This document shows positions 1-64,000 of a stretch of 64,000 nucleotides of DNA, piece after piece (position 1 is the first letter of the stretch; each line of letters opens with the position of its first letter). Below the pieces are notes generated by a model that saw only the letters and a program-made list of their open reading frames with translations, was not told the DNA's origin and did no database searches. The stretch covers positions 248,001 through 312,000 of the forward strand of contig JABUFB010000001.1 of assembly GCA_013314775.1 (NCBI GenBank). The letters are read 5' to 3'. Origin of the DNA: Armatimonadota bacterium (lineage in GTDB: Bacteria; Armatimonadota; Zipacnadia; Zipacnadales; JABUFB01). The position numbers and the translations under genes are program-made.

Positions 1-2590
1 CGCACGAATGAACCAGCGGAGCCGGCAACGGCGACACCATGTTCCCGTGCGGAAGCGGCCTCATGCTCCGCAGGTCGCCGCCCTGGATGCCGATCAAAGG
101 GCGCATATCCAGCGCGTAGTTGTACGATCGGTGGTTGATCGACTTCCCCCGAGCATACCCCACGAATCGCCGGCTCTCATCGGTCGCGTACGGGTTGTCA
201 GTGATCCGCCACCCGGCATCGCGGTTGGCCCATGCGCTCGAAGCGTTCCCGTCCGGCAGAACCGGCTCGGCTCCCCCGATGATCGGAGAAATCGGATTCC
301 CCCGCCAGAAATGCTCCTCGCGGGAAAAGCTCCAGCGGTCCTCGGCCCCGGTCAGCAGGTACGCCATGAAATGATCCGGGTGCGATGTCTGCCCGATGTA
401 CACCAGTGACCACAGCCCGTCGCCACCCTGCAGCACCGCCGTTGGATACGAAGAGGACACCGGCCCGTCCCCCTCCGGAGCCGGACGCAGGTCATCCTGA
501 GCCATGAACGGATTGGACTTACCCGCGGGCGGGACCTCGTCCACCCACTTGATCCGCCCCGTCACCGCATCCCAACTGCCCACAACGTACCCCAGACGCG
601 CCACTCCATCCGGACCCGTGCCCGTCAACAGCGCGGTGATCTCCTGCCTGGACTCGTCGTAGCATACGGGGATCGGCCACGAGCCCACCGTCTCACGCCA
701 CGTCCCCGCCTTGCACAAGTCAGCCTTCGCCGCCGCAGGGGCCTGGCACTTCGTCGGCCGCGTCTTCTGCCGCGCGACGCCGCTGCTGCGCCACACCTTC
801 GTGCTCTGCCCGTTGCCCGCAACCACCATGAAGTTGTCCGCGAAATCCGGTCCATCCCCGGCCGGACCCCTCCGCAGCCGCTGGTAAGTGGTCGGCCCAT
901 CCAGCTCAACACGCTCCAGAAGCACACGGCAGGACAGCGTATTGTCCTCATGCACCGACGGCTTCCCGTAGCACGCGCCCCAGTCCAGCGTGGAGTGATT
1001 CGCCCCATCCATGTACACCGTCCGCCCACGGTCATACCGCAGCATGTTCGGAACCAGGTTCTCAGCGCTGTTGGCTCCCACGAATTGCCACTCAAGCTCC
1101 GTGAAGAGCCGCGAGTCACCGTGGAACTCCCACAGCCACGCATCCGTGCTCATGTCTTCCATCCGCGTCCCGTACGACGTGGACCCGTATGACCGGCACC
1201 CCTGGATCCTGGCCCGGAAATCCACCACCGCAATACTGCCGGCTGCGGGAACCGCTGGCAGCGCGCTCTCTAGCGTGATCACCCGCGTCGTCGCGTCATA
1301 CGAGGCCACCTTGAGCCGCCGTCCGCCGCAGTTGGAGCCCAGGAACGTGATCATCGCACCGGCCCAGTAATTCGTCCCATACTCAGCCCCGAGATCCGTC
1401 TTGAACTGGGTCGTCGTGTTCCCCGCGTCAGCCACCACCGTGAGCCGTCGCCCACTGCCCCACTGGTCGAACACATTGTCTGCACCGGTCGGGTAGTGAA
1501 CATAGTCGACAGGTCCGATACGCACCACCCGACCCATCGGTGTGTCGGCCATCGGAATGTGCAGTCGCTGCCGGTACGTGCACGGAGGGTTCATCACCCG
1601 TGCGTCGAACACCGGCGTTCCAGCAAAATACGCACCCACCCGCCGGCTCTGGGTGTATCCCGCCAACACCCGCAGATCAGCGTATGTCGCCTCGTTGATG
1701 TCCTGCAGGTAAGCCGCCCTGCCCGCATCCACGTTTAGCGGCCAAGGGACGCTCAGCGGCACGCGGTCATCCTCGCTCAGATCGTGCCGCGGCATCCCCA
1801 GCAGGAAACTCAGCCGTCCCTGGTGCCTGGCCCCGTCGTCCACAAGACAGTATCTGTCCTGCGCCCCGGGCGCATAGAACGTCCCGTCTCCCGCCGCAAT
1901 CTGGGCGTCATACTGCCCGTCGAAATGCGCATACAGGGTCATTGTTCCCGGCCCGTCCTCCGGCCGGATCCGTCCTCGTGCACCCATCGCATACAGAGCA
2001 GTCACCTGCTCCGAAGTCACAACATCATCCCAGATCGCCAGCGAGTTCAACGCGTGCGCTCCATACGAGATCACTCCCGCTGGAGCACCCACCGCAATCC
2101 GCGTCGGCGTTCCCACCGGCGCATTCGCATTGGTCACCGGAGTTCCCGTCAGTTGGCCGTTGTAATAGACCCTCATCACGCCGGCTCCGGGTGTCGTGAA
2201 GTCCCACGTGTAGACCAGGTGTTCCCACTCATACACGCTCGTGACGTTGGTAAGCGATACATCCTTCACGCTTCCCTGCGAGCACACCCGGAACGTCCGG
2301 CCCCGGAACTGGCGCATGTAGTTGGACCCATCGATCTCAATTCGCCAATAGATCGAATCGTCCACATGCGTGATCACGGGCCACTGCCACACGGCCAGCG
2401 TGCCCTTCGACCCGGCTCCGATGTTGACATTACCCGCCGCTTGGTAGAAGCACTCGGCTCCCCTTGGGTCGATCCACAAGAACTGTCTGCGTGGCAATGA
2501 ATACCCACCTTTCCACTCTCTGGCCCCGCCGATCGCCTGCTGTCGTCCGCCGTCCGCCTCGGCCTGCGTCCTTGCACTGGCAACCGGCAT
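1..2590 (-). CDS. LamG-domain virion/tailspike-like protein (3' end outside window)
   Basis: The minus strand stays open from an ATG at 2590 to the window edge (about 863 codons, no stop), so the C-terminus is missing. I translated it by hand. Residues about 45-210 read like a LamG/concanavalin-A-type jelly roll (for example YWRIEIDGSNYMRQF, then VYYNGQLTG and LAIWDDVVTSEQV). The later part has repeated beta-propeller-like stretches (LWSLVYIGQTSHPDHFMAYL, DRWSFSREEHFWRGNP) that recall glycosidase or sialidase propellers. It follows the capsid gene in the head module, which suggests a virion surface or receptor-binding protein; that role is inference. The Shine-Dalgarno GGGAG and the ATG both lie inside a perfect hairpin. 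Tail genes normally found between capsid and tail fibre are absent. Confidence 0.72.
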   Translation of the reverse strand, partial: MPVASARTQAEADGGRQQAIGGAREWKGGYSLPRRQFLWIDPRGAECFYQAAGNVNIGAGSKGTLAVWQWPVITHVDDSIYWRIEIDGSNYMRQFRGRTFRVCSQGSVKDVSLTNVTSVYEWEHLVYTWDFTTPGAGVMRVYYNGQLTGTPVTNANAPVGTPTRIAVGAPAGVISYGAHALNSLAIWDDVVTSEQVTALYAMGARGRIRPEDGPGTMTLYAHFDGQYDAQIAAGDGTFYAPGAQDRYCLVDDGARHQGRLSFLLGMPRHDLSEDDRVPLSVPWPLNVDAGRAAYLQDINEATYADLRVLAGYTQSRRVGAYFAGTPVFDARVMNPPCTYRQRLHIPMADTPMGRVVRIGPVDYVHYPTGADNVFDQWGSGRRLTVVADAGNTTTQFKTDLGAEYGTNYWAGAMITFLGSNCGGRRLKVASYDATTRVITLESALPAVPAAGSIAVVDFRARIQGCRSYGSTSYGTRMEDMSTDAWLWEFHGDSRLFTELEWQFVGANSAENLVPNMLRYDRGRTVYMDGANHSTLDWGACYGKPSVHEDNTLSCRVLLERVELDGPTTYQRLRRGPAGDGPDFADNFMVVAGNGQSTKVWRSSGVARQKTRPTKCQAPAAAKADLCKAGTWRETVGSWPIPVCYDESRQEITALLTGTGPDGVARLGYVVGSWDAVTGRIKWVDEVPPAGKSNPFMAQDDLRPAPEGDGPVSSSYPTAVLQGGDGLWSLVYIGQTSHPDHFMAYLLTGAEDRWSFSREEHFWRGNPISPIIGGAEPVLPDGNASSAWANRDAGWRITDNPYATDESRRFVGYARGKSINHRSYNYALDMRPLIGIQGGDLRSMRPLPHGNMVSPLPAPLVHSC

Positions 2591-2622
2591 CCAGCTCCCA
2601 GCCTTACCGGGAGCTGGATGCC
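2586..2622 (-). promoter_or_regulatory. Perfect 14-bp hairpin covering the start of the LamG gene
   Basis: The two 14-base arms (2586-2599 and 2609-2622) are perfectly complementary around a 9-base loop. In the minus-strand RNA the 3' arm contains both the GGGAG Shine-Dalgarno and the AUG at 2590. It could be a translational operator that hides the start, or the remains of a terminator after the capsid gene. No U-tract follows it, which favours the first reading or a simple palindromic repeat. Confidence 0.7.
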
Positions 2623-2774
2623 TGTGCCCAAAGCATTATTCGCCCTTGACCACCACTGCGACATACCCTCCCGCCCGCCGCCCAACCTCTCAAGGGCGTC
2701 AGCCCTTCGCCACCCCCGCGAGCTTGCGGCCCTTGCCGGCCCGGTCTCTCTCACTCGCCGTCTGCCTTCGCCTT

Positions 2775-2817
2775 CCAGCCTCGCAGGGGCGTCAGCCCTT
2801 TGCCGCCGGCGTGACCC
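2775..2817. repeat. REP-like palindromic repeat, degenerate copy inside the phage module
   Basis: It carries CAGCCTCGCAGGGGCGTCAG followed by CCTTTGCCGCCGGCGTGA, matching the family seen at 6052, 8014, 10985 and 13335. A further half-copy lies at about 2690-2735. It sits just downstream of the capsid gene, in the only sizeable gap before the LamG gene. Confidence 0.55.
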
Positions 2818-2821
2818 TCGC

Positions 2822-3763
2822 CTACGCGCTCTTGCCGACGTTCACTGCCAGCACTACGGCATCGTCTTCCTCGAACTCCACCGCGATCCGTGTCGTGATC
2901 GCGTAGATGTTCACACCCCGCAGAATGTCCCGGTCCTTGTCCACCCGCACCTCGCGATGGATGCCGAACACCAGGTTGTCCTTGGATGTCAGGAAGCCAT
3001 AGGACAAGCCGCTTCCCACGTAACCGTTGATCCCCGCCAGGTCCGTCGGGATCGTGGGCACCGAAACCACCGGAATACCCATGTACCTCGGCGCCTGGGC
3101 GCTCTGGAGCGCGCTGTCACCGCCCGCGGTGGGCCGGTCCGCGAAGCTGTCGTGCCAATCCTGCACACATGCCGGGGCCAGGTAGAACCGCAGGTCCCCG
3201 TGGTTCCGCTTGTACTTGTCCGGGAGAGCCTTGTACATCGCGGCCAGCACGCTCTTGTCCACCGTCGCGCCCTCGACATCCACCTCATGCCCGTCGCCGG
3301 CCAGAACCCGCCATCCGTCGAGTCCCTGCAGGAAAGCATCCTGGGACGACGTGTCGCCCTGGATCGCAAGCTCCTCCAAGTCCGTCGCCGTCTGCTTCGC
3401 CATCGCCGAAATCAGCGTGTTCTCAAGGTCGCTGCCCTCGATGCTGTCCTCCAGCGCCTCGAAGGTGATCTCGAAAGGCGTGATGATGTCCGTAGCCGTC
3501 AGAGTGACCTTGGCGAATGCCGGTTCGCTGAGAGCCTCCGGAGCAACCCCCTCGGACTTCAGCCGGCTCACCCGGCCGGTCGTGGCGATCTTGTCCAGTT
3601 CCACCACCGGAGACCGCATCTTCACCACGCGCGCCTCTCGCAGCATCACCGACTGGTCAGTCACAAGCTCAATGAACCGCTCCGACTGCCCCGTGGTCAG
3701 CAGGCCGCCGCCCGCCAGATCCGTCGTGTCAACAGCCTTCTGCAACAGTTCCTCCGTACCCAA
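2822..3763 (-). CDS. HK97-fold major capsid protein
   Basis: This 313-residue protein forms the head shell. It has the usual layout of phage HK97 gp5-like proteins without the N-terminal scaffold: an N-terminal arm, then an E-loop-like beta segment (VVELDKIATTGRVSR), a P-domain with SEPAFAKVTLTATDIITPFE, and an A-domain ending with VFGIHREVRVDKDRDIL and FEEDDAVVLAV. It begins with TTG one base after the protease stop (TGATTTG), with GGAAGGGGG upstream, so the two are probably translationally coupled. Family recognition is by pattern only; the position after terminase, portal and protease supports it strongly. Confidence 0.85.
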   Translation of the reverse strand: MGTEELLQKAVDTTDLAGGGLLTTGQSERFIELVTDQSVMLREARVVKMRSPVVELDKIATTGRVSRLKSEGVAPEALSEPAFAKVTLTATDIITPFEITFEALEDSIEGSDLENTLISAMAKQTATDLEELAIQGDTSSQDAFLQGLDGWRVLAGDGHEVDVEGATVDKSVLAAMYKALPDKYKRNHGDLRFYLAPACVQDWHDSFADRPTAGGDSALQSAQAPRYMGIPVVSVPTIPTDLAGINGYVGSGLSYGFLTSKDNLVFGIHREVRVDKDRDILRGVNIYAITTRIAVEFEEDDAVVLAVNVGKSA

Positions 3764-3764
3764 A

Positions 3765-4616
3765 TCAGAGTACCCCCTTCCACAGATTCACTGCCTCCCG
3801 GCAGCCCCGATCCTGCAACTCCAGGCTGCGACGGCAGCCCGGGTCCGGCTCAGCCTCACAACCATCCCCACCCGGCGCCTCGTCCCCACAATCCAGTTCC
3901 TTGGAGACGGTGTCCAGCTCCTCTGCCACCCGCGCCAGCTCGCACTCCAGTTCTCCGAACCCCTCGCTACGTTCCCTTGGCGTTTCCCTCTCTGCCCCTG
4001 GCGTTGTGTGGCCTGCATTGGCGGGATCCGACTTCCACAGCGCTCTGCACACTCGCAACAATGCCCTGGCGAGTCCTCGTAGTCCGGCTGCCGAACTGTC
4101 CCCGCACAAGCCTTCCGCCGCCTTCGCCATCACTGTCAGGTAAGTGTCGGCATTTGCCGCGTGCCCCGCCCGGCACAGTGCAACATGGTCGAGAACCACC
4201 TCCTCAATCACCCGCACCTCTCGTCCCAGCACGGGGTCCATCTCCCGCCGCGCCTTGGTGACCTTGCCGCCCACGCTGAGCTGATACTTTCTCCCCTCAG
4301 CGATCCGGCGGCACAAAACCCTCGCTGCGTCCGTATCCGCATACAGCCGCCCTTGGACCACGAACTGCCCGTCTACCACGCGGCATTTCTCCACGAGCCC
4401 GAGTTCCTGCAGCGCCCCCGCCTTATGATCCGGCAGCAAGTCCAAAGGCACGCACTCAGCCATCATCTCGATGGCCCTTGCACTCATTCGGTCGCTCTGC
4501 CGATCCAGACTCCTCGACGACGCTACGCCCTCAAACCAGAGCTCGCCCTCATCTTCCCACGTCTTCTCCAGGGACGCTTGGAACTCGAACGCCCCTGCTC
4601 CCGCCGGGCCTGCCAC
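3765..4616 (-). CDS. HK97-type prohead maturation protease
   Basis: This 283-residue protein should cleave scaffold or capsid N-termini during head maturation. The N-terminal half matches the HK97 prohead protease fold: FEGVASSRSLDRQSDRM, a catalytic-type His in LLPDHKAG (residues about 61-67), a Ser in YQLSVGGKVTK and the closing segment VLDHVALCRAGHAANADT. The C-terminal 100 residues are charged and predicted helical (ELECELARVAEELDTVSKEL), possibly an attached scaffolding segment, with a Cys-rich tail unusual for the family. The start is GTG at 4616 with GGGAGG just upstream. It ends one base before the capsid gene. Confidence 0.8.
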   Translation of the reverse strand: MAGPAGAGAFEFQASLEKTWEDEGELWFEGVASSRSLDRQSDRMSARAIEMMAECVPLDLLPDHKAGALQELGLVEKCRVVDGQFVVQGRLYADTDAARVLCRRIAEGRKYQLSVGGKVTKARREMDPVLGREVRVIEEVVLDHVALCRAGHAANADTYLTVMAKAAEGLCGDSSAAGLRGLARALLRVCRALWKSDPANAGHTTPGAERETPRERSEGFGELECELARVAEELDTVSKELDCGDEAPGGDGCEAEPDPGCRRSLELQDRGCREAVNLWKGVL

Positions 4617-4745
4617 CCGACCACCTCCCTCTTTGCCTTGGTCGCCTCGATCGCCTTGGTCGCGTAGGCCGGGCGTCTTGCTCGCCGCCCTTCGCTGGGG
4701 TCCGGTACCTACCTCTCATCCTGACCTTCCGGCCTGCGCCTTCCT

Positions 4746-5975
4746 CTAATCCTCGCCCTTGATCGGCGCCAGGCCCTGCCTTGCCCGGATTTCATTCACA
4801 TCCCAAGCACCGATCTCCGCATATACCCGGGCGATCTCCGCCTGGTCTCGCTCTTCGTCCAGATCCATCTCCACGAACCGGAACTCCCAGCCGGACACCC
4901 CCAGGTCCTTCGCCAGCATCCGGTTGATCCGACGCTCAATCCGCCGCTGTTCAGGCCGAACCACCTGTTCCCGGAATGTCTTATCCTGATCCCTGCTGTT
5001 TGCCAGGTTCGCGTTCTCGACCACCGTGATCTTGCTCGGCGGTACCCGGTGCGCCATCATGATCTCGTCCCGGTTCGCCTTCCGATATGCGAGAAACGCC
5101 GCATCATCCTGATTCCCCACAGTGAGCGGCTCGATCCGCACCTTCACATCATGCCCTGGCACATCCAGCACCAGCGTCTTGTGACCTTTACCCCGGATTT
5201 CGTTCTCCATGAAATGCTGAATCTGCCGCATGAGATCGTCTGTCAGCTGCCCGCCCTCGACGATAATCGCCATCCGCGGCACCGCATTGTGCTCGAAGAA
5301 GTCCAGGTTGTACTCCTTGGCCGCACGGTCTCCTGCCGCCGCCCCGATCGCCGCCACAATGTCCGGCACTCCGTAGTGGCTCGATGCCGGAGACGGCTTC
5401 CTGAAGTGCAGAATCTCGGTGAGGCCGTCCGTCGGCACCCGCACTCCGTACGAATACGCGTGGAACCACTGCATACGCCCATCTATCACCTGCGCCAGCC
5501 TCTCCCGGTCAGGCGACACTCGCACCGTTGTCGCAGGCACCCGGTACAGCCCGTCTATCACGCCTCGCGAATCCCGCGTGATCTCGATGTAACCGTTCCC
5601 CACGCTCTCCAGGTCCAGGCAGACTCCGTGGATCACGTCCATGAAACCGGTCGCGCCCCGCGGGCCTTCCAGCAGCCGCATTGCGACCTCTCGGCCCTGC
5701 TCCGTCCCACTCTCATCAGTCCGCACCAGCCGGTATCCCAATCCCGCGATGCTCCCGGCCTTGGCATCCACGCACGCTTTGTTCACCGCATTGGTCTCGT
5801 ACAAGTCCGCCAGGATATCCAGATCGTACGGCGGCTCCACGACCCAGCCTTGGTCGTACAGCGGGCTCCAGCTCGGATCAGCCACTACCCGCGACGTCCC
5901 TGCCTTCGCGCCGTCCCCGACCACGTAGGCCTTCGCCAGCACCTCTTCCACGTTCTCAACCTCCCATATCCACAA
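4746..5975 (-). CDS. Phage portal protein
   Basis: This 409-residue portal protein would form the dodecameric DNA channel at the head vertex. Portal features include the N-terminal YDQGWVVEPPYDLDILADLY, the mid-region AKEYNLDFFEHNAVPRMAII, and the stem/clip stretch LAYRKANRDEIMMAHRVPPS followed by NLANSRDQDKTFREQVVRP, all resembling HK97/PBSX-type portals. The start is a TTG at 5975; other weak starts nearby cannot be excluded. It lies between terminase and protease on the same strand, with 129 bases of non-coding, partly repetitive sequence before the protease. Confidence 0.85.
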   Translation of the reverse strand: MWIWEVENVEEVLAKAYVVGDGAKAGTSRVVADPSWSPLYDQGWVVEPPYDLDILADLYETNAVNKACVDAKAGSIAGLGYRLVRTDESGTEQGREVAMRLLEGPRGATGFMDVIHGVCLDLESVGNGYIEITRDSRGVIDGLYRVPATTVRVSPDRERLAQVIDGRMQWFHAYSYGVRVPTDGLTEILHFRKPSPASSHYGVPDIVAAIGAAAGDRAAKEYNLDFFEHNAVPRMAIIVEGGQLTDDLMRQIQHFMENEIRGKGHKTLVLDVPGHDVKVRIEPLTVGNQDDAAFLAYRKANRDEIMMAHRVPPSKITVVENANLANSRDQDKTFREQVVRPEQRRIERRINRMLAKDLGVSGWEFRFVEMDLDEERDQAEIARVYAEIGAWDVNEIRARQGLAPIKGED

Positions 5976-6051
5976 CTGTCACCGCGCCCGCCGCCCTTCG
6001 CCTCGTTCGCTGCGATCGCACAGGCCGAGCCTCTTGCCTTTGCCGTCCGCC

Positions 6052-6104
6052 TTCGCCTTCCAGCCCCGCAGGGGCGCTACCCCTTTGCCACCAGCGTGAG
6101 CTGT
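6052..6104. repeat. REP-like palindromic repeat between portal and terminase
   Basis: The copy reads CCAGCCCCGCAGGGGCGCTA then CCTTTGCCACCAGCGTGAGC, with two short hairpins (CCCCGCAGGGG and CACCAGC/GCTG). It abuts the terminase stop codon. Finding the host-type repeat within the head operon is noted as a finding. Confidence 0.65.
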
Positions 6105-7702
6105 CACACCACCTCAGCCCGGATTCCCGCCATCCCCTGCCAACCCAGCAGGGCCTCCGACACCGCCCCTGCGACCGCGTCCGTCACATCCTTCGATCCC
6201 CGCGGCGGGTGGTCGATCCTTCCACCCCGCACCACCTCGAGGCTCGCCGCCTCTGACAGGAACGGCTCGTACGCGTACACAACCAATCTTCCTTCCATCG
6301 CCAGCGCTTTCAGGGTCTCATACGCTTCCGGTGTCCTGTCAACCGACACGAGTTTCGTCCGCAGGCCCTTGCGCGCCAGAATCTGCCGGCTGTCCGCGCT
6401 CTGCCAACCGTCGTAGCTCACCTGCGCGATCGGAAAACCCCGTCCCCGCAATGCCAATACCAACTCCCGGGGCCGCGAGATATCCACTTCCGCCCCGGAC
6501 TCTGGCGCAAGCCGCAGCATCAGCTCAACGACCACCGTGGGCGAACTCATATCCCCCGGTGTCGCTGTGCACCTGGCCATCGCAATCCCGCACGCATCCC
6601 GCTTCAGACCCAGGTCCACATGCACGTACCGTTGTCCAGGCTCCGTCGGCACGAACCATTCCGCAAGCCTGCCCTGGGAATCGAAGGGATGCGCGAGCTC
6701 CGCCGACACTGCCTCCTCCAGCACCCGGCTGTCCGCGAAGAACGGTTGCAACGCCGTCGAGGGCACCGCACCCAGGTCCCGCAGGGCTCGGTGGGGGTTC
6801 AACTCGAAATCCCGCCGGTAAGACTCCGGCACCATAAGCCCTGCGTGCTCGAAGAACCCCTCAGTCTCACTCGCCACTGGACGAACTTCCCAAACCGGCC
6901 GGTGCGAGGTGAAAACCTCACCATCATCCATCGCCGATCTCAGCCGCCGGTCGAAGAAATCCCCCGCTGTCCGGGGCGATGAGATCATCATCAGCAAACC
7001 GCGGCCCGCGAACCTGCTCGCAATCCTGTGGCGTAGCGCGTAGTACAGCTCCTCCACCTGTTCCCGTCCTTCCCCGACATTCGCCGGGAACCACGCTGCC
7101 TCATCGATCACTGCCCCAAACACGTTGTAACCCGTCGCGAACGTTGCCGACGAGTTGCCCGATGCCAGGAGGATGCCTTTCGGGAACTGCATCTCTGTCG
7201 CCGTCATCCTCATCCCGGCCGCGTATTCACTGAACCACGGCGACCCCTTCACCAGGCGCCCCACCTGGCCATAGACGATGTCCCGCGAATGCCGCGCTGT
7301 CGGTGCCGCTATCACAAAGCTCACTGCCGCACCGTCCGCCAGCCCCAGCGTCTTCTGTGGATTCCTCAGACACAGCACGCTGTGGATCATGTAGCAGAGC
7401 CCAATGGATGCCAGGTACGACTTCCCCGACCCGATCCCCCAGCACACCACCGCTTCCCTGTACGCCCCTCGCATCAGCTCCTCGAGGGTCCTGATAACCT
7501 CCGGAAATACCTGCCCCTCAAGCCCCAGGTACTGCGGATCGCACACAAACCGCCTCACCGGAACCCGCGCAAGCTCTGTCTGCCTCTTGTCCACCAGCCA
7601 CGGCTGCCTTCGGATCATATCCCACTCTTGCAGTTCGCCTCCGCGCACCGACATATCGGCGCGCAACCCTCCGCACATTGTAAGTCCGCCAATCATCACC
7701 AT
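6104..7702 (-). CDS. Terminase large subunit
   Basis: The protein of up to 532 residues is the DNA-packaging ATPase/nuclease. The ATPase half has a Walker A GIGSGKS (residues 89-95), a Walker B VFGAVIDEAAWF and a coupling motif MISSP. The RNase H-like nuclease half has acidic residues in YVHVDLGLKRDACGIAMA, VSYDGWQSADSRQIL and DHPPRGSKDVTDAVAG. It is the first gene of the head module. The ATG at 7702 gives the longest form; ATG at 7654 (MSVRGGELQ) with an upstream GGAGGG is a realistic alternative. No small terminase is visible upstream in this window. Confidence 0.9.
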   Translation of the reverse strand: MVMIGGLTMCGGLRADMSVRGGELQEWDMIRRQPWLVDKRQTELARVPVRRFVCDPQYLGLEGQVFPEVIRTLEELMRGAYREAVVCWGIGSGKSYLASIGLCYMIHSVLCLRNPQKTLGLADGAAVSFVIAAPTARHSRDIVYGQVGRLVKGSPWFSEYAAGMRMTATEMQFPKGILLASGNSSATFATGYNVFGAVIDEAAWFPANVGEGREQVEELYYALRHRIASRFAGRGLLMMISSPRTAGDFFDRRLRSAMDDGEVFTSHRPVWEVRPVASETEGFFEHAGLMVPESYRRDFELNPHRALRDLGAVPSTALQPFFADSRVLEEAVSAELAHPFDSQGRLAEWFVPTEPGQRYVHVDLGLKRDACGIAMARCTATPGDMSSPTVVVELMLRLAPESGAEVDISRPRELVLALRGRGFPIAQVSYDGWQSADSRQILARKGLRTKLVSVDRTPEAYETLKALAMEGRLVVYAYEPFLSEAASLEVVRGGRIDHPPRGSKDVTDAVAGAVSEALLGWQGMAGIRAEVV

Positions 7703-7887
7703 GCCGTTCTGACAGCATTCCGTACCTAAGCATACGACCGCATACTAATGCCCATCAAAACCTCGAATCTCCCGATATTTCGAAGGATCGTGTCTCATCA
7801 TTATCCAACCGATATGATTTTCTTATACACTTATCATCATACTCTGAACCCAGCTTTCATCTCCTCCATCACTTCCCCTTGCTTCCC

Positions 7888-8002
7888 CGCGCAGGCCGAC
7901 CGTCCCGATCGGCTGCTGTTCGCCTCAAAACCGCGCAGCCGCACCGTCCCGGTCGGCTGCCGTTCGCCTCAAAACCGCGCAGCCTGACCGTCCCGATCGG
8001 CG
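7888..8002. repeat. 44-base tandem repeat with palindromic core, about 2.6 copies
   Basis: Units start at 7888, 7932 and 7976. The core is GCCGACCGTCCCGATCGGC or a close variant, an inverted repeat around a TCC centre, followed by TGCTGTTCGCCTCAAAAC. The third unit is cut short and runs into the next repeat. The same core occurs once more at 33572-33592. Confidence 0.8.
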
Positions 8003-8013
8003 CCGTCTGCCGT

Positions 8014-8064
8014 TCAGCCCCGAAGGGGCGTCAGTCTCTTGCCACCAGCGTAAGCTGGTGGATT
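8014..8064. repeat. REP-like palindromic repeat, best copy
   Basis: This copy shows both hairpins clearly: CAGCCCCGAAGGGGCG and the perfect CCACCAGC-GTAA-GCTGGTGG. It lies directly after the 44-base tandem repeat. Confidence 0.75.
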
Positions 8065-8334
8065 CAGGCCCCCTTCGAAACTATAAGAGCCCCCGAAGGG
8101 GGCGGCAGATGCGCCCGGTCCTCCTCGATCGCCTGGAGGCCGGAGTTTCATCCCAGCGCCATTTCATCCGCCTTTCGCCTCCCATCCTGACCGAGTAAAG
8201 CGGGGCAAGGAATTGGGGACAGAGGAGCGAGCCGCCGTCCGCGACCGGTCCCCACACCGGAAACCCTCTCTGCCGTAACGTTGTTTAACCTCGTTGTGCA
8301 TTCACCGTCATCCACTCACCTCGGGAGTACTCCC

Positions 8335-10941
8335 ATGAAATCCCTGCCGCGGCCTTTCGCGTTTATGCTCCTCGCCTTTGTCGCACTCGCGGGCTCCACC
8401 TGGGCAGTCGCCGCCGATCCCATCGTCGAAACCCTGCCCAATGGGCTCACGCTCATCGTCGATGAGATGCATACCGCACCTCTCGCCGCCGTCCGCGTCT
8501 ACATCCGAACCGGCGCGATTTATGAGCAGGAGTTCACAGGGGCCGGAATCTCGCACTTCCTCGAACACCTTGTCGGCAGAGGATCTGCAAAACGCTCCGC
8601 TGACGAAATCGAAGCCCTCCAGGAAGAGCTCGGCAACCAGACCAACGCCTACACCACCACCGACCACACCTGCTATCACATCACCAGCGCGGCGCGGAAC
8701 GTCCACCAGATGATCGATCTCCTGGCAGACTATGTCTTCACTGCTCCCCTGCACTCCGACGACGTCGAGGAACAGCGCTCCATCATCCTGCGCGAAATGG
8801 CCATGAGTGAGGACGACCCCGGCGACCGCATCTACGAACTCCTCACCAGCACCATGTTTCGCGTCCATCCCGACCGCTACCGCATCCTCGGCTACCCGCA
8901 GTCTTTCAAAGAGGTCTCCCGCGAAGACATCCAGACCTACTACAAACGCACCTACATTCCCGACAACACGGCGGTAGTCGCAGTCGGCGACTTCAGCGCG
9001 GCCGACGTCCTCAAGTCACTGCGTGCTGCTTTCGCAGACCTCCCCCGCGCAGGGCGCGCGATTCCTCCCATTCCCGCCGAACCGCCGCAGATCGCACCGC
9101 GCCGCGTCGACCAGATTGCACCCGAGCTTTCCCGTGCCTACTTCGCCATGGGGTACCACACCGTCGGGCTCCTTGATCCTGACCTCTATCCACTCGACGT
9201 TCTCGCCTACTTGCTCACCCAGGGTGCGAGTTCTCGCCTCGTCTCCGACTTGCGCGATGCCCGCGGTCTCGTCGATACCATCTCAAGCTACTCCTACACC
9301 CCGGCCTACGGAGCCGGCCGTTTCGTCGTTTCTGCTACCCTGGATGAAGCCAATCTCCCCGCCACCGAGAAGGCCATACTCGACCATCTCGAAGACCTCG
9401 CCTCCCGACCGGTCTCGCAGACTGAACTCGATCGAGCGAAGAAGCAGAAGGAAGCAGAACTCGTATACGCCCGTTCAGAAGTCGAAAACTGGGCCGAAAC
9501 ACTGGGGACTGACTACATCAGCACCGGTGACGTTGATTTCAGCCGCCGCTATGTCGAGGGCATCAAGCGCGTCACGCCCGAAGATATCCAGCGCGTTGCC
9601 CGACAATACTTCACTCCCGAGAACCGCACCATCGCCATCCGCCGGCCCGGCTCTGTTGACACCGGCTCCCAGGAAGCTGTCACCGCCGCTCCAGCGCCCG
9701 AAACCACCCGCCACACTCTGCCCAACGGCATCACCGTACTCCTCCGCCCGGACCACAAGGTCCCTATGGTTACCATACAAGCGTCTTTCATCGGCGGCCT
9801 CCGCTACGAGACCCCTGCAAATGCCGGTATCGGCCAGCTGCTCGCCGCCATGCTCCGGCGCGGCACATCCACGCGCTCCCGCACCCAGATCGCCGAAACC
9901 CTTGACTCCCGCGGTGCCAGTCTCAGCTTCTCATCGGGCCGCAATAGCCTCAACGCGTCCGCAATCGCTCTCTCAGCAGACACTGACACCGTTATGGCTC
10001 TTCTCGCCGACTGCCTGCGCGAACCCGCCTTCCCCGAAGACGAACTGGAGCGCGTCCGACAACTCGCCCTCGCGGGCATCAAGGCACAGGAAGACGATCC
10101 CGAACATGTCACTATGCGCGCGATGATGGAGAAGCTTTTCGGCTCACATCCGTACGCGCTCGATCCCGCCGGTACTGCTCAGTCCGTTCAGGCCATCACT
10201 CGCGATGATCTCATCGCCCACTACCGCCGCATCTGCACCCCCCAGCGTATGGTCCTGGCCATCTACGGCGACATCACTGCTGATGCCGCCCTCGCATTGG
10301 CCGGTCGCCTCTTCTCCGATTGGAGCCTGCCTGCCCAACCTGCGCTCGAACTCGACATGCCCGAGCTGCCTGCGGGCGAAACCCGTGTTTCCCTGGAGCG
10401 CCCCCAGCAGCAGGGCATTGTCTACCTCGGCTTCCGCGGGCCTCGTCTGGATTCCGAAGACCGCTTCGCCCTGGACGTGCTTGACGCCGCCTTCTCCGGT
10501 GTCTACTATCCCGGTGGCAGGCTCCACGGGCGCTTGCGCGGAGAGGGTCTCGTCTACTTCACCCACATGGTGCCCTCGCCGGGGCTCGACCCGGGCGTCA
10601 ACATGATCTTCGCCGGAACGGAACCGGATAAGCTGGAGACTGTCGAGACAATCATCAAGGAGTTAGTCCGCGCCATCCAGGATGTACCCCTGGGTGACGA
10701 GGAACTCAGACGTGCGAAGCAGATGTGCATTGCCGCACACCAGGTGCGCATAGGCACCCTTTCTGACAGGGCCCAGCAGGAGGCGCTCAACGAGCTGTAC
10801 GGGCTCGGGTTCGACGAAGACGCGACCTACCCGGAGGACATCGAAGCGGTAACCGCTGAACAGGTCCAGGCCGCCGCGCGCAAATACATGGACTTGACCC
10901 GTTGTGTGATCTCCGTCACCCGGCCTGCCGAAACACAATAG
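8335..10941 (+). CDS. Exported M16 (pitrilysin-type) zinc peptidase, two-domain
   Basis: This 868-residue insulinase/processing-peptidase-like protein has a signal peptide (residues 1-27, ending WAVAADP). The first M16 repeat has the inverted zinc motif HFLEH (H74, E77, H78) and a third ligand E154 in ILREMAM. The second repeat, from about residue 455 (HTLPNGITVLLRPDHKVP), lacks HxxEH, as is usual for the non-catalytic half of paired M16 subunits fused in one chain. I chose ATG 8335 over an upstream TTG because GGGAG precedes it and a clean signal peptide follows. It probably degrades peptides in the periplasm. Confidence 0.9.
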   Translation: MKSLPRPFAFMLLAFVALAGSTWAVAADPIVETLPNGLTLIVDEMHTAPLAAVRVYIRTGAIYEQEFTGAGISHFLEHLVGRGSAKRSADEIEALQEELGNQTNAYTTTDHTCYHITSAARNVHQMIDLLADYVFTAPLHSDDVEEQRSIILREMAMSEDDPGDRIYELLTSTMFRVHPDRYRILGYPQSFKEVSREDIQTYYKRTYIPDNTAVVAVGDFSAADVLKSLRAAFADLPRAGRAIPPIPAEPPQIAPRRVDQIAPELSRAYFAMGYHTVGLLDPDLYPLDVLAYLLTQGASSRLVSDLRDARGLVDTISSYSYTPAYGAGRFVVSATLDEANLPATEKAILDHLEDLASRPVSQTELDRAKKQKEAELVYARSEVENWAETLGTDYISTGDVDFSRRYVEGIKRVTPEDIQRVARQYFTPENRTIAIRRPGSVDTGSQEAVTAAPAPETTRHTLPNGITVLLRPDHKVPMVTIQASFIGGLRYETPANAGIGQLLAAMLRRGTSTRSRTQIAETLDSRGASLSFSSGRNSLNASAIALSADTDTVMALLADCLREPAFPEDELERVRQLALAGIKAQEDDPEHVTMRAMMEKLFGSHPYALDPAGTAQSVQAITRDDLIAHYRRICTPQRMVLAIYGDITADAALALAGRLFSDWSLPAQPALELDMPELPAGETRVSLERPQQQGIVYLGFRGPRLDSEDRFALDVLDAAFSGVYYPGGRLHGRLRGEGLVYFTHMVPSPGLDPGVNMIFAGTEPDKLETVETIIKELVRAIQDVPLGDEELRRAKQMCIAAHQVRIGTLSDRAQQEALNELYGLGFDEDATYPEDIEAVTAEQVQAAARKYMDLTRCVISVTRPAETQ

Positions 10942-10984
10942 ACCGGGGCGATTGGCACCCATCCGACCCGGCCGCCGCCTTTCA

Positions 10985-11033
10985 CAGCCCCGCAGGGGCG
11001 ATAGTTCCTTCCCACCAGCGTGAGCCGGTGGCC
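10985..11033. repeat. REP-like palindromic repeat
   Basis: The copy has CAGCCCCGCAGGGGCGATAG then CCCACCAGCGTGAGCCGGTG, between the M16 peptidase gene and the isomerase gene. Confidence 0.7.
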
Positions 11034-11051
11034 TCGCCAGGGAGCACCGCC

Positions 11052-11609
11052 ATGTCGTCCTTACAGCGATACGAACTCTGCGTCGTTGACGAGATACGCG
11101 CAACCCTCGCCGAAACAGACGAGGAGCAGATCCGCGCCCTCGTCCAGGCGATACTCGACGCCAATCGCATCTTCGTGGGCGGTGCCGGCCGCAGCCTGCT
11201 CATGATCCGCACCTTCGCCATGCGCCTCATGCACCTCGGCCTGATTTCTCACGTCGTCGGCGAGACCATCACTCCCGCCATCGAACCCGGCGACCTGCTC
11301 ATCGTCGCATCAGGGTCTGGCCAGACCCGCACCACCCTCGCCATGGTCGAAGCCGCGAGGAGCCGTGGCGCGCGCGCAGCCGTGATCACTGCCCATCCCG
11401 GCTCGCCAATCGCCCTCGTCGCGGACCTCGTCCTCGAAGTTCACTCGCCCATCACGAGCACACACCCGGATCGCGCATCCTGCCAGCCGCCGGGGTCCCT
11501 CTTCGAGCAATGTTTGCTCATCCACTGCGAGGGTATGGTAATGAGGCTCATGGAAAAACTGGGGACTACCGAAGAGGAGATGAGGGCGCGTCACACGAAG
11601 CTCGAATAA
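11052..11609 (+). CDS. hxlB: SIS-domain protein, probable 6-phospho-3-hexuloisomerase
   Basis: This 185-residue single SIS-domain protein should interconvert D-arabino-hex-3-ulose 6-phosphate and fructose 6-phosphate (ribulose monophosphate pathway) if the assignment is right. Supporting motifs are FVGGAGRSLLMIRTFAMRLMHLG, GDLLIVASGSGQT and, near the C-terminus, GSLFEQ, typical of the HxlB/PHI branch of SIS proteins. The start at ATG 11052 follows GGGAGCACC. The partner hexulose-phosphate synthase (HxlA) is not in this window, so a different sugar-phosphate isomerase activity is possible. Confidence 0.75.
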   Translation: MSSLQRYELCVVDEIRATLAETDEEQIRALVQAILDANRIFVGGAGRSLLMIRTFAMRLMHLGLISHVVGETITPAIEPGDLLIVASGSGQTRTTLAMVEAARSRGARAAVITAHPGSPIALVADLVLEVHSPITSTHPDRASCQPPGSLFEQCLLIHCEGMVMRLMEKLGTTEEEMRARHTKLE

Positions 11610-11650
11610 CCTCGGCGCGGATGTGTGAATAGCCCCGGCATTGACCAGCG

Positions 11651-13276
11651 ATGGCAACCGAACGCAAATCAATGAAGCAAGCCTCGCACAAACGCTCCCT
11701 CAAATGGCTCGCGATCACTCTTATGCTGATCGTCGCCGCCATCGTCGCCGCAATCTCCGCAGCCGCCCTGGCCGCGAAGCAGTTCAGAGAGAGCGACCGG
11801 ATCGCTGATAACGTCTCCATTCAGGGCGTTGACGTCAGCAACCTCACCGCGGCAGAAGCAGCGGCAGCGGTTTCCCAGCGGTGGGCAGCCAGACTCCCCA
11901 ACCAGATCGCTCTCACCTGGCCGGGTGGCAAGGTCCGCAAGTCTCCCGAGCAACTCGGGGCCCGCCTTCGCATCAAAACCGCTGTCTCCCGCGCAATGCG
12001 CATCGGCCGTGAAGGCGGGTTCACCAACCAGATCATGACCCGCCTGCGCCTGTTGCGCGCTGGCGTTGACATTCCCGTTCGCGTCGAAGTCGACGAGAGT
12101 GTCGTCGAAGCTTGTCTCATCGACCTCTTGCCCGAGATCAATCGCGAACCCCGCAACGCCGATATCAGCGTAGACGGCGACGTCGTCAATGTCATCCCCG
12201 GCCGCACCGGTCTCGAACTCGACGTAGACAAGAGCACCGCCGCTCTCGTCACGGCACTCAAGGATCCGTCCCTCGAATCCTTCAAACTCATCACCCGCGT
12301 GCAGCAGCCCGCGATCCGCGCAGCCGACCTGAAACACCTCGAGATCGTGCTCGCCTCCTACACCACGCGCTTCCGATCCTGGCAGAAGGACCGCACCCAC
12401 AATCTGCGCCTCGCCATCAACAACCTTGCCCGCGCGGTCATCATGCCCGGCGATACCTTCTCCTTCAACGAACGCATTGGCCCACGCCTTTCCGAACAAG
12501 GCTGGCGCGCGGCACCGATTTTCGTCGATGGAGAAGTCGAACCCTCGACAGGCGGCGGCATCTGCCAGGTCGCCACAACGGTCTATAACGCCGCCCTCCT
12601 TGCCAACCTCGACACTGTCGAACGCCATCACCACTCTCGCCCGGTCGATTACGCTCCCCCCGGACGCGATGCCACCGTCTACTGGGGCCAGTATGACCTG
12701 CGAATCCGCAACCAGCTTCGCCACCCGGTCCTCATCATCGGCTCCATCGGTGACAGCTCCCTCACGATCAAAGTGCTCGGCGCACGTTCCGACAAGTACG
12801 ACGTGGAGATCCAGCGCAGCGGCGAGAGCACCATCTCGTACACCACCAATGAGATCAAAGATCCCGAACTCGAAGAGGGAAAACGCGAGGTTGAAAAGCC
12901 CGGCCGCAACGGAAAACGCGTCACCGTTACCCGGATCGTCCGCAAGAACGGAAAGATCGTCGCCACCGAACGCTTACACACCGACACCTACTCACCTCAG
13001 GCCGAGGTGGTGCGGGTCGGCACCAAGCCCAAGGAAGAATCCGCTGAGAGTGCCACCGATGGCGAAGCAACGGACGCCGCTGCACCAGGCCAGCCCGGCA
13101 CTGCCCAGCCTGGCAAGCCCGCTCAACCGTCACCATCAGGCAAGCCCGGCACATCCACAGCGCCTTCCACATCCGCCAGACCAGGCACATCCGCGAAGCC
13201 GGCGACATCCTCCAAACCCGCCGGAGTCGCACGACCTTCGACACCTCCGAGATCCGGCGCATCGGACCAGAATTGA
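11651..13276 (+). CDS. VanW-family envelope protein with G5 domain and Pro/Ser/Thr tail
   Basis: The protein (541 residues) has an N-terminal membrane anchor (residues about 18-42), a peptidoglycan-binding-like region (VSIQGVDVSNLTAAEAAAAV), the VanW core (MPGDTFSFNERIGPR, GGGICQVATTVYNAALLA, ERHHHSRPVDYAPPGRDATV), a G5-like domain (residues about 390-455) and an 85-residue low-complexity tail rich in PGTS/KPA repeats. VanW proteins occur with cell-wall functions but their biochemistry is unsettled. The tail suggests a wall-spanning or flexible linker. The start is uncertain: neither ATG 11651 nor the ATG seven codons later has a good Shine-Dalgarno. Confidence 0.85.
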   Translation: MATERKSMKQASHKRSLKWLAITLMLIVAAIVAAISAAALAAKQFRESDRIADNVSIQGVDVSNLTAAEAAAAVSQRWAARLPNQIALTWPGGKVRKSPEQLGARLRIKTAVSRAMRIGREGGFTNQIMTRLRLLRAGVDIPVRVEVDESVVEACLIDLLPEINREPRNADISVDGDVVNVIPGRTGLELDVDKSTAALVTALKDPSLESFKLITRVQQPAIRAADLKHLEIVLASYTTRFRSWQKDRTHNLRLAINNLARAVIMPGDTFSFNERIGPRLSEQGWRAAPIFVDGEVEPSTGGGICQVATTVYNAALLANLDTVERHHHSRPVDYAPPGRDATVYWGQYDLRIRNQLRHPVLIIGSIGDSSLTIKVLGARSDKYDVEIQRSGESTISYTTNEIKDPELEEGKREVEKPGRNGKRVTVTRIVRKNGKIVATERLHTDTYSPQAEVVRVGTKPKEESAESATDGEATDAAAPGQPGTAQPGKPAQPSPSGKPGTSTAPSTSARPGTSAKPATSSKPAGVARPSTPPRSGASDQN

Positions 13277-13334
13277 CCGCCCTTCGCCTTGCCGTCTGGC
13301 GGGCGCGGGCCCGTACCGCGCCGTGCCCTTGCCA

Positions 13335-13386
13335 TTCAGCCCCGCAGCGGGCGCCAGCCCTCTGCCGTTAGCCGGAGCTCGTGGAC
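13335..13386. repeat. REP-like palindromic repeat, diverged copy
   Basis: It reads TTCAGCCCCGCAGCGGGCGC then CCTCTGCCGTTAGCCGGAGC, with mismatches in both hairpins. It lies between the convergent VanW and TIM-barrel genes. Confidence 0.55.
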
Positions 13387-13395
13387 TCGGAATCC

Positions 13396-14244
13396 CTACA
13401 ACTGACGTTCCGGCGCAGAGCCGCCGTCCCACCCCAGATGAGCTCTCGCCGCCGACACAATCGCCTCAAGGTTCTCCGCCAGCCCCAGATCCGCATCCAT
13501 CGCCTCATGCAGCAAGCAGCCCTCATACCCGATGCTGTCCAACCCCTCCACAAATCCCGCCCAGTCCGTTACGCCCCTCCCCGGTATCCAGTGCCGCTCA
13601 TCCACGCCATCGTGGTCGGAGATATGCACCGTTGCTATCCGGTCCCCCAGAGCGCCCAGAGAATCCCTCACATCCGCGCGCAATGTCACGTGGTTCACGT
13701 CGTAGCACACCTTCAGGTCTCCGTCCACGATGCCTGTCAGCCACAGTACTTCTTCCACTGTGTTGCCCAGGCATGTCCGAGGCAGCGCCTCCAGGGCGAG
13801 TGTCAGCCCACGCTGCGAGGCTCGCTTGCACAGCTCATTGAGACTCCGCACGCATTGCTTCAGCCGTTTCTGCCGCTCATCATCACCAATCGGCTCCCGG
13901 CTGCCGTGCAACACCAGAATCTTCGCCCCCAGGGCTTCTGAAACGTCCATCGCACGCACCACACTGTCCATTGACTCCCGTCGTGCCCCTTCATCCTCCG
14001 CCGAAATGTCCGTCTCCCCAAAAGGCGCATGCACGCTTCGCACCCAGACCCCGCACGCTTCCGCCGCCTCCTTCACTCTCCCAATGTGCCGATCATCGCG
14101 GAAACGATTCTCGACGCACAGGTATTCAATGGTCCGGATCGGCGTCGCCGCCAGCGCCTCCAGCGACGTCTCCGGCCAGTCTGCGCCCAGCTTGTTCATC
14201 AACAGCGACGTACTGACGCCCAGCTTCCGCTCGTACTTTGCCAT
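13396..14244 (-). CDS. Sugar phosphate isomerase/epimerase-like TIM-barrel protein
   Basis: The 282-residue protein belongs to the xylose-isomerase-like/AP-endonuclease-2 TIM barrels. The strand-end motifs carry likely metal ligands: VRSVHAPFGE, LVLHGSREP, LALEALPR, VCYDVNHVTL, VHISDHDGVDERHWIPGRG and LHEAMDADLG (H, E, D, H, E pattern). I chose ATG 14242-14244 (MAKYERKLGVS) over an upstream in-frame start because the barrel's first strand begins there. The substrate is unknown; relatives isomerise or epimerise keto-sugars or inosose. Confidence 0.8.
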   Translation of the reverse strand: MAKYERKLGVSTSLLMNKLGADWPETSLEALAATPIRTIEYLCVENRFRDDRHIGRVKEAAEACGVWVRSVHAPFGETDISAEDEGARRESMDSVVRAMDVSEALGAKILVLHGSREPIGDDERQKRLKQCVRSLNELCKRASQRGLTLALEALPRTCLGNTVEEVLWLTGIVDGDLKVCYDVNHVTLRADVRDSLGALGDRIATVHISDHDGVDERHWIPGRGVTDWAGFVEGLDSIGYEGCLLHEAMDADLGLAENLEAIVSAARAHLGWDGGSAPERQL

Positions 14245-14405
14245 TCGGTTGACACATCCTGCCTTCTGGTGACAGACTCCTCGCGTGAAAAGCAATCGCG
14301 ATTGTTTCGCCCGAACTCACGTCTGCAACCTTTCGTCTGAGAACCCGTGCCGCACTGCGCTCTCCGGGCCCTGTCCACAGCATCCGAACCAGGTGGTGAC
14401 GTATC

Positions 14406-15551
14406 GTGAAGCTCCTTGCGTCCGTTCCCCTCGGGGTCATCCTGTTTTTGTGTGTGCTCATTGCCTTGCCCGCGGCTTGCGACACTGCTCCCGCCGCTCC
14501 CGACCCCATGCCATCCTCCCCCGCTCTTGAGCTCGCGAGGGGCCTCAGTCAGGCCTTTGCCGAAGTCGCGGCTCACGTCCGCCCGGCTGTGGTCAACATC
14601 TCATCGACCCGTGTCGAACGCGCCCAAACTCCCTCGCTTTCGCCCCTTTTCCGTGGGTTCTTCCCGGAACTGGAAGACCTTCTCGTCGAGCCCGAACGTC
14701 AGGTCACCAGCCTCGGCTCTGGCGTCATCGTCCGTCCCGACGGATACATCGTCACCAATGCCCACGTGGTCCAGGGTGCCCAGCAGATCACTGTCACCCT
14801 CTCGGATGATCGCGAGTTCGAGGCAACGCTGGTCGGCCAGGACACATTTACCGACCTCGCCGTGGTTCATATCAACGCCGCCGACCTTCCCTGCGCCCGG
14901 TTTGGAGACGCCACCAGACTCCAGGTCGGCGAATGGGTCATCGCCATCGGCTCACCTCTCGGATTGCCCCAGACCGTCACCGCCGGCATCATCAGCGCAG
15001 TTGGTCGCAAGGACCTGGGTATCCAGGGCTACGAAGACTTTATCCAGACCGATGCCGCCATCAACCCCGGCAACAGCGGCGGCGCGCTGGTCAACCTCGC
15101 CGGCGAAGTCGTCGGTATCAACGCCGCCATCGCCAGCGAAGGTGGCGGCTACGACGGCATCTGCTTCGCCACGCCCAGCTCCGTAGTCTGGCCCGTCATG
15201 GACGCCCTCATCCGCGACGGTTCCATCCCGCGCCCTTGGGTCGGCATCATTGTTCGCAAGATCGACCGCGCCATCTGCCGCTCCCTTGGCCTCGAAAATC
15301 CGGTCGGCGTGCTGATCTCCAATGTCATCCGCCGCGGCCCCGCTCATATGGCCGGCCTGCGCCCGGGGGATGTCCTCCTCAAATGGGGCGACACCGACCT
15401 CAAGAGCCCCTCCGATCTATCCGCCGCGATCCAGAAAACCAAACCGGAGGCAATTGTGGAGGTCCTCCTCTTGCGCGACCAGACCCGCTACCGCGGCAAG
15501 ATCACCGTCGCGACGCGCCCAGATACCCTCCAGGCCCGTGGTGTGCTCTAA
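14406..15551 (+). CDS. HtrA/DegP-like serine protease with one PDZ domain
   Basis: The 381-residue periplasmic protease or chaperone has a signal sequence (residues 1-25), a trypsin-like domain with catalytic His120 (TNAHVV), Asp150 (TFTDLAVV) and Ser224 (NPGNSGGALV), and a C-terminal PDZ domain (GVLISNVIRRGPAHMAGLRPGD). One PDZ places it with DegS-like or short HtrA proteins rather than the two-PDZ DegP. A cysteine follows ALPAA, but the -3 position is Pro, so a lipoprotein is doubtful. It is probably involved in envelope stress. Confidence 0.92.
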   Translation: MKLLASVPLGVILFLCVLIALPAACDTAPAAPDPMPSSPALELARGLSQAFAEVAAHVRPAVVNISSTRVERAQTPSLSPLFRGFFPELEDLLVEPERQVTSLGSGVIVRPDGYIVTNAHVVQGAQQITVTLSDDREFEATLVGQDTFTDLAVVHINAADLPCARFGDATRLQVGEWVIAIGSPLGLPQTVTAGIISAVGRKDLGIQGYEDFIQTDAAINPGNSGGALVNLAGEVVGINAAIASEGGGYDGICFATPSSVVWPVMDALIRDGSIPRPWVGIIVRKIDRAICRSLGLENPVGVLISNVIRRGPAHMAGLRPGDVLLKWGDTDLKSPSDLSAAIQKTKPEAIVEVLLLRDQTRYRGKITVATRPDTLQARGVL

Positions 15552-15659
15552 CCAGCCCGAACGGATGGTCTGGCTGAACACCTCTGCCGCCTGGACCGTT
15601 TGCATCTTCCTGCCTCGGGGGAGCGGCTAACGCGCCGGTGTCAGATCTTGGTGCCAACC

Positions 15660-16553
15660 TCAAGGATCCATCCGCATGAACGGCGAGTAGCCAAAGGCCT
15701 CGCGCGCCTTGCGGGTGCACAGGAAGGATTCCCGGCCTTCCAGTGGGCGCCATAGCTTCGCCAGCAGGTCGGGCCGAAAGCGCTCCAGAAGTTCCATACT
15801 CGGCTCCAGAGCGGTCGTATCGGCGGCAGCAAGCGTATAGACCCCGTGACCCGGCAATGTTTCGCACTCCAACGCCTGTCGGATGCCACGGGCGATGTCC
15901 GCCACGTGCACCCACTGCCAGAGTGTGGGCGACCATTCCTTTGCCGGACCGCGCGAGGCTTTGACCTGTTCGTAAGCCTCATCCCGCAGAACCCCTGCGA
16001 ACCTGAATGCCGCAGTGGTAATGCCGTACGCGCGGTGGAATGCGGCGCAGGTTTCCTCATTCACCCACTTGCTCAGGCTGTAGGGGTCCTCGGGCACGAC
16101 TTTGAACTCCTCGGTAAGCGGCAGGCTGCCCCAGTCCACCGGCCGCCCGCTGATGCGCCAGAAGAAAGTGCCGAAAGCATTGATGCTCGAAGCGCACAGA
16201 AACCGTTTTACACCGGCCAGGCGCGCTTCATCCAGCATCACGTACGTTCCCAGCGCATTGTCTCGGAAGATGCTTACACCGTTTTCGGCAAGACCGGTGG
16301 GATCGGCGGCGAGGTGTATGACCGCATCCATCCCCTCCACTGCGGGACGCACCGTCTCGGGCTCAGTGATCGAGCCCTGGAAAAAGGGCAGGTCTGTCTC
16401 GAAGGGCATCGGCGTGCGGCCGCCGGGCCCCCCGAAAAATGAGGCTTCTTCGGGTCTTACGCGATCGAACAGCCGCACCTCATGGGCATCACCCAGTTCC
16501 TGAATGAGTCTGCGGGCGATGAACCCGCATCCGCCGGTGATCAGTACTTTCAC
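15660..16553 (-). CDS. NAD-dependent epimerase/dehydratase (extended SDR)
   Basis: The 297-residue protein has a Rossmann N-terminus (KVLITGGCGFIARRL), a conserved FRDNALGTYVMLDEARLAGV segment and the active-site pair Tyr-x3-Lys in PYSLSKW. It likely acts on a nucleotide sugar or a sugar acid. I chose the GTG at 16551-16553 because GGAGG lies seven bases upstream and the dinucleotide fold starts immediately; the longer form would add 23 residues with no family match. It is convergent with the HtrA-like gene. Confidence 0.85.
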   Translation of the reverse strand: MKVLITGGCGFIARRLIQELGDAHEVRLFDRVRPEEASFFGGPGGRTPMPFETDLPFFQGSITEPETVRPAVEGMDAVIHLAADPTGLAENGVSIFRDNALGTYVMLDEARLAGVKRFLCASSINAFGTFFWRISGRPVDWGSLPLTEEFKVVPEDPYSLSKWVNEETCAAFHRAYGITTAAFRFAGVLRDEAYEQVKASRGPAKEWSPTLWQWVHVADIARGIRQALECETLPGHGVYTLAAADTTALEPSMELLERFRPDLLAKLWRPLEGRESFLCTRKAREAFGYSPFMRMDP

Positions 16554-16651
16554 AGTCGTTCCTCCATACTGTGTGAGTTGACGGCAGGGAACGGCAGGTA
16601 GTGAATGGGCAATGGTGAACAATGAATTGTCTCGGGTACGGCGGATGGGCG

Positions 16652-16670
16652 GGCGGGCAAGACGCCCGCC
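16652..16670. repeat. Short palindrome of the GCGGGCRAGACGCCCGC type
   Basis: GGCGGGC and GCCCGCC pair around the loop AAGAC, between the epimerase and sialidase-like genes. The same core occurs twice at 33309 and 33502. Confidence 0.55.
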
Positions 16671-16718
16671 TCGCGCGTACGTTTCCCCACGCGATTGGAG
16701 TGTCGCCCCACCCGCCGC

Positions 16719-18302
16719 CTACGGCCTGTATCTCACGCCCTCGATGTAGCAGTCACTCCCCCGCTGGTTGTAATAGTAGACCGTGTACACGCTTCCGTCC
16801 GCAAGCTCGATCGAATACGGGTAGCCCAGGTCCGCACTGCCACCCTCATGCCGGAAGATGATCTCCCGATCCGTGTCCCACGTCTGCCCCTGGTCAGCGC
16901 TCAGACAGGCCCGGATGCCCATCGGTTCGCGCCTGTACCCGTAGGACATGAGCAGCCGGCCGTCCAACAAGCCGCAGAGCTGCTGCGGATAACCCCAGAC
17001 ATTCAGCTTGCGCGGCCATCCCCACGTCCTCCCGCCGTTGGATGATGCCGCCTGGTACACATTGCCCGCGTAGTCCACTCTAAAAGTGCACAACGCGCGG
17101 TTGTCTGGCAGGAAGATGAGGTTCGGCTCATCCCACACTATCGTGCTTGCCGAATGCGCCTGCCCCGGACCGTAGCAGACCTCCGAAAACCTCTCCCAGG
17201 TCAGCCCGAGGTCCGCACTGCGCCAGATGACCGTGACTTCGGCGCCGTCTCGACCCTGCATTCCCACCCAGTACAGGGCGTCATCTGGGCCCTGCACCGG
17301 ACCGTGGGGGCTGAACACCGGCGCGAGATGGCGCTCGGACCACGTCTTCCCCTGATCTTTCGAGAACATGGTCCAGCTTCCCGAGTACTTGCCCCAGCCT
17401 GCTTCCTCCATGTGCGCGGTTTCTGCCGCGTACCTGCTCCGCAGCGCCGAACTCCCACGCCAGCTGTCCCAGGTGTTGAAACTGCAGACCACTGTTCCGT
17501 CGCGCAGAGTGATGATCGCCGGGTCACGCTCGTCCGAAGGCGTCTCGTAAATGACTTCTCTCGGCGACCAACTCCTCCCAAGGTCGCTGGAGCGCGACAG
17601 GACGATGCGGCCCTTCGGGCAGACATGCGCGTCGCCTTCGCGGGCCACCGCCAGCAGCTCCCCGTTCGCCACCTGGGCAACTCCGGGGAAGGCGAAATGC
17701 CGTCCCTCCTCGCGCATCACGGTGAAATGCTCTTCTGGAACCAGCGATGTGAACGCCCGGGTTACTCGCGGGACGAACTTGAAGTACTGGATATACACCG
17801 GCTTGCCCAGCGTGCGCACCACGATCTTCTCGCCCTTCATCGGGACTTCGGCTTTCCAGTGGAACTCGAAATCAAAGTGGTGGGTGCGTGTGGCCGCAGG
17901 CGCGGTGATGGTGGTGAATTCCTTTTCGCTGGACAGCCTGATGGCGAAGGTCATCACCGGATCCACGGATCGCAGGCCCAGGTAGATATCGCAGATCTCC
18001 TCCCGGCCGGGGTCGAAAGTGATGTCCGGCGGGTTGCCTTTCGCGTTCAGCAGCGTGGGCGTCCAGCCCGGGTGGCGCACGCCCCAGTAGTCGGCGGGAT
18101 GCCCGTCGGGATAGACCGGCATGCCCCCGATTTCCTCCGCGACGGCCACGAATTCAGGCGGCTCGCCGGTTTCGAAGGCATGCCAGATGATGGGCTCACC
18201 CACCACGGTGGACACGATCCGCTCTTCGCGCAGCCCACTTTCGGCGGTGCACGGGTGAATGGAGCAGGCAAGAAGCACTACAGCCGTCAGCAGGCGGTTC
18301 AT
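16719..18302 (-). CDS. Exported sialidase-like (Asp-box/BNR) protein
   Basis: The 527-residue protein has a signal peptide (MNRLLTAVVLLACSIHPCTA). Five Asp-box motifs are visible: SSDLGRSW, SKDQGKTW, SADLGLTW, SSNGGRTW and SADQGQTW, which mark a six-bladed beta-propeller of the exo-sialidase superfamily. An N-terminal region of about 170 residues precedes the propeller and may be a separate beta-sandwich. The start at 18302 follows GGAGG. It may cleave terminal sugars from polysaccharides, but non-enzymatic Asp-box proteins exist and the catalytic Arg triad was not assigned. It is divergent from the TIM-barrel gene at 18494. Confidence 0.82.
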   Translation of the reverse strand: MNRLLTAVVLLACSIHPCTAESGLREERIVSTVVGEPIIWHAFETGEPPEFVAVAEEIGGMPVYPDGHPADYWGVRHPGWTPTLLNAKGNPPDITFDPGREEICDIYLGLRSVDPVMTFAIRLSSEKEFTTITAPAATRTHHFDFEFHWKAEVPMKGEKIVVRTLGKPVYIQYFKFVPRVTRAFTSLVPEEHFTVMREEGRHFAFPGVAQVANGELLAVAREGDAHVCPKGRIVLSRSSDLGRSWSPREVIYETPSDERDPAIITLRDGTVVCSFNTWDSWRGSSALRSRYAAETAHMEEAGWGKYSGSWTMFSKDQGKTWSERHLAPVFSPHGPVQGPDDALYWVGMQGRDGAEVTVIWRSADLGLTWERFSEVCYGPGQAHSASTIVWDEPNLIFLPDNRALCTFRVDYAGNVYQAASSNGGRTWGWPRKLNVWGYPQQLCGLLDGRLLMSYGYRREPMGIRACLSADQGQTWDTDREIIFRHEGGSADLGYPYSIELADGSVYTVYYYNQRGSDCYIEGVRYRP

Positions 18303-18493
18303 GGTTCGCCTCCGGGTAAACCTCTGAATGTCGCCAGATTCACCCTCTCTCAGGGAGAGACCTGCGCGCAATCGCCTCTGATGCACGCAGGTCTCCGGCA
18401 AGCCCGTGGCGAAAACCGGGCGAGCAAAGCCGCCCGCCCTCACCCAGAAAAGAACCAGGCGGCCGGCGCACGTAAACACCGGGAAGGAAGTGC

Positions 18494-19336
18494 ATGGTCA
18501 TGAAGATCGCAATCATCCCCACCACTGGCGGTGCCGACCCCAACCGCGGGCTGGAGATGGCCGTGGAGCTCGGCGTCGAGGGCGTCCATATTGGAGCGTA
18601 TGGCGGCGCCTGGGACCTGGAAAACCGCACCTCAGCCGAGCGCAAGGAAATCCTGGCGAAGATCCACTCATACGGACTGGAAGTCTCGGCCCTCATCGGC
18701 TGGGGAGGTCAGGTAGACCTGGGCAAAGAGGAGAACCTTGCCGAGAACATCGCCTGGGGCAAGCGCCTGAACGAGACCGCAGTGGACATGGCGGGCGGCC
18801 TGTGGATGGCCCACGCAGGAATCGCGCCCGAAGACGAGGACGACCCGCAGTTCGCGCGCTTCCATGACTCCCTGGCGGAGATCGCGGCCCACGGCGAGAG
18901 CATCGGAGCTGTCCTGGCGCTGGAGACCGGCCCCGAGCCGCCGCGCGTGGTGAAGCAGCTCATGGACTCCATCAACAGCCCCTCGCTCCGGGTCAATTTC
19001 GACCCCGCGAACCTCTTGCTCTGGCCGCCGATTATCGCCAAGGCCCACGGCGTGCCCTTCGACTTTGACGCCGCCATGGCCGACTTCGATCCAGTCGCCG
19101 GCCTGCGGCTTCTCGTCCCGTACGTGGCCCACTCACACGCCAAAGATTCAGTGCTGCGCCCCGACGGGTCAGCCGAAGAGGTCCCTCTGGGAACCGGGAT
19201 GACCAACTGGCCGGAGCTGCACAAGATCTTCACCGAGCACGGCTACCAGGGTTACTACGCCATCGAGCGCGAGTGCGGCGAGGACGCCATGGGCGATGTG
19301 GGCCGCGCGGTCCAGTTCCTGCGCGGTCTGGACTGA
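18494..19336 (+). CDS. Sugar phosphate isomerase/epimerase-like TIM-barrel protein
   Basis: The 280-residue xylose-isomerase-like TIM barrel has metal-ligand positions in LALETGPEPP (Glu), RVNFDPANLLLWPP (Asp), YVAHSHAKDSV (His) and YYAIERECGED (Glu). GGAAGGAAG precedes the ATG at 18494; a second ATG two codons later is equally possible. It belongs to the same broad family as the gene at 13396 but is not a close copy. Being divergent from a sialidase-like gene suggests a role in carbohydrate use; the substrate is unknown. Confidence 0.85.
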   Translation: MVMKIAIIPTTGGADPNRGLEMAVELGVEGVHIGAYGGAWDLENRTSAERKEILAKIHSYGLEVSALIGWGGQVDLGKEENLAENIAWGKRLNETAVDMAGGLWMAHAGIAPEDEDDPQFARFHDSLAEIAAHGESIGAVLALETGPEPPRVVKQLMDSINSPSLRVNFDPANLLLWPPIIAKAHGVPFDFDAAMADFDPVAGLRLLVPYVAHSHAKDSVLRPDGSAEEVPLGTGMTNWPELHKIFTEHGYQGYYAIERECGEDAMGDVGRAVQFLRGLD

Positions 19337-19499
19337 GCCCCTCCCTCCTGAGACGATCCGGCGCCGGCTTCCCGCGACCTGCGAGACCGGCGCCGATTGC
19401 GTTCTCTCCCAGGTGGACAAACCCGCCCCTCTCGTGGGATACTATGCCCCGTCGGCCGAGTGTCTCGCCGACACGATACCCTTGCATCACGGAGTTGCC

Positions 19500-21014
19500 A
19501 TGGCCCAGACAGCGATTACGCCCACCCGCTTCGAAGACTATCCCGAATGGTACCAGGCCGTGGTTCGCGCGGCTGATCTCGCCGAAAACAGTCCGGTGCG
19601 CGGCTGCATGGTCATCAAGCCCTGGGGCTATGCCCTGTGGGAGAACATGCAGCGCCAGCTGGACGCGATGTTCCGCGAAACCGGCCACGTAAACGCCTAC
19701 TTCCCGCTCTTCATCCCCATCAGCTATCTGGAAAAGGAAGCCGAGCACGTGGAAGGTTTCGCGAAAGAGTGCGCCGTGGTCACCCACCACCGCCTCAAGG
19801 CGGTGGACGGCAAGCTCGTTCCCGATGGCGAACTGGAGATGCCGCTGGTTGTGCGGCCCACCTCCGAGACCATCATCGGCGCCATGTACGCTAAATGGGT
19901 GCAGAGCTGGCGCGACCTGCCGATTCTCATCAACCAGTGGGCCAACGTGGTCCGCTGGGAGATGCGCACTCGCCTGTTCCTGCGCACAACCGAGTTCCTC
20001 TGGCAGGAGGGGCACACCGCCCACGAGACCCGGGAAGAAGCATTGGATGAGACCCTCAAGATGCTCGAGGTCTACCGGGCCTTCGCCGAAGACTACATGG
20101 CCATGCCGGTTCTCACCGGCGAGAAAAGCCCCGGCGAGCGTTTCCCCGGCGCCGTGAGCACCTACTGCATAGAGGCCATGATGCAGGACCGAAAGGCGCT
20201 CCAGGCCGGCACCAGCCACTTCCTGGGGCAGAACTTCGCCAAAGCCGCCGAGATCAAGTTCCAGTCCCGCGAAGGCTCAGAGGAGTTCGCCTGGACAACT
20301 TCCTGGGGCGTGTCCACCCGTCTCGTGGGCGGTCTCGTCATGTCTCATTCCGACGACAACGGCCTCATCATTCCACCGCGCCTCGCACCACAGCATGTGG
20401 CGATCCTGCCCATCATCCGCAAAGACGAGGAGCGCGAGACGGTGCTGCCCTACTGCGAGTCCCTCGCGGCGGAACTGCGCGCGCAGCAGTACGATGGCAG
20501 GCCCGTGGGCGTCGTCCTTGACACCCGCGACATGAACGCCGGTGAAAAGAGCTGGGAGTGGGTCAAGAAAGGCATCCCGGTGGTCCTCGAGATCGGGCCA
20601 CGGGATATCGCCTCCGGCGCAGTGTTCGTCGGACGCCGAGACAAGGGCCGCAAGGAGCGCTTCAACATGCCCCGCGCGGAGTTCGTAGCGGCCATCCCCG
20701 ACATGCTCGCCGAAATGCAGCAGGGCCTGTACGACCGGGCAAAGGCATACCGAGACGAGAATACCCGGATCTTCGACAACTGGGACGACTTCGCGGCCTT
20801 TTTCACCCCGCAGAACCCGGACAAGCCCGAGATTCACGGGGGCTTCGCGCTGTCGTACTGGTGCGAATCTGATGCCTGCGAGGCACGGGCGAACGATGAA
20901 TTGTCCGTGAGCCTGCGCTGCATCCCCTTCGACGCGGAGGAACACGGGGAGGGCAAGTGCGTGGCGTGCGGCGGCACAGCCCGCAAGCGCGTGGTCTTCG
21001 CAAAGGCGTACTGA
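19500..21014 (+). CDS. proS: Prolyl-tRNA synthetase, archaeal/eukaryotic-like type
   Basis: The 504-residue class II synthetase charges tRNA-Pro. Motif 2 region RWEMRTRLFLRTTEFLWQEG and motif 3 region GLIIPPRLAPQHVAIL are clear. There is no bacterial-type editing (INS) insertion between motifs 2 and 3, and the C-terminal domain has a zinc-type Cys set (YWCESDACEAR and GKCVACGGTARK) ending in Tyr, all features of the ProS type 3 found in archaea, eukaryotes and some bacteria. ATG 19500 follows GGAG with a short gap; upstream in-frame codons have no family match. It heads a run of close genes with the dehydrogenase at 21053. Confidence 0.95.
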   Translation: MAQTAITPTRFEDYPEWYQAVVRAADLAENSPVRGCMVIKPWGYALWENMQRQLDAMFRETGHVNAYFPLFIPISYLEKEAEHVEGFAKECAVVTHHRLKAVDGKLVPDGELEMPLVVRPTSETIIGAMYAKWVQSWRDLPILINQWANVVRWEMRTRLFLRTTEFLWQEGHTAHETREEALDETLKMLEVYRAFAEDYMAMPVLTGEKSPGERFPGAVSTYCIEAMMQDRKALQAGTSHFLGQNFAKAAEIKFQSREGSEEFAWTTSWGVSTRLVGGLVMSHSDDNGLIIPPRLAPQHVAILPIIRKDEERETVLPYCESLAAELRAQQYDGRPVGVVLDTRDMNAGEKSWEWVKKGIPVVLEIGPRDIASGAVFVGRRDKGRKERFNMPRAEFVAAIPDMLAEMQQGLYDRAKAYRDENTRIFDNWDDFAAFFTPQNPDKPEIHGGFALSYWCESDACEARANDELSVSLRCIPFDAEEHGEGKCVACGGTARKRVVFAKAY

Positions 21015-21052
21015 GGACAACACGCGCACACAACCACAAGGAGCTTCCGACC

Positions 21053-22084
21053 ATGAAAGTCGCGCGTCTTTTCGGCCCCGGTGACGTCCGGGTCCTTGAT
21101 GAACCGAAGACGGAAGTGCAGCCCGGCAAGATACTCGTCAAGGTCGAGGCTGTCGCCATCTGCGCCTCGGACCTGCGCATCTATGAAGACGGCCATGCAA
21201 GCGGCATCGTCCCCGACCACCCCTTCATCCAGGGCCACGAGTTCTCCGGGAGCGTGGCGGAACTGGGCGAGGGTGTGGATGGCCCGCCGGTGGGTACCCC
21301 GCTGATCGTCGAGCCCAGCTGGCATTGCGGCCAGTGCCGCCTTTGCCGGATGGGGCTGACCAACATCTGCCGCAACGTGGTATTCCCAAGCTTCCCCCAG
21401 GAGGACGGGGCGCTGCGAGAGTTCATCAATGTGCCGCCGTTCGCCGTGCAGGCAACTTCCCCCAGCATCGACCCGGTCACCCGCGCGCTCATGGAACCCC
21501 TTGGCGTGGGCGTCCATGCGGTGCGCCTCGCGGATATGAGCCCCGGCGACCGCATCGCGATTCTCGGCTGCGGAGCCATCGGCATGTGCGTGTTCGTGGT
21601 CGCTCGCGCCAAGGGCTTCGACGACATCATCTGCGCCGAACCCCAGGATGACCGCCGGGAGTTCGCGGCCAAAGCCGGCGCGCGTCTTGTCACCCCGGAT
21701 TACAAGGGGCTCATCGCTTCCTTGCCCGACCCGGTGGACGGCCCCGACGTGGTGTTCGAATGTTCCGGCGACAATGCCGCGGTGCAGCAGGCCATGGAAC
21801 TGGTGCGCCCCGGCGGCAAAGTGGTCGTGGTCGGCATCCCGCACCCGGATGAATTGGTCATCGACTCCACCGTCCCCCGCCGCAAGGAGCTGACCGTCTT
21901 CTTCTCCCGGCGCTCGCGAGACACACTGGAAGAGTGCGTGGAGCTTGTGGAGACCGGCAAGGTCGACCTGACCGCCTTCCCGGTGAAGGAGTTCACCATC
22001 GACCAGACCCCGGAAGCCTTCGCGGCCGCCGACGCCCGCGAGCCCGGCATGCTGCGCGCGGTGGTGAGGGTAGACCGGGGGTAG
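21053..22084 (+). CDS. Zinc-dependent alcohol/polyol dehydrogenase (MDR family)
   Basis: The 343-residue medium-chain dehydrogenase resembles sorbitol and threonine dehydrogenases. The catalytic zinc site includes Cys in AICASDLR and the pair IQGHEFSG; the structural zinc loop is HCGQCRLCRMGLTNIC; the NAD-binding Rossmann motif is ILGCGAIGMCV. AAGGAG lies 10 bases before ATG 21053. It begins 38 bases after proS and could be co-transcribed with it, though the functions look unrelated. The substrate is probably a polyol or sugar alcohol, by family only. Confidence 0.88.
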   Translation: MKVARLFGPGDVRVLDEPKTEVQPGKILVKVEAVAICASDLRIYEDGHASGIVPDHPFIQGHEFSGSVAELGEGVDGPPVGTPLIVEPSWHCGQCRLCRMGLTNICRNVVFPSFPQEDGALREFINVPPFAVQATSPSIDPVTRALMEPLGVGVHAVRLADMSPGDRIAILGCGAIGMCVFVVARAKGFDDIICAEPQDDRREFAAKAGARLVTPDYKGLIASLPDPVDGPDVVFECSGDNAAVQQAMELVRPGGKVVVVGIPHPDELVIDSTVPRRKELTVFFSRRSRDTLEECVELVETGKVDLTAFPVKEFTIDQTPEAFAAADAREPGMLRAVVRVDRG

Positions 22085-22108
22085 CCGACTGACAGGGGGA
22101 GTGATGGC

Positions 22109-22441
22109 GTGACCGACCGAGAAGTCCGCGGCATCTACACGCTGTTCGCCCTCGGTTGGGCGGCGATCTTCTTCGCGCGCAGGTTCGCCTACTGGCAGGA
22201 CTGGGAACCCCGGACGTTCCGGATCATCGGCATCGCCCTGTTGACGCTGGGAGTCGGCGGCGTGTGGAGCGTCTTCGGCCCCGCGTCCGCCGTCAAGGTG
22301 CTCTTCGGGTTCGCGCTGGTGATGGGCATCTACATCTGGCAGGACATCGGCCTTGAACGCGCCGAACTGGAGCGCGAGGCCCGGGAGTGCGAGGAAGCCG
22401 CAGGGATCACGCCCGAAAGCGAGGACGGGGACCAAGAATGA
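22109..22441 (+). CDS. Small membrane protein with acidic tail
   Basis: The 110-residue protein has three likely membrane segments (IYTLFALGWAAIFFARRF, IIGIALLTLGVGGVWSVFG, VLFGFALVMGIYIWQDIGL) and an acidic C-terminal tail (LEREARECEEAAG...DGDQE). GTG 22109 is preceded by AGGGGGAG. I do not recognise a family. It starts 24 bases after the dehydrogenase gene and ends 60 bases before the AAA ATPase gene. Confidence 0.65.
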   Translation: MTDREVRGIYTLFALGWAAIFFARRFAYWQDWEPRTFRIIGIALLTLGVGGVWSVFGPASAVKVLFGFALVMGIYIWQDIGLERAELEREARECEEAAGITPESEDGDQE

Positions 22442-22501
22442 TGGCTGAACTCGCTCCGCCGACAGCCGGAGCCTGCTCTGGCAGCACAGGAGGGTAGGGT
22501 T

Positions 22502-23514
<1,013 letters not shown>

Positions 23515-23518
<4 letters not shown>

Positions 23519-24030
23519 GTCCTACCCTCTTGGAAAGCGGATTTGAGTTCGCCTTCCTGCCGGGAGTGTCAGTCTGCGAGTTGGACAAACGCAGCAGACC
23601 GTCCGACATGAAGGCTGTGGATTTTGTGGTGTGCGAGGGCGGTAAAACCTTGCTGCTCGAGATCAAGAACCCGTCTAACCCCGCCATACCCGCACAGCAT
23701 GTCGCAAAGGTGGCCGAAGAAGAGGAAACGAAACGCCGCGGGGACGGCCTCATCAACAACGAGCTCGTTCCCAAAGCGCGCCACAGCTACACGTACCTGC
23801 ACCTGATGGAAGAGGACACGAGGCACCTTGTGTTTGTCTTCCTCGATGACCCAAGCGCTTTGGGGATAGAGAGGGCGCTGCTCGTGAACTTCAAGGATCG
23901 CCTTCTCCGACGCCTGCTACAGGAAGCCGACGAGCCGTGGAAGCGCAAGTACATATGCGATTGCGTCGTGGTGACGCCCGAGACGTGGGAAACGTACTTC
24001 CCGGATTACATGTTGAAGCCTGCTCCATAG
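23515..24030 (+). CDS. PD-(D/E)XK-like nuclease, partner of the AAA ATPase
   Basis: The 171-residue protein shows the core of a PD-(D/E)XK nuclease near its N-terminus: Asp36 in AVDFVVCEGG, then Glu49-Ile-Lys51 in TLLLEIKNPS, with Glu22 as a possible extra ligand. After that a helical region with PKARHSYTYLHLM and a beta segment HLVFVFLDDPS follow, consistent with the fold. It overlaps the ATPase stop by four bases. I know no named system with exactly this pair, so the assignment as nuclease effector is from motif and context only. Confidence 0.7.
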
Positions 24031-24092
24031 CCCGAGGTACGGACAGGTTCTGTCACTCCCCACCACCCCGAGGACAATCACGGAGACCCAAC

Positions 24093-25508
24093 ATGTTGCC
24101 GTTGCGTCTGCTGGTGACCCTCTGTCTCGCCCTCGCGGGGCCCATCTTCGCCCAGGCGCCCACAGGCGCCATCTCCGCGGCGGACTATGAATCCCTCCAG
24201 GCCGCCGTGGATGCCAACCCGGGGAAGATGATCTTCCTGCCCCCGGGTGACTACCCCATCTCGCAGAAACTGCGCATCGCCAGCCACGACACGGGCCTGT
24301 GGGGATTCGGCCGCATCGTGCAGACCAACCCCGCCGACACCATCCTGGAGATCGAGCACGCCCGGGGGGTGCGCATCCAGGACATCACCCTCACTCGGGC
24401 CGAAGGCGCGCAGGATGCCACCGCACCGGGACTCTTCTGTTGGGACAGCCACGATGTGGTCATCGACGGCGTGCAGGTCATCGACAGCCGCTCCCGCAGC
24501 GCCGCCATTGAGGTTCGCGAATCCACGGGCTGCACGGTGCGCGACTGCCGGGTGCTCAACTACAAGCGCATCGCCGTGGATGATCGCACGTCGGCCACAC
24601 CGGGCAACTATGGCTATGCTTTCTGGGCCATCGACGGCACGGGTATTCTGGTGAACGGCTGCTGCAACTGCCGGGTGTCCGACAACCACATCATCGAGCG
24701 CCGGCTGTTCCCCACCCCCGAACTCAAAGCCGAGTACAAGCTGGGAAGCCTCACCGAAGGCCGCTATCCCACGGTGGCAGGAGGAGCGCTTGAGGGTGGA
24801 GTAGTCGCGGCGGGCTACACCAGCAACTGGCACCAGGGCTCGGCGATCCTCATGACCGGCCCGGAGACCACCAGCCATAACTCCATCACCGGGAACCACA
24901 TCGTCAATGCGGCCCAGGGCATCGACCTGCACTGCGATCAGGCGGTGGTCAGCGGCAATGTGATCGACCACTGTCTGATCGGCATCAAGATGACCCACGG
25001 GTGCCGCAATATTGTGGTCGCCGAAAACATCATTACCCACGTGGACCTGTGGGGCATCCTGATCAACCCCGGCGCGGCATCCCACGCTGCGGAGCCGGCC
25101 GAAGGTGACCGCCCGGCCCGAGCGGCCAACGTGGACGCCGGGATCGTCATCAGCGGCAACATCATCACCGACTATGGGCGCGGGAACGACTACTGGAATC
25201 TGGGGCGCAGACCCGGCGATCTTGGCTCCAGCTTCGCTATCGCCCTGCTGCGGCCCCAACTGCCCTCGAACCCGGTGCTCTCCGACGTGCTGATCCAGGG
25301 CAACATGGTGTACGACGAGAACCGGGACGGGATCATCGTGGACGGCGAGGTGCGCGTCGAGCCGCCGAGATACCGCTACGCCGTGTACCTGGAACCGGCC
25401 CCGGCGACGGAAGGCCACGCGCCCGTGTATCCCCGCGGGGTGCATTTCCAGGGCAACGTCTTCCACCCGGGCGAAGAGGGCGTGTGCAATGTGGAGATGG
25501 GGGAGTGA
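24093..25508 (+). CDS. Exported right-handed beta-helix protein
   Basis: The 471-residue protein has a signal peptide (MLPLRLLVTLCLALAGPIFA) and the repeating short-strand pattern of parallel beta-helices (VRIQDITLT, VVIDGVQVIDS, CTVRDCRVLNY, NSITGNHIVNA, AVVSGNVIDHC, IVISGNIITDY). This is the fold of pectate lyases, polygalacturonases and carbohydrate epimerases. No catalytic set was assigned. The ATG 24093 follows CGGAGA. It lies between two accessory modules, and its export suggests polysaccharide binding or cleavage. Confidence 0.8.
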   Translation: MLPLRLLVTLCLALAGPIFAQAPTGAISAADYESLQAAVDANPGKMIFLPPGDYPISQKLRIASHDTGLWGFGRIVQTNPADTILEIEHARGVRIQDITLTRAEGAQDATAPGLFCWDSHDVVIDGVQVIDSRSRSAAIEVRESTGCTVRDCRVLNYKRIAVDDRTSATPGNYGYAFWAIDGTGILVNGCCNCRVSDNHIIERRLFPTPELKAEYKLGSLTEGRYPTVAGGALEGGVVAAGYTSNWHQGSAILMTGPETTSHNSITGNHIVNAAQGIDLHCDQAVVSGNVIDHCLIGIKMTHGCRNIVVAENIITHVDLWGILINPGAASHAAEPAEGDRPARAANVDAGIVISGNIITDYGRGNDYWNLGRRPGDLGSSFAIALLRPQLPSNPVLSDVLIQGNMVYDENRDGIIVDGEVRVEPPRYRYAVYLEPAPATEGHAPVYPRGVHFQGNVFHPGEEGVCNVEMGE

Positions 25509-25570
25509 GGGCTTGGCGGATTCGACGGGCTCCGACCTCTCGGGGGCTTCTGCTCACACCTGCTGTGATG

Positions 25571-25576
25571 TACAAT
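25571..25576 (+). promoter_or_regulatory. -10 element TACAAT of a probable leaderless transcript
   Basis: TACAAT matches five of six -10 bases and ends six bases before the ATG at 25583, so transcription would start at or next to the start codon. No Shine-Dalgarno precedes that ATG, and no good -35 is seen. Confidence 0.45.
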
Positions 25577-25582
25577 ACCGGC

Positions 25583-25795
25583 ATGGAACCACGGCGTGAC
25601 GTTACCCTGAACAAGCGCGCTTTCTCTGTCGCCAGGATGGACGATGCCGACGATGACGTGGCCTACTGGCTGACCCGGACGCCCCGCGAACGCATCGCCG
25701 CCGTGGAGACTTTGAGGCAGGTCCTGTATGGCCATCGAAGAACTTCCGCCCGACTTCAGAGAGTTCTTACAGTTGCTCGCCTCGAGGAGCGTTGA
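25583..25795 (+). CDS. Small protein paired with nucleotidyltransferase (antitoxin-like)
   Basis: The 70-residue protein carries the pattern AYWLTRTPRERIAAVETLRQ followed by ARLQRVLTVARLEER, which I recognise from small proteins regularly found just upstream of DUF6036/NTP-transferase-like genes. It overlaps the downstream gene by 68 bases in another frame. By analogy with AbiEi/AbiEii-like pairs it could be the antitoxin or regulator, but no DNA-binding domain is obvious. The start has no Shine-Dalgarno; see the -10 element at 25571. Confidence 0.7.
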   Translation: MEPRRDVTLNKRAFSVARMDDADDDVAYWLTRTPRERIAAVETLRQVLYGHRRTSARLQRVLTVARLEER

Positions 25796-26186
25796 GTACC
25801 TGCTCGTGGGCGGCTATGCCGTGGCCTACTATGGATATGTCCGGGCCACGGCTGACATGGATATATGGGTCGCGGCGAGTGAGAGCAATGCCGCCAAACT
25901 GGTCGCGATTCTTCGGGAATTCGGATTCGACGTACCCGGCCTGACGCCCGACCTCTTCACTGAGCCGGGGAACATCGTCCGCCTCGGTGAGCCGCCGATA
26001 CGAATTGAGATACTCACCAAGGTGTCTGGTGTAACCTTCGAGGATTGCTATGCCCGGCGGATCGCTGATACCGTCGACGGTGTGGCGGTCAACCTCATCA
26101 GCCTGGAGCACCTCAGAGCGAACAAGGCCGCCAGCGGCCGGCTGAAGGACTTGGCCGACTTGGAGCATTTGACCGGGGCCCCCTGA
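25728..26186 (+). CDS. Nucleotidyltransferase-fold protein (toxin-like)
   Basis: The 152-residue protein matches the MNT/AbiEii-related nucleotidyltransferase fold: YLLVGGYAVAYYGYVRATADMDIWV contains the GG-x-A motif and the D-x-D metal pair, followed by RIEILTKVSGVTFEDCY as a likely third acidic site. Members of this group act as TA toxins that modify tRNA or as antibiotic-modifying enzymes. GAGG lies before the ATG at 25728. It is paired with the overlapping upstream gene. Confidence 0.8.
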   Translation: MAIEELPPDFREFLQLLASRSVEYLLVGGYAVAYYGYVRATADMDIWVAASESNAAKLVAILREFGFDVPGLTPDLFTEPGNIVRLGEPPIRIEILTKVSGVTFEDCYARRIADTVDGVAVNLISLEHLRANKAASGRLKDLADLEHLTGAP

Positions 26187-26205
26187 TGGGCGCGCGAAGA
26201 TTCAG

Positions 26206-26634
26206 TCATCCGTCGGGCGGCGGCTGCGTATCCTTCACCCAACCCCGCAGCCGTCCCCGGCGCAGGTAAGGCTCCAGCGAGCCATCCTCCTTCACCCGCA
26301 GGAACCTGGGCCCGATGCGGCGATACCGATGGCCGCACTTGCAGACCGCGAGGAAGTCGGCGCCCTCACGCTGCCAGTCGTAGTCACGGTTCGGATCCCG
26401 CAGGTCACCACTGCATTTCTCATTATGGCAGAACGGCAGCCAGTCCAGGGTGAGCCACATCCAGAAGTACGCGAAGCCCATGAAAAGCAGCACCGCGGCG
26501 GCGATGCTGAGGGGGAAAGCCGCCAGGCCTGCCCACGTTCCCCAGACACCACCCACCGCAACCGCAACCGCCGCGCCCAGAGCGAACAGGGCGCTGCAGC
26601 AGCACATCTCGAAGAGCGTGAAGCCCCTGCGCAT
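26206..26634 (-). CDS. Membrane protein with prepilin-like N-terminus and zinc ribbon
   Basis: The 142-residue protein begins MRRGFTLFEM, which looks like a prepilin peptidase site (G then FTLFE), followed by two hydrophobic segments (residues about 11-30 and 37-62). A soluble C-terminal part has Cys pairs CHNEKC (residues 69-74) and CKCGHRY (98-104) that could bind zinc. I do not recognise the family. It converges on the nucleotidyltransferase gene with only 19 bases between them. Confidence 0.6.
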   Translation of the reverse strand: MRRGFTLFEMCCCSALFALGAAVAVAVGGVWGTWAGLAAFPLSIAAAVLLFMGFAYFWMWLTLDWLPFCHNEKCSGDLRDPNRDYDWQREGADFLAVCKCGHRYRRIGPRFLRVKEDGSLEPYLRRGRLRGWVKDTQPPPDG

Positions 26635-26687
26635 ACACCGATTGTAGCTCTCGGAGGGGGTCCGCACAATCGCCGGCGCTGACGAAA

Positions 26688-26717
26688 CGACCCCGGCAGC
26701 AGTCGCCACCGGGGTCG
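26688..26717 (-). terminator. Intrinsic terminator after the Gfo/Idh/MocA gene
   Basis: On the minus strand CGACCCCGG and CCGGGGTCG form a 9-bp stem with a 12-base loop, followed by TTTCGT. Confidence 0.65.
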
Positions 26718-26742
26718 GGTTATTCTCGCCAAACCTCTTCTC

Positions 26743-27951
26743 TCAGATCTTCCAGTACTCGTTGATCGGGTCCTGGTAGGCGCTGATCTTGCCGTCGAAC
26801 ACGTCCTGGACCTTCACCGTATTGCCGGCCGTGGCCGATTCATACAGCGCCAGGCACAGGGCCTTGGTCCACTTGGTGGTCTCCGCGTCGATTTCCGGCT
26901 TGCGTCGCTTCTGCACGGCGTCCACGAAGTCCCAGCACTCCAGTGCCATGTCGTTCTCCACGCCGTACGGGAACAACTTCTCCCTGGTCTCGCAGCACAA
27001 TTGGGCCCGGTACTCCTGCTCGATCTCCTCGTAGCTTTTCTTCGAGCCGTCCAGCATGGTGATGTCCGCGCCGTTCTGGAAAGTGTGCATCCAACCGCCA
27101 CGGTCCCGAGCGCTGCCTTCAGAACCGTACAGAATCTGGGCAGCGGAACCTTCACCCGCAGCCGAGAAGGACCAGGACCAGTTGCAGACCAGGCCGCTCT
27201 CGAAAGTGATGGTCGACATCCAGGTGTCCTCGGTGTCCATCTTCTGCTCGCCCAACTCGGGGGAGGGCACGGTGACATCCTGGAAGGTGCCGATCCACGC
27301 CGAGACGGTGTCGGCACGGCCGAACAGGAAGTACATCATGTCCGCGAAATGCGCGCCGGCGTCGAAGATCATGCCGCCGCCGGTGAGGAGCTTCAGCATC
27401 CGCCAGCCCATAGCGTAGGTCGCGGCTTCCTTGGACCAGTCGCGATACGAAAAGCCGATGACCGACAGGAACCGCAGGTCGCCGATCATCTTCTGCTCAT
27501 TGACCGCCCAGGCCATGCAGCGCGCTTTCAGGCCGCGGCGCACCTGTTCGGCCACGGCAACGATGCGGTCCTTCTTCCTCGCCGCTTCAATGATCCTGTC
27601 GCTGGCCTTGATCGTGATTCCGCAGGGCTTCTCCACCATGACATCGATGCCCGCTTCCAGACACGGGATCGCCGCAGTGTGGTGGAAAGCGTGGGGCGTG
27701 CAGATGTCGGCGGCCTGGATGTCATCGGCCTTCTCGCACATCTCTTCGACGCTGGAGTACTGGGCGGGCTCCAGGCCGAAGTTCTCCTTCACGAGGGCGG
27801 CATATTCGCTGCGGCGACCCTCATTGGTGTCGCACAGGCCGGCGATCTCGAACTGGTCGTACCCGGCATCCAGGAGGGTCTTGTACCCGCCCAGGTGGGC
27901 TTTGGCGATACCGCCGGTTCCAACGATGGCAAGACGCACTTTGTCAGACAT
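26743..27951 (-). CDS. Gfo/Idh/MocA-family oxidoreductase
   Basis: The 402-residue NAD(P)-dependent sugar oxidoreductase has the Rossmann motif AIVGTGGIAKAHL at the N-terminus and the signature VMVEKPCGI around residue 105, with a C-terminal alpha/beta domain containing MIFDAGAHFADMMYFLFG (the His is the usual catalytic or substrate position). I chose ATG 27951 because the dinucleotide fold starts there; the longer frame would add 43 unrelated residues. It probably oxidises a sugar or cyclitol. A terminator follows it. Confidence 0.88.
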   Translation of the reverse strand: MSDKVRLAIVGTGGIAKAHLGGYKTLLDAGYDQFEIAGLCDTNEGRRSEYAALVKENFGLEPAQYSSVEEMCEKADDIQAADICTPHAFHHTAAIPCLEAGIDVMVEKPCGITIKASDRIIEAARKKDRIVAVAEQVRRGLKARCMAWAVNEQKMIGDLRFLSVIGFSYRDWSKEAATYAMGWRMLKLLTGGGMIFDAGAHFADMMYFLFGRADTVSAWIGTFQDVTVPSPELGEQKMDTEDTWMSTITFESGLVCNWSWSFSAAGEGSAAQILYGSEGSARDRGGWMHTFQNGADITMLDGSKKSYEEIEQEYRAQLCCETREKLFPYGVENDMALECWDFVDAVQKRRKPEIDAETTKWTKALCLALYESATAGNTVKVQDVFDGKISAYQDPINEYWKI

Positions 27952-28049
27952 GGGTAGCCTCAGCTTTCGGTTGAGTGTACTGGCACGGCAACGGCGGCTA
28001 TTGAAACACGGCGACCAGCAGTGGGCAAGGGTTTTCTTGCCGTCTGCAA

Positions 28050-30011
28050 TCAGCCGGGATACACATAGCTGTTGGTCCATTCGGGCCGAAGCTCACGGTG
28101 ACGTCCCTTGTCTACCCTCTTCTCCCAGTCGGAATCGGTGAGTCGAGTGAAGTTGTCTTCGCTGAACTCGTAATGGCTCAGGACCCAACCGTACAGGTAG
28201 TCACGCTTCCGCCCCGGGATCACGACGAGTTGGAACGGGCCGGTGGCTTCGTGAAGGACACGGTTGGGCGGGTTGGAGTCGGCCGCCACGTCCACGACCA
28301 AGCAGGGATGCTCCTCGGCCACTACCGGGCTGAAGTTTTCCAGCAGCCACTGACCGAAGGCCCCGATGTAGAAATGCCATTCCTCGTCCCCGGGAATGCC
28401 CTGGAAGGCCTTGCTCATGGTCTCGTCGGCCCGAAGGTCTGCTCCCGCCAGTTCCGCCTCGGAAGCGATCTTCAGCGCCTTACAGAGCTTGCCGAAGTCC
28501 GCCATGCCCTGGAAACCTCGCTTGTCCAGGCCGTCGGCGAGTACGGAGAGCCGCTCCTAGGCTTCCGGGACCGGCTCGACGAACCATTCGATGCCTGCGG
28601 CCGCAGGGGTGACGGGCTCCTTGGCGTAGAGTACGAAATCATGGCGCATCTGCGTCCACGATGCCAGAGCCGTGGTGAGGGACTTGTCTTTCCAGGCCTC
28701 CGTTGCCAGGAAGGGCGGCAGCTTCGGTGAGGAAGGCGGGGAGATTACCTCGCGGATGGCGCCGACCCAACCTGCATACACACTTCCGGGCGTCTTGCCG
28801 GCGCCCCAGCCACCGAAGCGCTTCTGGAGAATGTCGAGCTGGTCCGCAAGTCCGGGATAGGCCTCGAACTCGGGTGCGAGATGCTCCCTGCACCTCTCGC
28901 TCCCAAACAACGCATAGCCGATATCCAGGGCGCGCGGGAGGGCTCTTGCCGCGATATGGGGAGAGGTGGCTTCCTGGTGGATCTGGGCGTCTGGCGTGTA
29001 CCGCTCCCCGAGGAATTGCACATACTTGGCAGGGGCATCGCCCGGATGGGCTTGTGGTATGGGGACTACCGCTGAGTCGGGGTACTTCGCCAAGGCGAAC
29101 TCGCGTCGGACGGCCGCCACCCAGGCGCCATCGCAAGGACCGGGGATGCCTGCAGTGGCAGCAGCGAACTGCAAGGGCGTGATACTGTCGGGGTACGTGA
29201 TGAGGAAGCTGAGTTCCCCTTCGAGCTTGCGCCACAGGCCGGCGAGTTCGGGGTCCTGAAGCATCTTCCCGAGGAGATGGGCCTGTCGCAGCCGGATGCT
29301 CGCTTCGGGCTCAGTGTCCAGCGCTCCGGGTATGATGGGCATTATATGCCGGCCCAACCATTTCGTCGCCCGGAAGTAGGATGCCAGCCTCGGGTCTGAC
29401 GCGTAGGCGCCCCGGGGCTTGTAAACAGTGAAGTCCTCGGCGGGGTAGTAGCCGGGCTTGTCTGCGGCGAGGATGTCGGTGACCAACGCGGCTACATCAG
29501 ACCGCTCATCCGGGACAGCTTGCCCGGTCAGAAGCTCGGAAGCGACGGCGAACAGGACCACGTTCCGCCGGGCCGGCTCAGACAGAAGCGGGTCCGCGCG
29601 CAGCCTGTCACGTTCCTCGCGGGCATGCGCCAGGCACTTGCCCGTAAGACCCTCCAGGAGCGGCGTGAGGCGGTCCTTCTCATACCGAGAGAGCCCCCCG
29701 CGGAAGAGACAGTGGAAAACATACAAGACGGCATCCGAGGTGATGAAGTTCCGGCCGAGGACGGTGAAGTATCCATCCTTGATGCTCCGAGATTCCTGGC
29801 GGCCAAGAACAACAAAGCCATTACGCTCGAAGAGCGTACGTGCCCCCCTAGGCAGCTTCTCCGGGGGCTTGCGCTCAGACCCCGACGACCTCCAGGACAC
29901 CTTGCCGTCGCGGTCCGGGCGGTCTCGTGAACTCCCCCGCACTCGGCAGCCGAGCAACGACACTGACACCAACATGAGACCGATGAGAACTGCACAAAGA
30001 CCAACACGCAT
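28050..30011 (-). pseudogene. DUF3160 lipoprotein gene interrupted by one in-frame amber codon
   Basis: Two open segments in the same frame, 28557-30011 (484 codons, then TAG) and 28050-28556, together encode a complete DUF3160-type protein of about 653 residues. The first part has a lipoprotein signal (VSVSLLGC) and the typical QMRHDFVLYAKEP...WFVEPVPEA; the second continues ERLSVLADGLDKRGF...LVVDVAADSN...HYEFSEDNFTRLTDSDWE. There is no frameshift. In relatives a Tyr or similar residue stands in the PE-x-YARL position, so one base change (TAC/TAT to TAG) explains it. It could be a recent nonsense mutation, readthrough or an assembly error. DUF3160 function is unknown; the protein is probably surface-anchored. 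Confidence 0.8.
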
Positions 30012-30105
30012 CGCGTACGCCTCCCCCAGGCATCAATGCGCACCTTCCTAAGGAGGCCAGCGCGAAGGGATCGCGTCGGGTCCCCCGGCCGGGGAAGCAT
30101 CGCAC

Positions 30106-31095
30106 TTATCGGATCCGCGACTCCGTCTGCCACATGTCCGCGTTCGCGCCCAGCTTCTCCTTGAGTCCGTCGGTGGCGCGGGCCAACTCCTCCACGGTCC
30201 CCGGGTCCAGTTCCAGCGCCGCGGCCCGGGCGTTCTCGGCAGCCTGTTTCGCATTGCGGATTCCAGAAATCACACTCGCCACCCCGGGGCGATACAGCAG
30301 CCACGCCAGCGCCACATCCACCATCTCCGCCCCGATGTTGCGGCTGATCTCCCGGATGCGGTCCAGGGCCGCAAAGGTTTCCTCCTCGGCGCCGTCTTCG
30401 GAATGTCGCGCCTGGGGCCGGTCCTTGGAGAAATGTCTTGTGCGTGCCCGGCCCTCGGGCACATCATCCGGCGAGGCGAATTTGCCGGTGAGCAGTCCCT
30501 GCATGATGGGGCTGTAGCAGATGATGCTGATCTCCTTTTCCAGGCACAGGGGCTGGATCTCGAACTCGATGGCCCGGAACAGCAGGTTGTAGCAGAGCTG
30601 GTTCGAGGCGGGCTTGCCGGTCTCAAGCAGCGCCGACAGGTCCTCGGCGCCGAAGTTGGAGACCCCCGCAACGCGCACCTTGCCTTCGCGGATGAGCTGC
30701 TCCATCATCGCCCAGGTCTCGTCGAACCCCACCGCGCGCGAGGGCCAGTGAAGCTGGTACAGGTCAATGTAATCGGTGCTCAGCCGGCGCAGGCTGCCCT
30801 CGCAGGCCTTCTTCAGGTCCGCCGGGGCGTGGTGATTGGGCGAGGCCTTCGAGGCGATCACCACCCTGTCCCGGATGCCTTTGAAGGCCTTCGCGAGAAG
30901 CTCCTCGGAGTAGCCGTCCCCATAGGCTTCGGCGGTGTCGAAGAAGTTGATGCCGGAGTCCATGGCGGCGCGAATGGCAGCGAAAGTGTCCGAGTCATCC
31001 TGGCTGCCCCAGGTGGAATCCCCGACGATTGCCCAGCAGCCCATACCCACGGCGGATACCAGGATCTCTGTGTGTCCCAGCCGACGCAACTGCAT
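30106..31095 (-). CDS. Aldo/keto reductase
   Basis: The 329-residue TIM-barrel NADPH-dependent oxidoreductase shows the AKR tetrad: Asp in NFFDTAEAYGDGYSE, its Tyr, Lys in VVIASKAS and His in LYQLHWPSR. The C-terminal cofactor-binding part reads VASVISGIRNAKQAAENA. It resembles the YajO/perakine reductase-like branch acting on sugars or aldehydes. It is upstream of, and on the same strand as, the DUF3160 gene, with a 94-base gap. Confidence 0.9.
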   Translation of the reverse strand: MQLRRLGHTEILVSAVGMGCWAIVGDSTWGSQDDSDTFAAIRAAMDSGINFFDTAEAYGDGYSEELLAKAFKGIRDRVVIASKASPNHHAPADLKKACEGSLRRLSTDYIDLYQLHWPSRAVGFDETWAMMEQLIREGKVRVAGVSNFGAEDLSALLETGKPASNQLCYNLLFRAIEFEIQPLCLEKEISIICYSPIMQGLLTGKFASPDDVPEGRARTRHFSKDRPQARHSEDGAEEETFAALDRIREISRNIGAEMVDVALAWLLYRPGVASVISGIRNAKQAAENARAAALELDPGTVEELARATDGLKEKLGANADMWQTESRIR

Positions 31096-31208
31096 TGTGG
31101 ATCACTTCCTGACTTGCGGTTGGCAGATGATTATGTACGCGAGAGGGTATGCGGCCGCAGGACCGCTAACAATAGGCGACGGACCCCTTCCGCGCTGCCC
31201 TCCAGCCC

Positions 31209-31919
31209 TCACTTCGCCTTACTCTCCTTCGCCCTCCTCACCGCATCCTCCACTAGCACCCTCACCTGTGATGGGTTCGGGATGCTCTCAAAAACCAGCG
31301 TGTTCTCGGTGTTGGTGGCGGGCGTGCCGTCGGCCATGCGGCTGGCTGGGGGCGATGCAAAGTACAGCGTCAACGAACCCACCGCGCCGCCGCTGGAAGT
31401 CACGCTTGTCACATCCGTAAGCGGGGCCTGGGTGATGGTGATCTTACTCGCGCCGCCACGCACCAGCACCCGCTTGTCGGTGACCAGGTACTCCGCATTC
31501 CTGAGGCCTGCGGTGGCGACGATGGACGGACCGAAGCACAGGCCAAAGCCCACCACTATGAAGGGCACGCCGAAAAGCGGAAAGATGTAGCGCATGGCGC
31601 CCCCGAGGTCGTCTCCGGCAGGAACCTGGCTGGTCATGTAAAAAGCCATGCCTGTCCAGAAGAGAGAGAAGGCCAGGAAGGGCACGCCCATGCAACTGCT
31701 GGGCCCGAGTCTGAAGCGGAACCCGCGCCGAACCGGACGCCCCTCCCACAGCACCGGTTCGGCTGCCTCAAGCTCCCGTCGAAGGTTGGCCGCGTACCCC
31801 TCGGGGTAACCGTCGTATGCCACCGAAAAGCCCTCCTGCGCCCTTGCAGTATCCCTCGCGGAGGGGTATCCTTTCTCTGCCGGAGCCACGGCTTCCTGCA
31901 CGAACATGCCGCGGCTCAT
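31209..31919 (-). CDS. Membrane protein with bacterial PH-like domain
   Basis: The 236-residue protein has a charged N-terminus, two membrane segments (residues about 78-97 and 110-130) and then a PH-like beta domain beginning EYLVTDKRVLVRGGASK with DVTSVTSS, as in bPH2/YdbT-like proteins. Its role is unknown. It is divergent from the Gfo/Idh/MocA gene at 31963 with only 43 bases between the starts, so the two may share a control region. Confidence 0.7.
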   Translation of the reverse strand: MSRGMFVQEAVAPAEKGYPSARDTARAQEGFSVAYDGYPEGYAANLRRELEAAEPVLWEGRPVRRGFRFRLGPSSCMGVPFLAFSLFWTGMAFYMTSQVPAGDDLGGAMRYIFPLFGVPFIVVGFGLCFGPSIVATAGLRNAEYLVTDKRVLVRGGASKITITQAPLTDVTSVTSSGGAVGSLTLYFASPPASRMADGTPATNTENTLVFESIPNPSQVRVLVEDAVRRAKESKAK

Positions 31920-31962
31920 TCCTGCGAAGTGTGCTGGTCCGCTTTTCTAGGGAAGTGAGACA

Positions 31963-33198
31963 ATGCCTGGCCCGATTTCCGATCCGGTTCGCATCTGCCT
32001 GGTGGGCGTGTCCAATTTCGCCCAGAGCCATGCCGGGTCCATCCAGCGCATGGTGGACGAAGGACTCGCCATCCTGTCTTGCGCTGTGGTGCGCAGCCCG
32101 GATAAGTACGCCGACGCCGTGACGAACTACAAGAGCCGGGGCGTGAAGGTCTACACCTCGTACCCGGAGATGCTCGAAGCCGAGAAAGGCAACACCGAAC
32201 TGGTTGCGCTTCCGGTGGCAATTCCCGACCACGGCGAGACCTCAGTCATGGCCATGGAGGCCGGCTACCACGTGCTGTGCGAGAAGCCCCCTGCCGCCAC
32301 CATCGAGCAACTGGATGCCATGATCGAGACTTCCAATCGCACCGGCAAAGTCTGCTGTATCGGGTTCCAGAATCAGTCCAAGAACACGGTCCGCGCCCTG
32401 AAGCAGGCGGTGTGCGACGGGAAGCTTGGGGACATCGAGCACATCGAGGTCATGGCGACCTGGGTGCGCAAGGATTCGTACTACCACCGCAATGACTGGG
32501 CGGGCAAGCTTATCTGGCAGGGCAAGTACTGCCTGGATGGGCCCACTCAGAACGCCTTGGCGCACTATCTCTTCAATGCCCTCTACTGGGCCAGCCCGAA
32601 GTGGCTTCACGCCGATGACCCGGTGCGCGTGCGGGGCGAAATGTACCACGCGCACCCCATCACAGGTTCCGATCTGGGCGCGATCAAGGCCGAGACGGCG
32701 GGTGGCGTCGACATCACTTATCTCGTGACACTCGCGGGGTGGGAGAACATCGGCCCGCTCAGTAAGGTCTATGGAACGAAAGGCATGGCGGAGTGGTCCA
32801 TGAACGGCCCCACGATCCTGCGCGTCGAGGGCCGGCCCGAGCAGGTCATTGAGTGGGACCGCCAGCGCGAGCACGACGAGGTGTTCCGCAACGCCATCCT
32901 GTACATCCGCGGGCTGACCCCGGAGCTCAACTGCCCGGCGGCCATGACCCGGCCCTACACAGTGGCGGTGAATGCCGGGTTCCAGTCCAACGGTGCGCCA
33001 ACGGCAATCCCGGCGGAGTATGTGACCCGGTACGAAGAGGAAGATGGTGACGTGTTCACCGCCATCAACGATATTGAGGCCATCATCCGGCGCGGATATG
33101 AGGAGCGCAAGACCTATTCGGACATGGGCATCGAGTGGGCCCGCGAGACGCCCTGGGTGGACACCCGCGACTACCGGGAGTTCAGGCCTGATTTCTGA
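31963..33198 (+). CDS. Gfo/Idh/MocA-family oxidoreductase
   Basis: The 411-residue protein has an N-terminal Rossmann segment (RICLVGVSNFAQSHAGS, an altered GxGxxG with Ser in place of the second Gly) and the signature VLCEKPPAATIEQ. The C-terminal domain has DGPTQNALAHYLFNALYW, where His is in the usual catalytic region. It differs from the Gfo/Idh gene at 26743, so it is not a recent duplicate. The altered nucleotide-binding loop may change cofactor preference. Confidence 0.85.
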   Translation: MPGPISDPVRICLVGVSNFAQSHAGSIQRMVDEGLAILSCAVVRSPDKYADAVTNYKSRGVKVYTSYPEMLEAEKGNTELVALPVAIPDHGETSVMAMEAGYHVLCEKPPAATIEQLDAMIETSNRTGKVCCIGFQNQSKNTVRALKQAVCDGKLGDIEHIEVMATWVRKDSYYHRNDWAGKLIWQGKYCLDGPTQNALAHYLFNALYWASPKWLHADDPVRVRGEMYHAHPITGSDLGAIKAETAGGVDITYLVTLAGWENIGPLSKVYGTKGMAEWSMNGPTILRVEGRPEQVIEWDRQREHDEVFRNAILYIRGLTPELNCPAAMTRPYTVAVNAGFQSNGAPTAIPAEYVTRYEEEDGDVFTAINDIEAIIRRGYEERKTYSDMGIEWARETPWVDTRDYREFRPDF

Positions 33199-33641
33199 GC
33201 TGATGGCCTCAGCCCGTGCCCGCAGGGGCTGACATAGCGCCGTTCGAAAGGGCCGCATCCGGCCCGGCCACTGCCCTTTCAGCATGGACGGATGGCGGAC
33301 TGCCGGCGGGCGAGACGCCCGCCCCACGCGGCTAAAGGCAGACGGCGTCGCGGTGCGACCGCAGGCGGTCGCTTTGGCCCGCTCCAACACTGGATCGGGA
33401 CGCCTGCGAAGTGCCCGGCCTTTGCGTCCGGCAGGACGATTGGCCGAAGGCCCCTAGACCCGGGTTTCAACCCGGGGCATGGACGGACGGCGGACGGCTG
33501 GCGGGCGAGACACCCGCCCAACGCGGCGAGAGGTCAACCTCTCGCTGCGACATGATGAACGATGCCGCGTAGGCCGACCGTCCCGGTCGGCGGATGAGCC
33601 CGACACCGAAGCGCGCCTTGCATCGAGAGGGTTTTCGCACG
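33199..33641. repeat. Intergenic repeat cluster
   Basis: No gene is seen. The region holds a 50-base imperfect direct repeat (33282-33331 and 33477-33526, each starting GCATGGACGG and containing GCGGGCGAGACGCCCGC or a close variant), the inverted repeat CCCGGGTTTCAACCCGGG at 33459-33476 between them, and one copy of the GCCGACCG-TCC-CGGTCGGC palindrome at 33572-33592, shared with the tandem array at 7888. A short REP-like remnant lies at about 33210-33235. Confidence 0.75.
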
Positions 33642-34538
33642 TTGAACATCCTTGGTTTCTCTGTCGCATTGCTGTCCATGTTCCTGTTTGGCCTGTATAT
33701 GGTCCCGCGGAAGCTGAGCAGTCTGCGGGACTATGACTTTGTGCTGTCTATGTGCATCGGCGCCGTCATCACGACCCAGATCGCGCGGCTTGTGGTGAAC
33801 GGTCCTTCGGTCGGGGATACCAGCACCGTGGGCCTCGCATTGTCCTTCGCCTGCGGCCCCATCTGGACCCTCGGGATTCTCTTTTACACGCTCTCCGTGT
33901 CACAGATGGGCCTGACCCTGGCAACACCCATCAAGAATACCACCGCTGTCCTCGGTACGCTCCTGGGCCTGCTGGTGTTCGCCGAGTGGCGTGACACCAA
34001 CGCGGCGCTGGCGCTGATAGGCAGCGTGCTGGTGGTAGCCTGCGCGGTGATCCTCTCTCGCGCTTCGGACCGCACTTGCGAGCGCAGTTGCATCAATCCG
34101 TTGGGCACAGTCTTCGCCCTCCTCGCGGCGGTGTTTTTCGCCGCGTACACGGTGCCCCTGAAACTGGCACAGAAGTCGGGCCTGGACAGCACCACTATCA
34201 TGGCCTGGATGGGCCTGGGCACGCTCCTGGGCGGGCTGGTGCTGTTTCTGGTGTTCAGCCGCAACCGCAGGCGCTGGTTGAGGGAGCGGCTGCGAGACCA
34301 CCTTTTCGCGGCCCTCGCCGGATGCATCTGGGCTCTGGCGACCATCAGCATGTCCGAAGCGATCCGGCTCATCGGGCTATCCATAACCTGGCCCGTGACG
34401 AACCTGAATACCATCGTGACCGTCGGTGCCGGGATTCTCATTTTCCGGGAAATCGACGCAGCGCGACACCGCGCAACAATCGCCCTCGCCATGGTGTGCG
34501 CGGTGCTGGGATCAGGCCTTCTGGGCCTCGCGAAGTGA
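33642..34538 (+). CDS. DMT-superfamily transporter, GRP (glucose/ribose porter)-like
   Basis: This protein of about 298 residues has ten likely membrane segments in two five-helix halves, with positions such as FGLYMVPRK at the start and PIKNTTAVLGTLLGLLVF and AAYTVPLKLAQKSG in the repeats, as in the GRP sugar-uptake family (GlcU/RhaT-like). I prefer TTG 33642 (GAGAGG upstream) because an ATG at 33594 lies inside the palindromic repeat and has no Shine-Dalgarno. It likely imports a sugar used by the neighbouring catabolic genes. Confidence 0.8.
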   Translation: MNILGFSVALLSMFLFGLYMVPRKLSSLRDYDFVLSMCIGAVITTQIARLVVNGPSVGDTSTVGLALSFACGPIWTLGILFYTLSVSQMGLTLATPIKNTTAVLGTLLGLLVFAEWRDTNAALALIGSVLVVACAVILSRASDRTCERSCINPLGTVFALLAAVFFAAYTVPLKLAQKSGLDSTTIMAWMGLGTLLGGLVLFLVFSRNRRRWLRERLRDHLFAALAGCIWALATISMSEAIRLIGLSITWPVTNLNTIVTVGAGILIFREIDAARHRATIALAMVCAVLGSGLLGLAK

Positions 34539-34683
34539 CACGGGAGCCGCCCGGCCGCGAAGGTCGCCCGGTTGGCGGTGTTGAAGCAAAGCTTTCCTGC
34601 GTCAAGCACATGACGATAGTGAGGCCGGGCCCGGGAGCCCCGCACTCACCAATGCACGGCGTCTGTTGGAGTGACGGTAAGCC

Positions 34684-36000
34684 ATGAACTTCATAATCAT
34701 CATGCTCGATTCCCTGCGGCCCGATCACCTGGGCTGTCTGGGAAGCCCCGACGTCAAGACCCCGCACATCGATCGTTTTGCGGCGCAATCTGCCGTGTTC
34801 GAGACCGCTTACGCGGAGTTCCCGAACACAATCCCGGCCCGCACGGCCTTCGTGTCCGGGATGTACACCTTCCCCTGCAGGCCGTGGCAGGCGCTGGAGC
34901 CTGATGACCTGCATGTCGCCGAGATACTGCGCGATGCGGGGTACCACACGGCGGCCCTGTCCGACACGCCCTTCAATAACGGTGCGCGCATGGACCGTGG
35001 GTTCGCGGAGTTTCGGCATTTCCCCACGGGCAAGTGCCTGCCGCCTGCCGATGGCCGGGACCTGGTGGATTTTTCCGAAGCTTTCTTCCCGCCGGGGTAT
35101 CCCGAGAAGGAAGTCCTCTACTACGCCAAGACCATGACCAACCGGGCACTGTGCCTGGAGAAGTACGGCATGACCCCGGGCGAGTATTTCTTCGATGAAG
35201 TGTGCAGATGGTTGCGTCAGGACCACTCGGCGCCTTTCTTCCTGTGGGTAGACAGCTTCCAGCCCCACGAACCCTGGGATGCAGGGGAGCCGTATCGCAG
35301 CATGTATGAACCCCGGTTCGGCTATGACGGGCGATACCTGCCCATGCCCATGGCGCCGGATTCCGACAAGTGGATGATGCCCGGGGACATCGAGCATGTG
35401 CGCGCGCTGTACAAAGCTTCGGCCACGGAAACTGACGAGTACGTGGGGAGAGTTCTCGGTACCATCGACCAGTGCGGCCTCGCCGAGGATACCGTCGTGA
35501 TGATCCTGTCCGACCATGGCATGCCCCTGGGTGAACACGGACTGGTGCGGAAGTTCGGCTACCCGGTGTACGATGAACTGGCGCGAATCGTATGGATAAT
35601 GCGGGTCCCCGGTGCGGGAGTTGAAGGCGCGCGGTCGTCGGCGCTGGTCTCAAATGTTGATTTCCTGCCCACACTTCTTGCCATGGCCGGCATCGAAATC
35701 GACATAGCTCTGCCGGGACACGACATCATGCAGCTTGCCCGAGGTGAGAAGGCGTCCGTGCGCGAGAACCTCTACTTGGGGGCCTATAACTACCGAACCG
35801 GCGTGCGGACCGCGACCCACAAGTTCATTGACAACCGGGGCGAGAAAAGCAACGAACTGTTCGACATGGTGGCCGACCCCGCGGAGCAGCACAACATTGC
35901 TGATGACAACCCGGAACTGGTGCATGAACTGCACCGTCGGATCTGGGACTTCCACGAACCGTGGAAGGTGAAGATGTCGCGCCACCACAAAGCCGACTGA
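34684..36000 (+). CDS. Sulfatase-like hydrolase with Thr at the nucleophile position
   Basis: The 438-residue alkaline-phosphatase-superfamily protein starts IIIMLDSLRPDHLGCLG (Asp9 metal ligand) and has the metal motif LSDHGMPLGEHG near residue 280. At the site where sulfatases have C/S-x-P-x-R it has Thr49-Ile-Pro-Ala-Arg53, so it cannot be converted to formylglycine. Thr is the nucleophile in phosphate-transferring members such as LtaS and NPP enzymes. There is no signal peptide. It may hydrolyse a phosphodiester or other ester; calling it a sulfatase would be unsafe. Confidence 0.85.
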   Translation: MNFIIIMLDSLRPDHLGCLGSPDVKTPHIDRFAAQSAVFETAYAEFPNTIPARTAFVSGMYTFPCRPWQALEPDDLHVAEILRDAGYHTAALSDTPFNNGARMDRGFAEFRHFPTGKCLPPADGRDLVDFSEAFFPPGYPEKEVLYYAKTMTNRALCLEKYGMTPGEYFFDEVCRWLRQDHSAPFFLWVDSFQPHEPWDAGEPYRSMYEPRFGYDGRYLPMPMAPDSDKWMMPGDIEHVRALYKASATETDEYVGRVLGTIDQCGLAEDTVVMILSDHGMPLGEHGLVRKFGYPVYDELARIVWIMRVPGAGVEGARSSALVSNVDFLPTLLAMAGIEIDIALPGHDIMQLARGEKASVRENLYLGAYNYRTGVRTATHKFIDNRGEKSNELFDMVADPAEQHNIADDNPELVHELHRRIWDFHEPWKVKMSRHHKAD

Positions 36001-36335
36001 GGACTGCCGCAGACGGCGATCGCACGCATATGGCTCACCCGCAGCTTAAGCATCCCGCGGGCGGCGATCCCTTGCCCGGAGGGTATTCCCATTGGCTGCG
36101 GTTGTGAGGACCGGAGGCCCGCAAGGCCTCCATTGCGCCCTCGCAAAAGGGCTCTATCAGCCGACACCCTCCAGCCCCGCCGCGCAGGCTTCGGCCTGCA
36201 TCGGTGACCGGGTATGCGAGCGGGGGATACCGCCGGACACCTGCTCCGGCTCAACCACGTTCCCCCTGGTCGGCGAAAGGCGGGGCGGAGGCCCGGCCAG
36301 GACGCAATTCCGCGCACGAGGAGGTGCGAACGAGG
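36001..36335. other. Non-coding region with two GC hairpins upstream of the SPFH gene
   Basis: No gene is convincing. Two strong hairpins are seen: GGAGGCC/GGCCTCC around CGCAA at 36113-36131 and GCAGGC-TTCG-GCCTGC at 36184-36199. They may be a terminator after the sulfatase-like gene, palindromic repeats or part of a structured leader. Confidence 0.5.
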
Positions 36336-37064
36336 GTGTTCACCACCGTGACGATCCGGCAGTACGAACGGGGGCTCGACTACCGCAAGGGGCGTTTCGC
36401 TGGAGTGCTTGAGCCCGGCCAGTACCGCCTCTGGGCTTTCCAGGGCCGCGCCATCCTGAATGTGGATATGCGCGAGACTGCGCTCCAGGTCACCGGGCAG
36501 GAAGTGCTCACCGCCGACAACGTGCCCGTGCGTCTGAACCTCCTGGTGCGCTACCGGGTGGTGGACCCGGCCGCGGCGATCCACGAGGTGACCTCGTTCA
36601 GCGACGCCTTGTACCAGGCCACTCAGCTTGCCGCCCGCGACGTCGTCGTGTCCATGGATCTCGAGCAGTTCCTTGCCCAGCGCATGACTCTCGGCGAAAG
36701 GCTCACGAAAACCGTTGCGGCCGCAGCGGCCCAATTCGGCGTGGACGTGACTCTGGTGGCGGTGAAGGATGCGGTGCTCGATTCCGATCTTCGCGCCGCG
36801 TACCAGGCCAAGCTTGCCGCCGATCAGCGCGGGCAGGCGGCGCTCATCGAAGCCCGCCACAAGGTGGCCACTGCCCGGGCCGAGGCCAATGCAGCGAAGA
36901 TCTACACCGAGAACCCGGCGGTCATGGCCAACCGGCAGCTGGACATCCTCCAGCAGGCCGCCCAGCACGGCTACGGAAACCACTTCGTGTTCCTGCCCGA
37001 CACTGTGGCGGAGATTGCCCGCAAGTTGGCGTCGCAAGACAGTGCGCCGCCTGAGGCCGAATAG
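36336..37064 (+). CDS. SPFH/band 7 (slipin-like) protein without a membrane anchor
   Basis: The protein of about 242 residues has the prohibitin/stomatin fold: VLEPGQYRLWAF, LLVRYRVVDPAAAIHEV, ARDVVVSMDLEQFL and the coiled-coil AYQAKLAADQRGQAALIEARHKV. Unlike most slipins there is no N-terminal hairpin or transmembrane segment. I chose GTG 36336 because GAGGAGG lies about 11 bases upstream; GTG 36324 is the alternative. No NfeD partner is next to it. It probably forms oligomeric membrane-associated scaffolds. Confidence 0.8.
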   Translation: MFTTVTIRQYERGLDYRKGRFAGVLEPGQYRLWAFQGRAILNVDMRETALQVTGQEVLTADNVPVRLNLLVRYRVVDPAAAIHEVTSFSDALYQATQLAARDVVVSMDLEQFLAQRMTLGERLTKTVAAAAAQFGVDVTLVAVKDAVLDSDLRAAYQAKLAADQRGQAALIEARHKVATARAEANAAKIYTENPAVMANRQLDILQQAAQHGYGNHFVFLPDTVAEIARKLASQDSAPPEAE

Positions 37065-37093
37065 CCGGGCCAAGCCGCAGAAGCAAGCAACAA

Positions 37094-37118
37094 CGGCGAG
37101 CCCATCCTGGGCTCGCCG
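37094..37118. terminator. Terminator hairpin between convergent genes
   Basis: CGGCGAGCCCA and TGGGCTCGCCG form a perfect 11-bp stem with a 3-base loop between the SPFH gene and the minus-strand prepilin gene. No clear U-tract is seen on either side. Confidence 0.6.
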
Positions 37119-37145
37119 CTCGCATTGCGGTTCGTGATCGAAGAG

Positions 37146-37784
37146 CTACTCGGTCGGGGTGTAGGGGTTCCAGAAAACCGCCTGGTCCAATTGCTCCTCG
37201 CGACCCCACTTGGCGTGTCCGTCGATGTACCCGAACACGATGCCGTCATTGTGCCGCTGAGGGTAGCGGTTCCCGATGAAGGAGTTGTCGGCCGGCGCTC
37301 CGCAGATGTCATTGTTCGCATCATTGGCCCACCAGCGCCCGCTGGTTGAGATCTTCCCATCGCCTTGCACGCATTCGGGCGGGACGTCAGCGACCGCGAT
37401 CTTCGTGGACGGATCCCAGAAATTGCCCAGCGACTGTCCGCTCGCGCCTATGTTCAGGCCGTAGCCGGGGCCGCTGTCCTTCCGGTCAGGGCAGAAGAGA
37501 ATCTGGCGGTTGCGGGTGTAGGCGAACACGCCGTTATACCACTGGTCATCGGTGGTGGCGGCATTCAGGTCCGCATCCCCACGCACCACGGTCTCGTCAT
37601 AGTCCTGGGCGTACATGACGACGGCCAGCGTAATCTGGTAGACATTGGAAATGCACGCGGCCTGACGCCCCTTAGCGCGCGCCCTGGCAAATACCGGGAA
37701 GAGGATCGAGGCCAGGATCGAGATAATGGCGATGACCACCAGAAGCTCGATCAGGGTAAACCCCGAGAACGGTGTTCGTCGCAT
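37146..37784 (-). CDS. Prepilin-like protein with H-X9-DG C-terminus
   Basis: The 212-residue protein has a class III prepilin N-terminus ([16 protein letters not shown], cleavage after Gly) and the extended helix [21 protein letters not shown], typical of Armatimonadota pseudopilins. The C-terminal motif HNDGIVFGYIDG fits H-X9-DG. I chose ATG 37784 because AAAGGCGGA lies just upstream. It is probably processed by a prepilin peptidase and exported, with an unknown extracellular role. It stands alone, away from the pair at 51898-53526. Confidence 0.88.
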   Translation of the reverse strand: MRRTPFSGFTLIELLVVIAIISILASILFPVFARARAKGRQAACISNVYQITLAVVMYAQDYDETVVRGDADLNAATTDDQWYNGVFAYTRNRQILFCPDRKDSGPGYGLNIGASGQSLGNFWDPSTKIAVADVPPECVQGDGKISTSGRWWANDANNDICGAPADNSFIGNRYPQRHNDGIVFGYIDGHAKWGREEQLDQAVFWNPYTPTE

Positions 37785-38037
37785 CGACAGTCCGCCTTTC
37801 ATGCGTTTGGCCCCATTATGCCCCGGACCTGCCTTCGATAACGCGCCACGGGGCCCATTTGTTCATACTTTGTGGCGGGGACGAGAGTGATCGATGGAAC
37901 ACCGTGGGCCAGTCCTTCGTTTTTCCCCACCGGCAAGGCCGACACCTTCGTCCCTTCGTGAAGGCCCTTTGGCCGAGCAGGGGGAAACTAGCGACTACGC
38001 CAATCCTCGGGCCCAACGCCCCATAAAGAGGTCCACT

Positions 38038-40707
38038 ATGCCCCTACTTGCGCTGATCGCTCTCGTGCTCTCCACTCCCTGCAGCGCACAGGAGGTCGCC
38101 CATCCCGTGTATCCCTCAAACGTCACGGCAGCCGGCGTTCCGAGCCTTCAGGCGGCGGTGAAAGATCTTCTTGCCATGTCCGACCAGGAGCTGCGCGACT
38201 TTGTTCCGAAGGTCAACGGCTTCCTCTTCTGTGGCTGCCCCAATTGTGATATGGGCACTCAGGAGGGCCAGATCAAGTGGAAAGGCATGGCTGACCCGGA
38301 CAAGGCCCAGTGCCGCTTCTGCGGGTTCGAATACCCCAGCGACAAGTACCCCGAGAACCGCACCAAGACCGGTACCAACTTCCGTGGCCAGACCGTCACC
38401 TACCGGTACTATCAGGATGCCGAGGGAAACGAGTATTTCTTCTCCGGAAGAATCAGTTATGACAAGAAGCTCTGGCTGTCCGATCGCCTGCTGGATCTCG
38501 CGAGGCTTTATGCGGCCACGAAAGACCCCAAGGTAGCGCACAAGGCGGCGGTTCTCCTGCACGCTCTAGCCGAAGCGTACAGGGGCTGGTGCGCCCACAA
38601 TGACTGGCCTTTCCGCCCCAAAGGGCCCGTGCCGCCCAAGCCGCCTTTCCCCACCACTGGCGGTATGTGGAACCGTTGGTTCTACGTAGATGTGCCGAAG
38701 GAGCCGCTCCTTGCCTACGACCTCATCGCCGGTTCCGGCGCGCTCGAGGAGCTTTCGGCCGAGCTTGGCAGGGATGTGCGCAAGCAGATCGAGGAGGACT
38801 TCTTCCGCTTCAGCGTCTGGTTCGTGCGCACCTATAAGGAAGAGTACAGCAACATGTCCCCCGGTATCTATGAGGGGCTCATCATCGCCGGGCGGGTGCT
38901 GGGCGACCCCTCATATGTGCATGACGGCGTCGAACGTTTCAAAGGCCTCCTCCAGCGCCAGTTCTTCCATGATGGCTTCTGGCGCGAGGGGTCGATCTCG
39001 TACCACGACCAGACCATCTTCTGGATGAACCGGGTCGCCGACATGGTCAAGGGCTACTCCGACCCCACCGGGTACGCGGACGAAACCACCGGGCAGCGCT
39101 ATGACAACCTGGACTTGATGGCCCAGTTCCCGCTGGCGAAGACCGCGCTGAACATGCGGCAGCGTTATGTCTACCCTGACGGCAGGATCATCCCCACCCA
39201 TGATGCATGGCCATACAGTTCCGTGCGCGCGCCGGAGCAGTCTGAGCCGTGGATACTGCCGGGAATGGGGCAGGCTATCCTCGGGTTCGGCAAAGGGCAG
39301 GGACAGGTACAGGCCCACTTGCATTTCAGCGGCGGGTATGGCCACGAGCACCGGGACAACCTGCACCTGAGCCTCCACGCCGCCGGGCATGAACTGCTGC
39401 CCGATCTTGGCTACACCCACACGCGCTACCGGGCCTGGACCGTCTGTACCCCCGCCCACAACACGGTGGCTATCGACGAACAGGAGCAGGCATCCCGGGG
39501 CCATGTCTGCAATCTCACCCTCTGGGCGCCAGAAGCCGGGATTGCCCAGGTGGTCGAGGCAGAATCCCGGGCAAGCTACCCCGAAAAAGCCGAAGACTTC
39601 CGACGCATGCTGGCGCTGGTTCCCGTGGGCGACGCCGACGCATACGTCCTGGATGTTTTTCGCGTGACCGGCGGCGCGCAGCACGACTACTTCCTCCACG
39701 GAAGCGCCGACGTGGAGCAGACGGCGCGCTGTAATGCCCCGCTCCAGTCCATAGACGGAAGCCTGCTGGGGCCTGGCGTGGAGTTCCGGTTGCCCACTCT
39801 TGGCGAATCAGACAGTGGCAAGGCCCCGGCCGGCCGCAACCCAGCCTACGGCTTCATCCAAAACCTGCGCGAAGGCCCCGCCGGGCAGTTGCTGAATATC
39901 ACCTTCGAGCCGGAAGGCGCCGGGGCCCGGTACACCGGCAGCTTCCTGTGCGAGGCCGGGACACGAATTGCCCTGGGCGATGCGCCCTCCATCCGCCGCG
40001 CGAAGGAAGACGACAAGCTTGTTGACCGCGACCGCATGCCCGTGGCCGTCCTGCGCAGGTCCGCTGAGGCCCCGCTGTCCAGCGTGTTCGCCGCCATCCA
40101 CCGCGGCTGGGATTCAGTGGACCCGGTGCAGTCCGTGACCCGCCTGGACGGGGTGGAGGCTCCGCCGAGAGCGCTCGCGCTGGAGGTGCGTCACGCCGCC
40201 GGAACAGACGTCCTGCTCTCATGCGCCGAGAGCGGCGATCCGATCCGGGCCGGAGACAGCGTGGTCACTGATGCCCGCTTCGCCCTGATCCGCCGCGACG
40301 GTGGGGGCAGACTGATCTCCGCGTCGCTGGTCGGGGGCACGGTGCTGGAGCACGGGGATGTCTCCCTGCGCTGCCACGGGCCAATGAAGGGCCAACTGCT
40401 CCGCGCGGGACTGCTCGACGCTCAAGGCGGCAGGTACGGCCTGGATGTATCCACGCGCTTGCCCGCAGGCACTGCGCTGACCGGCCAGATGATCCTGCTG
40501 ATCCACCAGGACGGCCGCACCCACGGGCATCTCATCGCTTCCGTGGAGGATTCAGGGGCCGGCAGCCGCGTCTGGCTTGACGGCGACCCCGGGTTCGTTT
40601 TCCAGGACGAAAAGACTCGGTTCGTCTCCTTCCCGCAGGGCGAGAGCGTCGGCCCGGTGCAGTTCGCAGTAGAGAGCGTGATTGCGGTGAGCCGGGCGAC
40701 CGACTAG
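38038..40707 (+). CDS. Heparinase II/III-like exported protein
   Basis: The 889-residue protein has a signal peptide (LALIALVLSTPCSAQE), a Cys cluster at residues 65-95 (FCGCPNC, then CRFCGF), an alpha-toroid region (residues about 140-400) and the heparinase II/III core with GGYGHEHRDNLHLSLHAAG and YRAWTVCTPAHNTVAID, where the His and Tyr residues fit the polysaccharide lyase active site. A large beta-sandwich makes up the rest. It probably cleaves uronate-containing polysaccharides outside the cytoplasm. AAGAGG precedes ATG 38038. Confidence 0.87.
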   Translation: MPLLALIALVLSTPCSAQEVAHPVYPSNVTAAGVPSLQAAVKDLLAMSDQELRDFVPKVNGFLFCGCPNCDMGTQEGQIKWKGMADPDKAQCRFCGFEYPSDKYPENRTKTGTNFRGQTVTYRYYQDAEGNEYFFSGRISYDKKLWLSDRLLDLARLYAATKDPKVAHKAAVLLHALAEAYRGWCAHNDWPFRPKGPVPPKPPFPTTGGMWNRWFYVDVPKEPLLAYDLIAGSGALEELSAELGRDVRKQIEEDFFRFSVWFVRTYKEEYSNMSPGIYEGLIIAGRVLGDPSYVHDGVERFKGLLQRQFFHDGFWREGSISYHDQTIFWMNRVADMVKGYSDPTGYADETTGQRYDNLDLMAQFPLAKTALNMRQRYVYPDGRIIPTHDAWPYSSVRAPEQSEPWILPGMGQAILGFGKGQGQVQAHLHFSGGYGHEHRDNLHLSLHAAGHELLPDLGYTHTRYRAWTVCTPAHNTVAIDEQEQASRGHVCNLTLWAPEAGIAQVVEAESRASYPEKAEDFRRMLALVPVGDADAYVLDVFRVTGGAQHDYFLHGSADVEQTARCNAPLQSIDGSLLGPGVEFRLPTLGESDSGKAPAGRNPAYGFIQNLREGPAGQLLNITFEPEGAGARYTGSFLCEAGTRIALGDAPSIRRAKEDDKLVDRDRMPVAVLRRSAEAPLSSVFAAIHRGWDSVDPVQSVTRLDGVEAPPRALALEVRHAAGTDVLLSCAESGDPIRAGDSVVTDARFALIRRDGGGRLISASLVGGTVLEHGDVSLRCHGPMKGQLLRAGLLDAQGGRYGLDVSTRLPAGTALTGQMILLIHQDGRTHGHLIASVEDSGAGSRVWLDGDPGFVFQDEKTRFVSFPQGESVGPVQFAVESVIAVSRATD

Positions 40708-40754
40708 GGGAAGAATCTGCTGCGCACATCCGGCAAGTGAACACAGGTGATCGC

Positions 40755-42218
40755 ATGCCCCGCGACTGTATTCTCGCCATTGACCAGGGTACCACTTCCA
40801 GCCGCGCGCTGGTGGTGGGCCCGTCAGGGGATATCTTGGCCCAGCAGAGCTGCGAGTTCCCTCAGCATTACCCCCGCCCGGGCTGGGTGGAGCACGATCT
40901 GGACGAGATCTGGCGCAGCGTCGTGATGTCCGTAAGCGGCGCTATCACAGGCCTTGCGGGGGGCTGGAGCCGGATCGCGGCCATCGGCATCACCAACCAG
41001 CGCGAGACCGTGGGCATATGGGATCGCGAGAGCGGAAGGCCCCTTGCTCCGGCCATCGTCTGGCAGTGTCGGCGCACCGCGCGGGTGTGCGACGACCTCC
41101 GAACCCGGGCGGGCGAGCGCATCCGGCAAATCACTGGACTCACCGTGGACCCTTATTTCTCAGGGCCAAAACTGCATTGGCTGTTGGAGAACCCGCCCAA
41201 TCAGGACGCCCACCGGATCGCCGCCGGGACGATCGACACCTGGCTGGTGTGGCGTCTCACCGGCCGCCACGCTACCGACCCCACCAATGCCTCGCGCACC
41301 ATGCTGTTCGACATCGACGCCCGATCCTGGAGCGAGGAGCTGCTGGACCTGATGCGCGTGCCCCGGCAGGTGCTCCCGGAAGTCGTCCCTTCGGGTGGCG
41401 ATTTCGGGTTCACCTCGGGCATGGATGGCTTCCCCTCCGGCATCCCGGTGCGGGCGGTCATGGGTGACCAGCAGTCCGCGCTCTTCGGCCAAGGGTGCGT
41501 GCGCGCCGGACAGGCGAAAAACACCTACGGTACGGGCTGCTTCCTGTTGGCGAACACCGGTGTCGACAGGGCTGACTCCAGCGCCGGCCTGCTCACCACA
41601 CTGGCATGCGACGCATCTGGCAATGTCTGTTACGCCCTCGAAGGCAGCGTGTTCATCGCGGGAGCGGTTGTCCAGTGGCTCAGGGATGAGCTTCAGATCA
41701 TCCGCGACTCTTCGGAGATCGAGGCCCTGGCGGCGAGCGTTCCCGACACCGCCGGGGTGCATTTCGTGCCGGCATTCGTGGGGCTCGGAGCGCCCTACTG
41801 GGATTCCGCCGCCCGAGGGGCAATTCTCGGCCTCACACGTGGCGCAGGGCGGGCTCACATCGCCCGGGCGGCCCTGGAATCCATCGCCCACCAGAGCGCG
41901 GATGTGATCGACGCCATGCGTACCGACGGGGCTGACATAGGCGAACTGGACGTGGATGGTGGGGCGTGTGCCAACGACCTGCTCATGCAGATGCAGGCTG
42001 ATCTCGCGGGCGTGACTGTGGTTCGCCCGGCACAGCGGGAAATGACCGCGCTCGGCGCGGCGTACCTCGCCGGGATCTCTGTCGGCCTCTGGGACCACCC
42101 TTGGTCGTTGCGGAGCCAGGACATCGTTCACTTCGTCCCGCGGCTGGATGAAACCGAACGGGCTCGCATGCGCGCGGGATGGCGGCAGGCGGTGGCGCAG
42201 GTGCGGCGGGGAATTTGA
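40755..42218 (+). CDS. glpK: Glycerol kinase
   Basis: The 487-residue FGGY kinase phosphorylates glycerol to glycerol 3-phosphate. The N-terminus AIDQGTTSSRALV, the mid motif GITNQRETVGIWDRESG and the signature LGAPYWDSAARGAILGLTRG are those of GlpK. AGGTGA precedes ATG 40755, six codons after a weaker GTG. No glpF or glpD is adjacent. An intrinsic terminator begins at its stop codon, so it is probably a single-gene unit. Confidence 0.92.
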   Translation: MPRDCILAIDQGTTSSRALVVGPSGDILAQQSCEFPQHYPRPGWVEHDLDEIWRSVVMSVSGAITGLAGGWSRIAAIGITNQRETVGIWDRESGRPLAPAIVWQCRRTARVCDDLRTRAGERIRQITGLTVDPYFSGPKLHWLLENPPNQDAHRIAAGTIDTWLVWRLTGRHATDPTNASRTMLFDIDARSWSEELLDLMRVPRQVLPEVVPSGGDFGFTSGMDGFPSGIPVRAVMGDQQSALFGQGCVRAGQAKNTYGTGCFLLANTGVDRADSSAGLLTTLACDASGNVCYALEGSVFIAGAVVQWLRDELQIIRDSSEIEALAASVPDTAGVHFVPAFVGLGAPYWDSAARGAILGLTRGAGRAHIARAALESIAHQSADVIDAMRTDGADIGELDVDGGACANDLLMQMQADLAGVTVVRPAQREMTALGAAYLAGISVGLWDHPWSLRSQDIVHFVPRLDETERARMRAGWRQAVAQVRRGI

Positions 42219-42239
42219 TAGACCTCCCGCAACTTTTTT
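42203..42239 (+). terminator. Intrinsic terminator overlapping the glpK stop
   Basis: GCGGCGGGG and CCTCCCGC pair with one bulge and one G-U around an 11-base loop, followed by AACTTTTTT. The stem begins inside the last codons of glpK. Confidence 0.7.
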
Positions 42240-42383
42240 CGCGAGCATGAAGGAGAACATCGCGGGGTGGGGAATAGCCTATGGGCGCAAGCGAGAACGC
42301 CTCGCCGTGCCGGGCCGCGGCAATCGCGGTGGCACACCATGAAGGCGGCGCTGGATCAGTCCCGGGGCAGAGGGTGGCTGACC

Positions 42384-42412
42384 TTGACGGTGCCTATGGG
42401 CCGTGATACGAT
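42384..42412 (+). promoter_or_regulatory. Sigma70-type promoter for the ABC/FtsX operon
   Basis: TTGACG (five of six -35 bases) and TACGAT (five of six -10 bases) are separated by exactly 17 bases. Transcription would start near 42419, about 55 bases before the FtsX gene, right after the glpK terminator. Confidence 0.75.
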
Positions 42413-42474
42413 ATAAATCTACCCATCATAGGGACCTCCGACGTTGCTTTCTCAACAGTGGAGCCGACTACGCC

Positions 42475-43200
42475 ATGATTGATATCAAGAAGCTGGCGGA
42501 GCTATCGCGGCAGACCGATACGGACATGACCATCGGTCGTCAGATCACTCTGCCCTGGAGCAACGCCTTCAAGATCAGCATGCGGAACGTCACCCTGAGG
42601 CTTGGTCGCGCGGCGATCACGGCCTCCGGTGTCGTTCTCGGTATCGCGTTCCTCATGTCCGTCTGGACCAGCCGGGTCGCTATCGAGGGCATCGAGCGCT
42701 TTGAGCAGCAAAGCGCCCGAGCAGTGTCCGCAGTGGATGAAGAGGGCAACCTCATCGGTCCCGGGGCCGAGGAAGCGCTTGCAGAGAAGAACAGGCGCAA
42801 TGCCCGGCAGAACTGGCTGGTCGTCATGTCGCTCCTCGTCTGCACTGTTGGCATCACCAACTCCATGCTCATGTCCGTTACGGAACGGTTCCGGGAAATC
42901 GGGACCATGAAATGCCTCGGCGCGCTGGACATTTTCATCGTCCGCCTTTTCCTCATCGAAACGGCCTTTCTCGGCTTCCTGGGTTCCGTGGTCGGTGTGA
43001 TTATCGGCCACCTGACCATGCTCGTCGTCTACACCATCAAGGACCATTCCGTTGCGGCGAAAATGGACTGGGGCGAAATGATCGTGTACGTGCTCATCGC
43101 TCTGGCGATAGGCACCTTCCTTTCGTTCCTCGCGGCGATCCCGCCCGCGGTGCGTGCTGCGCGCATGCCCCCGGCCGCCGCGCTCCAGACCGAAATATAG
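42475..43200 (+). CDS. Minimal FtsX-like ABC permease
   Basis: The 241-residue protein has four membrane segments (residues about 42-64, 113-132, 159-185, 203-225) in the FtsX arrangement, with the coupling segment SVTERFREIGTMKCLGALD. The loop after TM1 is only about 48 residues, far shorter than the 200-residue periplasmic domain of MacB or LolC/E, so it cannot contact substrate in the usual way by itself. GGAG precedes ATG 42475. It heads an operon with the ATPase at 43285 and the giant permease at 44443. Confidence 0.88.
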   Translation: MIDIKKLAELSRQTDTDMTIGRQITLPWSNAFKISMRNVTLRLGRAAITASGVVLGIAFLMSVWTSRVAIEGIERFEQQSARAVSAVDEEGNLIGPGAEEALAEKNRRNARQNWLVVMSLLVCTVGITNSMLMSVTERFREIGTMKCLGALDIFIVRLFLIETAFLGFLGSVVGVIIGHLTMLVVYTIKDHSVAAKMDWGEMIVYVLIALAIGTFLSFLAAIPPAVRAARMPPAAALQTEI

Positions 43201-43284
43201 CAAAGGTCGCCCCGCCCACGGGCGAAAGGTGCGGGGCCTTACAGCACGGCCAAGCAGCCGGTGCACACTTGCAGGAGGCCACCC

Positions 43285-44175
43285 ATGGCGCTCATCAAAT
43301 GCCCCAAGTGCGACTACGAGGAAGATACTACCGGGCTGGTCACGGTCTGCCCGAAATGCAAGGCTGACCTGACGCAGGTCATGCACGAAGTGGGCAAGAT
43401 CGAAAAGAAAAGCCGCGGGGGGCTTGTGCGCGACGACTCGGTGACAACCCACGAGTTCATCGTCCGCACCAAGGGGCTGACCAAGGAATACACCATGGGC
43501 GACCAGACCGTGCGCGCCCTGCGAGGTGTGAACCTGGACATCCGGCGCGGCGAGTATCTGTCGATCATGGGCCCCTCGGGGTCCGGCAAATCCACCCTCT
43601 TCAACATGGTGGGGGGACTGGACAAGCCCACCTCCGGCACCTGCTTCATCGAGGAAGTCGACATGGCTCAGCTTGACGCCTTCGAGCTGGCGTGGCTCCG
43701 GTGCCGCAAGATCGGGTACATCTTCCAGAGCTTCAACCTGATCCCCGTCATGACGGCCTTGGAGAACGTCACTCTGCCAATGATCTTCGCGGGCATGAGC
43801 ACCGACGAGATGATGGAGCGCGGCCGCACCCTCCTGGAACTCGTGGGCTTGGGTGAGCGCATCCACCACAAACCCTTCGAGCTTTCCGGTGGCCAGCAGC
43901 AGCGCGTGGCGGTCGCACGCTCCCTTGCAAACAGCCCGGCTATTATTCTCGCCGACGAGCCCACCGGTAACCTCGACCTGCAGACCGGTAAGGAAATCAT
44001 CGACCTCCTCAAAGAGCTGAATGAGGAAAGCGGAGTCACCATCATCTCCGCCACCCACGACCTGAAGATGATCGACGTCTCCGACCGCATTGTGCATATT
44101 CGCGACGGAGATGTGGAGCGCATCGAGCGCCGCGAGGACATTGAACTTGAAGTCGGGACCCTCGGCGGCGAGTAG
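43285..44175 (+). CDS. MacB/LolD-type ABC ATPase with N-terminal zinc ribbon
   Basis: The 296-residue ATPase has all ABC motifs: Walker A GPSGSGKST, Q-loop in GYIFQSFNLIP, signature LSGGQQQR, Walker B IILADEPTGNLD and switch His in SATHDLKM, close to the LolD/MacB/FtsE group. Before this, residues 1-30 contain CPKC (6-9) and CPKC (22-25), a zinc ribbon not normally present in this ATPase family. AGGAGG lies before ATG 43285. It should power the FtsX permeases on both sides. Confidence 0.92.
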   Translation: MALIKCPKCDYEEDTTGLVTVCPKCKADLTQVMHEVGKIEKKSRGGLVRDDSVTTHEFIVRTKGLTKEYTMGDQTVRALRGVNLDIRRGEYLSIMGPSGSGKSTLFNMVGGLDKPTSGTCFIEEVDMAQLDAFELAWLRCRKIGYIFQSFNLIPVMTALENVTLPMIFAGMSTDEMMERGRTLLELVGLGERIHHKPFELSGGQQQRVAVARSLANSPAIILADEPTGNLDLQTGKEIIDLLKELNEESGVTIISATHDLKMIDVSDRIVHIRDGDVERIERREDIELEVGTLGGE

Positions 44176-44442
44176 TGCAACCGATACGTCCGGTCCCTGC
44201 CGGGAAGGCAGGTCCCATTGTGCATCAGTGAGGGCACGGAGCGCGCGGCAGGCACTGTCGCGCGCCGTGTTCGCCTTACGGTCCCACCGATTCGCCCATT
44301 GCCTTCCGCAGCCCTCAACGCTGCGGAATATGGGTGGGCACTCAAAATCAGGAACAAGCAAACCCGGGTCCTCGCCGGTGGCCCGGCGGGCATTGGCGCG
44401 CCGGCAGCGCAGTTGTAGACCCAAGGCGGTGAGTCAGTCTTG

Positions 44443-47400
44443 ATGCAGGTTAGCTCAGGGCGGTTTGTGGGGCTGACGAGTGTTCTGCTGGTGCTTGTCT
44501 TGCTCTTCAGCGCCGGCGTGGCCCTCGCGCAGCGGGCCGAAGACGAAGAGGACATTGTCCTCAAGTCTGAGACCGACTACCAGCGGGTCGTCACTCTCGT
44601 CGACGGCGCCGAGATGAAGCGAGTCGTGGAAGACATGGCCGCGCTCGGCTCCCGTGTCACCGGTTACCCCGGTTGCGAGAAGGCCGTCGATATGGTGGTC
44701 GACAAGTTCAAGGAGCTTGGTCTCAAGGACATCACCATCGAGGAGTTCCCGGTGGTCGTCCCCATGGTCAAGCCTGATGAGAAAGGGCGCGCCGCGTCGA
44801 TCGAGGTCTCCGGCGGCGAAGACCTGGAGATCCTGCCCCTTTGGCCCAACCTGGTTCGCACCCCCAAGACTCCGCCTGAAGGCATCTCCGGCCGGCTCAT
44901 CTACGGCGGCACCGGCAACCTTCGGGCCTTCAACGGCAAAGACATCTCCAACTCCATCGTGCTCCTGGACTTCAACTGCGGCGCCGACTGGTTCAACGCC
45001 CCGCTCCTGGGGGCAAAGGCCGTGCTCTTCATCGAGCCTGAACAGACCCTGCGCGGCGACGCTGAGCAGAAGTTCCTGTCGATCCCCATCAACATCCCCC
45101 GCTTCTGGGTGCCCAAGGCCGCATCGGACTACCTCATGGCCATGCTCCAGTCCCGGGAGCGCGTCGACGTGACCCTCAAGTGCGACATGGAGTGGCAGGA
45201 GGTCACCGGCAAGAACGTCGTCGCCCGTGTGAAAGGCACCGACCCCAGGCTCAGCAAGCAGCAGGTGGTCGTGCAGGCATACTACGATTCCATCTCCGTC
45301 GCTCCCACCGCCGCACCCGGGGCGGAGAATGCCTGCAGCCTTTCCGCCATGTATCAGGTTATCAAGGCGATTCTCGACCAGAAGCCCAAGCGCAGCATCA
45401 CCTTCCTCGCAACGTCTGGCCACTTCCAGGCGCTCAGCGGAAGCAAGTGGTTCGTTCGCGAGCGGATTCGCGGCGGCCGCAGCGAGAAGCGGGTCAGGCA
45501 GATGTTCAACCTGGTCGATACCGCGCGGCGCGAAATCGAGGAAGCCGCGGATCGAGTCTGGGAAGAGGACCGCAGCACTCGCGTTGAGAAGACCGAAGAA
45601 GAGATTACCGACGAGCGCATCCGCGCGCTCAGCCGCATCCGCAAGTCCCTCAAGATCGCTCTGAAAAAGATGCGCGGGCTCGAAAAGACCATCCGCAAGG
45701 CCCGCAAAGAAGACCCGAACCGCGGAAAGCTTGAGGAGAAGAAGCTCACCGAGGAGGAGCTCAAAGAACGCGAACGGCTGATCAATGAGTTTGATCAGGC
45801 GCTGCCCGAAATGAGACAGGCGCTGGAAGCTTGCCTCGATGTGGTGGACAATGGCCGCGCCCAGGGACGCCACGCCGACACGGCCACGAAGCAGGATATC
45901 CTGGCGAAAGTCCAAGAGTCCATCCAGGCCGCCACCGACGCCCTCGACTTCTCTCACGAGGGCATCTCCCTTTGGTTCTCGCTGGACCTGTCCAGTCACA
46001 ATGACGCCTTCGGGATCTTCTACAAGGGCTACTTCTACAACTACGCCGAGAATATCCAGTGGAAGTTCTCGGACATCGGCAAGAAGGCCCGCGAATATAG
46101 CGAACTGATCGGGCAGGCGCTGGGTGTCGATCCGACTACCCGGTTCGCGGACGGGATCAACGCGATCCAGGGCAAGAGCTGGCAGACCTACATGGCCGGC
46201 AAGCTGGCCCTCGCCAATGAAGTCGCCACGATTGGAGGCATTCCCGGCCTCGGATTTGCCACCATCAACGATTCGCGCCCCTACGTGGACACCCCCATGG
46301 ACGTCCCTGAACGGGTGGACATGGACAACGTCGTCACCCAGACACAGTTCCTTGCCTGTCTCATGTGCGACCTGATCAATATCTCCGACCCTCGCAGCAA
46401 GGACCTCTACGACCTGCAGCTTGACGATAACTTCGTCGAGGTCAAGGGCCGGGTTGTTGAGTTCGATCCGGAGACCACCACATTCCCGGATGAGCCTATT
46501 GAGGGCAAGCCCGTGGAAGGCACCCGCGCCGGCAATACGTGCGTCGTGGTTGCCCGCACCGGCGGCAAGACAGCGATGGGGGTGCGTTGCGAGCTCTTCG
46601 ACATCCCGACGAACCTGGAGAGGGACAAGGAACCGGACCGCAAGCGAGACCCCAAAGCGCACCAGGAGTGGAAGGACAAGGGCGGACGCCTGACCTCGCT
46701 CATCGGCCTTCCCAACGTGCGTGCCCGCGGCGGCCAGGTCCCCATTGAGGGCTACGACCTGCACGCCGAGGACGGACGTGTCTGCATGGCCCCCGACCGC
46801 GGCGTCAACGGCAACGAGGCCTACCCCACCGCGCTCACTATGGATCAGGAAGTCAAGCCGGTCACCAGCGTCCTGTTCGCCTGCAAGTCCATGGCGATCT
46901 TCGACATGGTTGACCAGCGGTTCTTCGAGCTGCTGCGCGAGATCAACGTCTACGACGCCACCACGGACGCGGCACCCTACGAGTATGGCTACTGTCTGCC
47001 GCTTCCGCCGGAGCAGTTCACCTCCGCCTACGAGCCCTGCGCGGTTGTATTCGCACCCGGTGGCACCAAGGTGAAGGTCACCATGGGTGCCAGCGTCCTC
47101 GGTCTGCGGTTCGTTCTTGTGAACCCCACCGAAGAGGACCATGAGGGCGAAGGGTATCTCATCGACAAGTACCCCTCCATGTACGCAACGCCGTTCCGAG
47201 TGGCGATGGACATGTGGCAGCTCGACGAGGAGCGCATGACCCGTCTGCGCGAGCACGGCATCGAAAACAGCCGCGTGGATAAAGCTCACGTCACCGCCCG
47301 CACGCACCTTGAGGAAGCCAGGAAGTATCTTGAGCGGCGGCAGTATGACAAGTTCTTCACCGCTGCCCGCTCGGCGTGGAGCTTCGAGTCCCGGGCATAT

Positions 47401-49518
47401 CCCGACGTGCGCCGCACGGCGAACGACGTCATCAAGGGCATCCTTTTCTATCTTGCGCTCCTCTTGCCTTTCGCCTTCTTCAGCGAGCGCCTGTTCATTG
47501 CCGCCCCCGACGTGCGCTGGCAGATCGTGGGATTCTTTGGCATTTTCATGCTGATCTTCTTCCTGATCGCCCTGGTGCACCCGGCCTTCGCCATCACGTT
47601 CACGCCGGCCATTATCCTGTTGGCCTTCATCATCCTGGCCCTGACGATGATCGTTATCTCCATCATCGTCCAGAAGTTCGAGGACCAGATGAAAGAGGTC
47701 CGTTACGAGCAGACAGGTATCCGCACCGCGGACGTGGGCCGTCTTAGCGCGTCCGGCGCGGCATTCAACCTCGGCATCGCGAACCTGCGCCGCCGCAAGG
47801 TCCGCACAATGCTCACCTGTCTGACACTGATCCTCCTCACCTTCACTGTTCTGTCCTGCACGTCCGTCGTCGAGGGCGTGCGCAACAACCGGATTCGCCT
47901 TCCCAAGGAAGCGCCTTACAACGGCATCCTGATCCGCGACAAGACCTGGGCGCCCATCGGCGAACCGACCCAGCGCGTCATGAACAACGAGTTCGGCGAC
48001 CGCTACCCGGTTGCCCCGCGCGCCTGGTACTTCTCGAGTAAAGTCGGAGACCAGTCCTTCGTCACCGTCAGCCGCGGCCTTGATACCTACGCCGCCACGG
48101 CGATGGTGGGTCTGACACCCCAGGAAGCCGAGATCACCGTGGACCCGGCACAGCACCTGAAGAAGGGCGGACGGTGGTTCCGGCCCGACGACACCCTGGT
48201 CTGCATCATTCCCGAAGGCATGGCCGACAAGCTGAATATCTCGCCATCCCAGGTGGGAACGGCCTCTGTATCCGTGTTCGGAACCAGCCTGCGGGTCATC
48301 GGAATTGTGCGCTCCAATAAGTTCAAGAACCACGCCATCGACCTCGACGGCGAATCGATCACGCCGGTTGACTACCTGCTCATGCAGGAGCAGCAGGCAC
48401 AGCAGCAACAGCAGCAGCGCGGAGACAAGATGAGCGAGGACGAACTGCGCGAGTACATCCATCTCGCGCCCGACAGTGTCCTGTTCGTCCCATACGAGTT
48501 CGTGATCAATGCCGGCGGCACCCTGCGTTCCGTGGCGTTGAAGATGGACAAGGCAGATGACGTGCGCAAGCACCTCGACGACCTCATGCAGCGCGTCGAG
48601 CTCAACCTGTATGCGGGAATGGATGGCGAGACCTTCCTGTGCAGTGCGGTCGGTGCTACCAGCTTCAAAGGCGCCTCGGACCTCGCGATCCCGATTCTCA
48701 TCGCCGCTGCCATCGTTCTCAACACTATGCTTGGGTCCGTCTACGAACGCGTCCGTGAGATCTACATCTACAGCTCCCTGGGGCTGGCGCCTACCCACAT
48801 CGCGGCCCTCTTCATCGCGGAGGCCAGCGTGTACGCGATCCTGGGCGCTATCGCCGGGTACCTCGTGGGTCAGGCGATGGCCAAGTTCCTGCTCACCTTC
48901 AACCTGCTCACCGGTCTGAACCTGAACTACTCGTCACTGTCGGCGGTGGCCTCCACGGCCATCATCATGTTCACGGTGCTGCTATCCGTTATCTACCCCG
49001 CGAAACGGGCGTCGCAGATCGCGATGCCCGGCATTGAGCGCCGTTGGACCCTGCCCGAGCCTGAGAACGACCAGATCGCAATGGGCCTGCCTTTCACCGT
49101 CACGGGCGACCAGGCTCTGGGTGTCAACATGTTCTTGCGCGAGTACCTCGCCGCCCACGCCGACTACTCACTGGGGCACTTCTCCACCGCTGACATCGAC
49201 CTTGGCACGATTCAGGCGGAACTCGGCGAGGGCTATCAGTTGAGCGTCATGGTCTGGCTGGCGCCTTACGACCTGGGCGTTTCGGAGCGGCTCTTGCTGC
49301 AGACGGTGCCCACCGAAGACGCCGAGGTTTATCAGATCCGGGCCGTGATCATCCGCGAGAGCGGTGATGAGTCCTCCTGGATCCGTGTGACGCGCAACTT
49401 CATCAACATGCTGCGCAAGCAGTACCTGTTGTGGCGCACCTTCCCCGCGGGTCTCAAGGGCGAGTACGGACAGCGGGGTATGAGGCTCCTGGCCGGCGAA
49501 CTGGAAGAAGAGGAATAG
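44443..49518 (+). CDS. Giant fusion: inactive M28-peptidase-like domain plus FtsX permease
   Basis: The 1691-residue protein starts with an export signal or anchor (residues 9-28). Residues about 45-640 look like an M28 aminopeptidase fold with a PA-like insert and a long charged coiled coil (residues about 355-455). The metal sites are lost: VVQAYYDS for the usual HxD, PGAENACSL for GxDDNASG, SGHFQALSGS for GEExGLxGS, and VDTPMDVPERVD for the final His. From residue about 996 there are three membrane segments, then an FtsX core with TM1 near 1120, a MacB-like periplasmic domain with a poly-Gln stretch near 1315, and TM2-4 near 1414-1520. A soluble tail of about 170 residues ends it. It probably forms a heterodimer with the small permease. 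Confidence 0.85.
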   Translation: MQVSSGRFVGLTSVLLVLVLLFSAGVALAQRAEDEEDIVLKSETDYQRVVTLVDGAEMKRVVEDMAALGSRVTGYPGCEKAVDMVVDKFKELGLKDITIEEFPVVVPMVKPDEKGRAASIEVSGGEDLEILPLWPNLVRTPKTPPEGISGRLIYGGTGNLRAFNGKDISNSIVLLDFNCGADWFNAPLLGAKAVLFIEPEQTLRGDAEQKFLSIPINIPRFWVPKAASDYLMAMLQSRERVDVTLKCDMEWQEVTGKNVVARVKGTDPRLSKQQVVVQAYYDSISVAPTAAPGAENACSLSAMYQVIKAILDQKPKRSITFLATSGHFQALSGSKWFVRERIRGGRSEKRVRQMFNLVDTARREIEEAADRVWEEDRSTRVEKTEEEITDERIRALSRIRKSLKIALKKMRGLEKTIRKARKEDPNRGKLEEKKLTEEELKERERLINEFDQALPEMRQALEACLDVVDNGRAQGRHADTATKQDILAKVQESIQAATDALDFSHEGISLWFSLDLSSHNDAFGIFYKGYFYNYAENIQWKFSDIGKKAREYSELIGQALGVDPTTRFADGINAIQGKSWQTYMAGKLALANEVATIGGIPGLGFATINDSRPYVDTPMDVPERVDMDNVVTQTQFLACLMCDLINISDPRSKDLYDLQLDDNFVEVKGRVVEFDPETTTFPDEPIEGKPVEGTRAGNTCVVVARTGGKTAMGVRCELFDIPTNLERDKEPDRKRDPKAHQEWKDKGGRLTSLIGLPNVRARGGQVPIEGYDLHAEDGRVCMAPDRGVNGNEAYPTALTMDQEVKPVTSVLFACKSMAIFDMVDQRFFELLREINVYDATTDAAPYEYGYCLPLPPEQFTSAYEPCAVVFAPGGTKVKVTMGASVLGLRFVLVNPTEEDHEGEGYLIDKYPSMYATPFRVAMDMWQLDEERMTRLREHGIENSRVDKAHVTARTHLEEARKYLERRQYDKFFTAARSAWSFESRAYPDVRRTANDVIKGILFYLALLLPFAFFSERLFIAAPDVRWQIVGFFGIFMLIFFLIALVHPAFAITFTPAIILLAFIILALTMIVISIIVQKFEDQMKEVRYEQTGIRTADVGRLSASGAAFNLGIANLRRRKVRTMLTCLTLILLTFTVLSCTSVVEGVRNNRIRLPKEAPYNGILIRDKTWAPIGEPTQRVMNNEFGDRYPVAPRAWYFSSKVGDQSFVTVSRGLDTYAATAMVGLTPQEAEITVDPAQHLKKGGRWFRPDDTLVCIIPEGMADKLNISPSQVGTASVSVFGTSLRVIGIVRSNKFKNHAIDLDGESITPVDYLLMQEQQAQQQQQQRGDKMSEDELREYIHLAPDSVLFVPYEFVINAGGTLRSVALKMDKADDVRKHLDDLMQRVELNLYAGMDGETFLCSAVGATSFKGASDLAIPILIAAAIVLNTMLGSVYERVREIYIYSSLGLAPTHIAALFIAEASVYAILGAIAGYLVGQAMAKFLLTFNLLTGLNLNYSSLSAVASTAIIMFTVLLSVIYPAKRASQIAMPGIERRWTLPEPENDQIAMGLPFTVTGDQALGVNMFLREYLAAHADYSLGHFSTADIDLGTIQAELGEGYQLSVMVWLAPYDLGVSERLLLQTVPTEDAEVYQIRAVIIRESGDESSWIRVTRNFINMLRKQYLLWRTFPAGLKGEYGQRGMRLLAGELEEEE

Positions 49519-49677
49519 GAGCGCAGAGAAGCAGACGAGGGGCCGCCAAGCCGGCCCCGGGGAATCGATCAAACTAGCAGTGGAAGCAGCCCGGCTGGCC
49601 TGCTCGGGCAGAAGCATCCCCCGCTCCCGGGGACGGGCAGGACAATCAGCACGCGGCGTCAGCGCCGGAGGTGCCAA

Positions 49678-51672
49678 GTGGTACAACACGATCCGGAACT
49701 TGAACTTTATCGAGGGCTGATGGATCAGCCGGAGAAGTTCGAGGAGGGTTTCGACATCAAAGCCGTCGTCGGCGCCCTCTTCGTCGGCTTCGTCATGATG
49801 CCCGGCGCCATCTACCTCGGGCTCGTGGCCGGCCGGTCACTGGGTCCCGCGGCGGAGTGGACCACCGTCATCCTCTTCACAGAGGTTGCCAGGCGGTCCT
49901 TCGTCACCCTCAAGCGCCAGGAGGTCTATATCCTCTTCTACATCGCGTCGGCCCTGGCCAGTACGGGACACGGCGGCCTGCAGCTTGCAGGCGGCGCTTT
50001 CGCGGGAAAGATGTGGGACCAGTACTTCGTCCGATCTCCCGCGGCCAAAGGAATGGGAATTGCCAACGAGATTCCGTCCTGGGTCGTGCCTGGGCCCGAT
50101 TCCGAAGCCATTCTGCAGCGAACGTTTCTCCACCCTGACTGGCTCATACCGAGCCTGCTCCTGCTGCTTGGCACCGTCCTCGGCCGCTTCAACAGCTGGG
50201 GCCTGGGTTACTTCCTGTTCCGCCTGACCTCGGACTATCAGAAGCTGCCCTTCCCCTTCGCGGCCATTTCTGCGCAGGGCTCCACCGCTCTCGCGGAAGC
50301 CTCGAGCAAGGAGGAGACCTGGCGCTGGCGCACCTTCTCCATCGGCGCAATGATCGGACTGGTCTTCGGCGCGTTCTACGTGGGTATCCCTACCTTCACC
50401 GGCGCCATCATGAGCAAGCCGCTGCAGCTTCTGCCGATCCCGTGGGTAGATCTCACCCGAAACACCGAGCAGATACTGCCGGCCATGCCCACAGGCTTTG
50501 TGACCGACCTCGGTTCCATCGGGTCCGGGTTCGTCGTGCCTTTCTGGGCAGTCGTAGGCGGGTTCCTTTCGGCGCTCCTGACCCTTGTCTTCAACCCGTA
50601 CATGCACAAGATCGGTGTCCTCAGCAGCTGGCAGGCAGGTATGGGCACCATTGAGACCCAGTTTGCCAACCGTATCGACTTCTACTTCTCCTTCGGAATC
50701 GGTATCGCGTTCGCCGTCTTTGTAGTCAGCATGTACCTTATCGTCGCCATCTTCCGGGAGAACCTGCGGAAGCAGAGAGAGGAGGGCGGGCAGGGCACCA
50801 AGGGGAGCTGGACGCCACCACCGGGACGGGGCGACATTCCCACGTGGTTGTCACTGACCCTGTTCGCCGTCTCGACCATTGCCTACATCTACCTGTGCTG
50901 GCTCCTGGTGCCACGTTTCCCGCTGTTCTACGTAATCCTGTTCGGGTTCGTGGTCACGCCGATTCAGTCGATCATTGATGCGACGATGATCGGCATGACC
51001 GGCCAGTACGTGGGCGTCCCGATGGTGCGCGAAGCGACCATCATCTTCAGCGGCTATAAGGGCGTCGATATCTGGTTCGCGCCCATTCCATTGTCTGACT
51101 TCGGCGGCATGGCCCAGCATTTCCGGGTCATCGAGCTGACGGGCACGAAGATCACCAGTATGATCAAAGCCGAGCTGGTCATCTGGCCCATCACTATCTT
51201 CTGCAGCCTGCTCTTCTGGCAGTTTGTGTGGCGCCTTGCGCCGATCCCGTCCGTCTACTACCCCTACGCCCAGAAAATGTGGCACCTTTCGGCGCTGGAA
51301 CGCGGCCTGTGGCTCACGTCAACGGTGAACCCCGAGCGCAGCGTTTTCTACCGCGCCTGGAACAAGAATATCGCAATCGGTGGGTTTGTCTTCGGGACCC
51401 TCTTCTACTACATACTGGCGGCCTTCAAACTGCCCACTATGCTGGTCTTCGGCATGGTTCGTGGCTTGGGGACCCTTCCACACTTCGTGTTCCCGGAGAT
51501 GGTCGGGGCGCTGATCAGCCAGTACTACTTCGTGCCGCGCTACGGCGCGCGCCGCTGGAAGCAGTATGCGACGGTTCTCATGGCCGGGTACTCGTGCGGG
51601 ATGGGGCTCGTGGGCATGGGCACGGTGGCCATCGCGATGATCAGTAAGTCCGTCTCCCAGATGCCCTACTAG
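49678..51672 (+). CDS. OPT-like oligopeptide transporter family membrane protein
   Basis: The 664-residue polytopic protein has about 14 hydrophobic segments and the stretch LPFPFAAISAQGSTALAEAS, which resembles the conserved region of OPT-family transporters; Armatimonadota have a branch of such proteins annotated as DUF6785/DUF6784. GTG 49678 has GGAGG seven bases upstream. It follows the M28/FtsX fusion by 159 bases on the same strand, which suggests related function, perhaps peptide uptake. The substrate is unknown. Confidence 0.8.
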   Translation: MVQHDPELELYRGLMDQPEKFEEGFDIKAVVGALFVGFVMMPGAIYLGLVAGRSLGPAAEWTTVILFTEVARRSFVTLKRQEVYILFYIASALASTGHGGLQLAGGAFAGKMWDQYFVRSPAAKGMGIANEIPSWVVPGPDSEAILQRTFLHPDWLIPSLLLLLGTVLGRFNSWGLGYFLFRLTSDYQKLPFPFAAISAQGSTALAEASSKEETWRWRTFSIGAMIGLVFGAFYVGIPTFTGAIMSKPLQLLPIPWVDLTRNTEQILPAMPTGFVTDLGSIGSGFVVPFWAVVGGFLSALLTLVFNPYMHKIGVLSSWQAGMGTIETQFANRIDFYFSFGIGIAFAVFVVSMYLIVAIFRENLRKQREEGGQGTKGSWTPPPGRGDIPTWLSLTLFAVSTIAYIYLCWLLVPRFPLFYVILFGFVVTPIQSIIDATMIGMTGQYVGVPMVREATIIFSGYKGVDIWFAPIPLSDFGGMAQHFRVIELTGTKITSMIKAELVIWPITIFCSLLFWQFVWRLAPIPSVYYPYAQKMWHLSALERGLWLTSTVNPERSVFYRAWNKNIAIGGFVFGTLFYYILAAFKLPTMLVFGMVRGLGTLPHFVFPEMVGALISQYYFVPRYGARRWKQYATVLMAGYSCGMGLVGMGTVAIAMISKSVSQMPY

Positions 51673-51839
51673 GACGCATAGTTGAACTTTCTGGCGGGTA
51701 ACCTGTCAAAGCAACAAGCCTGCGGACAAGAGAACCGCACGAGAGCGAACACCTCCCGCGGTCCGCAGATTTCTTGGAACCCATGCGGCCGCGGGATGTT
51801 ATTCTAGAAGGGTGAGTCTGCCCGCCAAATCGGCCACCA

Positions 51840-51857
51840 CGCTCTTTGTCAAGAGCG
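51840..51857 (+). promoter_or_regulatory. Leader hairpin before the prepilin gene
   Basis: CGCTCTT and AAGAGCG form a 7-bp stem with a 4-base loop, 40 bases upstream of the prepilin start. Its role is unknown. Confidence 0.35.
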
Positions 51858-51897
51858 CGCCGTGAATCACCCGATACCGCCGCAGGAGGGAATGTGA

Positions 51898-52611
51898 ATG
51901 TCGGTCAGAGTACACCGCCGCGGTTTCACCCTCATCGAGTTGCTTGTGGTCATCGCCATTATCGCCATTCTGGCCGCTATCCTGTTCCCGGTGTTCGCCA
52001 GGGCCAGAGGTAAGGCTCGACAGGCTGCGTGTGTCTCCAACATGAAGCAGATCGGGCTGGCGATGATCATGTACGCGTCGGACTATGACCAACTGCTGCC
52101 CTACTGGTGCATTGCCGGGTCCAGTGATCACAACCCGAACGACATCACGTGGGACGTCTCGATCATGCCGTACATGAAGAACCAACAGATCCTCATCTGC
52201 CCGGATAACACTTTCAACAGCGGCGGGAACACACATCCGAACCAGGACGGCAAGAAGCGCGGATACGCTCTGCCCCGTTACGTTGCTGCCCAAATGCAGG
52301 ACGCGCCGCCGAACCCAGTCAAGACCCTGGTCCTCGTCGAGAAGGGCGCCTATCTGCCAGCCAGCTACGAGGACGCGGCCAGCGAACACCCGATCCAGGC
52401 CGGCTTCAGCAAGGAGTACCCCAACCAGGTCGCGTGCCGGCATAATGAAGGGAATAACTTCGCGTTCCTTGACGGCCACTCCAAGTGGTACAAGTTCTCG
52501 TCCGGGCCGTGGGTCGAGAACAGTTTCGTAGGATCGGATCCCGGAGGCGGTTACTGGACCGGCGACCGCGCCGGCCGCTGCGAGTTCCCTGAGGACTGGC
52601 CGACCCAGTAA
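51898..52611 (+). CDS. Prepilin-like protein with H-X9-DG C-terminus
   Basis: The 237-residue protein has the class III signal [18 protein letters not shown] followed by [21 protein letters not shown]. The C-terminal motif [12 protein letters not shown] fits H-X9-DG. AGGAGGG lies upstream of ATG 51898. It differs from the next gene in the central region, so the two are paralogues rather than a fresh duplication. Export through a type II/IV pilus-like system is expected; the extracellular function is not known. Confidence 0.9.
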
Positions 52612-52655
52612 CGAACCTGCCGCTCCCAGCGGCTGCCACCCGCTGGCGCTCAACT

Positions 52656-52690
52656 CCGAGCGCGCGGCCCGAGCCCGGGCGCGCGCTCGG
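52656..52690 (+). terminator. Intrinsic terminator between the two prepilin genes
   Basis: CCGAGCGCGCG and CGCGCGCTCGG form a perfect 11-bp stem with a 13-base loop, followed by TTGGTTT. A smaller hairpin (GCCGCT/AGCGGC) lies just upstream at 52618-52632. Confidence 0.75.
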
Positions 52691-52734
52691 TTGGTTTACA
52701 GACTGCGGTGCGGATGTCGGAGGAGTGATGGACG

Positions 52735-53526
52735 ATGGGACGAAAGCAAGGCTTCACCCTCGTAGAGATTCTGGTGGTGATTGCCATTATCGCTGTGCTG
52801 GCTGCCATCCTGTTCCCCGTCTTCTCCCGTGTGCGGGAGAATGCCCGCAAGACCAACTGCCTGTCCAACCTCAACCAGGTCGGTGTGGCGATGCGCGCGT
52901 ACTCGTCGGACTACGGCGGCTACATCGTGAACTGGTGCGTCAGCCACCCGGCCTGTGCTGCCACCCCTGGGTGGCCCGCGCCGCCGGCGGAATCGGTGAA
53001 GAACGATCCGGCTGACGGCGTCGTGACCTGGGACCTGAGCATCATGCGATACCTGAAGAGCGACAAGGTGCTCCTTTGCCCGTCCAACAAGAACCCAAGG
53101 ACCGACGTGGGGCGCGCGGCCCGTGCGTACGCCATCGCGCGCTACACCCAGAAGGTAGTCGCCGGGGGCATCTGGGGCCCCTCTCTGGGTATGATGGAGG
53201 GCGACTTCCCCAAGCCCACAGAGACCGTACTGCTCTTCGAGAAAGGCAACAATCTCCCCGGATCCTGGGGCGATGCGTGTGGCGAGAACGTGTTCGAAAG
53301 CCATAACGGACCGCTCATCGACCAGTATGCCCCCAACGACAACGACGAGCAGACGTCGGGCGGCCAGACTATCAACGTCCGCATGTTCCATGGTGACGGA
53401 AAGAACATCCTCTTCCTCGACGGCCACGCCAAGTACTTCACCAAGACCACCGGGCCTTTCGCGAAAGTCGGCGCATCCTACGCCGTCCCCGGTATGGTCT
53501 TCACACGCGCCGACATCCCCCAATGA
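52735..53526 (+). CDS. Prepilin-like protein with H-X9-DG C-terminus
   Basis: The 263-residue protein starts [18 protein letters not shown] then ILFPVFSRVRENARKTNC, another class III prepilin N-terminus. The C-terminal HGDGKNILFLDG fits H-X9-DG. GGAGGAGTGATGGACG stands before ATG 52735. An intrinsic terminator separates it from the preceding paralogue, so the two may be expressed independently. Confidence 0.9.
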   Translation: MGRKQGFTLVEILVVIAIIAVLAAILFPVFSRVRENARKTNCLSNLNQVGVAMRAYSSDYGGYIVNWCVSHPACAATPGWPAPPAESVKNDPADGVVTWDLSIMRYLKSDKVLLCPSNKNPRTDVGRAARAYAIARYTQKVVAGGIWGPSLGMMEGDFPKPTETVLLFEKGNNLPGSWGDACGENVFESHNGPLIDQYAPNDNDEQTSGGQTINVRMFHGDGKNILFLDGHAKYFTKTTGPFAKVGASYAVPGMVFTRADIPQ

Positions 53527-53580
53527 CCCGCGCAACCCACAATGCATAATCACGCTATATAACAACGAAGCAAAATCTGC

Positions 53581-53586
53581 TATAAT
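53581..53586 (+). promoter_or_regulatory. Consensus -10 TATAAT upstream of the dehydratase-activase gene
   Basis: A perfect TATAAT lies in an AT-rich patch. The base stretch 17 upstream (TATAAC) is a poor -35, so an activator or an alternative sigma contact may be needed. Transcription would start near 53593, giving a leader of about 120 bases. Confidence 0.55.
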
Positions 53587-53607
53587 GCGCGTGCCGGAAA
53601 GCCAGGC

Positions 53608-53635
53608 ATCCAGCGTGGGACGCGCCACGCTGGAT
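53608..53635 (+). promoter_or_regulatory. Perfect 11-bp inverted repeat in the activase leader
   Basis: ATCCAGCGTGG and CCACGCTGGAT flank a 6-base loop, starting 22 bases after the -10 element. It can be an operator for a dimeric regulator or an RNA hairpin; no U-tract follows, so it is not a simple attenuator. Confidence 0.6.
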
Positions 53636-53714
53636 CCACAGCAAGAATTCCTTCAAACCCAATGAAACGCGGGCCCGAGAGGTCGCGGTTTCAGCCGACA
53701 AGGGGCTGTGAGCA

Positions 53715-56700
53715 GTGAGCAGTCGCAAGTGCCTGTTGGGCATTGACGTCGGATCGGTCAGCGTGAATCTTGCCGTGCTGGACGGGAACAAGTCAGTCAT
53801 CCAGGAACGGTACGTTCGGCACAAAGGCCGGCCGATGAAGGTCGCCGCCGAAGTGCTGCGCGAGGCGATCTCCGAGCTGGGGATCGAGAACATCGCCGGC
53901 CTCGCCGCTACTGGAGCCGGGGGGAGGGTCATCGCACAGATTCTGGGCGCCACCTTCACTAACGAGGTCGTTGCCCAAGCCACCGCAACCAGTACCCTGC
54001 ACCCAGAGGTCCGCACAGTCGTTGAGATAGGCGGGGAGGACTCCAAGCTCCTGTACCTGCAGCCTTCACAGTCGGGCGACCACATCGACATCGCGGACTT
54101 CGCCATGAACAGCATGTGCGCGGCAGGGACAGGCTCGTTCCTGGATCAGCAGGCCTCGCGCCTGGGGCTGAGCATTGAGGATTTCGGACGCCTGGCGCTG
54201 GAATCCCAGACACCGCCGCGCGTGGCCGGACGCTGCAGCGTGTTCGCAAAGTCTGACATGATCCATCTGCAGCAGAAAGCCACACCCACCAGTGACATCG
54301 TCGCGGGCCTGTGCTATGCCCTTGTCCGGAATTTCAAGAGCACCGTCGGCTCGGCGCGGGCCCTGGAGCCGCCGGTCGCCTTCCAGGGCGGTGTCGCGGC
54401 CAATCCCGGCATCGTTCGCGCCATGCGCGACGTACTGGAACTCACCGAAGACCAACTCGTAATCCCTGAGCATTTCGCGGCCATGGGCGCAATTGGCGCC
54501 GTTCTCAAGGCCGGCGACGACATCGCTCAGCCGGATTTCTCGAGGCTTGACGAACTTGCACAATACGTCTTTCATGCCGGCTCCGACCGCACCCTGCTTC
54601 CGCTGAAGCTCGACAATGCGGTCATTATGCCCGCTGAAGTAACGCGCCCGGAGCCTCGCGACGGCGAGCGCATTCCCGCGTACCTGGGTGTGGATATCGG
54701 CTCCATCAGCACGAATCTGGTGGTCATCGACGCCGACGGCAATGTGCTGTGCAAACGCTATCTGATGACCGCCGGCGCGCCAATTGAGGCGGTCCGTACG
54801 GGCCTTCGCGAAGTGGGGCAGGAAGTCGGCGCCATCGTGGACATCCGGGGCGCCTGCACCACCGGTTCCGGCAGGTACCTGATCGCCGACTTCATCGGTG
54901 CGGACGTGGTGAAGAACGAGATAACCGCCCAGGCAAGGGGCGCTCTGGCCATCGACCCGAAGGTGGACACCATCTTTGAGATCGGCGGCCAGGACTCCAA
55001 GTATATTCGCCTGGAGAACGGCCACGTCGTCGACTTCGAAATGAACAAGGTCTGCGCCGCGGGAACTGGATCCTTCCTGGAGGAGCAGGCGGAAAAACTG
55101 GGCATCAGCATCAAAGAAGAGTTCGGGAATCTTGCTCTGCAGGCGAAAAACCCGGCCAACCTGGGCGAGCGCTGCACCGTGTTCATGGAGACCGAACTGC
55201 AGCGTAACCAGCAGGCCGGCACCCCCACTGAGGACCTCGTCGCCGGGCTCGCGTACTCTGTTGTCTATAACTATCTCAACCGCGTGGTGGCTCGCAAGCC
55301 CGTTGGCGAACGGATCTTCTTCCAGGGGGGCACCGCTTTCAACCGCGCCGTAGTCGCCGCATTCGGCATGGTCACCGGCAAGACGATCACCGTCCCCGCA
55401 CACAATGAAGTCACTGGCGCGCTAGGGTGCGCCCTCATTGCTCGTGAGGAAGACCAGGGCAAGGGCAGCCGATTCAAAGGCTTTGATCTCAGCGAGCGCA
55501 AGTACACCATCCAGTCCTTTGAGTGCCGCGAATGTGCGAACCGCTGCGAAATCAACAAGGTCACCGTTGAGGGCGAAAGGCCGCTCTTCTACGGCAGTCG
55601 GTGCGAGAAGTACGATGTCGACCGCTCGCGGCGCACCGATATCGATCTGCCGGACCTTTTCGCCGAACGCGAGCAGATGCTGCTTACGGCGTACCAGCCT
55701 CGCACGGAGCTTCCGGAAGATGCGCCCAGGGTCGGCATTCCCCGGGCGCTCATGTTCCACGACCTGTTTCCGATGTGGCACGCGATGCTCACGGAACTCG
55801 GCTGCCGAGTGGTCCTCTCCGACCCCACAAACAAGAGCATCATCCATGAAGGCGTGGAGAAATCGGTGGTCGAGACCTGTTTTCCCGTGAAGGTGGCGCT
55901 GGGGCACGTCCTGGACCTGCTGAGCAAGGACATCGAGTACATCTTCCTGCCCAGCGTGATCAACCTGCCCAAGCTGGACAAGAGCATGACCGACTCCTTC
56001 GTCTGCCCCTACGGGCAGAGCTTCCCATACACCGTCAATTCGGCGGTGGACATCGAAGCACACGGCGTGAAGCCTTTGCGCCCCGTATTCTATCTCGAAC
56101 ACGGATCGCGCCAACTTGTGCCGGCTATGACGCCGATCGCGAAGGAACTGGGAAGGAGCGAAGCCGATGCCCGGCGCGCAGTGGATGCCGGAATCGCCGC
56201 TCAGCGCCGGTTCGCCCAATTGCTGCAGGTCCGCGGAAAGCAGGTGCTGGACAACCTGCCCGAAGACCGGCCGTCAATCGTCATCGTCAGTCGCGCGTAC
56301 AACGGGTGCGATCCCGGCGCTAACCTGGAGATCCCCCAGAAGCTGCGGCACATGGGGGTACTGGCGATCCCCCTGGACTTCCTCCCGCTGGACAATGTGG
56401 AATTGCCGGGCGACTGGTTCAACATGTACTGGCGCTACGGCCAGCGAATCCTTGCCGCCGCCGAGGTCATCTCGCAGAACCCGAAACTGCACGCGCTTTA
56501 CTTGACGAACTTCAGCTGCGGGCCCGACTCCTTCATCATGCGGTACTTCCAGGAACGCCTCGGAAGCGAACCCGTGCTGATGATCGAGGTCGATGAGCAC
56601 AGCGCCGACGCGGGGATGATCACCCGTTGCGAGGCCTTCCTTGACAGCCTGGAGTCCACGAAGGGGCAGGTCTTCGAGAAGGGTCGGACCTTCCGGCCTC

Positions 56701-57923
56701 TGAGCATCGCCACCGGGTCGCGGCGCGAGATGCTCATCCCCAACATGAGCAGCCATGCATATGCCGTGGCCGCCGCTTTCCGGGCCTGTGGCATGCCTGC
56801 GCGCGTCATGGATCCGCCGGATGATGAGACCCTTATGTGGGGTCGCAAGTACACATCTGGCAAGGAGTGCTTCCCCTGCATCGTCACCACCGGCGACATG
56901 GTGCGCGAGGTCATGCGCCCGGACTTCGACCGGGACACCGCCGCGTTCTTCATGGGCGGTTCCGGAGGTCCCTGCCGATTCGGTCAGTACAACGCCCTCC
57001 AGCGCATGGTGCTGGATGATCTGGGCTACACCGACGTCCCGCTCTACGCCCCCAACCAGGCAAGCGGCTTCTTTGACGACCTGGGCGTGGTGGGACGCAA
57101 GTTCCTGCGGCTTGCCTGGCGAGGAATGGTGGCAGTAGACTTGCTGGATAAGGCGCTGATGGAGATTCGCCCTTATGAGGTGCGGCCAGGCACAACCGAT
57201 GCCGTCCACCAGGTCTCGCTTGAGGATGTGACCGAGGCTGTCGCCGGCAACGGTGATCTCCTTGCAGCCCTCAAACGTTCACGTGACCGGTTCGCGGCAA
57301 TCGAGATCGACCGCTCGCAGGAACGCCCGATCATCGGGCTCGTGGGCGAGTTCTACATCCGCGCCAACGCCTTCAGCAATGAGGACCTGGTGCGCAAGAT
57401 CGAGGAACTGGGCGGGGAGGTCTGGGCATCGCCGATCTACGAGTGGTTCCTGTACCGAAATTTCCGCCGTGACATGCGTGCGAAGCTTGCCGGAAACCTG
57501 AAGCTGCGGCTCAAGAACTGGCTCATGGACCGGGTGATGGTCTCCGATGAACACCACCTGATCGCTGCTTTCGACGGGCTTCTGCGCAATGCCTATGAGC
57601 CCCCCACACAGGAAGTCCTGGCCATGGCCGAGCCTTACGTGCACCGCAGTTTCGAGGGCGAGGCGATCATGACCGTGGGCAAGGCAGTGGACTTCGCTCG
57701 CAAAGGACTCAGCGGCGTGGTGGCGGTCATGCCCTTCACCTGCATGCCGGGCACGATCTCCGAAGCCCTCATGAAGCGCGTCCGCGAAGATGAGAACGAG
57801 ATCCCCTTCCTCAACATGGTGTACGACGGCTTCGAGCAGTCCACCGCGCGCACTCGCCTTGAGGCTTTCATGTACCAGGCGCGGGAGTACATGAACCGCA
57901 ACCGCGCGGCTGCTGCGCTCTGA
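53715..57923 (+). CDS. Acyl-CoA dehydratase activase-type protein (double BadF domain, DUF2229)
   Basis: The 1402-residue protein has two BadF/BadG-type ASKHA ATPase domains (residues about 5-270 starting GIDVGSVSVN and 325-580 starting LGVDIGSIST). Each has the two Cys of the [4Fe-4S] activator: CAAGTGSF with GRCSVF, and CAAGTGSF with GERCTVF. Then come a Cys-rich linker (CRECANRCEINK), a DUF2229 region (GIPRALMFHDLFPMWHAML) and a dehydratase-subunit-like C-terminal half (GKECFPCIVTTGDM). This long architecture is known in anaerobes as activase-related protein with unproved substrate. GTG 53715 follows AGGGG. Separate HgdA/HgdB subunits are not nearby. Confidence 0.88.
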   Translation: MSSRKCLLGIDVGSVSVNLAVLDGNKSVIQERYVRHKGRPMKVAAEVLREAISELGIENIAGLAATGAGGRVIAQILGATFTNEVVAQATATSTLHPEVRTVVEIGGEDSKLLYLQPSQSGDHIDIADFAMNSMCAAGTGSFLDQQASRLGLSIEDFGRLALESQTPPRVAGRCSVFAKSDMIHLQQKATPTSDIVAGLCYALVRNFKSTVGSARALEPPVAFQGGVAANPGIVRAMRDVLELTEDQLVIPEHFAAMGAIGAVLKAGDDIAQPDFSRLDELAQYVFHAGSDRTLLPLKLDNAVIMPAEVTRPEPRDGERIPAYLGVDIGSISTNLVVIDADGNVLCKRYLMTAGAPIEAVRTGLREVGQEVGAIVDIRGACTTGSGRYLIADFIGADVVKNEITAQARGALAIDPKVDTIFEIGGQDSKYIRLENGHVVDFEMNKVCAAGTGSFLEEQAEKLGISIKEEFGNLALQAKNPANLGERCTVFMETELQRNQQAGTPTEDLVAGLAYSVVYNYLNRVVARKPVGERIFFQGGTAFNRAVVAAFGMVTGKTITVPAHNEVTGALGCALIAREEDQGKGSRFKGFDLSERKYTIQSFECRECANRCEINKVTVEGERPLFYGSRCEKYDVDRSRRTDIDLPDLFAEREQMLLTAYQPRTELPEDAPRVGIPRALMFHDLFPMWHAMLTELGCRVVLSDPTNKSIIHEGVEKSVVETCFPVKVALGHVLDLLSKDIEYIFLPSVINLPKLDKSMTDSFVCPYGQSFPYTVNSAVDIEAHGVKPLRPVFYLEHGSRQLVPAMTPIAKELGRSEADARRAVDAGIAAQRRFAQLLQVRGKQVLDNLPEDRPSIVIVSRAYNGCDPGANLEIPQKLRHMGVLAIPLDFLPLDNVELPGDWFNMYWRYGQRILAAAEVISQNPKLHALYLTNFSCGPDSFIMRYFQERLGSEPVLMIEVDEHSADAGMITRCEAFLDSLESTKGQVFEKGRTFRPLSIATGSRREMLIPNMSSHAYAVAAAFRACGMPARVMDPPDDETLMWGRKYTSGKECFPCIVTTGDMVREVMRPDFDRDTAAFFMGGSGGPCRFGQYNALQRMVLDDLGYTDVPLYAPNQASGFFDDLGVVGRKFLRLAWRGMVAVDLLDKALMEIRPYEVRPGTTDAVHQVSLEDVTEAVAGNGDLLAALKRSRDRFAAIEIDRSQERPIIGLVGEFYIRANAFSNEDLVRKIEELGGEVWASPIYEWFLYRNFRRDMRAKLAGNLKLRLKNWLMDRVMVSDEHHLIAAFDGLLRNAYEPPTQEVLAMAEPYVHRSFEGEAIMTVGKAVDFARKGLSGVVAVMPFTCMPGTISEALMKRVREDENEIPFLNMVYDGFEQSTARTRLEAFMYQAREYMNRNRAAAAL

Positions 57924-57950
57924 CAACCCCACGCTTGTCGCAGAGGCAAA

Positions 57951-57978
57951 CGCGGCGCACCTTCTGAGGTGCGCCGCG
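57951..57978. terminator. Bidirectional terminator hairpin
   Basis: CGCGGCGCACCT and AGGTGCGCCGCG form a perfect 12-bp stem with a 4-base loop between the convergent activase and RNA methyltransferase genes. Confidence 0.7.
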
Positions 57979-58003
57979 TGATTCCAACGGTTGCTCATCC
58001 CGC

Positions 58004-59140
58004 TCAGTCTGTCGTGCCGGGCGGCTTCGGGCCGAAGAACTGGTAGTAGATGCACTTGATGCGCCCGTTGTAGAGGCGCCGGCGATGGGTCGCCTGCCTT
58101 CCCACGAAGCGCTCCAGTTCAGCATGTGGCGTGAGCACGAACATGGACCAGTCGCGCAGGCCGTCCAGCACGCCCTTCAATTGCCCGTAGAGTTCCTCCG
58201 CCTGCCTGACATCCCCCAGACGCTCTCCGTACGGCGGGTTGCAGATCAGGTACCCATACTTGTGATGGGTCCGGAACTCGGCGAGCGGACGCTGGACGAA
58301 CTCGATCTCGCCGCCAAATCCGGCGCGGTCGGCGTGGTGTTCGGCCAACCGGATTGCGTCCGAAGATATGTCGCTGCCCCAGATGCGCAGTTTGCGGTCG
58401 TGCACAGCGAGTTCATCGGCTTCGTCAAGCGCGTCACTCCACAGTTCGCGGGGTAGCGCCGGCCAGCGGAACGCATCGAAGGTTCGCAACGTGCCCGGCG
58501 CGATATTACGGCCGATCATCGCGGCCTCAATGGGTATGGTGCCCGAGCCGCAGCAGGGATCGGCCAGGATGAAGCCGGGTTGCCAGTGGCTGAGAGTGAC
58601 CATCGCCGCCGCAAGGGTCTCTCGCAGAGGCGCAGGCGCCGACAGATCACGATAGCCGCGTTTGTGCAGGCCATCCCCGCTGGTGTCCAAGGTGAGAGAA
58701 ACCACGTCTTTGAGCAGCGCAACCTGCACCCGGTGACGCGGCCCTGTCTCCGGAAGCGTGCGCACGCCGTGCCGGCGCTGGAGCGCGTTCACGATCGCCT
58801 TCTTGACGACACTCTGGCAGGCCGGGACGCTCGAGAGCGTGGACTTGACTGACTTGCCGATCACGGGGAACTCGGCATCCGGGGGAATCCAGTCGCTCCA
58901 GGGCAGCGCGGTGGTCTGATCGAAGAGTTCGTCGAAGGTGGTGGAGCGAAAAGACCCCAGTTCCAGCAGGACGCGGTCCGCGCAACGCAGCCACAGGTTC
59001 GCCCGGCAGATGGCCGGCGGATCAGTGGACCAGGTGACCTTTCCTCGGTCCACGCGCAGGTCCGCGTAGCCGAGAGCCCGAAGCTCATCGGCCACCAGTC
59101 CCTCCAGGCCAAAGGCACATGTTGCGACCAGCGTGATCAT
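58004..59140 (-). CDS. THUMP-type RNA guanine-N2 methyltransferase (RlmL/Trm14-like)
   Basis: The 378-residue SAM-dependent enzyme has an N-terminal ferredoxin/THUMP-like region (TLVATCAFGLEGLVADEL, then KSVKSTLSSVPACQSVVKKA), motif I LADPCCGSGTIPIEAAM and the catalytic NPPY in ICNPPYGERLGD. This is the COG0116 family that methylates guanine N2 in 23S rRNA or tRNA. GAAGG precedes ATG 59140; the longer frame upstream has no match. It is the last gene of a three-gene minus-strand run with 29 bases before it. Confidence 0.9.
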   Translation of the reverse strand: MITLVATCAFGLEGLVADELRALGYADLRVDRGKVTWSTDPPAICRANLWLRCADRVLLELGSFRSTTFDELFDQTTALPWSDWIPPDAEFPVIGKSVKSTLSSVPACQSVVKKAIVNALQRRHGVRTLPETGPRHRVQVALLKDVVSLTLDTSGDGLHKRGYRDLSAPAPLRETLAAAMVTLSHWQPGFILADPCCGSGTIPIEAAMIGRNIAPGTLRTFDAFRWPALPRELWSDALDEADELAVHDRKLRIWGSDISSDAIRLAEHHADRAGFGGEIEFVQRPLAEFRTHHKYGYLICNPPYGERLGDVRQAEELYGQLKGVLDGLRDWSMFVLTPHAELERFVGRQATHRRRLYNGRIKCIYYQFFGPKPPGTTD

Positions 59141-59169
59141 CGGGGATACCTTCCGGGCTGCCGGACCCC

Positions 59170-59973
59170 CTAAGCAGTTGGCGGCGCGCCGAACTTCAGC
59201 CGCGGTATTTGCTCGCACAGGATCCCGCCGTCGACGGTGATGCACTGGCCGGTGATGTACGCGCCAGCCTCGCTGGCCAGAAGTACAACCGCACCCGAAC
59301 AGTCCGCGGGTTTGCCCAGGCGCCCCAGTGGAATGTGCTCCAGCAGGTACTCCCAGAAACCGTCGGCGACCTCAAAATCGTCCCCGATCTCCGTCTCGAT
59401 CAGCCCCGGTGCCACGGAGTTCACCGTAATCCCGTGAGGCGCGAGTTCGATGGCCAGTGACCGGGTCATCATCTCCAGCGCGCCCTTGGATGTATTGTAT
59501 GGCGCCAGGTGCGCTTCGGCCTGGTAGCCATTGGTGGAAGAGATGTTGATAATCCGCCCGCCCCCGCCGCGCTTGATCATCCGCGCCGCTATCTGTTGTG
59601 TCAGGAAGAAGGGGGCCGTCACGTTCACTGCGAAGGTGAAGTTCCAGCTATCCAGGCTCACCCGGTCGAAAGGCTCCAGGCTGGCGACTCCAGCGTTATT
59701 CACCAGGATGTCAATCTCGCCGAAGTCCGACCAGAGCGTCGCGGCCAGATCGGCCAGCCCCTCGGGTTTGGACAGGTCATACTGAAACGCCCGTGTTTCG
59801 CGGCCAAGCGCCTGGATTTCGGACACCACCTCGTCCGCCGCAGCGGCCGCTGAGCGGAATACAATGGCCACGTCGGCCCCGGCCTCCGCAAGCCCGATTG
59901 CCAGCCCCCTCCCAATGCCGCGAGACCCTCCTGTCACCACGGCTTTGCGTCCGGTAAGATCAAAAGCAGACAT
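59170..59973 (-). CDS. Short-chain dehydrogenase/reductase
   Basis: The 267-residue classical SDR has the cofactor motif VTGGSRGIGRGL, NNAG in ILVNNAGVASLEP, the catalytic Ser in NISSTNGY and Tyr-x3-Lys in APYNTSKGA. The C-terminal GQCITVDGGILC is typical. GGAGG lies six bases before ATG 59973. It lies 44 bases after the D-threonine aldolase-like gene, which suggests shared metabolism, perhaps of a hydroxy acid or sugar. Confidence 0.92.
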   Translation of the reverse strand: MSAFDLTGRKAVVTGGSRGIGRGLAIGLAEAGADVAIVFRSAAAAADEVVSEIQALGRETRAFQYDLSKPEGLADLAATLWSDFGEIDILVNNAGVASLEPFDRVSLDSWNFTFAVNVTAPFFLTQQIAARMIKRGGGGRIINISSTNGYQAEAHLAPYNTSKGALEMMTRSLAIELAPHGITVNSVAPGLIETEIGDDFEVADGFWEYLLEHIPLGRLGKPADCSGAVVLLASEAGAYITGQCITVDGGILCEQIPRLKFGAPPTA

Positions 59974-60017
59974 GAACGCCTCCGCATCAGAGCGACCCAC
60001 CCGTGAGTCGCATGGAA

Positions 60018-61112
60018 TCACTGGAGTTTGCCTGAGCCTTCAATAGGCCAGACGTCCACCACTCGGCCTTCGCTGCACACGAACATGCGCCGGTGCAGGT
60101 TGCAGGTTGTGCAGGCGTGAGAAGGCAGCAGGTGGACCTTCTGGCCGACCTGCAGGGGTTCGCCGTGAACATTGAGGAACCCGTGCTCTTCGGACAGGAA
60201 GAAAGTAATGTCGATGTCGGGACGTCCCATCACACGCGGCGGGCCGAACTCCGCGCCCACGCCTTTCACGCCCACATCCAGTACCGCGCGGGTGGGCTCT
60301 TTCGCGCTGATGCAGGTCGCCAGAACCGACAGCGCAAGCTCGAACTCGGGCCGCGTGTCCTTATACCGCCAGTCCATGGTCACATAGGTCCCGGCCTGGA
60401 GCTCGTCCACCCCGGGCGTGGTACCGGTGAGGTCGTAGGTACCCGTTCCACCGCCGCTGACGATGGCAACCGGGATGCCTGCGGCCTCGATGAGCCGCCT
60501 CGTCTCCACCATGAGGCCGATGGAGCTTCCGGTCACCGAGTTCCGCTCATCATCGTCCACCATGAGCACCGAATGCCCCTCGAAGCCCTGCAATCCGTCG
60601 AAGCGCAGGCCGGGCAGGCTCTGGATGAGCCGTGCCAGTTCGAGCGTGGGTTCGCCAGGCATGACGCCGCAGCGCTTCATCCCGATCTCCACCTCGATGA
60701 GCACCCCCACCTGCTTGCCTGCGGCCTCGGCCATCTGCGAGATCTCGCGGCAGTTGTCCTCATCGTCCACAGCAACGCGCACTATCGCGGGGTCGATGAG
60801 ACCCAGGAGGCGCTCGATCTTCCGCGCGCCCACCACCTGGTTGGCGATGAGCACATCCATCATGCCGCGGCGAACACAGACCTCGGCTTCACTCACTTTG
60901 GCGCAGGTGACGCCCACGGCCTCGCGCACCAACTGCCGCTTCATGAGTTGGGGGCACTTGTGGTTCTTGAAATGCGGGCGCAGCTTGCAGTGCTTGTCCG
61001 CGAAAAAATCTGCCATGCGGTCGATATTGCGCTGGGCAATGTCGATGTCCAGCACCAGCGCGGGTGTGTCCAGGTCTTCCACGGGGCGGCCGATGGGCCA
61101 GCGGGGAGCCAT
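60018..61112 (-). CDS. D-threonine aldolase/D-serine dehydratase-like PLP enzyme
   Basis: The 364-residue protein has the alanine-racemase-type fold III barrel with the PLP lysine in RPHFKNHKCP (Lys49) and the C-terminal metal site region LLPSHACTTCNLHRRMFV, the combination seen in the DSD1/D-TA family. It would cleave or dehydrate a D-beta-hydroxy amino acid. The start ATG is at 61112. It leads the operon with the SDR and RNA methyltransferase and is divergent from the MFS transporter gene, which may import its substrate. Confidence 0.85.
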   Translation of the reverse strand: MAPRWPIGRPVEDLDTPALVLDIDIAQRNIDRMADFFADKHCKLRPHFKNHKCPQLMKRQLVREAVGVTCAKVSEAEVCVRRGMMDVLIANQVVGARKIERLLGLIDPAIVRVAVDDEDNCREISQMAEAAGKQVGVLIEVEIGMKRCGVMPGEPTLELARLIQSLPGLRFDGLQGFEGHSVLMVDDDERNSVTGSSIGLMVETRRLIEAAGIPVAIVSGGGTGTYDLTGTTPGVDELQAGTYVTMDWRYKDTRPEFELALSVLATCISAKEPTRAVLDVGVKGVGAEFGPPRVMGRPDIDITFFLSEEHGFLNVHGEPLQVGQKVHLLPSHACTTCNLHRRMFVCSEGRVVDVWPIEGSGKLQ

Positions 61113-61329
61113 CCGTCCATCTCCATGCGAAAAGGGCGCCGGAGCGCGCCATTGTGTATGAGCCGGCCCACAACAGTACCGGAGACGGGCATTCGCGTCA
61201 ACCGCGGAGGTGCGCGGGCCGGCCGGCTGAGAACCCCGGGGTGCGCCCGTGCCCGCTTTGGTGTAGAATGCAGCGTCGCAAACCGCCCGGCCCAGACGGG
61301 CCGTGTAGACGCGTAAGGGAGCCGTTCAC

Positions 61330-62547
61330 GTGGCAACCGAGAACCTGACTGAGGACGCGCTGGCTACCCGGAGGCAGGCCAGGCGATCCATTCTCCTCCT
61401 TTCCGGCACCTTCTTCTTCCTCTTCGCAGGCGCCGGAGCCCAGCAACTGTATATCACGCCGTACCTGCAGGACTGCACCGACTGGACCGGCATGATGCGG
61501 GGTATGGTCGCAGCCACCGTATATATAAGCATGATGGTCTTCCGCGTGGCAAATGTCTACCTCCTGCGCGGCTGGTCACACCAGCGCCTGACCTTCGTGG
61601 GTTCGCTCACCTACACGCTCTTCACCGTCGCAATGCTCGCTACTTTCTACGTCAAGAGCTACCCGCTTGCGCTTGCCGGAGCGGCAATCTGGGGCTGGGG
61701 CGGGGCGGCTATGTGGACGGGCACCACGATGATGGTCTTCAAAGCCGCCCAAGAGGGGAAGCGGTATGGGATCAGTACCGGCATCCTGTATAGCGCCACG
61801 CACGCGGGATGGCTTGCCGGAACCATCGTCCTGGGGATCGTATACCAAAATCAGAACTGGGAGCCATACACGGTATATGTGGTGGCCATGGCGATCACCA
61901 TCATCGGGAACGTGCTGGCCGCCCTGCACCCGGTGGATGACGATTCGACAATGGCGAAGCCCCAGCGTGGCGAGCTCCGCCGGCTGATGCAGCGGTCGAA
62001 GGTGCGCATCGCGGGCTTTCTCCTGACCACGTCCTCGCTGTCCTTCGGCTTCATGCTCAGCGTCTTCGGGGATCATGTGAAGGCCCAGTTCGGCGAGGAG
62101 TACATCTGGGTCACCGCAATGTTCTATCCAGGCTGCCGCATGGTGACCAGCATCGTGGGCGGGGCTCTCAACGACCGCATCGGGCAGGCATGGACCATGG
62201 CCGGAGGGTTTGTGTCGGCAGCCGTGGCCCTGTGGCTGGCGACCCAGTGGTCTACGGTGGTCTCGGCAGCAATCGCCGCCACCGCACTGGCCCTGCTGAA
62301 CGGAACCGTCCCGGTGGTTGCTACCGCGATGATCGGCGATTCTGCCGACAGTAAGCGCCAGCCACTTGCATACGGTGCGGTGTTCGCGTTTCGGGACCTG
62401 GGTGTGGTGCTCGCGGCGGTCTGGGGGAAGGTCCTCATGGGCCCCAGCGCGGAGTTCACACACACCTTCAACACCTTCGCGCTGGTCTTCCTGGCCTGCG
62501 GCGCTGTGGCGCTCATGCTGCGCAAACACGCCCTCGAGCGCCTCTGA
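61330..62547 (+). CDS. Major facilitator superfamily transporter
   Basis: The 405-residue protein has about 12 membrane segments. The first half includes LLLSGTFFFLFAGAGAQQLYI and GWSHQRLTFVGSLTYTLF; the second half includes GGALNDRIGQAWTMAGGF, where the loop 8-9 GxxxDRxG motif of MFS proteins is visible. The GTG start at 61330 has AGGGAG upstream. The substrate is unknown. It is divergent from the D-threonine aldolase-like gene and followed by a strong terminator. Confidence 0.87.
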   Translation: MATENLTEDALATRRQARRSILLLSGTFFFLFAGAGAQQLYITPYLQDCTDWTGMMRGMVAATVYISMMVFRVANVYLLRGWSHQRLTFVGSLTYTLFTVAMLATFYVKSYPLALAGAAIWGWGGAAMWTGTTMMVFKAAQEGKRYGISTGILYSATHAGWLAGTIVLGIVYQNQNWEPYTVYVVAMAITIIGNVLAALHPVDDDSTMAKPQRGELRRLMQRSKVRIAGFLLTTSSLSFGFMLSVFGDHVKAQFGEEYIWVTAMFYPGCRMVTSIVGGALNDRIGQAWTMAGGFVSAAVALWLATQWSTVVSAAIAATALALLNGTVPVVATAMIGDSADSKRQPLAYGAVFAFRDLGVVLAAVWGKVLMGPSAEFTHTFNTFALVFLACGAVALMLRKHALERL

Positions 62548-62570
62548 CAGCCAATCTGCGCCCATGAATC

Positions 62571-62612
62571 AGGAAAGCCGCGTGGACCAGAAGGGTCTCT
62601 CGCGGCTTTCCT
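62571..62612 (+). terminator. Intrinsic terminator after the MFS gene
   Basis: AGGAAAGCCGCG and CGCGGCTTTCCT form a perfect 12-bp stem with an 18-base loop, followed by TTTATA. Confidence 0.8.
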
Positions 62613-62999
62613 TTATAGGGAGGAGGGCTGTCCTTCATATACCCCTGAGAGTGCGCCCCCAAACTCTCTGGCGCAATACCCGCAGGTTCCCCGCCCTCCC
62701 AACCGCTCCCTGTGAAGTTTCCCCCTCTTCGCGATTAGCCCCCAGACCGGTCCGGCCATTGGCTGCACCCGCGCGACGAGAAGGCTCTCTGCGACCGCAT
62801 GCTATCGCTGGTGACCCCGCCCGTTGGCGGTCTGTCTTCGGGCGGACGGGCAGGGAAGGGTCCCGGAGGGCGCTGATCTGGCAAAACGACGGCGGGCCGG
62901 ACGGGGCCCCTCCAGGCCCACTGCGCGGCCGTGATACCCCGTGCGGCTGGCCGAAGGGCCTTGTCAGCGCCTCGGGCGACCTCTCCGGATGGCCTCCCT
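62613..62999. other. Non-coding stretch with strong secondary-structure potential
   Basis: No gene with a credible protein is seen on either strand. A UUCG-capped hairpin lies at about 62828-62846, and an 8-bp closing helix GGCGCTGA/TCAGCGCC (62869-62876 with 62964-62971) encloses about 87 bases rich in GGCC pairs. It is the 3' region of the small membrane protein gene on the minus strand. It could be a structured RNA or a degenerate palindromic repeat. Confidence 0.45.
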
Positions 63000-63455
63000 T
63001 CAATCGTACTCGTAGGCAGCCGGTTCCCAGCCGCTGGCACTGATGACCTTCCACAGCCCGCCTTCCTTAGCGAAATCCACCTTCACACTCAAATCTATAC
63101 CGTCTGCCAGTTCACTGTGATGGCCCGCGGCGAACCGCGCCCGGATTACCGCCTGAGCCCTCTTGCCCGAGATACTCACTCGCGGGGGCTCCACATGCAG
63201 CCGGAAAGGCTCGGGCTGCCGGAACCCGCTGACCACCATGCGGGTAATATCCCGCTTGCGATGAGTGCCATCGTCGTATTTGTCGGAAACATGCCGGAGC
63301 ACGGCTCCCGCGTCTTTCCTCTCAACGGCCTGCTGCACCTGTAGGATGACGCGGTTGATCTGCAGTTCGTCGGGTTCTGTGGGACGCGCGCGCCACCAGG
63401 CGTAGCCGGCAACCAGGGCGACCACCAGGGCCAGGACGCCAAGAAGGACTCTCAT
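63000..63455 (-). CDS. Small membrane-anchored NTF2-like protein
   Basis: The 151-residue protein has one N-terminal membrane anchor (residues 2-22) and a soluble domain INRVILQVQQAVERKDAGAV...VKVDFAKEGGLWKVISASGW, the pattern of cystatin/NTF2-like SnoaL or DUF4440-type folds. GGAG precedes ATG 63455. The function is unknown. It is divergent from the CHASE2 gene. Confidence 0.7.
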   Translation of the reverse strand: MRVLLGVLALVVALVAGYAWWRARPTEPDELQINRVILQVQQAVERKDAGAVLRHVSDKYDDGTHRKRDITRMVVSGFRQPEPFRLHVEPPRVSISGKRAQAVIRARFAAGHHSELADGIDLSVKVDFAKEGGLWKVISASGWEPAAYEYD

Positions 63456-63648
63456 CCAGCTCACTCCGCGCGTGCAAATGGGTGTATGACGACATGAGCT
63501 ACCGGGAAGTATAGCACCGCGGGCCATGTCGGGGTTCCATGTCTGGCGCACGGGGAGGCCTTCTCCCCGGTCCGCGCCAGCTTGACCGGCGCAGGCAAGT
63601 GGCATACACTTCCCTGCGCCTGAGGGCGCTATTCGAAAGGATAGGCCG

Positions 63649-64000
63649 ATGCTCCGCGACCGACGTTCATCCCTGACACTGGCTCTGATGGGGTTCGTGG
63701 CTGCCCAGGTGCTCTCCTGGGCCGGATGGCTGCGCTCTGTGGACAACGGACTCCTGTCGCTGGCATTCCACCAGCGCGGGACTCGCCCTGCGGCGCCGCA
63801 GGTGACCGTCATCGCACTTGATCCCCTGGACGTGTACCCTGATCCCGGCGCGCCGGAATCATCACCTGCCGCGACGTATGCCGCACTGGTTGAGCGCCTT
63901 CATACCGGCGGCGCGCAGGCCATCGCGCTGGACGTGCCCATGGCTTCCCTGCTGGCCACTCGCGGCGCCGGATCGCCGGCTAACCGGCGACTTGCAGAGG
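63649..64000 (+). CDS. CHASE2-domain sensor protein, 5' part only
   Basis: The first 117 codons are present and the gene leaves the window. It starts with a membrane segment (residues about 8-26), then the CHASE2 pattern VDNGLLSLAFHQRGTRPAAP, VTVIALDPLD, TYAALVERLHTGGAQAIALD. CHASE2 is an extracytoplasmic sensing domain usually linked to an adenylate cyclase, kinase or GGDEF output, which cannot be seen here. AAAGGA precedes ATG 63649. Confidence 0.8.
   Translation, partial: MLRDRRSSLTLALMGFVAAQVLSWAGWLRSVDNGLLSLAFHQRGTRPAAPQVTVIALDPLDVYPDPGAPESSPAATYAALVERLHTGGAQAIALDVPMASLLATRGAGSPANRRLAE

Follow-up and report, generated by a model that had tools for sequence, protein, structure and literature searches.

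In the 64,000-nucleotide stretch of an Armatimonadota genome analyzed here (the window), a single gene encodes a chain in which a signal peptide, a PA-containing ectodomain of ~960 residues with the fold of M28 peptidases, three transmembrane (TM) helices, an FtsX unit, and a helix-grip-like C-terminal domain follow one another. The catalytic site of the ectodomain appears to have been remodeled into a different, highly conserved pocket, and the module around this fusion probably works in the cell envelope as a capture-and-delivery machine not described before. The parts of the fusion are as follows, with residues numbered from the TTG at 44440 as residue 1:

44443–49518, + strand: M28-like/FtsX fusion permease, 1691 amino acids counted from the ATG
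44473–44529, + strand: signal peptide core, then ALA-Q (residues 12–30; hydropathy and direct reading)
44557–45477, + strand: N-terminal portion of the M28 fold (residues 40–346), including a PA-type insert and containing Y281, D283, P289, APGAE 292–296, H328, and F329
45487–45942, + strand: helical, coiled-coil-like insert splitting the M28 fold (residues 350–501)
45961–46404, + strand: C-terminal portion of the M28 fold (residues 508–655), containing D516, E594, D611, R613, V616, D617, and D621
46423–47394, + strand: rest of the ectodomain, beta-rich, then helical (residues 662–985; from the model, barely covered by the fold search)
47428–47715, + strand: three extra TM helices and the following helical segment (residues 997–1092)
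47752–49023, + strand: FtsX/MacB-type unit (residues 1105–1528), with TM1, a MacB-like periplasmic core (about 1143–1409), and TM2–TM4
49066–49461, + strand: C-terminal domain (residues 1543–1674) with a borderline helix-grip (Bet v 1-like) likeness (Z 8.5)

The reading frame is unbroken from the TTG at 44440 or the ATG at 44443 to the stop at 49518, and a plausible ribosome-binding site lies 5′ of the start. Pfam recognizes Peptidase_M28 (PF04389; E 5e-10, 40.0 bits against a cut-off of 21.3), MacB_PCD (30.1 bits against 27), and FtsX (PF02687; 50.9 bits against 25.5) in the same chain. Full-length homologs, 54–97% identical, occur in the order and class, with remoter ones in the phylum and beyond, and their presence in many genomes and phyla rules out an assembly artefact or a chance open reading frame. 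The original prediction of a degenerate M28-like domain joined to an FtsX permease on one chain is thus confirmed. The insert at residues 350–501 is short or missing in many of these homologs.

Within an even sample of the phylum, a strong match to the fusion was found in 153 of 201 Armatimonadota genomes, and in 100 of 140 when only those of best quality were counted. A second paralog, about 40% identical, is encoded elsewhere in the genome of the window. Scanning species genomes with two motif patterns retrieved 561 relatives, the best 80 of which come from records labeled Armatimonadetes/Zipacnadia/WS1, Latescibacterota, Gemmatimonadetes, Desantisbacteria, FCPU426, Poribacteria, and Chthonomonas calidirosea, these names being the record labels of bins, which can be wrong.

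The ectodomain (residues 33–1010) was modeled by AlphaFold with 54 homologs (pLDDT 92.1, pTM 0.91), and the top structural matches of the model were M28 aminopeptidases: AAP (1amp), with a Z of 29.0 and an rmsd of 2.7 Å over 270 residues, and Bacillus subtilis YwaD, with a Z of 28.8. The transferrin receptor and glutaminyl cyclases were further matches. The same assignment came from the family profile, which matched 2ek8 (E 6e-23) and YwaD (3e-20) and, more distantly, nicalin (1e-9) and transferrin receptor 1 (5e-8). The PA domain was recognized in 10 of the 54 fusion homologs. An M28 fold, predicted at first from the letters of the sequence, is therefore what the model contains, in line with the PF04389 score above its cut-off. 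Fold and frame motifs are shared with M28 aminopeptidases that have or lack a PA domain (2ek8, YwaD, AAP). Transferrin receptor 1 and nicalin are non-catalytic M28 relatives in which this architecture is used for binding or assembly; unlike the fusion, they are eukaryotic and stand outside any ABC permease.

The ligand sites were mapped against 2ek8, YwaD, and AAP. The metal-binding His corresponds to Y281, the general-base Glu to H328, the ligand Glu to F329, and the second metal His to D617, with V616 aligning with the residue just before that His. The bridging Asp corresponds to the variable position 297 (N/S/Q) or, if the one-residue gap in the profiles is real, to the conserved E296. The ligand Asp is retained as D516. 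The Tyr, Asn, His/Phe, and Val/Asp originally read at these sites are correct by this mapping, but that reading had missed both the retention of D516 and the possibility that E296 replaces the bridging Asp. Unlike the M28 aminopeptidases, the fusion therefore keeps one ligand Asp only (the bridging Asp being perhaps a Glu), has a His for the general base, and carries an ABC permease.

An intact M28 metal site was found in none of 108 homologs, divergent lineages included. Both Glu residues of the catalytic center and the second His are replaced in all 108, whereas three sequences keep the first His. Single reversions are rare, namely these three with His at 281 and two with Asp at 297, and no sequence combines them. 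The alignment thus bears out the proposed loss of ligands. The fusion family lacks the set formed by the five co-catalytic metal ligands and the general-base Glu of peptidase family M28 and, as far as sequence can tell, is not M28 in the enzymatic sense.

What replaces the site is a signature of its own (YYDSxSVxPxLAPGAE / GHF / LDLSS / DxRxxVDTPxD). Among 88 non-redundant sequences, D283, P289, P293, and G294 are invariant, H328, D516, E594, D611, and R613 are each kept in 86, D617 in 83, and E296 in 80; position 329 varies between F, H, and C. The mean entropy of six pocket positions was 0.33 bit, compared to a core median of 1.94 (p about 1e-5 against random sets of six), and 20 further divergent members agree in substance with this pattern. 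Two very divergent relatives (L063 and L064, about 28% identity) have lost the new signature as well. In the same genome, genuine M28 proteins have intact HxD/EE motifs, for example GAHYDSVSVAPGADDNGS and DCEEVGL; this control rests on L185, L186, and L189, no matching open reading frame being found at L187 and L188. Since the replacement residues are highly conserved while genuine M28 proteins keep their motifs, the pocket is best read as a remodeled site under selection. Decay of a dead enzyme is ruled out, as few parts of the domain are as conserved as the replaced pocket. The conservation supports strong purifying selection on the pocket, which would fit a binding domain. The first description of the ectodomain as probably a binding domain accordingly holds for the M28 fold deprived of catalytic ligands and for the conserved pocket, but an acidic cluster plus a His persists there, a point that counts against it.

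This cluster also leaves room for a retooled enzyme, in which the conserved D283, E296, H328, D516, D617, and R613 would catalyze a new reaction, whether or not a single metal takes part. These residues hardly vary among the 88 divergent sequences, the ligand Asp is kept, and the title of PDB entry 2anp describes a Glu-to-His replacement of the general base as functional. However, no member has the ligand Glu and almost none the metal His, and position 329 varies in a way not expected of a catalytic residue, so that we consider a new catalytic activity improbable.

The membrane part is a complete FtsX unit, as had been proposed: PF02687 and MacB_PCD both score above their cut-offs, and the model of this unit matches HrtB, MacB, YtrF, LolC, FtsX, and YbbP (Z 11–16, Foldseek E down to 4e-12). 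The extra helices of the original prediction are three TM helices at about 1000–1020, 1028–1046, and 1058–1076, ahead of FtsX TM1, which brings the total to seven; they would take the chain from the periplasm to the cytoplasm before TM1. With PF02687 above its cut-off and a four-helix unit that has its periplasmic core between TM1 and TM2, the fusion has the features of type VII ABC permeases. The ATPase encoded at 43261–44175 would be its cognate ATPase, judging from gene order.

The fusion is flanked by the following genes:

42403–43200, + strand: minimal FtsX permease of 265 amino acids (PF02687 65.7 bits, alignment), with hardly any periplasmic segment from TM1 to TM2
43261–44175, + strand: LolD/MacB-type ABC ATPase (PF00005 112 bits, alignment; best NCBIfam model LolD, 233.6 bits, below its cut-off of 307.75)
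49678–51672, + strand: OPT-like polytopic membrane protein of 664 amino acids, the conserved downstream partner

In the lineage of the window, the ATPase carries at its N terminus a zinc-ribbon-like extension (CxxC...CxxC) that is missing from remoter homologs.

We examined the neighborhoods of 79 loci with enough flanking sequence, a set biased to the best-scoring relatives and non-independent through shared descent. The OPT-like gene lies directly downstream of the fusion in 61 of the 79 (median gap 65 bp), a DUF6785/DUF6784 protein adjoins the fusion in 24, and one or the other does so in 73. The presence of the genes in genomes gives the same picture: the OPT-like protein was found in 57 of 61 relatives, all 57 with the fusion or its paralog, and three of the four relatives without it are also the three sampled genomes that lack the fusion. 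In the OPT-paired lineages, the ATPase and the minimal permease are encoded near the fusion and in the same direction, upstream in the lineage of the window and downstream in others, where a gene of a family we call u340 and a PqqD-like gene are inserted. PqqD-like genes are present in many modules; PqqD-like proteins are a peptide-binding family. Examples of the u340 (300–360 amino acids, WxGIxxxVPxDW) and PqqD-like pair inside the module are L110:13304-14708, L141:12678-14059, and L126:616-1851, and u340 itself had no convincing Pfam match.

The OPT-like partner resembles the OPT family (PF03169) and DUF6785/DUF6784. The protein of the window has no match to PF03169, falling below its detection; four of 39 relatives match (best E 5e-7), and the link to DUF6785 is one partial profile match (hhalign probability 88, E 3e-6). 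Pairing with DUF6785 only is confined to one derived paralog clade of the tree, as though one OPT-type partner had taken the place of another, and neither the ATPase nor the small permease was found near the loci of this clade. A divergent variant (L063:2-12001) keeps the order DUF6785, fusion, OPT-like protein, small permease, and ATPase. The genome of the window has 30 matches to DUF6785 (PF20581), an OPT-like family, against none in 14 control genomes.

Compared to known type VII ABC systems (MacB, LolCDE, FtsEX, HrtBA, and BceAB), the fusion system likewise has an FtsX C-terminal domain, a MacB-like TM1-TM2 core, and a LolD/MacB-type ATPase. It differs in the PA/pseudo-M28 ectodomain, the three extra TM helices, and the C-terminal domain added to one chain, in a partner permease that lacks a periplasmic domain, and in its OPT-like neighbor. 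A canonical Lol or MacB system is ruled out by equivalog scores below the cut-offs: the fusion reaches 12.4 bits against 362.45 for LolC/E and 17.4 against 966 for MacB (PRK10535), the ATPase stays below the LolD cut-off given above, and, unlike in MacB, the ATPase is a separate gene. YbbAP-TesA is likewise a type VII ABC system with extra TM helices and a hydrolase-fold periplasmic partner; however, it has a ten-helix permease and TesA is a separate, active esterase, whereas the hydrolase-fold domain of the seven-helix fusion is part of the same chain and lacks the catalytic ligands (PMC12646458).

These likenesses raise the alternative of envelope extraction in the manner of LolCDE or YbbAP-TesA, in which the FtsX unit would pull lipoproteins or lipids out of the inner membrane and the pseudo-M28 ectodomain would receive or chaperone them. 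The ATPase is closest to LolD, the permease fold resembles LolC, MacB, and YbbP, and YbbAP-TesA sets the precedent of a type VII ABC system with a hydrolase-fold partner (PMC12646458). What makes a Lol-like role a serious rival is that the genome of the window has neither a match to LolA (PF03548) nor a LolC/E above the curated cut-off, each searched with one model. However, the fusion and the ATPase score under the LolCE and LolD cut-offs, a Lol role would leave the OPT-like partner unaccounted for, and the fusion is missing from some Armatimonadota genomes that are nearly complete, which would not be expected of an essential lipoprotein exporter. Extraction is thus an unlikely account, though one to be taken seriously.

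A sensor or regulator was also considered, in which a ligand of the ectodomain would be signaled via the permease, or the ABC cycle would regulate cell-wall enzymes, as in BceAB or FtsEX. Type VII systems often operate without transport (PMC12646458). In the genome of the window, u340 (C1:378340) comes after a gene reading as RodA/FtsW, so that a cell-wall role is possible for a family that sits inside the module elsewhere. However, a true FtsX is separately present in this genome, and no kinase or hydrolase gene was found among the constant neighbors, which makes a sensory or regulatory role the least probable of the readings weighed here.

Our tentative preference goes to a type VII (mechanotransmission) ABC system whose pseudo-M28 ectodomain would bind a periplasmic ligand and which would work with the OPT-like partner. 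In type VII systems, ATP-driven motion does periplasmic work, usually without a substrate crossing the membrane, and the partner proteins define the function (PMC12646458). The LolD-like ATPase would drive an unequal pair of FtsX-type permeases in the inner membrane, one minimal and one giant. The periplasmic PA and pseudo-M28 domain of the giant subunit would carry a metalloenzyme site turned into a conserved ligand pocket, and the ATP-driven motion would open, close, or present this ectodomain. The same motion would hand the ligand to the adjoining OPT-superfamily-like protein or gate that protein, which would be the carrier in the membrane or the target. A peptide or peptide-like compound is the most plausible ligand because of the M28 ancestry, the OPT resemblance, and the PqqD-like neighbors. 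Complex formation, binding, and the direction of any transport are likewise what we infer from these data.

The original prediction had the ectodomain hand peptides to, or gate, the transporter. This needs refinement, as the permease is not alone but accompanied by the ATPase, the minimal permease, and the OPT-like protein; since type VII ABC systems usually move no substrate through the membrane, the OPT-like protein is a more plausible recipient than the FtsX unit. The M28 fold, the ligand loss with near-invariant replacements, the motifs kept by M28 proteins of the same genome, the MacB/LolC/HrtB/YbbP-like permease, the linkage and co-occurrence of the module, the single derived clade of the DUF6785-only pairing, and the PqqD-like genes all speak for the mechanotransmission reading. 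Against it stand the missing PF03169 match of the OPT-like protein in the window, the single partial profile match between the OPT-like family and DUF6785, the DUF6785-only loci without ATPase or small permease, the acidic cluster plus His in the pocket, and the possible cell-wall role that u340 brings in.

The steady pairing with the OPT-like protein suggests a kind of transporter coupling that we do not know from elsewhere. The components come from known families, but no description of their combination, conservation, and partner turned up in the open-access literature searched, in which neither an M28/FtsX fusion nor the DUF6785 pairing appeared. More speculatively, the whole could be a hybrid uptake (or release) module in which a type VII ABC system has a pseudo-peptidase as its receptor and feeds or gates a secondary carrier of the OPT type. 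Such a module, bringing together a primary energy input, a receptor, and a secondary transporter, might, with the same reserve, have been kept in much of the Armatimonadota and in several further candidate phyla. Non-catalytic M28 proteins, known from eukaryotes, would with the fusion have a prokaryotic example as well, and DUF6785 and the OPT-like family would be placed in a functional setting. It is open to experiment because it occurs in lineages with cultured members, for example in a metagenome-assembled genome named Chthonomonas calidirosea (L148).

After the module, the window encodes two prepilin-like proteins in a row (51898–53526), both with N-terminal methylation motifs, and similar genes follow the module in several relatives. 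Beyond them, at 53715–57923, lies the gene for a 1402-amino-acid CoA-enzyme-activase-like protein with two BadF/BcrA-type ATPase stretches and a DUF2229.
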